In this document: in pieces, positions 1-33,263 of the stretch
Layout of the letters: every line of letters starts with the position of its first letter
Numbering within the stretch: the first letter of the stretch is position 1
Assembly: GCA_016284175.1 (NCBI GenBank)
Contig: JAEEOJ010000101.1
Location: 1-33,263, forward strand
Reading direction: 5' to 3'
DNA length: 33,263 nt
Origin: Lachnospiraceae bacterium
Lineage (GTDB): Bacteria; Bacillota; Clostridia; Lachnospirales; Lachnospiraceae
Made by a program: the position numbers and the translations under genes
Notes under the pieces: model-generated
Told to the model about the DNA's origin: nothing
The model's input: the letters and a program-made list of their open reading frames with translations, nothing else
Databases searched by the model: none

Positions 1-384
1 TCGGTCAGAATTCAGGGGATGAATCGTCAGCATCATATTTCTCTTCGTGATGAATTTGATGAGCGCGACTGTGACGGTACGAAATATATCGTCGTTTTGG
101 ATGAAGGATATCCTGTCGCCACTTGCAGATTTTATGAGGTTGAAAAAGACAGCGTAGTGCTCGGTCGTGTTGTGGTACTTCCGGAATACCGCGGCAGGCA
201 GATCGGAGCATTGGTTGTTACCGAAGCTGAGAAGTGGATTAAAGAACTCGGTTACAGTAAGGTAATCGTTGACAGCCGTCTGGTTGCCATCGGATTTTAT
301 GAGAAACTGGGTTACACAAAAGAAGCCGAAGATGTCATTCAGAGCGGAACATTTGAATGCATCAAAATGATTAAAAATTTTTAG
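1..384 (+). CDS. GNAT family N-acetyltransferase, 5' end outside window
   Basis: Probable acetyl-CoA-dependent N-acetyltransferase; the substrate cannot be told. The frame is open from base 1, and the residues before the ATG at 19 (SVRIQG, then MNRQHHISLRDEFDERD) fit the usual GNAT beginning in which an Arg-rich strand is followed by an acidic EFDE-x-D stretch, so the true start lies upstream and the ATG at 19 is probably internal. The strand ATCRFY, the acetyl-CoA pyrophosphate loop VVLPEYRGRQIGALVV (the R-G-x-Q/R-I-G-A signature) and the closing IGFYEKLGYTKE are all present, so the catalytic core is complete. The stop is followed 22 bases later by the first kinase gene, consistent with co-transcription. 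Family certain, specificity unknown. Confidence 0.85.
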   Translation, partial: SVRIQGMNRQHHISLRDEFDERDCDGTKYIVVLDEGYPVATCRFYEVEKDSVVLGRVVVLPEYRGRQIGALVVTEAEKWIKELGYSKVIVDSRLVAIGFYEKLGYTKEAEDVIQSGTFECIKMIKNF

Positions 385-406
385 TTGGAAGTGAGATTTT
401 TAAAAA

Positions 407-3052
407 ATGAAGAGTTTGAGAACCAGAATGACAATTATGATTGTTCTGCTCGTCTTGGGCAGTTCCGTCTTCTTGTCTTTTATCAGTTACCAGAGAGCAA
501 GGAAAAGTCTGGTAGCACAGCTCGAGGATAATTATGGAGTAGCTGCTCAAAAATACGCGCTTGAACTTACTTCGTGGATTAATACCAACGCAACAATCAT
601 CGATACAATGGCTGCGGAGATAGCCGTAAACGACATCACGCTCGAAGACTATGATGCGTTTCACAGTTACCTAAAACACAGCAACGAACTTTTAAATAAA
701 AACGGATATGTTTATGATGTTTATTTTACATATCCGAATAATACTATGGTCTGCGCATCGGACTTTATCGCTGACGGAACGGTTGACTTCGTGCATGAAA
801 GAGAGTGGTACACAACATCCGCATTAACCGGCGAGACGTTTTTCTCCACGCCCTACCTTGACTCCGATACGCAGCGCTCCGTTATCACGATTTCCAAAGC
901 GGTTTACAAGGACGATCAATTACTCGGCGTTCTTGCTGCGGATATTTTCGTAGATGTTTTGGTGGATATGATTGAAGACGCAAATGTCGCTGAAGACAGC
1001 TATGCGTTCCTGATAGACCAGAATATGAGAATGGTTGTTCACCCGAACGATGCATACGATTACGAGGACTATCCCTTAACCGTTATGGGCGTTGAGGGTT
1101 CACCTTACGGACCGCTTATCGAAGCTATTCATACAGGCTCCGATGAAATGGTTTATGTCACAGACTACGACGGTGTGAAAAGAGGTATCGTTTATTCAAG
1201 GATGACCAACACCGGCTGGTATGTATGTATCGCAACGAGCAAGAATGAAGTCGAAGAAGGTGTAGTAAACCTCGTGCTCGGTTTTATCATCGCAACGGTT
1301 ATTTCAATCGTCATCAGTGTCGCAGTAGCGATTGTTCTTGCGAGAGTTCTCGACAGACTCAATAAGCAGGAGCAGGAATACAAACAGCAGATGCTCCGCC
1401 TCGAAAAACAGGCGGCAGACGAAGCAAGTGAAGCCAAGAGCCGTTTCCTTGCAGATATGTCTCACGAAATTCGTACGCCGATTAATGCCATCATCGGTAT
1501 GAACGAAATGATTATCCGCGAGACTGATAATAAGGACATCCTTGGCTATTCACAGAACATCAAGCAGTCCGGTCATAATTTACTTCAGCTCATTAACGGT
1601 ATCCTCGATTTTTCAAAGATCGAAGACGGAAAAATGGAAATCGTACCCGTGCGCTACAGTGTGAGCTCACAGATTGCATATTTGATAAATTCAATTTCCG
1701 ACAGGGCAAATTCGAAGAAGTTAGAGTTTAACGTTTCGGTTGACAGAAACATCCCTTCGGAACTTTACGGCGACGATACGCGTATCAATCAGGTCATCAT
1801 CAATCTTCTGACCAACGCCGTTAAATACACGAAAAAGGGCTCGGTTGATTTTACGATCAGAGAGCTTGAGAGAAAAGACGGAAATATTAAACTTTATTTC
1901 GAAGTTAAAGATACAGGCATCGGCATAAAAGAAACCGACATGGAAAAACTCTTCGAATCCTTTGAGAGACTTGATGTGGTTAAGAACCGTAACATCGAAG
2001 GCACCGGCCTCGGTATGACCATTACGGTTAAGCTGCTCGAACTCATGGATTCAGAACTTAAGGTTGAATCGGTGTACGGTGAGGGAAGCACGTTCTCGTT
2101 TGACTTATGGCAGAAGATTGAGAATGAAGAGCCTCTCGGAGATTACAGAGAAGCGATTAACAAGCCTCAGGAGACCGAAGCATACAAAGAGTCCTTCCGC
2201 GCTCCCGACGCACGCATTCTCGTAGTTGATGATACGAAGATGAACCTGCTTGTAGTCGAAAACCTTTTAAAGAAAACAGGAATTAAAATCGATACCGCAT
2301 TAAACGGCCCCGACTCCGTCGAGCTTGCAAAGAACAATGCGTACGATGTAATCCTTATGGACCAGCGTATGCCGGGCATGGACGGTACCGAAGCCATGAA
2401 TGAGATTAAAAATCTCGACAATAAACTTAATGTTAATACACCCGTTATCTGCCTTACCGCCGACGTTGTCAGAGGCGCGAAGGAAAGATATCTTCAGATG
2501 GGCTTTAACGATTATCTGACCAAACCCATCGACAGCGCTAAGCTTGAAAAGATGTTGATCGAATATCTTCCTGCGGATAAGACGGAGATTGTTGAAAAAG
2601 ACGCAAAGAGTGAGAGCGCAGAAGAGAGCGAGAGCGAACTTAAAAAAGCTCTTAAAAGAAACGGCGTAGACGTTAATATCGGCATTGCTTTCACCGGAGA
2701 CGATGAAGATATGTATATGTCTCTTTTAGGAGAGTATGCTGCGGAAGAGGCTGAAAAGTCTGCGAACATAAAAGAATGTTACCGCACAAAGGACTGGAAG
2801 AATTACGGAGTGTATGTGCATTCGCTTAAGAGTACTTCGAAGATGATCGGTGCTTCCGCACTGGCAGAAATTGCCGCAGAGAGCGAGGCTGCATCAAACG
2901 TTCAGGATACGCTTGTGATTGACAGCAATCACGACAGGATGATGGAAATGTATTCCGTACTCGCTGACGTAATCAGAGAAAACATCGGCAGCGATACCGT
3001 TTCCGTTTCACAAAATGATGACGAAATACTGGAGTTTTTACCCGAAGAATGA
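407..3052 (+). CDS. Hybrid sensor histidine kinase with Cache sensor, REC and HPt domains
   Basis: 881-aa membrane phosphorelay kinase. A first membrane helix (about 8-26) and a second (about 286-312) bracket an extracytoplasmic region that looks like a double-Cache ligand sensor. The cytoplasmic part has HisKA (MSHEIRTP, phospho-acceptor H353), HATPase_c (N box with INLLTNAVKYT, G1 DTGIGI, G2 GTGLGM), a receiver domain (DD at 608-609, phospho-acceptor D652 in MDQRMPGMDG, Lys in YLTKPID) and a C-terminal HPt domain (H805 in VHSLKSTSKMIG). All catalytic residues are visible. The HPt should pass phosphate to a separate response regulator, but none is encoded in this window. The stop overlaps the YitT start by four bases (ATGA). 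Paralogous to the kinase at 3909; both end in a similar EFLPEE tail. Ligand unknown. Confidence 0.93.
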   Translation: MKSLRTRMTIMIVLLVLGSSVFLSFISYQRARKSLVAQLEDNYGVAAQKYALELTSWINTNATIIDTMAAEIAVNDITLEDYDAFHSYLKHSNELLNKNGYVYDVYFTYPNNTMVCASDFIADGTVDFVHEREWYTTSALTGETFFSTPYLDSDTQRSVITISKAVYKDDQLLGVLAADIFVDVLVDMIEDANVAEDSYAFLIDQNMRMVVHPNDAYDYEDYPLTVMGVEGSPYGPLIEAIHTGSDEMVYVTDYDGVKRGIVYSRMTNTGWYVCIATSKNEVEEGVVNLVLGFIIATVISIVISVAVAIVLARVLDRLNKQEQEYKQQMLRLEKQAADEASEAKSRFLADMSHEIRTPINAIIGMNEMIIRETDNKDILGYSQNIKQSGHNLLQLINGILDFSKIEDGKMEIVPVRYSVSSQIAYLINSISDRANSKKLEFNVSVDRNIPSELYGDDTRINQVIINLLTNAVKYTKKGSVDFTIRELERKDGNIKLYFEVKDTGIGIKETDMEKLFESFERLDVVKNRNIEGTGLGMTITVKLLELMDSELKVESVYGEGSTFSFDLWQKIENEEPLGDYREAINKPQETEAYKESFRAPDARILVVDDTKMNLLVVENLLKKTGIKIDTALNGPDSVELAKNNAYDVILMDQRMPGMDGTEAMNEIKNLDNKLNVNTPVICLTADVVRGAKERYLQMGFNDYLTKPIDSAKLEKMLIEYLPADKTEIVEKDAKSESAEESESELKKALKRNGVDVNIGIAFTGDDEDMYMSLLGEYAAEEAEKSANIKECYRTKDWKNYGVYVHSLKSTSKMIGASALAEIAAESEAASNVQDTLVIDSNHDRMMEMYSVLADVIRENIGSDTVSVSQNDDEILEFLPEE

Positions 3053-3885
3053 ATAAGACCTTATCAGGAATAGTTTCATACATATCAATCATAATCGGAG
3101 CCCTGCTTGCGAGTTTTTCCGTTGCGTGCATCTTACTTCCTAACGATGCAATCGACTACGGTACCGCAGGTATTTCGATTATCATCAGCAAACTGACAGG
3201 CTTTAACCTTTCAGTCTGCGTCGCTTTGATTTTTGCACCGTTCGTAATCGCGGGAGCATTTTTCCTCGGTGTGAAATTTACTCTTAAGGCAATCACGGGC
3301 TCGCTTGCATATACTTTGGGGCTTGCGTTTTTTGAGCATATTCCTTTTGAACTTAATACCGAACACTTCCTTGCTGTTGCATTCGGCGGAGCTGTTTTAG
3401 GATTCGGGCTTTCAATCATTCTTCGTAGCGGCGGATGTATCGACGGTTCGGAAATTTTAGCCAACATCATTCTTAAAAAGATTACCGACAAGACCGGCAA
3501 GAACTACAGTATGATGCCTATTCTGATTGCATTTAACTCGATAGTTTATCTGGCTGTGTTTATTTTAATCGACAGAAATGCAGCGCTTTTAAGCCTTTTG
3601 GTATACGTTGTGGCTTCTCTCGTGATTGACCGTTACACAGATCATTTCGAAGCCATCAAACAGGTTACGATTATTACGAAGGACGAAGATCTGCTTATCA
3701 ATGCGATTAAGGAAGACCTTAACAAGACCTGTACAATCATCGAATCCAAGGGTGCGATTGCGGGCGATAACAAAACGCTTATCTGCTACGTTAACTACTT
3801 CGAACTGCAGAAACTTCGTGACATTATTCAGAAGAACAAAGGTACTTTCAGTACAGTTCAGACAATAGACGAAATCATAAGATAA
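3049..3885 (+). CDS. YitT family membrane protein (DUF161 plus DUF2179)
   Basis: 278-aa integral membrane protein. The first 200 residues hold several hydrophobic segments with the YitT hallmarks: an early LPNDAIDYGTAGISII stretch and the Gly-rich RSGGCIDGSEILA loop. The last 80 residues (QVTIITKDEDLLINAI to the end) form the soluble DUF2179 domain, a ferredoxin-like fold. The molecular role of this family is not established. The start overlaps the upstream kinase stop by four bases, so the two are translationally coupled, and another hybrid kinase follows 23 bases downstream. Its position between two paralogous sensor kinases suggests a shared operon, but no functional link is proven. Confidence 0.9.
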   Translation: MNKTLSGIVSYISIIIGALLASFSVACILLPNDAIDYGTAGISIIISKLTGFNLSVCVALIFAPFVIAGAFFLGVKFTLKAITGSLAYTLGLAFFEHIPFELNTEHFLAVAFGGAVLGFGLSIILRSGGCIDGSEILANIILKKITDKTGKNYSMMPILIAFNSIVYLAVFILIDRNAALLSLLVYVVASLVIDRYTDHFEAIKQVTIITKDEDLLINAIKEDLNKTCTIIESKGAIAGDNKTLICYVNYFELQKLRDIIQKNKGTFSTVQTIDEIIR

Positions 3886-3908
3886 TTTACTAAAAAGAGG
3901 ATTGCTGC

Positions 3909-6308
3909 GTGTTTAAAAACAGTCTTTCAACAAAAATCTTAATAATGGTGGAGGTTATTCTTTTAATCTCCAGTTCTTTGTTCTGCACGGTTTCAATTTC
4001 CAGAGCAAGATCCAGTATCAGAAAATCCATTCAGCAGAGAATGCTTGATATCGCCAACTGCGCCGCCGCATCGGTTAACGGTGATGTTTTAAAACTTTTA
4101 TCGGCAGACAATGTCGGAGGGGAAGAATCGCAGGAAGTATATAAGACGCTTGCGGTATTCAGAGATAACGTAGAACTGACATACGTTTACTGTATCAAGC
4201 AGGAAAGCGAAATGCATTATATCTTTACACTCGACTTAGACCCCTTAACTCCCGCACAATACGGTGAAGAGGTTGAATATACGCTTGCACTCGATAGCGC
4301 GGGCCACGGTACGGCAGCAGTCGACGAAGTTCCCTATACGGATAAATGGGGCGAGTTCTATTCCGCGTACAGTCCCGTGTTTGATTCAGACGGTAATGTT
4401 GCAGGTGTTGTAGCGGTTGACTTTGCAGTGGACTGGTTCGAAGATCAGCTCTCCGCACAGACACGTTCAACGATTTCAAGTTACCTGATTATTTTGATTT
4501 TCTCTCTTCTGGTAGGTGGTATTTTAGCACTTCTTACCGTTCGTCCATACGTGCGTCAGCAGGGTGAACTTTTGGAAGAGAAGGTCAGAGCAGAGAGTGC
4601 AAACCACGCAAAGAGTGATTTCCTTGCAAATATGTCTCACGAAATCAGAACGCCTATCAATGCAGTGCTCGGTATGAACGAAATGATTCTTCGTGAGGAC
4701 CGTCGTGCTCTCAAAGCAGAAAAAGAAATTGATTCCGAGATTGCAAAAGATGCTCTTAAAAACATCGGCGTTTATGCTGCGGATGTAGAAAATGCGGGTC
4801 ACAATCTTTTAGCACTCGTAAATGATATTTTAGACTTCTCCAAGATTGAGGCAGGCCGTCTTGATCTCGTTGAAGCGCCTTACAAACTCACATCGATTTT
4901 AAATAATTTAAGCAACATGGTGCTTTTCAAAGCACAGGATAAGGGTCTTAGTTTTATCATTGATGTCGACGAGACTCTGCCCAACGAACTTCTCGGCGAT
5001 GAAATGCGAGTAAAACAGATACTCACGAATATCTTAAACAACGCCGTTAAATACACCGAAAAAGGTCACGTTAAACTTTCCCTTAAGGGCGAGAAACAAA
5101 GCGAAGAAAAGATTCTTTTAACAGTTGAAGTCGAAGACACCGGTATCGGTATCAAGGAAGAAGACCGTGCGAAATTATTCACACAGTTCCAGCGTCTTGA
5201 AATGGAGAGAAACTCTACCGTTGAAGGTACGGGCTTAGGGCTTGTAATTACGCAGCGTCTTTTGGAAATGATGGGCGGTAATATTTCCGTTCAGAGTGAA
5301 TACGGCAAAGGTTCTACTTTTACGGTTTGTATTCCTCAGAAGGTTGTAAGTGAGAATGCTGTCGGAGATTTCCAGGCGCGCTTTAAAGCAAACGTTATCG
5401 AAGCGAAGACTTACAGAGAATCCTTCCGTGCGCCTTCGGCTCATATCCTGATTGTAGACGATACAAGAATCAACTTAACCGTTGCGGTTAACTTACTTAA
5501 GAATACAGGCATGCAGATTGATACCGCTACAGGCGGCGCTAAGGCCGTTAACATGGCTGAAAAGACTGCATACGATATAATTCTCATGGACCAGCGTATG
5601 CCTGAAATGGACGGCACAGAAGCGCTTCACCGCATACGTGCGACCGAGGGTGGTCAGAGCAGCCTCGCACCCGTTATCTGCCTTACCGCAGATGCAGTTG
5701 TGGGCGCCAAAGAAAGATATTTGTCAGAGGGCTTTTCGGATTATCTTACCAAGCCCATCGACAGCTACGAACTTGAAAAGATGCTCATGAAACATCTGCC
5801 TAAAGAAAAGGTCGAACTGGTTAGTGACGAGAACGATAAAGCTCAGGCAGAGCCCGTAAAAGAAGGAGATTTCTCTGCACTTACAAATGCAGGCATAGAT
5901 ACAAAGACAGGTCTTAAATACTGTCAGAATGAAGAAAGTTTTTACCGTACCGTTTTAGCAGAATTTGCGGAAGTATCCAATGAGAAGAGCGCAGATCTTC
6001 AGAAAGCGTTCGATGCGAAGGACTGGAAGAATTACGAAGTACATGTTCACTCGCTTAAGAGCACTTCCAAGATGATCGGTGCAAAAGATTTATCCACGCT
6101 TGCAGCATCACTTGAAGCCGCTGCGGTATCCGAGGATGCAGGCGCAATCGAAGCAAACCATGACGGTATGATGAAAAAATATAAAAACATTACCGAGGCA
6201 ATAGGAGCGGTAATTCCCGCAGAGTCGGTTAAAACAGATGAAACCGATGCTGCGAAAAGAGCATTAGAGGAAGAAGGAATCATGGAATTCCTGCCGGAAG
6301 AAAATTAA
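3909..6308 (+). CDS. Hybrid sensor histidine kinase with short Cache-like sensor, REC and HPt
   Basis: 799-aa membrane phosphorelay kinase starting at GTG, preceded by AAGAGG. Helices at about 8-28 and 188-212 bracket an extracytoplasmic domain of about 160 residues resembling a single Cache module (GEFYSAYSPVFDSDGNVAGVV). The cytoplasmic order matches the upstream kinase: HisKA (H244 in MSHEIRTP), HATPase_c (NILNNAVKYT, DTGIGI, GTGLGL), receiver (D561 in MDQRMPEMDG) and HPt (H714 in VHSLKSTSKMIG). The cytoplasmic halves of the two kinases are close relatives while their sensors differ, which suggests duplication followed by sensor change. No stand-alone response regulator is nearby, so the output partner is elsewhere. 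It ends in IMEFLPEEN, echoing the tail of its neighbour. Confidence 0.93.
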   Translation: MFKNSLSTKILIMVEVILLISSSLFCTVSISRARSSIRKSIQQRMLDIANCAAASVNGDVLKLLSADNVGGEESQEVYKTLAVFRDNVELTYVYCIKQESEMHYIFTLDLDPLTPAQYGEEVEYTLALDSAGHGTAAVDEVPYTDKWGEFYSAYSPVFDSDGNVAGVVAVDFAVDWFEDQLSAQTRSTISSYLIILIFSLLVGGILALLTVRPYVRQQGELLEEKVRAESANHAKSDFLANMSHEIRTPINAVLGMNEMILREDRRALKAEKEIDSEIAKDALKNIGVYAADVENAGHNLLALVNDILDFSKIEAGRLDLVEAPYKLTSILNNLSNMVLFKAQDKGLSFIIDVDETLPNELLGDEMRVKQILTNILNNAVKYTEKGHVKLSLKGEKQSEEKILLTVEVEDTGIGIKEEDRAKLFTQFQRLEMERNSTVEGTGLGLVITQRLLEMMGGNISVQSEYGKGSTFTVCIPQKVVSENAVGDFQARFKANVIEAKTYRESFRAPSAHILIVDDTRINLTVAVNLLKNTGMQIDTATGGAKAVNMAEKTAYDIILMDQRMPEMDGTEALHRIRATEGGQSSLAPVICLTADAVVGAKERYLSEGFSDYLTKPIDSYELEKMLMKHLPKEKVELVSDENDKAQAEPVKEGDFSALTNAGIDTKTGLKYCQNEESFYRTVLAEFAEVSNEKSADLQKAFDAKDWKNYEVHVHSLKSTSKMIGAKDLSTLAASLEAAAVSEDAGAIEANHDGMMKKYKNITEAIGAVIPAESVKTDETDAAKRALEEEGIMEFLPEEN

Positions 6309-6356
6309 TTTTAGTAGCACAGGACTTAGAATTTTTTACTTACAAGAGAGGCTATT

Positions 6357-7886
6357 ATGAACGTGTTTGTGGGGAAAACAGTTTATCCGGGAGCAGCTGT
6401 CGGCAAAGCAGCGATAGCATCATATGTAAAATGTAAGCACGACGGACTGTATGATGCGAGTGCACAAAAGGAGAGATATTTCAAAGCGAAGGGTCTTGTT
6501 AAAAAAGATCTGGTTTCTCTTTGTGCAAATGAATTTAGTAATGATGTTTACGACATCATCAAATCTTATATTTTAATCCTCGAAGACGAGGAATATGATT
6601 CGTTTGTTTCAACCATACTCGAGGTTGAAAGATCAAGCGCAGAATGTGCTGTCAAAAAAGCATCGGAACATTTTGCAGCTCAGCTTAAAAAAAGCGGTGA
6701 CGAATACATTAAAGGCCGTGTAAGTGATGTGTACGATTTATCGGACAGAATAAGAACGACCTTAAAAGAAATATCCGAACCCGAGAGCGTGCAAAAAGAA
6801 GAAGGACCTGTTATCTTAGTTTCGGAATACATGTCTGTTACAGAGATTATTAAGCGCGGTAAAGAAAACATCGCAGGCCTTATTTCTACCAAGAATACAT
6901 TGCATTCACATGCATCAATTGTTGCCCGCTCGCTTGGAATACCTGCGATTATTGTGAATGAGATAGAAGATATTTCAACGCTCGAAGGCAGCAGTATTTT
7001 AATTGACGGTTATGAAGGAAAGGTTTACATCAATCCTGATGAAGAAACCATAAAAGAAAAGCTTAGCCAATCTGCAGAGGCAGTTAGTTACGATGCAGAT
7101 ATAAAAGTCTATGCAAACGTTCAAAGCGCTGAAGACGTTGCAGAAGCTATTAAAAACGGCGCTGACGGAATTGGTCTTTTCAGAACGGAATTTATTTATC
7201 TTGGTAAGGATAATTTCCCTACTGAAGAAGATCAGTTTGAGATATATAAAGCCGCAGCAATAAACGCAGCAGGCAAAGACATTGTTTTACGAACCGCCGA
7301 TTTGGGCGACGACAAAACACCTGCGTATTTAGAGACGAACGGGCTTCGAGCAATTAAGTTATGTTTGTCGATGCCTGATATGTTTAAAACGCAGTTAAGG
7401 GCTCTTTTACGAGCTTCTAATTACGGAAATATTTCAATCATGTTTCCGATGATTTCATCGATGGATGAAGTAGCGGAAGTAAAGAAAATATTAGACGAAG
7501 TAAAAGCCGGGTTAAGGGATAAAAACATTGCATTTAATGACAGTATAAAGACTGGTGCAATGATAGAAACTCCTGCCGCAGTAGAGATTTCTGATACGCT
7601 CGCAAAAGAGTTTGATTTCTTCTCCGTAGGAAGCAATGACTTAACGCAGTTTACGCTCGGAGTTGACAGACTAAACAGCGAAGAAGAAAAGTTTTACAAC
7701 CAGAAAGACCCTAAGGTTATAGAGCTGATTAAAACAACTGTAAACGCTGCCCATAGAGCGGGAATTACGGTTGGTATATGTGGTGAACTCGCATCGGATG
7801 TATCTTTTATGAGGGAATTAAAAGAAATCGGATTTGATTATATTTCAGTGTCCGTTCCGGTGCTTGAGCGAATAAAGTGTAAATAA
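6357..7886 (+). CDS. ptsI: Phosphoenolpyruvate-protein phosphotransferase (PTS enzyme I)
   Basis: 509-aa cytoplasmic protein matching PTS enzyme I, which transfers phosphate from PEP to HPr. The N-terminus (KTVYPGAAVGKA), the helical HPr-binding region, the swivelling-domain active site (HSHASIVARSLGIPAI, phospho-acceptor H185), the PEP-binding barrel (GIGLFRTEFIY), the signature DFFSVGSNDLTQFTLGVDR and GICGELASD are all present. It is shorter than the usual 540-575 residues, ends soon after the last conserved block, and the active-site loop lacks the usual GG before the T/S-x-S-H motif. No HPr or enzyme II gene is adjacent. The next gene is a small FakA-middle-domain protein 20 bases downstream. 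Enzyme I identity is good; whether it is the housekeeping copy or a regulatory paralogue cannot be told. Confidence 0.85.
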   Translation: MNVFVGKTVYPGAAVGKAAIASYVKCKHDGLYDASAQKERYFKAKGLVKKDLVSLCANEFSNDVYDIIKSYILILEDEEYDSFVSTILEVERSSAECAVKKASEHFAAQLKKSGDEYIKGRVSDVYDLSDRIRTTLKEISEPESVQKEEGPVILVSEYMSVTEIIKRGKENIAGLISTKNTLHSHASIVARSLGIPAIIVNEIEDISTLEGSSILIDGYEGKVYINPDEETIKEKLSQSAEAVSYDADIKVYANVQSAEDVAEAIKNGADGIGLFRTEFIYLGKDNFPTEEDQFEIYKAAAINAAGKDIVLRTADLGDDKTPAYLETNGLRAIKLCLSMPDMFKTQLRALLRASNYGNISIMFPMISSMDEVAEVKKILDEVKAGLRDKNIAFNDSIKTGAMIETPAAVEISDTLAKEFDFFSVGSNDLTQFTLGVDRLNSEEEKFYNQKDPKVIELIKTTVNAAHRAGITVGICGELASDVSFMRELKEIGFDYISVSVPVLERIKCK

Positions 7887-7906
7887 TTTTAAGGAGGAAT
7901 TCATAT

Positions 7907-8200
7907 ATGGAACCCATTCAAAGCATTGATGCAGAGGACGATCAGTTTGCGTATCGTTACGATACTCAGCTTCTGATTGACAGAAGAGACAAGGATCTCG
8001 ATGAGGATGAAATTTCGGATTACATCACAGCACATTTCGAAGGCAATTCTCTTATTGCCGCAGGTGACGAAGACCTGATTAAAATCCATTTTCATACAAA
8101 CGAGCCCTGGAAAGTACTTGAGTACTGCAACACAGTCGGCGAGATTTACGACATCGTTGTTGAAGACATGATACGTCAGTCCAACGGACTTCAGGGATAG
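7907..8200 (+). CDS. Small stand-alone homologue of the FakA/YloV (DAK2-type) middle domain
   Basis: 97-aa soluble acidic protein with a strong ribosome binding site (AAGGAGG). Its sequence follows the middle domain of the fatty-acid/DAK-like kinase FakA (YloV): a YRYDTQLLI strand where FakA has Y-C-T-E-F, a D-E-x-E-I helix, G-x-SLIAAGDEDLIKIHFHTNEP where FakA has S-L-V-V-x-G-D-x-x-x-x-K-V-H-V-H-T-N, and VLEYCNTVGEIYDIVVEDMIRQ. The two His residues of the HxHTN motif (H61, H63) are kept, whereas the Cys of YCTEF is Asp (D19). Both the ATP-binding DAK2 domain and the FakB-binding C-terminal domain are missing, so it cannot be a kinase. It sits between PTS enzyme I and an HD-GYP protein. Function unknown; homology moderately sure. 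Confidence 0.7.
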   Translation: MEPIQSIDAEDDQFAYRYDTQLLIDRRDKDLDEDEISDYITAHFEGNSLIAAGDEDLIKIHFHTNEPWKVLEYCNTVGEIYDIVVEDMIRQSNGLQG

Positions 8201-8250
8201 TTCTTTTTAGAGATTAAAGGGGTAATTACTTTTATTAGGGGATAGAAGGA

Positions 8251-10314
8251 ATGAAAAAATACCGTTTTCTTTTATGGATAGCAATTGCGGTTGTACTGAT
8301 TTTTCTTGCAACGAGCAAGGCTGTTCTATATACGGCCGACATGTATATCACGGATCATCTTTATGCGCATTATGACGGTCCCGAGCCCAATATATATGTA
8401 ATCGGTATAGACGAAGAAACAATCAGCGAATACGGTAATCTCACACTTTGGTCAAGAGATAAGATTGCGGATCTCATTAATCTGCTTTACGAGGACGAGG
8501 AAAATGCTCCCGCAGTTGTTGCGCTGGATATCATGTTCGTCGGTGATTTCAACGAAGAGGATGATGCGAAACTCGTCGAAGCCTGTAAGGGAAGAAATGT
8601 TGTCGTTGCCACTAATGTTGTAAAACGTGGTGAGCTCGAAGAAGAAAACGGTAAGAAATATTTTAACAAAAATCATATTTACGATATCGAAATGCCTTAT
8701 GATGCATTAAGAAACGTAGTAACCAGCGGCTTTACAAATCCTGATATTGCTCCGGACGGATATGTTCGTTATGCAAAAAATACGATTAACGTGCCTTTGG
8801 CATTGCAGGATAAAGCCGGCAAAACTCAGGACAGTTTTGCATACAGTATTTACAAAAAATATATGGAAGAGACAGGCGGTACACCGGTTGCGCCCGATAC
8901 CGACAGTCTTTTCCAGTTCATGTATGCCGGAACATCGGGAGAGTATTCTCAGTCGTCGCTTGTGAAGGTTCTTGACGGTATGGTGAAAAAGGAAGCTTTT
9001 AAAGATGCCATCGTAATCGTCGGCGCATATGCTCCGGGTACTCAGGATTCGTATCAGGCTACATCCGACCGTGATACGCCTATGTACGGTTGTGAAATTC
9101 ATGCGAATATTGTTCAGGCCTATATGAACGGCAGAACAATGATTTTGGCAAACAAGTATCTGATGGCTGCCATCACTTCGCTTATCTTTGTATTGTTCAT
9201 ACTTCTTTTCAGAAAGAAAGTACTTTATATTACGATACCTGTTTCATTTGTTATAGCAGGCGCTTATGCACTGACAGGAAGAATTTTATCCGGCAACGGA
9301 ATCTGTATACCGTGCATTTATCTTTTCGTTTCGCTGGCTTTGGCGGATCTTTATTTCATATTCGAAAAATACATTCTCGAACTATTGGAAAACTTAAGAT
9401 ACCAGGAAGAAATCAAAGAACAGATGTGGTCCTTCACAGAGGCTATGGCAACCGCGATCGATGAAAGAACACCTTACAATGCTTCACATACAAGAAATGT
9501 GGCAAAGTACAGCGGTATGATTGCGGATTATATCAATAAGCTTCACGAGGCAGGCGAGGAAGAAGAAGTATTCTCGACACAGCGAAGAGAGCAGCTTGTC
9601 ATGGGTGCGCTTTTGCACGATATCGGCAAGTTAGCGATTCCGCTCGAAGTCATGAACAAAGAGACCAGACTCGACGGAAGAGAAAAAGGTATTGAAGACA
9701 GACTCAATACTTTCAGACTTAAAAAGAAAATAGAAGAGCTCGAAGGAAAGATTGACGAGGCTGCTTATAACGACTTTGACGCGAAGGTTAAGGAGTCCGT
9801 TGAAATAATAAACAAGGTCAACGGAATGGGCTTTGTCAATGATGAAGTAAGAGCGGAATTAAATAAAGTTTTAGACTACGAATACGAAGATGCTGACGGT
9901 AATAAAGAACCGTTCTTTACCGACGAGGAAAAAGAATGCTTACATGTGGTTAAGGGTACTCTTACCGACGAAGAACGAAAAGTTATGCAGAGCCATGTAG
10001 AAATTACCGGCAGAATTCTTGATAAGGTTCACTTTAACAAATACTTTGCGGAATCACCTGTCTTAGCTGTTAAGCACCACGAATGTTTAAACGGTAAAGG
10101 CTATCCTAAAGGCCTTACAGCAGACGATTTAAATACAGATGCTCGTATCATCGCCGTTGCGGATATTTATGATGCCCTTGTAGCCGACGACAGACCTTAC
10201 AAGAGACCTATTCCGCGTGAGAAGGCCTTTGATATCCTGCGCGGTATGGCCAAGGACGGAAATATCGACGGCAAGCTCGTAGAATACTTGTATAAAGCTA
10301 CCGAGGAAGTTTAA
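8251..10314 (+). CDS. CHASE2 sensor with HD-GYP domain, probable c-di-GMP phosphodiesterase
   Basis: 687-aa membrane protein. One N-terminal helix (about 6-25), an extracytoplasmic CHASE2 domain (about 28-300; VIGIDEETISEYG, VVALDIMFVGDF, VIVGAYAPGTQD) and three closely spaced helices (about 302-372) are the standard CHASE2 layout. The cytoplasmic part is an HD-GYP domain: H456-D457 in LHDIGK, H582, HHE at 609-611 and GYP at 617-619, then RIIAVADIYDALVADDRPY. HD-GYP enzymes hydrolyse c-di-GMP using a two- or three-metal site; the metal ligands appear present. About 97 extra residues, rich in Lys and Glu, separate HDIGK from the next conserved His compared with the canonical spacing seen in the HD-GYP protein at 27013. 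The start is supported by GATAGAAGGA upstream. Confidence 0.88.
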   Translation: MKKYRFLLWIAIAVVLIFLATSKAVLYTADMYITDHLYAHYDGPEPNIYVIGIDEETISEYGNLTLWSRDKIADLINLLYEDEENAPAVVALDIMFVGDFNEEDDAKLVEACKGRNVVVATNVVKRGELEEENGKKYFNKNHIYDIEMPYDALRNVVTSGFTNPDIAPDGYVRYAKNTINVPLALQDKAGKTQDSFAYSIYKKYMEETGGTPVAPDTDSLFQFMYAGTSGEYSQSSLVKVLDGMVKKEAFKDAIVIVGAYAPGTQDSYQATSDRDTPMYGCEIHANIVQAYMNGRTMILANKYLMAAITSLIFVLFILLFRKKVLYITIPVSFVIAGAYALTGRILSGNGICIPCIYLFVSLALADLYFIFEKYILELLENLRYQEEIKEQMWSFTEAMATAIDERTPYNASHTRNVAKYSGMIADYINKLHEAGEEEEVFSTQRREQLVMGALLHDIGKLAIPLEVMNKETRLDGREKGIEDRLNTFRLKKKIEELEGKIDEAAYNDFDAKVKESVEIINKVNGMGFVNDEVRAELNKVLDYEYEDADGNKEPFFTDEEKECLHVVKGTLTDEERKVMQSHVEITGRILDKVHFNKYFAESPVLAVKHHECLNGKGYPKGLTADDLNTDARIIAVADIYDALVADDRPYKRPIPREKAFDILRGMAKDGNIDGKLVEYLYKATEEV

Positions 10315-10402
10315 TTTGCTGTAGTAGTGCAATAAAGTGCACTTAATTCGAGACAATAGAGATTTTTTAGCCTGAAAAAATATCCTATCATAGTATCATG
10401 GA

Positions 10403-10449
10403 TAGAAAATTCTCTTCATATCCATACTGTGTGAAAGAGGAATTTTTTT
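10403..10449 (+). promoter_or_regulatory. Leader hairpin with T-run before the LRR lipoprotein gene
   Basis: AAAATTC (10406-10412) pairs with GAATTTT (10440-10446), and the stem continues through TCTT and CATA with single-base bulges to a loop of about nine bases; a T-run follows and runs straight into the AGGAGG of the next gene. It could be an attenuator, the terminator of the upstream gene, or a 5'-end stabilising stem-loop. A possible -10 (TATCAT, 10394-10399) would place the mRNA start at the foot of the hairpin, but no good -35 is visible. The rest of the 10315-10463 gap holds only a weak AGTGCA/TGCACT hairpin near 10327-10344. Confidence 0.5.
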
Positions 10450-10463
10450 AGGAGGATGAAAAT

Positions 10464-11696
10464 ATGAAAAAAAGTTTGTACATTTCTTTAATCGGAATTG
10501 TCGGATTAAGCCTTGCAGGATGTGTACCAAATGTAAATACTGCAACTAAGGAAGAAGCTCCCACAGCTCAGGTTGAAACTGTTGCGGAAGCTCCGGCAGA
10601 AACAAAAACAACCGAAACTGAAAGTACATCTGAAGAACCGGTTGAAGAGGTTACCACAGAAGAAACCGGAGATTATGAATCAATTGAAATCAGTGAGAAA
10701 TATTTCCCCGATGAAGCGCTGAGATTAGCTATAAGCGATCAATTTGATGAAGACGAAGACGGTGTTCTTTCTTCTGAAGAGATTGAAGATGCTCAAGAGC
10801 TTGTATTATCCGGCAATTATAATGGTCCGTCCGAATACGGAACCTGCGAATCACTTGAAGGAATAGAGTATCTTCCAAACCTTGTAAGTATGCGTGTTTC
10901 GTTCAATGAAATCAGTGAATTGGATTTAAGCAAAAATACAAAGCTTACAAATCTGGTTATTGGTTATTCTAAACTGACTAAGCTGGATGCATCCGTATGT
11001 CCCGAACTGGATTATTTGAATTGCGAAGGAAATGAGGAACTGACTTCGATTATACTTGATAACCCGAATCTTACTTCTTTATCATGTTCAAAATGCAATA
11101 TAACGGAACTTGATTTAAGCAAATGTCCGAACCTTGATTCTATTCGCTGCTACTACAATCAGCTGACAGAACTTGATTTAAGCAAGAACGGGGAACTTAC
11201 GCTTGCATATATTCGAAGCAATCCGCTTACCGAAATTGATGTCAGCAAAAACCTCAAACTTGAAGATCTCAGTATTGATGATACGCTTATTGAAACAATT
11301 GATTTAAGTGCAAATGAAAACTTAAGAAGATTAACCTGCGGATGGAGCAGTATGAAATCTCTGGATTTGTCTAACAATCCCAAACTTGAAGATTTGCAGA
11401 TAGATGAAAGTAAGATTGAAACAATCGACGTAAGCAACAATCCGGAACTTAATTGTTTCTCATGCCAGGGCGGTAAGATCAGTAAACTTGATTTAACCAA
11501 CAATCCTAAAATGCAGTATCTTGATATTCAGTTTTTACCTCTTAAGGAACTTGATTTAAGCAACTGTGAAAAATTGGTTTATCTTATAGAGAACGGCGAT
11601 AAGTCTGACATCAGCGACAGACAGTCATGGAATAACGCTGAAGGCGATGAAGAAGCTCAGCTTCAGGTTCCGCTTAACTGCAAACTGATTTATTAA
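10464..11696 (+). CDS. Leucine-rich-repeat lipoprotein with EF-hand-like loop
   Basis: 410-aa predicted surface lipoprotein. The signal peptide ends in the lipobox LAGC (Cys20). Residues about 25-75 form a Thr/Glu/Pro-rich linker. Next comes KYFPDEALRLAISDQFDEDEDG-type sequence, in which the 12-residue loop D-E-D-E-D-G-V-L-S-S-E-E has acidic residues at EF-hand positions 1, 3, 5 and 12 with Gly at 6, so calcium binding is plausible. The rest is about a dozen LRR units of roughly 21 residues built on L-x-x-L-D-L-S-K/N-N/C-x-x-L, several carrying Cys (LNCEGN, LSCSKC, IRCYYN). LRR surface proteins usually bind proteins or glycans; the ligand is unknown. Strong RBS AGGAGG at 10451-10456. Confidence 0.88.
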   Translation: MKKSLYISLIGIVGLSLAGCVPNVNTATKEEAPTAQVETVAEAPAETKTTETESTSEEPVEEVTTEETGDYESIEISEKYFPDEALRLAISDQFDEDEDGVLSSEEIEDAQELVLSGNYNGPSEYGTCESLEGIEYLPNLVSMRVSFNEISELDLSKNTKLTNLVIGYSKLTKLDASVCPELDYLNCEGNEELTSIILDNPNLTSLSCSKCNITELDLSKCPNLDSIRCYYNQLTELDLSKNGELTLAYIRSNPLTEIDVSKNLKLEDLSIDDTLIETIDLSANENLRRLTCGWSSMKSLDLSNNPKLEDLQIDESKIETIDVSNNPELNCFSCQGGKISKLDLTNNPKMQYLDIQFLPLKELDLSNCEKLVYLIENGDKSDISDRQSWNNAEGDEEAQLQVPLNCKLIY

Positions 11697-11740
11697 TCAT
11701 AAAAGAAATACCTTTAATCCAATTATAAGGAGGGTTTGCC

Positions 11741-13039
11741 ATGGGAAACATTATGATGAAATTTCTTGAGGAAATGGGCGATGCGCTCAGTACTGACAGA
11801 AAGCTTACTTCCTGTGACAGAGACATGCAGCTTTTCAATGAAATACAGAAAAAGCGTTTAAGAAGCAAAGGTCTTGAGCTTGATTATGATTTTATGGGAA
11901 GAGGCTTTCATGAAGAAGGTCAGGAACATGCCAATGAATGGAAGGACGGCCATTACGTTGCAAAAATCTGGTCGGCTTCAAGCTATTATACCCGCATTCT
12001 TAAAAGAAATAATAAAGTCCTTAAAAAACATAAACAGACCGTCAGTGTCTGGGCAATGGTTCTCGATTATTTAAACGGCGAACGTATCGACGACGATATC
12101 TGTGTATGTCCTAACTGCGGCAATCCCGCGAAGGTAAGCGAACTCACTGAAGGCTGTCCTTACTGCGGTACGATGTTTAAAACAGAAGAACTTTATCCGA
12201 AGGTAATCAATTACAATATTGTCTACGATCCTTCGAGAAAGCCCAAGGAATTCTGGAAACCGACACTTATATTCACAGGTATTTTCACAGCGTGTATATG
12301 GCTTTCGATACCGGTTGTTGCAATCGTTGTAACGGCAATTATGGTTCTTGTCTGCGTACTGCTTGGAACAATAGGAAATGTTCCCGTAGAAAATATGATG
12401 AATATAGTGAAGGGCGGTCTTGGAATCGCAGTTGGCTACGGTGCATTTGTATTCTTCCCCGCACCCTTTATCGGATATGTGCTTGCACTGATTCCCACGC
12501 TTGTAAGACTCGGAAGAGAAGGCGCAAGATCCGCAGCGCTTCTGGCAACTTTCAACTCTCATAAAATGTTCGAAGAGGAAATGAAAAAATACGGCCAGGA
12601 ATACATGGATAATCATTTCATGTCACAGACCGTATCAAAGGTAAAAGCGGCTATCTACAGTGAAAATCCCGACGACCTTCCTTTCTATGAAGGTGCACCA
12701 CTTCCTCAGGAAACAAAGGATATTGTGGATGTATTCTTCAGAGGAGCCGTTGATTATAAAAAGGTGGAAGTAGTAGACAATATCGCTCACGTAGACCTCG
12801 ATGTTTATACTGAAGTCCTTTCTGAGAATAAAGGCAAAGCCAAGAACCAGGACAGAATTTTCCATGTAAGAATGAAGAAGAATGTAAACAACAGAACGGC
12901 GCTTGATTTCTCGGTTTCAAAATTCATGTGTCCGACCTGCGGCAAGAGCTTCGATGCTTACAAGAATAAAAGATGCCCGAGCTGTAACAATGTTTACAAA
13001 GTGGAAGATGCGGACTGGGTAATCGAATCTATAAAATAA
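11741..13039 (+). CDS. Membrane protein with N- and C-terminal zinc ribbons, Tim44-like middle part
   Basis: 432 aa, RBS AAGGAGG. An N-terminal soluble part of about 120 residues is followed by a zinc ribbon (C123-x2-C126, C139-x2-C142), two hydrophobic regions (about 172-210 and 222-255) likely forming two or more membrane helices, a soluble domain (about 270-390; MSQTVSKVKAAIYSENPDDL then alternating strands such as VEVVDNIAHVDLDVYTEVL) resembling Tim44-like domains, and a second zinc ribbon at the end (C397-x2-C400, C412-x2-C415). The eight Cys pair neatly as two structural zinc sites. No enzymatic motif is visible. The stop codon directly abuts the first palindrome at 13040. I recognise the architecture but not a function. 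Confidence 0.75.
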   Translation: MGNIMMKFLEEMGDALSTDRKLTSCDRDMQLFNEIQKKRLRSKGLELDYDFMGRGFHEEGQEHANEWKDGHYVAKIWSASSYYTRILKRNNKVLKKHKQTVSVWAMVLDYLNGERIDDDICVCPNCGNPAKVSELTEGCPYCGTMFKTEELYPKVINYNIVYDPSRKPKEFWKPTLIFTGIFTACIWLSIPVVAIVVTAIMVLVCVLLGTIGNVPVENMMNIVKGGLGIAVGYGAFVFFPAPFIGYVLALIPTLVRLGREGARSAALLATFNSHKMFEEEMKKYGQEYMDNHFMSQTVSKVKAAIYSENPDDLPFYEGAPLPQETKDIVDVFFRGAVDYKKVEVVDNIAHVDLDVYTEVLSENKGKAKNQDRIFHVRMKKNVNNRTALDFSVSKFMCPTCGKSFDAYKNKRCPSCNNVYKVEDADWVIESIK

Positions 13040-13074
13040 TTTGTGCCAGGCACGCTGCGCGAGCCAGGCACAAA
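13040..13074. repeat. T-T mismatch palindrome, copy 1
   Basis: Outer stem TTTGTGCC/GGCACAAA, then an A-A mismatch, GGC/GCC, a second A-A mismatch, CGC/GCG, and a TGC loop. Read on the minus strand the mismatches are T-T, as in the other two copies (13080, 22200). It starts immediately after the stop codon of the zinc-ribbon gene and may double as its terminator, although no clean T-run follows. Confidence 0.85.
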
Positions 13075-13079
13075 TATAA

Positions 13080-13117
13080 AACGGTGTCTGGCTCGCTTTA
13101 GCGTGCCTGACACCGTT
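13080..13117. repeat. T-T mismatch palindrome, copy 2
   Basis: AACGGTGTC pairs with GACACCGTT (9 bp), then T13089-T13108 mismatch, GGC/GCC, T13093-T13104 mismatch, CGC/GCG, loop TTTA. Same plan as copy 1 but inverted relative to it and five bases away. Lies between convergent genes, seven bases from the stop of the ABC exporter gene at 13124. Confidence 0.88.
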
Positions 13118-13123
13118 CTTCAT

Positions 13124-14938
13124 TTAAGAGATATAATTCTTCGCCTGTCGGTCAAACATTTCACGATATCTGCCGTTTAACTGCATCAGTTCTTCGTGGC
13201 TGCCCTGCTCAATGATTGAGCCGTGCTCAAACAGATAAATTCTGTCAGCCATTCTGGTGGTCGAAAGACGATGCGAGATAAAGATAACCGTATCGTTCTG
13301 CGCGTGATCGATGAGGTTCTTGTTAAGCTTGTATTCCGATACCGGATCAAGTGCGGATGAAGGTTCGTCTAAGATTGAAATTGCTCTGTCCTCGTCGTTT
13401 AAGAAGACTCTTGAGATTGCAATCTTCTGACTTTCACCGCCTGAAAGGTTCACGCCTTCATCGGAAAACTCTCTCGTAAGATTAGTGAAAATTCCGTCCG
13501 GAAGTTTGGAGAGTTTCTTTGAAAAGTCCGCTTTCTTAAGTGCGGCGATTACGTCCTTTTCATCCTCTTTGCTGTACTGTCTTAAAAGTACGTTTTCCGC
13601 AAGTGTTGCTGCGTAAATATTGTAGTCCTGGAAAACCGCACTTATCTTTTTACGATATGCCTTCGTATTGTATTCCCTGATGTCGTGACCGTTGTATTCA
13701 ATGCTTCCGTCCGTTACGTCGTAGAGACGCATAAGGAGTTTAACGAATGTAGTTTTGCCTGCGCCGTTTTCGCCTACGATTGCAATCTTTTCTCCGGGTT
13801 TAATCTCTATTGAGATATCTTTAAGCGTATCCTTTTCGGTGTTAGGATAGCGGAAGCTTACGTTTGTTAATTTAAGTGAGCCTGCTTCCTTATCCGGCGT
13901 AAGACCGTCAGCTACTTCGATGATTGGTTCGTAGTCTAAAAGCTTTCTGAACTTCTCCGCATACTGTCCGATGATCTGGAAATCAACGAGACAGTAGTTG
14001 ATTTCGTTTAAGTTGCTTCTTACATAGTTTGCAGCATTGTTGGCCGATGCAACTTCGCCGAGTGCAATTTTACGAAGCACAAGTGCAAGGTAACCTAAGT
14101 ACGCAGGTACAGCGAAGAATGAAAGCACCGTAAATACCGTTATCCAGTTTAAAAGAGATATCCATGTTAAAGAAGGTGTGTACTTTCTGCCCGCAGCGCT
14201 TGCAGCGTCGAGTGCCTCGTCAAACTGAAGCCTTAACGGTTCTTTTACGTTTGTTAATTTGATTTCCTTCGCATATTCCGGCTGATAGAAAACTCTCTTT
14301 GAATATTCAGCCTTTCTTAAGTGCTTTCTGAATTCAAGCCACCATGTGTATTCGATTTCCTCCATCTTAAATCTCGTGATGAGATTGACTATAAATCCGA
14401 CGATGGGGAATACCGCAAGGAACGGATTGATGGTAATGATTAATGCGGCTGCAACCAAGAGTGCGATGGCTCCGCCGAAAATCTTACTGGAGATTACTAC
14501 AGCGCCTTCTATCATATGGTCCGCATTGTTCGCAACGAATACATATGTGTCGTAGTAGTCAGGATTGTCGTAATAAATTAAATCCATCTTACTGTTTTTC
14601 TCGATTAAGTCTCTCTGGATTTTGCCGTCGAGTTTTATGATTTTGGCCTTCGCCCATTCTTCGAGTAACTGGCTTATCCACTCGATGCAGACCACGAGAG
14701 CAAGCGAGATTAAAAGGATGATTACGATATCGCCGAAGTCCGATTTGCCCATCAGGCCGTCGATAATCATCTTTAAAATGAATGTTCCGTTAAGCGCGAG
14801 CGCACTCTTTAAGATAACATTCATCAGGAATATTTTAACGATTAAAGGTTTGTCGTACTTGGCAGCATACTTAATCATAAATGCCGTGTTGCTGATTAAT
14901 CGTTTAATTGAGATTTTGTCTTCTTTGTTTTTAGCCAT
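13124..14938 (-). CDS. ABC exporter half-transporter, second subunit
   Basis: 604-aa fusion of a six-helix membrane domain (about residues 20-320) and a nucleotide-binding domain. Walker A is GENGAGKT with Lys395, the signature is NLSGGESQK, and Walker B is SILDEP with catalytic Glu525, followed by SSALDP and the H-loop His in FISHR, so ATP hydrolysis should be possible. It overlaps the upstream exporter gene by eight bases, and the two are best read as a heterodimeric exporter. Substrate unknown; no precursor peptide, immunity or modification gene is adjacent. Confidence 0.9.
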   Translation of the reverse strand: MAKNKEDKISIKRLISNTAFMIKYAAKYDKPLIVKIFLMNVILKSALALNGTFILKMIIDGLMGKSDFGDIVIILLISLALVVCIEWISQLLEEWAKAKIIKLDGKIQRDLIEKNSKMDLIYYDNPDYYDTYVFVANNADHMIEGAVVISSKIFGGAIALLVAAALIITINPFLAVFPIVGFIVNLITRFKMEEIEYTWWLEFRKHLRKAEYSKRVFYQPEYAKEIKLTNVKEPLRLQFDEALDAASAAGRKYTPSLTWISLLNWITVFTVLSFFAVPAYLGYLALVLRKIALGEVASANNAANYVRSNLNEINYCLVDFQIIGQYAEKFRKLLDYEPIIEVADGLTPDKEAGSLKLTNVSFRYPNTEKDTLKDISIEIKPGEKIAIVGENGAGKTTFVKLLMRLYDVTDGSIEYNGHDIREYNTKAYRKKISAVFQDYNIYAATLAENVLLRQYSKEDEKDVIAALKKADFSKKLSKLPDGIFTNLTREFSDEGVNLSGGESQKIAISRVFLNDEDRAISILDEPSSALDPVSEYKLNKNLIDHAQNDTVIFISHRLSTTRMADRIYLFEHGSIIEQGSHEELMQLNGRYREMFDRQAKNYIS

Positions 14939-16769
14939 AAAACGCCTCAGCTCCTTTCAGCATTTCTTCAGGCAGACTTTCCTGATAGTTCTCGGCCTGG
15001 AGCGTGAACATCTCATGATAGTACTTATTAAGTGCTATCAGTTCTTCATGTGTTCCGCTTTCAACTACTTCGCCGTCTTTCATTAAGTAGATTTTATCTG
15101 CCATTCTCGCAGAGGAAAGTCTGTGTGAAATAAAGATCACACCGCGTCCCTCGGAGAGTTTCATCATATTGTTGTACATGTTGTATTCGGCTAACGGATC
15201 GAGAGCACTTGAAGGCTCATCGAGGATAACCATGTCGGGCTTTGCAGCAAAGACTCTGGCGATTGCAATCTTCTGTGCCTGACCGCCCGAAGGAACGAAG
15301 CCTTCTTCGTCAAATTCGCGGCTTACAACTGTATCCAGTCCTTTTATAAGGCCGGGGTGATTAACTTCAAACTGAGCGCTAATAAGGGCCTTCTCAGCCT
15401 TCTTATAATCTTCCTCACCCTCAGGTCTTCTCATAAGTACGTTTTCTATAAGCGGCATTGCAAATACCTGCAAATCCTGGAATACCGTACCGAATCTTTT
15501 TCTGTATGATTCGCCGTCGATTTCCTCGATGTTAATTCCGTTTACGAGAATCTTTCCGGTCTGAATTTCATAAAGGCCCATTAATAATTTTATGAGCGTT
15601 GTTTTGCCTGCGCCGTTGTAGCCTACGATTGCAAGCTTGTCGCCCTTATTCCATTTAAAGCTTATGTTCTTAAGCGTTTCGCTCTTTGCGCCGGGATAGG
15701 TAAATGAAACGTTCTGAAGCTCGATGGAGTTAATCTCATCGATAACTGTTTTCTGCTCTGTTTCTTTTATGGGGCGTTCAAGGAACTCTTCAAGGTTCTT
15801 AAAGAGTCGGCTTTCGTTGCTTAAGAATATTCTGTTTTCAACCGCCTGCTTAAGCTGGTTGGTCGAGAATGCCATAGCGGTAATCATTGCAACGTAGCTT
15901 GAAATATCGGTCGCATGGCCGAATTTAACTCTGACAACAACGTAAAAGTAAGCGATGATACCTGCGAAGATTGAATAGCTTCCTTTCATGATGAATGAAA
16001 AGAGTGCGGATTTCATGCGGTATTTCATCGATACCTTTTCCATCGTATCTACAGCTGCTTCCTGCTTATCAAGCATGATTGAGTTGATGTCAAAGAGACG
16101 CACTTCCGCAGCGTATTTCTTTTCATAGTAAACACGCTTAACGTACTCAGCGGTTCGCTTATCTCTTGTGATGGCGTTTTCCCTGTCGAAATTGCATTTG
16201 CCGTTTTTGTTACCGAAGTAAAGGCTTACAAACATCGGAACTATCATGAATACGAGCAGTACAGGGTCGACCATTACAATAATTACAAGCGATGCGATTG
16301 TGGAGACGACGTTACCGAAATAGACACCGAATTTAATCGCAAGGTCAATCGATGAGTCTACAACGCGATCCAAAGCTCTCGTGTATTTATCATAAAACTC
16401 GGGCGTTTCATAATCTTTTAATTCGAGCGAATCCGACAGATCCATTACGCGGTGGAAGATGTATCTGTAGACCTCGGGCGTTTTTACCTTTCTGTACGCC
16501 TCGTACCAGCCGCATGTAAAGTGTACGCATACGTGGAGGCAGCAGGCGATGATTAAGAACCAGAAAAGCTTCTTGTATTCGATATTTCTTTCGATACAGT
16601 TGAAAATAAACTTCGTCAAATATACGAAGAAGAATACATAGAATATCTGCTCAATCGAGTTTTTGAATATAGAAAAAACAAGAAGCAGTTTGTCGGCTTC
16701 CCATACGAGTTTTAATGCATATGCAGTTTGTTTAAAGGTATTGTCCTTTTTAGTCTTCTTTTCGTCCAT
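14931..16769 (-). CDS. ABC exporter half-transporter, first subunit
   Basis: 612-aa membrane/nucleotide-binding fusion, partner of the gene it overlaps downstream. Membrane helices occupy about residues 25-310. Walker A is GYNGAGKT with Lys389, the signature is VPSGGQAQK (the usual L-S-G-G-Q altered to P-S-G-G-Q), Walker B is VILDEP with Glu518, then SSALDP and FISHR. Both subunits therefore keep a catalytic Glu, unlike exporters with one degenerate site. A promoter with TTGACT and TATAAT lies about 35 bases upstream of the start; the RBS is weak (TTAGGG). Substrate not predictable. Confidence 0.9.
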   Translation of the reverse strand: MDEKKTKKDNTFKQTAYALKLVWEADKLLLVFSIFKNSIEQIFYVFFFVYLTKFIFNCIERNIEYKKLFWFLIIACCLHVCVHFTCGWYEAYRKVKTPEVYRYIFHRVMDLSDSLELKDYETPEFYDKYTRALDRVVDSSIDLAIKFGVYFGNVVSTIASLVIIVMVDPVLLVFMIVPMFVSLYFGNKNGKCNFDRENAITRDKRTAEYVKRVYYEKKYAAEVRLFDINSIMLDKQEAAVDTMEKVSMKYRMKSALFSFIMKGSYSIFAGIIAYFYVVVRVKFGHATDISSYVAMITAMAFSTNQLKQAVENRIFLSNESRLFKNLEEFLERPIKETEQKTVIDEINSIELQNVSFTYPGAKSETLKNISFKWNKGDKLAIVGYNGAGKTTLIKLLMGLYEIQTGKILVNGINIEEIDGESYRKRFGTVFQDLQVFAMPLIENVLMRRPEGEEDYKKAEKALISAQFEVNHPGLIKGLDTVVSREFDEEGFVPSGGQAQKIAIARVFAAKPDMVILDEPSSALDPLAEYNMYNNMMKLSEGRGVIFISHRLSSARMADKIYLMKDGEVVESGTHEELIALNKYYHEMFTLQAENYQESLPEEMLKGAEAFYG

Positions 16770-16804
16770 GTCAAAATACCCTAAATTAGTAATGAATAAG
16801 CGCT

Positions 16805-16834
16805 ATTATATATAAATTTTGTATATTAAGTCAA
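16805..16834 (-). promoter_or_regulatory. Promoter of the ABC exporter pair
   Basis: On the minus strand TTGACT (16834-16829) and TATAAT (16810-16805) are separated by 18 bases, close to the housekeeping consensus, and sit about 35 bases before the start at 16769. The gap is shared with the divergent FIST/EAL gene. Confidence 0.75.
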
Positions 16835-16903
16835 CAAAAAAATATGCCGATTTAATATTCGGTGGTAAAATAATACTGAGGGTATAATTTTGGAGGAGAG
16901 AAT

Positions 16904-19432
16904 ATGTTTACGTGGAACTTTCAGTACGTTTCCAGAGTGAAACTTGCAGAAACGCTTAATCAGATTCGAATTAATGATGAAAAAGGCGATGTACTGGTCA
17001 GAATTCATACGGCCATTCATAAAAAAGATGAGGCTGTCGACCTCGCCAGATTCATAAAACATATAGTACCCAAGGCTAAAATAATCGGAACCAGTACTTC
17101 CGGTGTTATTTACCAGGGGAAAATCTACAGAAACCAGTGTATTGTTTCCGTCACACAGAGCGACAATGCAAAGTTTCAGTCCGCAATGATTCCTTTTACA
17201 GACAAAGACAACAAGGGAATTCTCTCGGGTGAAGAACTCTGCCAAAAAACCGCGGAAGTTTTGTGTGACGAAAACATTAAACTTCTTCTTACTTTCCTCT
17301 CTTCAAAATATTACAACGTATACGACTATGTGGATAAATGCAACGACAAATATCCCAACGCTAATATGCTTGGCGGTTTCGCCATTTCTTCCGAAGCAAT
17401 GTATGAAAATGAATATGAGCCCGGATTTGTATTTGACGAGAGCGGTGCATCCGATGAAGCTGTGCTTATCGCAGCGGTAATCGGCGCTGATGTTGAATGC
17501 GTTACTTCGTGTGCCTCGGGTATTGAAACCGTCGGCAAAGATTATGAGGTAACCGAAACATCCGGCAGAAGTATTATTTCCCTTGACGGAAAAAATGCGG
17601 CAGAGCTTTATAAAAAAGGCATCGGCGAGAAGATTAAGTCCGACCAAAAACTCTTTGAACTCTTCCCCTTTGCATACAGCGACAACAATGTTCCTGTATT
17701 CGTAAAATATTATGAAGATAATCCTCTTAAGGCAAACCAGTTCATAAAAGCAGGTAAAAAACTTAAAAGAGCATTCATTTATGATAAAAAAGTCGTGGAT
17801 GACAACCGCGAGATGTTCAGAAAAATCGAGAACTTCGAAAAGTCCGAAACACTGTTTGCATATTCCTGCCACTTACGTTCAAAGGCTTATCCGAATGCTT
17901 CAAGATGGGAACTTTCCGCATATACCGATTCCAATATGAGCGGCTGTCTGACTGACGGCGAAATCGTGACGATTAACGGCAGATTTGCTTTTGCAAACTG
18001 TACTTTCGCATTGTCTGTTTTAGGAGAAAAATTCGGAACACAGATTTACAATCCTTTTATTTTCTCTCATCCCGAAGTGCTTGCAGATGACAACGTAAGA
18101 CTCGTCGATTACATTATCGATATGGAGAGTGAATACAAAAACGACGATTCCGACGAAAATGACGATGAATACGGCCTGAAAGAATTCTTAAGAGGCTGTG
18201 AAAAGAAACTCTTAATGGACGAGAGCGAAGCCCTGCCCAATGAAGTTGCATTAAACACCGATATCGCAGCCAAGGGATACGACAGAATCTGTATGATAGA
18301 CATTACAGACAACGCCGGTATGAAGAGCGTATTTTCCAAACAGCTCATCGATCTTACATACAAAAACTATATTTCAACCTGCTCAAGATTCTGCCAGGAA
18401 AAGAAGTATAAAATGTATTTAATCAGAGGCTGGCATATCGCAATCGGATCGCCTTCGTACAAGACTTCTCTTTCGGACTTTGAAGAAGAGATGAAAATTT
18501 TACAGAATACTCTTTTTGAATCATCCAGAGAGTTTATCGCAATTGTGCCTCTTTTCTGCCTGATTGACGGATGTACTCTGGAAAATATGGAATCCGCATA
18601 TTCCAAGGCAAGAGTCGAAATGATGAACAAAAACATTCAGTTCTTTGTTACATCACCCACGAACGACCAGCTCGATGAAGAGAGCATCCGCCGTAAATAT
18701 CACATGGTAAATGTGGTTAACTATGCGATTGCACACGATAAGATTATTCCCTATTTCCAGGGAATTTATGACAACAGGGAAAATAAGATTAACCATTACG
18801 AATCGCTTATGAGACTCGAGGACGAAAACGGAAAGGTATATTACCCCGACGAGTTTTTAGGAGTTGCAAGAAGCTTCGGACATTTGTACGATTCGCTTTC
18901 AAAGAAAATGATTTCCAGAGTGTTTGATATATTCAAAGATTGTGAAAAGACAAGTGTCAGCATTAACATGGGAATCAGGGATATCAAGAATTCAGAACTT
19001 ACGGAATACATTTTTGATTTTATGGCTTCCGTAAAACATCCCGGAAACTTTGTATTTGAAATACTTGAAAACGAAGACATAGACGAGTATGACGTAATGG
19101 TTGCTTTCGTCGACAGAATCCACGCACTCGGCGGCAAGATTTCCATCGACGATTTCGGCAGCGGTTATTCGAATCTCCAGCACTTGATGAGTGTTCATTC
19201 GGACTTTATCAAGATTGACGGTTCAATCGTAAAACAATGCTGCGACAGTGAAGAGTCCGAAAAACTGATAGCAATTATTGCAGGATGGAAGAACTTTTCC
19301 ACCAGAGATATCGCCATCGTGGCAGAGTATGTGGAGAATCAGGGAATACAGGAGAAAATGACCAGGTTCGGAGTAGATTATTCTCAGGGATTTTTATTCT
19401 CGAAACCGACACCTGAAATTAATTTGGAGTAA
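16904..19432 (+). CDS. FIST sensor, degenerate GGDEF and EAL domain protein, probable c-di-GMP phosphodiesterase
   Basis: 842-aa soluble protein without membrane helices. Residues about 25-200 match the FIST N domain (AKIIGTSTSGVIYQGK) and about 210-375 the FIST C domain, a sensor thought to bind small molecules. Residues about 430-590 look like a GGDEF fold that has lost its catalytic motif: YDRICMIDITDNAG parallels the metal-binding strand and the loop reads RGWHIAIG in place of GGDEF. Residues about 610-840 form an EAL domain: E633 in ESLMR, SINMG, ILENEDI, D749-D750 in DDFGSGYS, K770 in IKIDG, AEYVE and QGFLFSKP, so hydrolysis of c-di-GMP to pGpG is plausible. RBS GGAGGAG. The GGDEF gene follows 21 bases downstream. 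Confidence 0.87.
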   Translation: MFTWNFQYVSRVKLAETLNQIRINDEKGDVLVRIHTAIHKKDEAVDLARFIKHIVPKAKIIGTSTSGVIYQGKIYRNQCIVSVTQSDNAKFQSAMIPFTDKDNKGILSGEELCQKTAEVLCDENIKLLLTFLSSKYYNVYDYVDKCNDKYPNANMLGGFAISSEAMYENEYEPGFVFDESGASDEAVLIAAVIGADVECVTSCASGIETVGKDYEVTETSGRSIISLDGKNAAELYKKGIGEKIKSDQKLFELFPFAYSDNNVPVFVKYYEDNPLKANQFIKAGKKLKRAFIYDKKVVDDNREMFRKIENFEKSETLFAYSCHLRSKAYPNASRWELSAYTDSNMSGCLTDGEIVTINGRFAFANCTFALSVLGEKFGTQIYNPFIFSHPEVLADDNVRLVDYIIDMESEYKNDDSDENDDEYGLKEFLRGCEKKLLMDESEALPNEVALNTDIAAKGYDRICMIDITDNAGMKSVFSKQLIDLTYKNYISTCSRFCQEKKYKMYLIRGWHIAIGSPSYKTSLSDFEEEMKILQNTLFESSREFIAIVPLFCLIDGCTLENMESAYSKARVEMMNKNIQFFVTSPTNDQLDEESIRRKYHMVNVVNYAIAHDKIIPYFQGIYDNRENKINHYESLMRLEDENGKVYYPDEFLGVARSFGHLYDSLSKKMISRVFDIFKDCEKTSVSINMGIRDIKNSELTEYIFDFMASVKHPGNFVFEILENEDIDEYDVMVAFVDRIHALGGKISIDDFGSGYSNLQHLMSVHSDFIKIDGSIVKQCCDSEESEKLIAIIAGWKNFSTRDIAIVAEYVENQGIQEKMTRFGVDYSQGFLFSKPTPEINLE

Positions 19433-19453
19433 TGATTTTACGGGGATAAAGGA

Positions 19454-22117
19454 ATGATGAAAAAAGATAACAAACTGACAATCGGTCTTATCATCGAGAA
19501 TGTCTATACCGAATTTGCAAAAGACGTTGTTCACAGTATTGTCAGTTCTGTTCCCAAAAACAGAGATGTCGAAATAGTGGTTGTAGCCGGCAAATATGTG
19601 GATATCGGACATGAAGACGACATGCAGTCACGCTACAAGAATGTCTACAATTCGATTTACAGACTCGAAGAGCTCTGCAAATTTGACGGTCTTCTGGTTG
19701 CACTCGGAAGTATGGCCAAAGTTAAAAAACAGTTTATCATCAAGAGATTTGTTGAAACTCTGGCAGATGTTCCGAAGGTATTTTTCGTATCCGAACTTGA
19801 AGGTATGGTAAATGTCAATTACGACAATGAGCCGGGTATCAAGGAAGCAGTGGATTATCTTGTAAACATCTGTAATTTTACGAAGTTCGGAATGTTGGGC
19901 GGTCGAGACGATAACCTCGATTCCTGTCGAAGAAAAGCCATTTACGAAAACTGTCTTAAAAAATACAAACTCGAATTAAAGCCTGAGTGTTACGAAGCTA
20001 CGGATATGTCCGTAAATACCATTCCCGAGTCCGAAAGACTTTTAAACAGATGTCCGGATCTTGAAGTAATTTTCTGCGTAAACGACGAGTCAGCAGTAGG
20101 TCTTTACGAAGCCCTGAAAAAGAAAAGACTCGTTCCGGGCAAGGACATTTATGTATTCGGTTTTGACAATACAAGAAAAGCAGGCGATATGATTCCGTCT
20201 CTTGCAACCATCGGTGCAGAGAGTGTAACACTCGGACAGAAATCACTCGAACTTCTTTTAAAAATGATTGACGGAGAGCAGGCGGAATCCGTAATGATTC
20301 CTACCAAGCTTTACGGCAGAGATTCCTGTGATTATGAATCAAACGATTATTCATCCTTAGAGATTTTAAATATGGATGAAGAGTTTATTTACAGAATATT
20401 CGACGACTGCTTTTACAGATACAGATATAACCGCATCGATGAAGATTCGGTTGATTTAAGACGACTCTTTTATGAGTTTATCAGCAGAATCATAAAAGCA
20501 TTGAAAAACAGATATATGAGCGAGGAAGAGTACGAAGAGACCAGGGAACTTATCGAAACTTTCTTTGACAATAATGCGACCGACTATACCGATTCAACCA
20601 AGATGTTAAAGAGTATGATTAAATTCCAGAATTCACTCAACGCTCTTCAGAGAAATCCTTCCACGGCCGTAACGATAAACCGTCTGTTCATTCACATGAG
20701 AAACAGCGCTATTCAGGCGCTCTCAAGAAGAATGCGCACCGAGACTTCGAGCTTTGCATCAAACAGAATTATCTTTGAAAACTTCTTGACCGAGTGCATG
20801 GATATAAGCACCTCGAGCACCGAACTGATTAATGCAATCGTAGGAAGATTTGACAAACTCGGACTCGAAGATGCGTCACTTTTTATGTTTGAATCTCCCG
20901 CTATTTTTGAAAAGGATAACGCACATGTCTATCCGGACGAGGTCAGCCTTCGCTGTTACACAAAAGCGGGCGAGCTCTTTGTAATTCCTCCCGAGAGACA
21001 GAAGAGTCCCATAGCAGATATTTTCAGGAGAGAAGAACTTACCTCGAAGAAAAGAGGCTTCATAGCTTTTCCGATTATTTTCAAGGATTATATTTACGGT
21101 ATTTTGGTTTGCGTACTGTCTGGAGATATCGTTGATAAGGGCGAGTATGTAGCGGGACAGCTTGGCAGAACGATTTACATTTCGCATACGCAGGAATCGG
21201 ATAATACCGAAAAGGAAAAGATTACTTACACTCGTATTGCGGAAACGCTTGCAACGAAGTATGCCGTTATTTATCATGTTAACTCAGGCAGCGGAGAGTA
21301 TACCGAATACAGAACAAACAAAAAGTCCGGCAAATTTGAGATTAAGGAAAACGGCGGAGATTTCTTTGATGATATTTCGAAAGAATCGCGTTACGAATTA
21401 TCAGCCGGGGACAGAAAGAAAGTACTTGATATCTTAAATAAAGAGAGTCTGAAAAAAGATCTTGAAAGCAGGAAAAAAATCGGAGTTGATTTTAAGATAA
21501 AAGAAAAAGAAGTTGAAAAAAATATTCGACTGACGGTGCTCTGGTCAAGCGATAAGGTTCACTTTGTAATCGGATTCGAAAACATTGACGAACAGGTTAA
21601 AAAGGAAGAAGCGCAGCTTCGCGAACTTACCACTCAGAGAGAGTTTGCAAGAAAAGACGAGCTTACCGGCGTCAAGAACAAAAACGCATATCAGGAATTT
21701 GAGGAAGCCATGCAGCGTAAGATATCTGCAGGTACGGCAATTTCTCCGTTTGCGGTTATTGTCTGTGATATAAACAATCTTAAAATCATTAACGATACCG
21801 CGGGACATAAGGTCGGCGACGAGTACATAATCGAAGCATCCAAACTGATCTGCACAACTTTTACGCACAGTCCCGTTTACCGTATCGGCGGCGATGAATT
21901 CGTAGTTATTTTAAATGCGGGCGACTACATCAACAGAGAAAAACTTCTTAAACAGATCCGTTCCGAAGTGATAAAAAACATCGGCAAAAAAGAAGGCGTT
22001 GTAATAGCTACCGGAATAGCGGATTACGACTCGGTTAACGACAAAAAAATATCTGATGTTTTTGAGAGAGCGGATGCGAAAATGTATGAGAACAAAAAGT
22101 TCTTAAAATACATTTAA
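19454..22117 (+). CDS. LacI-type ligand-binding domain fused to GGDEF diguanylate cyclase
   Basis: 887-aa protein with no signal peptide or membrane helix, so the ligand-binding module works in the cytoplasm. Residues about 8-290 resemble the sugar-binding half of LacI/PurR regulators (LTIGLIIENVYTEFAKDVV, FCVNDESAVGLYEAL, DIYVFGFDNTRKAGDMIPSLATI), without a DNA-binding head. A long helical middle follows, then a GAF-like region (about 455-575) and a further sensor-like segment. The C-terminal GGDEF domain has CDINNLKIINDTAGHKVGDEY and an intact GGDEF motif at 812-816, so c-di-GMP synthesis is expected; no RxxD inhibitory site is evident before it. Two ATG codons at 19454 and 19457 are both possible starts. 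Likely co-transcribed with the EAL gene upstream, possibly linking sugar availability to c-di-GMP. Confidence 0.87.
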   Translation: MMKKDNKLTIGLIIENVYTEFAKDVVHSIVSSVPKNRDVEIVVVAGKYVDIGHEDDMQSRYKNVYNSIYRLEELCKFDGLLVALGSMAKVKKQFIIKRFVETLADVPKVFFVSELEGMVNVNYDNEPGIKEAVDYLVNICNFTKFGMLGGRDDNLDSCRRKAIYENCLKKYKLELKPECYEATDMSVNTIPESERLLNRCPDLEVIFCVNDESAVGLYEALKKKRLVPGKDIYVFGFDNTRKAGDMIPSLATIGAESVTLGQKSLELLLKMIDGEQAESVMIPTKLYGRDSCDYESNDYSSLEILNMDEEFIYRIFDDCFYRYRYNRIDEDSVDLRRLFYEFISRIIKALKNRYMSEEEYEETRELIETFFDNNATDYTDSTKMLKSMIKFQNSLNALQRNPSTAVTINRLFIHMRNSAIQALSRRMRTETSSFASNRIIFENFLTECMDISTSSTELINAIVGRFDKLGLEDASLFMFESPAIFEKDNAHVYPDEVSLRCYTKAGELFVIPPERQKSPIADIFRREELTSKKRGFIAFPIIFKDYIYGILVCVLSGDIVDKGEYVAGQLGRTIYISHTQESDNTEKEKITYTRIAETLATKYAVIYHVNSGSGEYTEYRTNKKSGKFEIKENGGDFFDDISKESRYELSAGDRKKVLDILNKESLKKDLESRKKIGVDFKIKEKEVEKNIRLTVLWSSDKVHFVIGFENIDEQVKKEEAQLRELTTQREFARKDELTGVKNKNAYQEFEEAMQRKISAGTAISPFAVIVCDINNLKIINDTAGHKVGDEYIIEASKLICTTFTHSPVYRIGGDEFVVILNAGDYINREKLLKQIRSEVIKNIGKKEGVVIATGIADYDSVNDKKISDVFERADAKMYENKKFLKYI

Positions 22118-22132
22118 ATTGCGCTAAATTAA

Positions 22133-22193
22133 TTGTTTAAAACCTAATAATATGGTACTTTATAAGAGAAGGACAAAAGATGCCCTTCTCTTA
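22133..22193 (+). promoter_or_regulatory. Promoter and 5' hairpin of lipoprotein A
   Basis: TTGTTT (22133-22138), a 17-base spacer and TACTTT (22156-22161) form a plausible promoter. A perfect 10-bp stem TAAGAGAAGG/CCTTCTCTTA (22163-22172 and 22184-22193, 11-base loop) starts where transcription should begin. The same arrangement, with near-identical sequence, precedes the DUF4214 gene at 23631. Confidence 0.65.
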
Positions 22194-22199
22194 TTTGTT

Positions 22200-22230
22200 G
22201 GTGTCTGGCTCCCGAAGGGTGCCTGACTCC
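22200..22230. repeat. T-T mismatch palindrome, copy 3
   Basis: GGTGTC/GACTCC outer arms (one extra T-T mismatch at 22202/22228), T22206-T22224 mismatch, GGC/GCC, T22210-T22220 mismatch, CCC/GGG, loop GAA. Same plan as the pair at 13040-13117. It lies in the untranslated leader of lipoprotein A, and the homologous leader of the DUF4214 gene lacks it, which suggests insertion. Confidence 0.82.
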
Positions 22231-22263
22231 GATTGGGTGTGGAGATACAGAGAGGTAGAGAAA

Positions 22264-23475
22264 ATGAAAAAGACTGAAAATACGAGGCAGAATTGTAATT
22301 TAAAAAGGGGTATTTCTTTGCTTTTATCTTTTATGATGTCATTTGTATTTTTAATGGCAAACGGCTGTGAAAAAGCAAAGACAATTGACGATTATCCTGA
22401 TATTCAAGTGCCGGTAGAGGAAATCACAGATGTCGAAGTGACTCCGGTAGTCGACGAGGACGAAGAAGTTGTTGTGGCAAAGGATACTATTAATCGTGGG
22501 TACGATTCAATATACGATACAGGTACTTTTGTATTTAATCCCGAAGCCGTCAATCCTGCAATTAAGGAAGAAATGAAAAACAAAGAGACTTCTTACAAAG
22601 TTGGCATAGATATTCTCAATGCAATTCATGAACACAAAACCGAATTTGAACCTACAGGCGATGACGAAATTGATGAATTGGATTTTAACCGTGGTTTCAA
22701 ACTCGCCAGAACTACAAGTCCGATGGCAACATGTGTTGATATAACGATGGTGGATACCAATAAATACAAAATAAATTATTTTCCTGCAGTTTCCGCTGAT
22801 GGCAGTATAGAGCTTGATGAAGATACAGATATGTCGGAAGTGGAAAACAGATTAAACGCATTCGAAGAATATGTTACAGAAATGATTAACAACAATATAA
22901 CCGCCGATGACGATTATATGCAACGCGCAAAGAAGATATACAAAGCTCTTATTGAAGACATCGAACTGGTTCATGATACAGAAATATTGGGAAAAGCAAA
23001 CTTATCCAATCCGATGTACGATATCAGAGACTCATACGATACGGATATAATTGATGTGCCGGAAACCAAAAAACTGAATCACTATCAATTCTTATTCCTA
23101 TATGATTATTTTTTGAGCGAACTTAATGTTGAGCACTATGTTGTACTTGGCCGTACCTTAGAAAAAGAATACGCCTACGACTGGCTTGATGAAGACATGG
23201 AATCGGCAGGCGGCATTTGGGCCTGGATTATAGTCAATGATGAAGACAATAATTCTTACAATTGCGATATTCTGATGGATGAATTGTTATTGGATGAGCA
23301 GAGAAAAACAAAAGAAGATTATGAGTCTGATATGGCATTCTTTGGAATGAGCGACAAAACAAGAAGTGAATCTTTTAATTATGTCGGAGGTTATCTTGCC
23401 GTTTCAATGACTAATAATACAGCCGGAAATGGTAGCTCCGGTGTTCCTAAATGTGAAAAAGATTATAATGAATAA
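22264..23475 (+). CDS. Predicted lipoprotein A, degenerate transglutaminase-like fold
   Basis: 403 aa. The ATG at 22264 is chosen over an in-frame ATG at 22180 because it follows GAGAGGTAG, matches the paralogue at 25640 and begins directly with a signal peptide; the upstream extension would only translate the hairpin and the palindrome. The signal ends in MANGC (Cys35, a loose lipobox), followed by an acidic stretch. The C-terminal half resembles bacterial transglutaminase-like domains: an Y-M-x-R-A-K-K-I-Y-K helix, YQFLFLYDYFLSELNVEHYVV, WAWIIV, NCDILMD and FFGMSD. The catalytic Cys position is His273 and the His of the usual HAW is Trp319; only the Asp (D335) remains, so it is probably inactive and may be a binding protein. 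Followed by an intrinsic terminator. Function unknown. Confidence 0.75.
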   Translation: MKKTENTRQNCNLKRGISLLLSFMMSFVFLMANGCEKAKTIDDYPDIQVPVEEITDVEVTPVVDEDEEVVVAKDTINRGYDSIYDTGTFVFNPEAVNPAIKEEMKNKETSYKVGIDILNAIHEHKTEFEPTGDDEIDELDFNRGFKLARTTSPMATCVDITMVDTNKYKINYFPAVSADGSIELDEDTDMSEVENRLNAFEEYVTEMINNNITADDDYMQRAKKIYKALIEDIELVHDTEILGKANLSNPMYDIRDSYDTDIIDVPETKKLNHYQFLFLYDYFLSELNVEHYVVLGRTLEKEYAYDWLDEDMESAGGIWAWIIVNDEDNNSYNCDILMDELLLDEQRKTKEDYESDMAFFGMSDKTRSESFNYVGGYLAVSMTNNTAGNGSSGVPKCEKDYNE

Positions 23476-23493
23476 GAATATTTAAGCGATTTT

Positions 23494-23526
23494 GGAAGCC
23501 CTGCGAGTGTGGGGCTTCCTTTTTTT
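23494..23526 (+). terminator. Intrinsic terminator after lipoprotein A
   Basis: GGAAGCCC (23494-23501) pairs with GGGCTTCC (23512-23519) around a 10-base loop and is followed by seven T. Its stem closely resembles the terminator after lipoprotein B at 26874. Confidence 0.92.
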
Positions 23527-23551
23527 GCCATTTTTCGGGGCGATTTTTTAA

Positions 23552-23614
23552 GATGTTTTCGTGCGTGCGGATGCTAAAATGTATGAGAACAAAAAGTTCC
23601 TAAAATACATCTAA
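23552..23614 (+). pseudogene. Relic of the 3' end of a GGDEF gene
   Basis: These 63 bases align without gaps to the last 63 bases of the GGDEF gene (22055-22117) with seven differences. They encode D-V-F-V-R-A-D-A-K-M-Y-E-N-K-K-F-L-K-Y-I and a stop, with only one amino-acid change (Glu to Val); the other substitutions are silent. A stop codon in frame directly before it shows that nothing upstream is still coding. It marks the left end of a duplicated block. The rest of the 270-base gap (23476-23745) holds the terminator, this relic and the promoter-hairpin leader. Confidence 0.85.
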
Positions 23615-23630
23615 ATACCTATAAAATCCA

Positions 23631-23692
23631 TTGTTTACACTGTAATAATATGTTATCTTTTAAGAGAAGGACAAAAGATGGTCCTTCTCTTA
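23631..23692 (+). promoter_or_regulatory. Promoter and 5' hairpin of the DUF4214 gene
   Basis: TTGTTT (23631-23636), 17 bases, TATCTT (23654-23659), then a perfect 12-bp stem TAAGAGAAGGAC/GTCCTTCTCTTA (23661-23672 and 23681-23692) with an 8-base loop, followed by TTTCATTTT. Duplicate of the leader at 22133. The predicted mRNA 5' end falls within the first bases of the stem. It probably serves both the DUF4214 gene and lipoprotein B. Confidence 0.65.
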
Positions 23693-23745
23693 TTTCATTT
23701 TATGTTGGAAAAAGTGTTTTGTTGGGGATTATCGAGGAGAAGAAA

Positions 23746-25602
23746 ATGAGAAAAAATATCAATCGAATTCTAGGCATCTTTTTATCACTGTTATTGATTT
23801 TATCTGTAGTTACAATTCCCTCTTTTAAATCAAAGGCGGCAGCAGGAACCGTGGATGATTTCGTAGAACGCTGCTACACGGTTACACTGGGAAGAGGTTC
23901 GGATCCTGAAGGATTTGCGGACTGGAAAGGCCAGCTTACAAGCGGAAAAGCAGTGGGTGTCCACGTAGCATACGGATTTTTGTTCAGTTCCGAATATACT
24001 AAAAAAAATAAGAGCAATTCCGCATATGTGAGAGATTTATATACACTTTTCATGGGAAGAGATCCGGATGACAGTGGATATAATGACTGGATGAATCAGT
24101 TGGATGAAGGAAAATCCAGACTTGAAGTATTTGCAGGCTTTGCAAATTCCCAGGAGTTTTATAATATCTGTGAAAGCTACGGAATCACTGCCGGCAGATG
24201 GGTTAACGGATATGACAGATATCAGGTAAACAATGTCAATCTCTTCGTAGAAAGACTTTATAAGGTTTGCTTTGAACGAATTGGTGACAGAGACGGTCAG
24301 AAGGACTGGGTTGTAAAATTATTAAACAAGCAGATTACGGGCTCCGAATGTGCAAGAAGTTTCATCCAGAGTCAGGAATATGAAAACCTTGGCTTAAGCA
24401 ATGAGGATTATGTTGAGAACCTTTATATTGCTTTAATGGGCAGAGCATCAGATGCTCCCGGAAAGGCCGATTGGGTAACAAAACTTGCCAATGGTATGAC
24501 CAGAGACGAGGTATTTGCAGGCTTTGTTAATTCGGCAGAGTTTGCCGGAATATGTAATACCTATAAAATCGACAGGGGTTCATACACAGCCAAGAACAAG
24601 GGAACTTACGATCCCAATAATGTCAATAATAATCAGAACAACAATAACCAGAATAACAACAACCAGAACAATAATAACCAGAATAATAACCAGAATAACA
24701 ACAACCAGAACAATAATAATCAGAACAATAACGAAAAACCTAAGAAAACCGGTACCAGGTTAACAACAATAAATGTTGATTATTTTGATGGTGACGGAAA
24801 TCCTTATGGTGATTCTGTCGTCTATACATATACTTACGGATCGGAGAGTAATACTTTCCCCAAATCCATAGTAATTACCGACAAGCCAACAGGAAAGATA
24901 TTTGCCTGGGAAGATTTTGAGTTTGATAAAAACGGATATGTTTCTAAAGAAATCGCATATGAAACAATATATACAGGTGCAACAATAAAAACTTGTGATA
25001 GAGAATATAAAAATGACAAAAACGGTAATATAATTGAAAAAATAGATAATGGTGAGAACCGTAAAACCGTTGCAAAATTTAATAGTCAGGGAGAAATGAC
25101 TGAAGCGGACTATTATTTCTACGATCATAATTATAATAAAGTTGAACGAATTGTTTATACTCTGAATTCTCAGGGCAAACCGGTTTCGGGATGCCTGCAC
25201 TATGTTGATAAAACCGGAGCAGAAAAAACCCGTGACAACGTTGAGACATTGGAATATGATTCTGATGGAAATCTCATTAAGATGAACGTTTATTACGAAC
25301 CCGGATTTTTGGAGAGATTCTATACAGAAACAATTACTGTTGCAAATGGCACCTATACGATTACCGATCCCTTTGATTATGTAAGAGACGAATATAACTA
25401 TGAATATGATTCCAACGGAAATATGACGTTGAGATATGAGAATCATTTAAAAAAATCAGGACCCAGCCAATACGACGGATACCATGATACGGAATATTAT
25501 CAGTACAAATACGATAAAAAGGGTAACATTATAGAGAAAATTACACAAAACGATACTTTTCGAATCGTGGAAACAATGGAATACGGTACATATGAGTACT
25601 AA
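23746..25602 (+). CDS. Secreted DUF4214 protein with Asn/Gln-rich linker and YD-repeat-like C-terminus
   Basis: 618 aa from the ATG at 23746, chosen because GAGGAGAAG precedes it and a signal peptide begins there (helix about 8-25, likely cleavage after SKAAA); an ATG at 23650 lies at the promoter. Residues about 36-280 hold four DUF4214-type units in two pairs, each with F-V-x-x-x-Y-x-x-x-L-G-R and D-P-x-G-x-x-D-W patterns and a closing S-x-E-F/Y. Residues about 290-329 are almost only Asn and Gln. The remainder contains YD/RHS-like repeats (EYDSDGNLIKM, EYDSNGNMTLRYE, KYDKKGNIIEKI, YKNDKNGNIIEKID). It is likely a cell-surface or released adhesive protein. No cell-wall sorting signal is visible. 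Lipoprotein B follows after 37 bases and is presumably co-transcribed. Confidence 0.85.
   Translation: MRKNINRILGIFLSLLLILSVVTIPSFKSKAAAGTVDDFVERCYTVTLGRGSDPEGFADWKGQLTSGKAVGVHVAYGFLFSSEYTKKNKSNSAYVRDLYTLFMGRDPDDSGYNDWMNQLDEGKSRLEVFAGFANSQEFYNICESYGITAGRWVNGYDRYQVNNVNLFVERLYKVCFERIGDRDGQKDWVVKLLNKQITGSECARSFIQSQEYENLGLSNEDYVENLYIALMGRASDAPGKADWVTKLANGMTRDEVFAGFVNSAEFAGICNTYKIDRGSYTAKNKGTYDPNNVNNNQNNNNQNNNNQNNNNQNNNQNNNNQNNNNQNNNEKPKKTGTRLTTINVDYFDGDGNPYGDSVVYTYTYGSESNTFPKSIVITDKPTGKIFAWEDFEFDKNGYVSKEIAYETIYTGATIKTCDREYKNDKNGNIIEKIDNGENRKTVAKFNSQGEMTEADYYFYDHNYNKVERIVYTLNSQGKPVSGCLHYVDKTGAEKTRDNVETLEYDSDGNLIKMNVYYEPGFLERFYTETITVANGTYTITDPFDYVRDEYNYEYDSNGNMTLRYENHLKKSGPSQYDGYHDTEYYQYKYDKKGNIIEKITQNDTFRIVETMEYGTYEY
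24616..24732 (+). repeat. In-frame tandem repeat encoding Asn/Gln-rich linker
   Basis: Short units of the form CAG-AAC/AAT x3-4 repeated about eight times, encoding QNNN and QNNNN. Third-base variation between AAC and AAT shows it is not a perfect recent repeat. Length variation between strains would be expected. Confidence 0.9.
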
Positions 25603-25639
25603 TTCCTGATGAAGGTTTAAATGGTGGGGAGGAAAGAAA

Positions 25640-26854
25640 ATGAAAACAATTAAGACGAGACTGAAAACTAACATAAAAAAAAGATTTTCTTTGCTTTTAT
25701 CGTTTGTTATGACATTTGCAATTTTAATGGCTAACGGCTGTGTTAAAAAACCGGCAGTGATTGAAGATTATCCCGAGGTTCAGGTTATCGTGGAGGATGA
25801 AACAGAGGATGTCGATGTACCTGAGGTAATCGAAGATGAAGAAATTGTAGTGGATAAAGATACCGTTAATCGCGGATACGACTCGATTTACGAGACAGGT
25901 TCTTTTGTATTTAATCCCGAAGCAATCAGCATACAGTATACCGAGGAGATGAAAAACAAAGAGGCTTCCTATAAGGCAGCCAAAATTATTTTAAAAGCCC
26001 TGGATGAATGTAAAGAGCAGATTGAACTTGAGGAAGAAGACGGAATCGATGATATGGATTTTAACCGCGGTTTAAAACTTGCAAGAATAAACTCTCCGAT
26101 GGCTTCCTGCGTTGATATAACCATGGTCGAGCCCAATGTATATAAAATCAGTTATTTCCCGACACTTTCCGAAGATCACAGAGAGCTTTATGAGAGTGAT
26201 ACGGATATCGCGGAAGTTGAGAGAAAATACACTGCATTCAAAGAATATGTTACCGATGCAATCAACAATAATATAACTGCCGATGACGATTATATGGAGC
26301 GTGCGGCCAAGATTTACAAATTTATGATTGAAAACATTGAACTTGAGCAGGATAATGAATTTCTTGAAACGGCAGCCCTGACAAATCCCATGACCTTAAT
26401 ACTGGCATCATATGATACCGATATCATTGATGTACCGGAAACTCAAAAACTGGATTACGGGCATTTTTTACTTCTTTATGATTACTTTTTAACACAGCTT
26501 AATGTTGAGCATGTGATTGATGTGGGCGGCGGCCGTGAGTATGATGTACCGACCGATTCAATAAAAGAAGCTATGGATACTATAAATGGCAACTGGCTTT
26601 GGATTGTTGTAACGGATGAAGAACAATACAGTTACCACTGCGATATTCTGATGGATAAAATGCTCCTTGATGAGCAGAGAAAATCAAAATCGGATTATGA
26701 ATCCGATATGGTGTTCTTCGGAATGAGTGACGATACCAGAAACAAATCCATTAAGATGCTCGGATCTTATATCGCTCTTACAATGAATTCGAATTTGAAC
26801 AATAACGGCGGCAGTACCATAAAATGTGAAAAAGATTATAAATATAATAAATAG
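25640..26854 (+). CDS. Predicted lipoprotein B, degenerate transglutaminase-like fold
   Basis: 404 aa, paralogue of the protein at 22264 over its full length: same MANGC lipobox (Cys34), acidic linker with DYPEVQV, NRGYDSIYETGSFVFNPEA, SPMASCVDITMVEPNVYKISYFP, NNNITADDDYMERAAKIYKFMIE and YDTDIIDVPETQKLD blocks. In the transglutaminase-like part the position of the catalytic Cys is Tyr, the HAW motif is WLW, and HCDILMDKMLL keeps the Asp, so it too appears catalytically dead. RBS GGGGAGG. No promoter lies in the 37-base gap from the DUF4214 gene, so they form an operon ended by the terminator at 26874. Both copies keep the same substitutions, which argues for a conserved non-enzymatic role. 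Confidence 0.75.
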   Translation: MKTIKTRLKTNIKKRFSLLLSFVMTFAILMANGCVKKPAVIEDYPEVQVIVEDETEDVDVPEVIEDEEIVVDKDTVNRGYDSIYETGSFVFNPEAISIQYTEEMKNKEASYKAAKIILKALDECKEQIELEEEDGIDDMDFNRGLKLARINSPMASCVDITMVEPNVYKISYFPTLSEDHRELYESDTDIAEVERKYTAFKEYVTDAINNNITADDDYMERAAKIYKFMIENIELEQDNEFLETAALTNPMTLILASYDTDIIDVPETQKLDYGHFLLLYDYFLTQLNVEHVIDVGGGREYDVPTDSIKEAMDTINGNWLWIVVTDEEQYSYHCDILMDKMLLDEQRKSKSDYESDMVFFGMSDDTRNKSIKMLGSYIALTMNSNLNNNGGSTIKCEKDYKYNK

Positions 26855-26873
26855 GATTCAGCGAACTGACAGA

Positions 26874-26904
26874 GGAAGTCCCTCGTATGGGACTTCCTTT
26901 TTTT
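26874..26904 (+). terminator. Intrinsic terminator after lipoprotein B
   Basis: Perfect 9-bp stem GGAAGTCCC/GGGACTTCC (26874-26882, 26889-26897), 6-base loop, then seven T. Confidence 0.95.
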
Positions 26905-26971
26905 GTCATTTTTTGTGTAAAATTATTTATGATTTTTTAGTTAATAATATTTAATATTGCAAAATTCGGAG

Positions 26972-26977
26972 TATAAT
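26972..26977 (+). promoter_or_regulatory. Possible -10 element of the seven-TM HD-GYP gene
   Basis: TATAAT 35 bases before the chosen start, just after the terminator that closes the previous operon, so a promoter is needed here. No good -35 at 16-18 bases is visible. Confidence 0.4.
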
Positions 26978-27012
26978 TTTTTTAGGTATGTTTTTTGGGA
27001 GAGAGATACAAA

Positions 27013-29418
27013 ATGCTTTTGGAGTTTATTGCCAAACATCAATTGAATGCGATGCTGGTTTTAAGCGGAATCTGCGCAGTCCTTGCTATATTTGTGCTCT
27101 TCATTAAAACCATGTCGGCCCACAGAAAAGCGATACTTATAATCATGGATTTAAGTGCCGGGCTTCTCTTGGTATTTGACAGATACGCATATATTTTCCG
27201 AGGCGATGTGAGCGAACTTGGATTTGTTATGGTTCGTGTGAGCAATTTCCTCGTATTTTTCCTTACGCTTCTTTGTATCCTGATGTTTAATGAGTTTCTT
27301 GCCGACCTTTATTCGAAGGACGTCAAACTCGGCAAAGCTCCGGTGCCTCTTCTGGTCGTTAAAATACTGGCTATAATCGGAATGCTTCTTCTGGCCGTTT
27401 CACAGTTTACTGGCCTCTACTATACTTTTGACGAACTAAACCAATACCAGAGAAATCCTTCGACCTTCTGGCTGTGTTATTTAATTCCGTTACTTTCCCT
27501 GATTATTCAGTTTTCGGTTATAATCGCATATCGTAAAAGAATTAAAAGAAGCGTTATGCTGTTCCTTGCTATCTTTACGCTGGTTCCGCTTGTCGCTTCA
27601 CTCATTCAGTTTGCGACGAGGGGCATTTCTTTTACGAATATAGCTCTTGCCACGGTAGTTATTCTCCTCTTCCTGTTTACGCTAATCGACGTCAGCAATG
27701 ATGCGGTAAAAGCCAACAATATGGAAATCGAATACCTCAAAAAAGAGCAGAAAGATATTCAGGTTCTGCTCGAGCAGACGACCGAAGCGCTTGCAACCGC
27801 AATCGATGTTAAAGACCCTTATACACACGGTCATTCCACGAGAGTGGCCGAGTATTCGCGTAAAATAGCCGAACAGGCCGGCAAATCAGAAGAAGAGTGC
27901 GATGAGATTTATCTTGCGGCCATTCTTCATGACGTGGGCAAAATCCTGGTACCGACCGACATCATCAATAAAGACGGCAAACTTACCCAAGAAGAGTTTG
28001 AAGCGATAAAAATGCACCCTGTGCACGGCAATAAGATTCTGTCACGTATCAGCAAATCTCCGTACTTAAGCATCGGAGCTCATTACCATCACGAAAGATA
28101 CGACGGCAGAGGTTATCCCGACGGCCTTAAGGGCGAGGATATTCCTGAGATTGCGCGTATTATCGCCGTAGCGGATGCGTATGACGCCATGACTTCGAAG
28201 AGAAGCTACAGAGATCCGATACCGCAGGATAAGGTTCGTGAAGAATTCGTAAAAGGCATCGGTACGCAGTTTGATCCGAAATTTGCAAAACTGATGATAC
28301 ATTTAATCGACCTTGATGCCGAATATGAAATGAAGGAACGTGAGGAAAAAACCGCGCTTTCGGCCAAGAGCAAATTTGAATGCAAAGAATTCGGAGAAAA
28401 TATTTCCGAGGGCATTCAGCTGACCGCCAACTTGACAAAACTCGGTTTCCGTTCCGTGACGGATAAGAATCATTTAAAGAAAGAATGCATACCTTCAATT
28501 ATCGTTTTTGATGCTCTCGACGGCAGAGTGCATGAGGATGAAAAGGTTAAAGAAATGTTGTATTTTGAGTACGGCAAAATTCGTTTTGACGGCGAGACGG
28601 AAGTTTTGGGCGCCAGAAAGATTGAAAAGAAAGTAATTCCACATCCGGGTGAAAAGAAGAACGAAAAATCTCTCTTAGATCCCGCGGGAATTGATTATGT
28701 TCTCGAAGCCGTCAAGGTGAGGGATCATGTTCTTTTCAGAATTAAGAATAAGTTTGAGACCATCGAGATAATCATGGCTCTTCCCGACAGCGTAAGATAT
28801 GCATATATCGGCCTGACGGGCGAGCACTGTGTGATGACCAATATCTTCATGGAAAAGGCAGAAGAGCCTGTGGATGATGATTATATCCCGAGAATCGCCG
28901 AAGAGATAAGCTTCATAAAAGACGAGCCCGTGGGTGTGGTTCCAAACGTCCAGATTGACGGCTGGTGTTATGATGCATCGCATGGTCTTAGTATTACCGA
29001 TGGCATGAAAATGTCCTTCCACGCGAAGAGCCTTCCGACCGCGAGACTTATCTGGCACTGTCCGTACATCGAGCTTTTCTATGCGGACGACAAGCTTGTA
29101 AACGGTCAGAATTTCCATCAGTTTGCACTCGTTCGACTCGACGGCGAAGCGTGGGATACGCATGACGGTGTCGAAAGCAAAACCTTTATTAACAGGGACG
29201 AAACCTTCGAAGGCTGGGATGTCTGGAAAGAGAACAACCGTAAAGGCATTGATGTCACGGTTACCTTTAAAAGAAACAAAAACAAGATTACGGTCATCAC
29301 CGAAAACTTCGGCATATCCATCAACAGCATAGTGACTATAATCGATGACGTTCCCGATGTCTACGTGGCATTAACCGGTGACCAGGTTGCGATTTCGAAT
29401 ATCAGAATAGTTGAATAA
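27013..29418 (+). CDS. Seven-TM HD-GYP protein with two C-terminal beta-rich modules
   Basis: 801 aa from the ATG at 27013, preceded by GGGAGAGAG; a TTG at 26995 would add six residues and leave no RBS. Seven hydrophobic segments fill residues about 12-230, then a coiled-coil linker (EIEYLKKEQKDIQVLLEQ) leads to a canonical HD-GYP domain: H306-D307 in LHDVGK, H335 in KMHP, HHERYDGRGYP at 359-369, RIIAVADAYDAMTS. A c-di-GMP phosphodiesterase is the likely activity. About 340 residues follow that are unusual for the family: two beta-rich stretches ending in related sequences (YIGLTGEHCVMTNIFME and YVALTGDQVAISNIRIVE), like the closing strand of lectin or LamG-type sandwiches. These would lie in the cytoplasm if the topology is normal. 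Monocistronic or first of a short run. Confidence 0.85.
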   Translation: MLLEFIAKHQLNAMLVLSGICAVLAIFVLFIKTMSAHRKAILIIMDLSAGLLLVFDRYAYIFRGDVSELGFVMVRVSNFLVFFLTLLCILMFNEFLADLYSKDVKLGKAPVPLLVVKILAIIGMLLLAVSQFTGLYYTFDELNQYQRNPSTFWLCYLIPLLSLIIQFSVIIAYRKRIKRSVMLFLAIFTLVPLVASLIQFATRGISFTNIALATVVILLFLFTLIDVSNDAVKANNMEIEYLKKEQKDIQVLLEQTTEALATAIDVKDPYTHGHSTRVAEYSRKIAEQAGKSEEECDEIYLAAILHDVGKILVPTDIINKDGKLTQEEFEAIKMHPVHGNKILSRISKSPYLSIGAHYHHERYDGRGYPDGLKGEDIPEIARIIAVADAYDAMTSKRSYRDPIPQDKVREEFVKGIGTQFDPKFAKLMIHLIDLDAEYEMKEREEKTALSAKSKFECKEFGENISEGIQLTANLTKLGFRSVTDKNHLKKECIPSIIVFDALDGRVHEDEKVKEMLYFEYGKIRFDGETEVLGARKIEKKVIPHPGEKKNEKSLLDPAGIDYVLEAVKVRDHVLFRIKNKFETIEIIMALPDSVRYAYIGLTGEHCVMTNIFMEKAEEPVDDDYIPRIAEEISFIKDEPVGVVPNVQIDGWCYDASHGLSITDGMKMSFHAKSLPTARLIWHCPYIELFYADDKLVNGQNFHQFALVRLDGEAWDTHDGVESKTFINRDETFEGWDVWKENNRKGIDVTVTFKRNKNKITVITENFGISINSIVTIIDDVPDVYVALTGDQVAISNIRIVE

Positions 29419-29447
29419 TTTTTATTTATGTTTTATTAAAGAAAATG

Positions 29448-29453
29448 TATAAT
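29448..29453 (+). promoter_or_regulatory. Possible -10 element of the zinc-ribbon/DUF1232 gene
   Basis: TATAAT 41 bases before the chosen start, with a weak TTTATG at the -35 position (17-base spacing, 29425-29430). Confidence 0.4.
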
Positions 29454-29493
29454 AGAGTATAGGTAAACAAAACGAAAAATGGAGGATAGAAAA

Positions 29494-29970
29494 ATGATTA
29501 TCTGCCCGCATTGCAATTTAATGGATCTTCCCGACAATACAGAAATTTGTCCCAAGTGTCATCAGCGTATTTTAATCGCAAGATGCAAGGACTGCAACAG
29601 ACAGCTGTTCGGTGCTGAAACAAAGCGCTGTCCCGAATGTAAAAAAGCTCATCATGAAAAAATGAAGAAAATTCTTATCGCTGCCGGAGTTGTTGTATTT
29701 GTAGCGGCCGGAGGATATACGATTCTTCCTTTGGATGTTATTCCCGATGCAATTCCTGTTGCAGGCTTCCTTGATGATATCGCAGTATTAACAACCGGTT
29801 CCACACTCGGTATTGCTGCACTTATTTCGGGATTTGTAAACGGCTCAAAGGCTAAGAATGTTGAAGATACTCAGTCAAAAACAAAAAACCAACCGAATCA
29901 GGATATGTTTAACAAACCGGAACCTGAAATAGTAGATGTTCCGATTGAAACTCCGAACAACGAACAATAA
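29494..29970 (+). CDS. Zinc-ribbon protein with DUF1232 (YkvA-like) membrane domain
   Basis: 158 aa. The ATG at 29494 is chosen because GGAGG lies eight bases upstream; the ATG at 29479 would place that RBS inside the gene. Eight Cys in four CxxC pairs (4/7, 19/22, 31/34, 46/49) form two zinc ribbons. A membrane segment follows and contains YTILPLDVIPDAIPVAGFLDDIAVL, the hallmark of DUF1232 (P-x-D-x-I-P-D-x-I-P-x-x-G-x-x-D-D). The Lys-, Asn- and Pro-rich tail looks disordered. The role of DUF1232 proteins is not established. The YegP-like gene follows 39 bases downstream and is probably in the same transcript. Confidence 0.8.
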   Translation: MIICPHCNLMDLPDNTEICPKCHQRILIARCKDCNRQLFGAETKRCPECKKAHHEKMKKILIAAGVVVFVAAGGYTILPLDVIPDAIPVAGFLDDIAVLTTGSTLGIAALISGFVNGSKAKNVEDTQSKTKNQPNQDMFNKPEPEIVDVPIETPNNEQ

Positions 29971-30009
29971 ATGCCAATATGGTATGAAAATATAAAAGGA
30001 GGTTCTCAT

Positions 30010-30378
30010 ATGGGTAAATTTGTTATTTCTGAAGCAAAAAAGGGATTTAAGTTTAATCTGGTTGCAGGAAACGGGGAGGTTATCGCATCCAGCCAGGTTT
30101 ACAAGAGTGCTGCTACCGCAAAGAAAGGCGTTGCATCAGTTGCCGCAAATGCTCCGATAGCCGCTATTGAAAATCAGACCGTAAAAGATTTTCAGGTAGA
30201 GAAGAATCCTAAGTTTGAAGTTTACAAGGATAAAAAAGGCGAGTTCAGATTCCGTCTTAAAGCTAAAAACGGACAGATCATCGCAACAGGCGAAGGCTAT
30301 GCAAAGCTTGACGGCTGTATGAAGGGAATCGCTTCCGTACAGAAGAATGCAAAGGACGGCAAGATTTCCGAGAAATAG
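30010..30378 (+). CDS. YegP family protein (DUF1508 tandem repeat)
   Basis: 122-aa soluble basic protein made of two DUF1508 repeats: KKGFKFNLVAGNGEVIASSQVYKSAATAKKGVASV and the second copy KKGEFRFRLKAKNGQIIATGEGYAKLDGCMKGIASV. Each unit has the F-x-F-x-L-x-A-x-N-G-x-x-I-A-x-x-x-x-Y signature of this small fold. The biological role of the family is unclear. The ATG at 30010 is preceded by AAAGGAGG; the ATG at 29971 is in frame but has no RBS. Ended by the strong terminator at 30395. Confidence 0.88.
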   Translation: MGKFVISEAKKGFKFNLVAGNGEVIASSQVYKSAATAKKGVASVAANAPIAAIENQTVKDFQVEKNPKFEVYKDKKGEFRFRLKAKNGQIIATGEGYAKLDGCMKGIASVQKNAKDGKISEK

Positions 30379-30394
30379 TTGATATATAAAAAAT

Positions 30395-30425
30395 AAAGGC
30401 GCTCTCAGCTGAGAGCGCTTTTTTT
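30395..30425. terminator. Bidirectional intrinsic terminator between convergent genes
   Basis: GCGCTCTC-AGCT-GAGAGCGC (30399-30418) is a perfect 20-base palindrome, extended by A/T pairs and followed by seven T on the plus strand; the A-run on its left serves the minus strand. It overlaps the last codons of the minus-strand glycosyltransferase, whose stop is at 30405-30407. Confidence 0.93.
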
Positions 30426-31445
30426 ATCGGAATCCAGAATATATTTATACAGCAGTAATTCATACTGTCTTCGAAGTTTGTTTGCAATTACTTTGTAATC
30501 CCTGCTTTTTGCGGTGTGTAATCCTTCTTTTATGAGGGTGGAATTGTCTCTATGAAGAAGGTCGGAAACGGCATTTTCAAAGTCTGAAAGAGTGCTGCAT
30601 TTTTTGACATTCTTATTGTCTGAAAGCCAGTCCTCGTAAACGCCTATATCCCTGACGATGGTCGGAATGCCCGAGGATAACGCTTCAAGTACAACTATGC
30701 CCTCGGTTTCCTCATGGCTCATAAAACAAAAGAGATCACATGAATGATACGCGGCGCACAGTTCTTCTTTTGGGACATATCCGGCGAATATAAGATTAAC
30801 AGGGGCGCCTTTTATGGCTTCTTTTATATTCGCCGGAATAACTGAAGGAGGTGTATAACCAAACCATATAAAAGTAACTTCAGGCATTTTCTTTGCCAGT
30901 TCGATAAAATCGGTAATTCCCTTTCTTTCAATCATATGGCCGACGGACATAACAACAGGTCTTGATTCATCGATATTGTACCTGCTTTTGAAAGACTCAA
31001 CAGTCTCTTTTACGGGCTTGTTCCAAAAAGAATTATCAATTCCGTTTGACACGGCAACTATGGGTTTTCTGATGCCGTAACCCGATAAAAGAGATTTTGA
31101 ATATTCTGTCGGAGTGACAATCAAATCTCCGTGGTTATAGCAGAAAGTAATCCATTTTTTAAAAAGCGGTGCAACTAAATTCGAACCGATAAAGGAGTTT
31201 CGAAAATCCTCCATGGTTGAGTGTGCATAATAGATTATTTTCCGCCCCGTCATACGTGCAAAAAGACATACCAACAAACTGTCCGGGAATACGGTATTGA
31301 TGTGAACGAAATCAGAATCTTTTATATTTTTGGTGCTTACGGAAATGCCGCTTCGCTCAAGCATTTCACACTGATGATGAATTGCTCTTCCGACGCCGCT
31401 TTTTTCGATTAGTCCTATTCCGAATGAGTGAATGTATACTTTCAT
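30405..31445 (-). CDS. GT4 glycosyltransferase, CpoA-like (second sugar on diacylglycerol glycolipid)
   Basis: 346 aa, GT-B fold, family GT4. The N-terminus (IEKSGVGRAIHHQ), VHINTVFPDSLLV, YYAHSTMEDFRNSFIGSN, DLIVTPTEYSKSLLSGYGI and AVSNGID follow the pattern I recall for streptococcal CpoA, which adds a second sugar to glucosyl-diacylglycerol. The GT4 EX7E motif is E246 and E254 in EETEGIVVLEAL. No membrane helix; probably membrane-associated. It shares TAATG with the TVP38 gene stop (one-base overlap), and the first-step type GT4 enzyme is two genes upstream, the same pairing as in streptococci. Sugar donor is not certain. The 3' end runs into the terminator stem. Confidence 0.82.
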   Translation of the reverse strand: MKVYIHSFGIGLIEKSGVGRAIHHQCEMLERSGISVSTKNIKDSDFVHINTVFPDSLLVCLFARMTGRKIIYYAHSTMEDFRNSFIGSNLVAPLFKKWITFCYNHGDLIVTPTEYSKSLLSGYGIRKPIVAVSNGIDNSFWNKPVKETVESFKSRYNIDESRPVVMSVGHMIERKGITDFIELAKKMPEVTFIWFGYTPPSVIPANIKEAIKGAPVNLIFAGYVPKEELCAAYHSCDLFCFMSHEETEGIVVLEALSSGIPTIVRDIGVYEDWLSDNKNVKKCSTLSDFENAVSDLLHRDNSTLIKEGLHTAKSRDYKVIANKLRRQYELLLYKYILDSDKKSALS

Positions 31446-32032
31446 TATGCGATCCTCATAAGTATAAATTGTAAAATTACATTAAGTCCCATGCTGTAAA
31501 TAATAATCGGTAAAGGCTTTCCTAAAAGAATAATCGGAACGAAAGTCTTTAACTTCATGTTGGTTGTTCCTGCCAGGTAGCAGAGGAAATCGTCCGGAGC
31601 TACAGGCGAGAAGATTGCCAGTGCGAAAAGCTTTGCGAAACGGTTGTTTGTTTCGGTCCATTTTTTATATTTCTCAATTTTCTTTTCGCTGAAGAGTTTA
31701 CGCATCAGGTCCTGTCCGTAGTGCTTGGCAATTAGGAATACAATTATCGAACCTATGCATATTCCTATGTAGTTGAATATAAAGCCCTTAACATATCCGA
31801 ACATGGCGATTCCAACCACACAGCTTACTCCGCCCGGAATAATCGGAATTACGACCTGAATTATCTGAATCAGAACAAAAACAAACATACCCATTATTCC
31901 GAGTGAAGTTATGTATTCATCCATTTTTGCCTGATCGGTCAGTATTCCGTTTTTCCAGAGGTAGAACATGTAGGCAAAGGTGCAGATAAGCCCGATTACC
32001 GACAGTATGTTAAACAGTTTTTTTATGTTCAT
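31445..32032 (-). CDS. TVP38/TMEM64 (DedA-like) membrane protein
   Basis: 195-aa integral membrane protein with about five hydrophobic segments. The family core is clear: IQVVIPIIPGGVSCVVGIAMFGYVKGF re-entrant-like region, GICIGSIIVFLIAKHYG, and FALAIFSPVAPDDFLCYLAGTTNMKLKTF. Related DedA/TVP38 proteins are implicated in moving or scrambling lipids across membranes. It starts 13 bases after the upstream glycosyltransferase and overlaps the next one by one base, so all three are co-translated. Context suggests a part in handling glycolipid or its carrier; this is inferred. Confidence 0.88.
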   Translation of the reverse strand: MNIKKLFNILSVIGLICTFAYMFYLWKNGILTDQAKMDEYITSLGIMGMFVFVLIQIIQVVIPIIPGGVSCVVGIAMFGYVKGFIFNYIGICIGSIIVFLIAKHYGQDLMRKLFSEKKIEKYKKWTETNNRFAKLFALAIFSPVAPDDFLCYLAGTTNMKLKTFVPIILLGKPLPIIIYSMGLNVILQFILMRIA

Positions 32033-32045
32033 TTTTCGACCCCGT

Positions 32046-33230
32046 TTATACAGATACCAGGTTACGATTAAAGTTATGTGAGAAATCAGATACGGTATTT
32101 ACGTACAGTCTCTCGCAGGATTTGACAAAGGCTCTTTCAGAGAAATCATCAAGCACGGTCTGTCTCGCTTTCTGTCCCATGGATAATCTTTTCTCCTGAT
32201 TGTTCCAAAGGACATTCAGTTTTTCGATAAAATCGTCTTTGTCTTTGTAAAGATATCCGTTTGTTCCGTTTTGAATTACATCTGTAAGGCATTCGTCTTC
32301 ACGGCATAAAAGAGGCAAGCCTGAAATCATGGCTTCCATGTAAGTTAATCCCTGGGTTTCGCTTTGCGAAGCGCTGACAAAAACATCACCGATTAAGTAA
32401 TATTCTTCGATTTTTTCGGGAGAAACCATACCTGTAAAAATAACTCTGTTTTCAATACCGTTTTCTTTGCATTTGTTTTCAAGAGTCTCTCTGTGAGGAC
32501 CGTCTCCGACAACAATCAGTCGTAAGTTGTTAAGTCTTGAATCAGCAAGGAAATCGAGAATTTCTTCAAGATTTTTTTCCTTAGCAAGTCTTCCGGCATA
32601 GAGTAAAATAAATTCGTCTTTACCTATTCCGTATTCCGCACGGAGTGTATCTCTTTTGGATTTGTCTGCATTCAGATATTTGTCTGTGTTGATTCCGGTA
32701 GGAATAATGGTTAAAGGAGCACTGACTTCATAGTCGCTTAACATTCTGTGCATTTTTCCCGAAGGAACAATCATATTTGTGACATGTTTTGAAATGGAGT
32801 TTGTAAATTTGATTGCAGCCTTTCTTCCGATTGTTTTGCTCGGGCACACATAATGAGTATAGTTTTCATAGACTGTATGATATGTGTGAACGATGGGAGA
32901 TCCTGTTCTTTTGGCAATCATTCTCGCATAGATAAAAGTTGAGAACTCACACTGGCTGTGAATTATGTCAGGATTCCATTCCACGAGTTCTTCTAAAAGA
33001 GAGTTAAGAACGGGCGGAAGCATAACCCTTGCCTCGGGATAAATCGCACCTAAGGGAAGGGCAGGCATATAATAAACATTATTTTCTTTTTTCTCGAATG
33101 CTGAATCTGAAAGAGTAAGGATACGGACATCATGCCCGTCTTCCTTAAGACCTTTTATAAGATTAAGTGTTGAAGTTACAACGCCGTTAACGGCGGGTGT
33201 AAACATATCAGAAGTAATTAGTATTTTCAT
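32046..33230 (-). CDS. GT4 glycosyltransferase, probable diacylglycerol glucosyltransferase
   Basis: 394 aa, GT-B fold, family GT4. MFTPAVNGVVTSTLNLIKGL at the N-terminus, IIHSQCEFSTFIYARMIAKR, HTYHTVYENYTHYV, VPSGKM, IPTGINTDKY and LLYAGRLAKEKNLEEIL match the 1,2-diacylglycerol 3-alpha-glucosyltransferase group that makes monoglucosyl-diacylglycerol, the precursor of lipoteichoic-acid anchors and bulk glycolipids. EX7E motif is E291 and E299. RBS GAGGAGG is seen upstream (33240s). Other GT4 roles such as phosphatidylinositol mannosylation cannot be ruled out, but the CpoA-like partner favours the glycolipid role. Confidence 0.82.
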   Translation of the reverse strand: MKILITSDMFTPAVNGVVTSTLNLIKGLKEDGHDVRILTLSDSAFEKKENNVYYMPALPLGAIYPEARVMLPPVLNSLLEELVEWNPDIIHSQCEFSTFIYARMIAKRTGSPIVHTYHTVYENYTHYVCPSKTIGRKAAIKFTNSISKHVTNMIVPSGKMHRMLSDYEVSAPLTIIPTGINTDKYLNADKSKRDTLRAEYGIGKDEFILLYAGRLAKEKNLEEILDFLADSRLNNLRLIVVGDGPHRETLENKCKENGIENRVIFTGMVSPEKIEEYYLIGDVFVSASQSETQGLTYMEAMISGLPLLCREDECLTDVIQNGTNGYLYKDKDDFIEKLNVLWNNQEKRLSMGQKARQTVLDDFSERAFVKSCERLYVNTVSDFSHNFNRNLVSV

Positions 33231-33263
33231 AATTCGCTGTTTTCCTCCTCTGTATGATTGGAG

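Follow-up and report, generated by a model that had tools for sequence, protein, structure and literature searches.

Background

In E. coli, TnpAREP acts on folded single strands and processes only one of the two strands; cleavage of the single-stranded hairpin is reported to depend on mismatches, restoring a regular REP stem severely affects activity, and the mismatch positions were only moderately selected in SELEX (text passages of PMC8266576). Tagged REPs are predominantly proteobacterial and carry a GTAG or CGTC foot, and those of the CGTC type are apparently without a dedicated transposase, lie mostly downstream of coding regions and form predominantly HH dimers (text passages of PMC3733652). 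REP doublets that form hairpins are called REPINs (a name used in passages of PMC6006769; see also PMC3116915). TnpAY1 genes of subclass 2.6, which are mostly found in Bacteroidetes, and of class 3, which have a CnGA foot, are adjoined by atypical secondary structures with copies elsewhere in the genome (text passages of PMC6006769). In REP-related 18-mers from Haemophilus parasuis and Cardiobacterium hominis, double T-T pairs do not deform the duplex (text passages of PMC7709200).

The window analyzed here, a stretch of 33,263 nucleotides from a Lachnospiraceae bacterium (contig JAEEOJ010000101.1), contains three mismatched hairpins that belong to a dispersed family of one rumen Lachnospiraceae genus. 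This family shares with the group 2 RAYT/TnpAREP REPs of the E. coli type its many imperfect hairpins with conserved stem mismatches, its strand asymmetry and its pairs, but has no GTAG tag, carries single mismatches at four-base intervals where those REPs have one bulge, and is most abundant in genomes in which no RAYT was found (compared with the text passages of PMC8266576). It resembles the CGTC-tagged REPs, as presented in the passages of PMC3733652, in its apparent lack of a dedicated transposase, its placement mostly after genes and its one predominant dimer type, and differs from them in having no CGTC tag and a stem broken by mismatches. Like REPINs it forms inverted hairpin pairs with a short spacer and one polarity, although singlets outnumber doublets (passages of PMC6006769). 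The structures beside TnpAY1 genes of subclass 2.6 and class 3 are similar in being non-canonical and adjacent to Y1 genes, a likeness of description in passages of PMC6006769 rather than of compared sequences, and the 18-mers have two adjacent central T-T pairs in a duplex, unlike the spaced hairpin mismatches of the family (passages of PMC7709200). The family thus shows the descriptive features of REPs and REPINs, namely a short hairpin in many, mostly intergenic copies and inverted doublets (BIME/REPIN), with neither the tag nor a recognizable cognate RAYT. The text passages of PMC7709200, PMC3733652, PMC8266576 and PMC6006769, figures and supplements aside, do not describe it; the top-ranked matches in the REP/RAYT literature contained no description of this family, and literature containing the core 11-mers (top-ranked matches) or 12- and 13-mers included no paper on bacterial repeats.

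A tagless Lachnospiraceae family with three regular mismatch sites would allow the testing of a strand mark for an HUH enzyme. With close relatives, the isolate G41 among them, whose sites differ in being empty, filled, replaced or inverted, it would also allow tests of how such hairpins spread, or how they persist after the loss of the enzyme.

Three hairpins in the window

The family unit consists of two direct copies of the near-palindrome GTGYCTGRCWC folded into one stem. In the folded stem, positions 2, 6 and 10 of the first arm oppose positions 10, 6 and 2 of the second, T facing T with the outer site often T-A. The four-base spacing of the three mismatch sites (2.10', 6.6' and 10.2') follows from the arms being direct repeats of a sequence that is itself nearly palindromic. 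Element 1 (13039..13075, minus strand, core 13043-13071) has arms GTGCCTGGCTC and GTGCCTGGCAC with the loop gcgcagc and an outer stem of ATTT/AAAT, and element 2 (13080..13117, plus strand, core 13084-13113) reads GTGTCTGGCTC gctttagc GTGCCTGACAC, with a compensated T4-A8' pair. Both have T.T at 6.6' and 10.2' and a T-A pair at the outermost site, 2.10', where element 3 (22197..22233, plus strand, core 22201-22229; GTGTCTGGCTC ccgaagg GTGCCTGACTC) has its third T.T mismatch. Elements 1 and 2 form an inverted doublet (13039..13117) with 12 nt separating the cores and T strands directed outward, the commonest paired arrangement in the family.

A covariance model of 83 family members, these three included, matched only elements 1-3 in the window at E ≤ 10, with scores of 47.9-51.5 bits on the T strand and weaker scores on the opposite strand. 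This bears out the sequence-only reading, which had placed three hairpins here with element 1 on the minus strand. A scan of the window with Rfam 15 gave no match at the gathering score.

Element 1 follows a plus-strand gene with a weak double zinc ribbon match (11741..13039), which stops where the outer stem of the element starts, and a convergent ABC transporter gene on the minus strand (13124..14938) ends 6 bases past element 2. Element 3 lies between two plus-strand genes, one with a GGDEF domain (19454..22117) and one at 22264..23475, for which the list of open reading frames has the start 22180 and for which 22264 is likelier by eye. Two plain hairpins with a common arm, TAAGAGAAGGAC, are also present in the window (22162-22194 and 23661-23692); the first directly precedes element 3 and resembles an intrinsic terminator. 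The genes at 22264-23475 and 25640-26854 are adjacent and their products are alike by eye, the first having no Pfam match.

Distribution of the family

Copy number was compared between the genome under study (G000) and other genomes, among them the isolate Lachnospiraceae bacterium G41 (G005) and the MAGs RGIG8121 (G003), RUG11047 (G007) and RGIG7104 (G021). The genome under study has 43 half-sites GTGYCTGRCWC against 5 for the reversed control and 16 exact two-arm patterns against none, and 31 of the 43 exact half-sites sit in exact two-arm units. Further copies, which the sequence-only reading had proposed to count in the genome and its relatives, were found: the exact pattern occurs in 7 of 99 genomes, all of one genus of rumen Lachnospiraceae, with counts of 40 in G005, 23 in G003, 18 in G007, 7 in G021, 6 in G014 and 3 in G009 in addition to the 16 above, while the reversed two-arm control gave zero in all 99. 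The 83-element model matched 14 of 31 genus genomes (G005 140, G007 88, G003 82, G000 35, G014 25, G021 23, G022 15 and at most 6 in each of the other seven), counts that are rough because both strands may match one unit and at most 150 candidates were scored per genome. Y1 loci (L069-L098) were excluded from the element scans.

Uptake sequences can double as paired terminators, and an 11-mer that is short, abundant, near-palindromic and near gene ends could in principle be a DNA uptake sequence or a protein operator. We consider this very improbable, since the pairing partners co-vary between the arms (below), most exact half-sites belong to two-arm units, and 17 of the 31 genus genomes have no model match.

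Exact matches in actinobacteria, Collinsella, Brevibacterium and Acetatifactor were set aside as resembling tandem repeats by eye. In the low-GC MAG AUK180 (G099; L256, L260 and others), seven hairpins with the exact two-arm pattern were found, their flanks being shared in part; one of them is ~1.8 kb from a gene that looks IS110-like by eye.

Mismatch sites and covariation

Sets of elements found by pattern favor T at the mismatch sites, and two less biased sets were therefore considered: 30 elements found off pattern, a few of which are chained arms of neighboring elements, and 77 elements of G005, the best model matches in 720 kb (101 matches minus 24 below 34 bits, of which 21 were opposite-strand duplicates and 3 weak separate matches). 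In the G005 set, each stem pair is of the Watson-Crick type in 74-77 of the 77 elements, and T.T is found at 2.10' in 57, at 6.6' in 44 and at 10.2' in 70. The middle site is otherwise C.T or T.C in 20, C.C in 4, A-T or T-A in 7 and G-C in 2. The off-pattern elements show a similar picture, with T.T at 10.2' in 27 and, at 6.6', 20 pyrimidine-pyrimidine oppositions (9 T.C, 5 C.T, 4 C.C, 2 T.T), 9 A-T/T-A pairs (8 A-T, 1 T-A) and 1 G.T. The middle site is therefore pyrimidine-pyrimidine rather than strictly T.T, and the mismatch positions are kept yet not immutable. The earlier proposal of two symmetric T-T mismatches at fixed places stands as to the keeping of positions and needs amendment as to number and identity, there being three sites, of which the middle one varies and is sometimes paired.

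After collapsing of orthologs, 91 groups were obtained, with an arm spacing of 7 nt in 59 and 5-9 nt in the others. The covariation test used 83 elements (the 91 groups minus one with more than two mismatches and minus seven others, namely one that lay in a coding ORF, three belonging to a single array in L045, and three from L115 and L127 that overlapped or were chained), with the structure assigned by hand. In this set, 96.0% of cells were paired compared to 83.0% after shuffling, compensated cells numbered 138 against 45.0 (sd 5.9), and the covariation score was 0.366 against 0.133; none of 500 shuffles reached the observed pairing, compensated cells or score. Neither the pairs changed on both sides (6) nor the further pair types (20) exceeded the shuffled sets (369 and 92 of 500, respectively). 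Sliding the partner by 1-3 columns left at most 48% of cells paired, and G.U pairs made up 14 of 996 cells. Compensation runs between the arms (position 4 with 8' and 8 with 4') and in the inner pair and the two outer pairs. The two outer pairs are otherwise free in sequence and are Watson-Crick in 83 and 64 of the 91 groups, compared to 53.9 and 25.9 expected, while the third to tenth flanking positions give 24-39 against 26-32 expected.

These results refute chance hairpins and the random decay of perfect palindromes, an origin to which we give practically no weight. One copy in G003 comes closer to a perfect palindrome than the corresponding copy in G005, as decay would have it, but the reversed control is zero in 99 genomes, compensated cells far exceed the shuffles, and the mismatch sites are fixed in 77 elements; the sequence-only reading had likewise held decay to be unlikely.

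The computed fold of the T strand was more stable than that of its complement in 79 of 86 elements with DNA parameters and in 84 of 86 with RNA parameters (91 groups minus five of the elements dropped above). Since the complement has A.A or other purine mismatches and this less stable fold, the mismatches would mark the T strand.

Placement, orientation and doublets

Seventy-four of the 91 groups lie outside ORFs with both neighbors seen, in tandem (46), convergent (26) or divergent (2) contexts; 16 fall within an ORF of the crude caller used and one is at an edge. Copies mostly lie near gene ends: of 45 elements in tandem contexts, 30 are no further than 30 bases from the stop codon of the upstream gene. 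The sense strand of these contexts coincides with the T strand in 34 of 45 elements (p = 8e-4), and in 32 of 45 in G005. As to the T run that follows the GC-rich hairpin of an intrinsic terminator, at least five T were present among the 9 nt after the hairpin in 25 of 86 elements for the T strand and in 32 of 86 for the opposite strand, compared to 11 and 8 of 86 in controls thirty nt away.

This placement is compatible with a role in RNA, in which U.U-mismatch hairpins would end or protect transcripts or separate cistrons and dispersal would be secondary. The position after stop codons, the sense-strand bias and the T runs all favor such a role, as does the plain stem with a T-rich flank that relatives carry at the window site, and stems change less than mismatch sites and flanks between orthologs (below), a comparison in which detection favors intact stems. 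A copying process is needed, however, for nearly identical units of 30 bases to recur at dozens of sites and for doublets to have a single polarity, and the scarcity of G.U pairs, the absence of Rfam matches in the window and the moderate size of the T runs, which are present on both sides, also weigh against it. We regard RNA elements as an unlikely primary explanation, though as the main rival to a REP-type family.

Where the skew is clear, the T strand coincides with the leading-skew strand in 49 of 72 cases. The orientation bias may stem from replication or from transcription: all 41 tandem cases with clear skew are on genes of the leading strand, and the 8 convergent singlets are evenly divided (4:4).

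Adjacent elements are arranged as outward inverted pairs in 20 cases, direct pairs in 6 and inward pairs in none (n = 26, with three ortholog pairs counted twice, doublets of identical sequence counted once, and the G003 direct form of a doublet with an inverted first unit omitted); in G005 the corresponding numbers are 13, 2 and 0 (n = 15). No conserved tetranucleotide tag was found within 20 nt on either side of the 91 groups, neither a GTAG nor a CGTC foot is present, and conservation of the flanks does not reach beyond two bases per side, which pair across the stem.

Variation between sister genomes

Element 1 is absent from the orthologous site in G014, where the neighboring sequence is kept, the site of element 2 in G014 and G007 contains a plain stem with ACGG..CCGT ends, and the site of element 3 is occupied in G005, G007 and G021. 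An automatic comparison of the flanks of 139 elements gave 18 candidate pairs of sites with and without an element, several of which reflect different alignments of a single site or a change from doublet to singlet, or are doubtful. By eye, clean empty sites were present in G003 for one element of G005 and G007, and in G007 for two elements of G005. One of these sites holds different element variants in G005 and G003 and none in G007, the flanks in G005 and G003 being alike except for a few bases beside the element. At another site, a 30-base core is inverted in place between the close species G005 and G003 (L119 2010 and L136 2065), within a 160-base stretch that differs at only one further base. 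No target duplication was seen by eye at the sites with and without elements, and such pairs do not separate gain from loss.

Across 37 orthologous pairs, which include the doubtful pair L110/L050 and the replaced site L113/L068, changes were found in 12 of 222 mismatch-site positions, 78 of 1332 flank positions, 11 of 592 stem positions and 15 of 255 loop positions, rates for which detection favors intact stems and pairs within a group are not independent. Mismatch sites change about as fast as flanks, indicating that the mismatches are not visibly maintained after insertion.

Turnover without an enzyme, by template switching, cruciform exchange or gene conversion, could keep hairpins alike and flip units. 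The in-place inversion, the replacement of variants between G005 and G003 and the doublet-to-singlet differences at half-sites agree with it, as does the lack of a candidate Y1 enzyme in G003 and G007 and of a RAYT in G005. Conversion alone nevertheless leaves unexplained both the sites that are empty in a sister genome (G007 compared to G005 and G003) and the abundance of copies in only a few members of the genus, and we judge this explanation distinctly improbable.

Y1 and RAYT genes in the genus

The sequence-only reading had suggested that the hairpins are substrates of a RAYT-like enzyme. The REP-like hairpins, the doublets and the presence or absence of elements at orthologous sites accord with this suggestion, but the NCBIfam RAYT model NF047646 had no match in G003, G005 or G007, the three copy-richest genomes, of which G005 is given as 99% complete; together with the lack of a conserved tag in the 91 groups, this counts against the suggestion. 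The model matched 12 of the 31 genus genomes and scored above its cut-off in three (G009, G010 and G025). PF01797 was matched in 57 of 99 genomes and in neither G003 nor G007, and its G005 matches, among those listed, are IS200-type fragments at contig ends.

A Y1 gene (PF01797) framed by the same hairpin was not found in the genome under study, contrary to what had been proposed. Its two Y1 genes, both on C103, score 66.6 and 48.0 bits against the NF047646 cut-off of 80 and adjoin GGGGACGGTTC repeats instead, and a RAYT of this genome was accordingly rejected as the mover of the two-arm hairpin. These genes and repeats (L007 1734-2677 and 6704-6746) resemble TIRYT genes, whose inverted repeats GGGG[AT][CG]A[CG] differ from GGGGACGGTTC by one letter (passages of PMC6006769). 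The same repeats are near Y1 genes in G014, G016 and G021, with a variant form in G023, and no two-arm hairpin was seen near the Y1 loci of the genome under study, G009, G014 or G021.

The IS200 copies of G005 were likewise rejected as movers, an element array being beside only one of the seven places listed (from eight matches) and another place (C3) being ~2 kb from one. On contig C4 (L099), an element array is ~190 bases from a Y1 fragment. In 12 Y1 stretches of G005, G009, G014 and G021 (L267-L278), the hairpin did not form an IS200/IS605 end, and half-sites with at most one mismatch were present only in L272, ~2 kb from the Y1 fragment.

No RAYT gene flanked by an identical hairpin, the arrangement of a REPtron, was found among the genus loci examined. 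In G025, a RAYT scoring 80.1 bits, just above the NCBIfam cut-off, has two hairpins with GGGGTCAGGCACC on each side, and the GTAATGGGGTCAGGCACCATTAC-type hairpins framing it (C47, L342 1477-1521 and 2688-2727) are related, not identical, to the family half-site. This RAYT and its hairpins are a possible working relative of the family.

A probable orphan family with a proposed strand mark

We consider it probable, at roughly 60%, that the hairpins are an orphan, tagless REP/REPIN-type family of small non-autonomous units, in which the mismatches mark the strand once processed by an HUH-Y1 enzyme. The unit would have spread as folded single-stranded DNA through an enzyme of the RAYT/TnpAREP kind that recognized the T strand of the hairpin, with the mismatches as the mark of that strand. 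Given that E. coli TnpAREP is strand-specific and mismatch-dependent (passages of PMC8266576), recognition of a mismatch-marked strand is the most economical reading. The enzyme would now be missing from, or unrecognizable in, the copy-rich genomes, and the family may have persisted as an orphan because hairpins that follow a stop codon do no harm or serve a purpose, such as terminating transcription or forming the 3' end of an mRNA. The CGTC REPs, in the account of PMC3733652 passages, would be a precedent by analogy for a family without a dedicated transposase. The family may owe its maintenance to an unknown enzyme, to a RAYT that has been lost or to exchange that needs no enzyme.

A more speculative version, which we hold to be unlikely, is that the pyrimidine mismatches at positions 2, 6 and 10 would be a strand code replacing the GTAG foot, the tagless single-stranded DNA hairpins would be read by an enzyme that is not a recognizable RAYT, and units could flip in place.

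The core 11-mer outside the genus

In each of four genomes outside the genus, picked for having a two-arm match, the core GTGCCWGGCWC far exceeded its control (53 against 7, 38-43 against 1, 37 against 1-2 and 13-18 against 0). Genomes outside the genus considered for Y1 loci included the MAG AUK180 named above, an Omnitrophota genome (G100), a Bdellovibrionaceae genome (G101) and a deltaproteobacterial MAG (G102). Y1 genes have the 11-base core on either side at 2 of the 3 loci of G101 and at 1 of the 13 of G099. In G101, 5 core sites lie in the 3 Y1 loci compared to 0.14 expected (P = 3.4e-7, in a test chosen post hoc), and one of the two flanked Y1 genes is below the Pfam cut-off. The core was absent beside Y1 at the single G100 locus and at both G104 loci, and G103 had no Y1 match. 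Flanking of Y1 genes by the hairpin thus holds in part outside the genus: the Y1-flanking hairpins of G101 and G099 have a single core rather than the two-arm unit, G102 has two-arm hairpins next to 2 of its 7 Y1 loci, on the only side seen, and within the genus only the related hairpin of G025 was found. At another Y1 locus of G102 (C92, L281 1369 and 2131), GGGTCCGACAC, one letter off the core, lies on both sides in opposite orientation.
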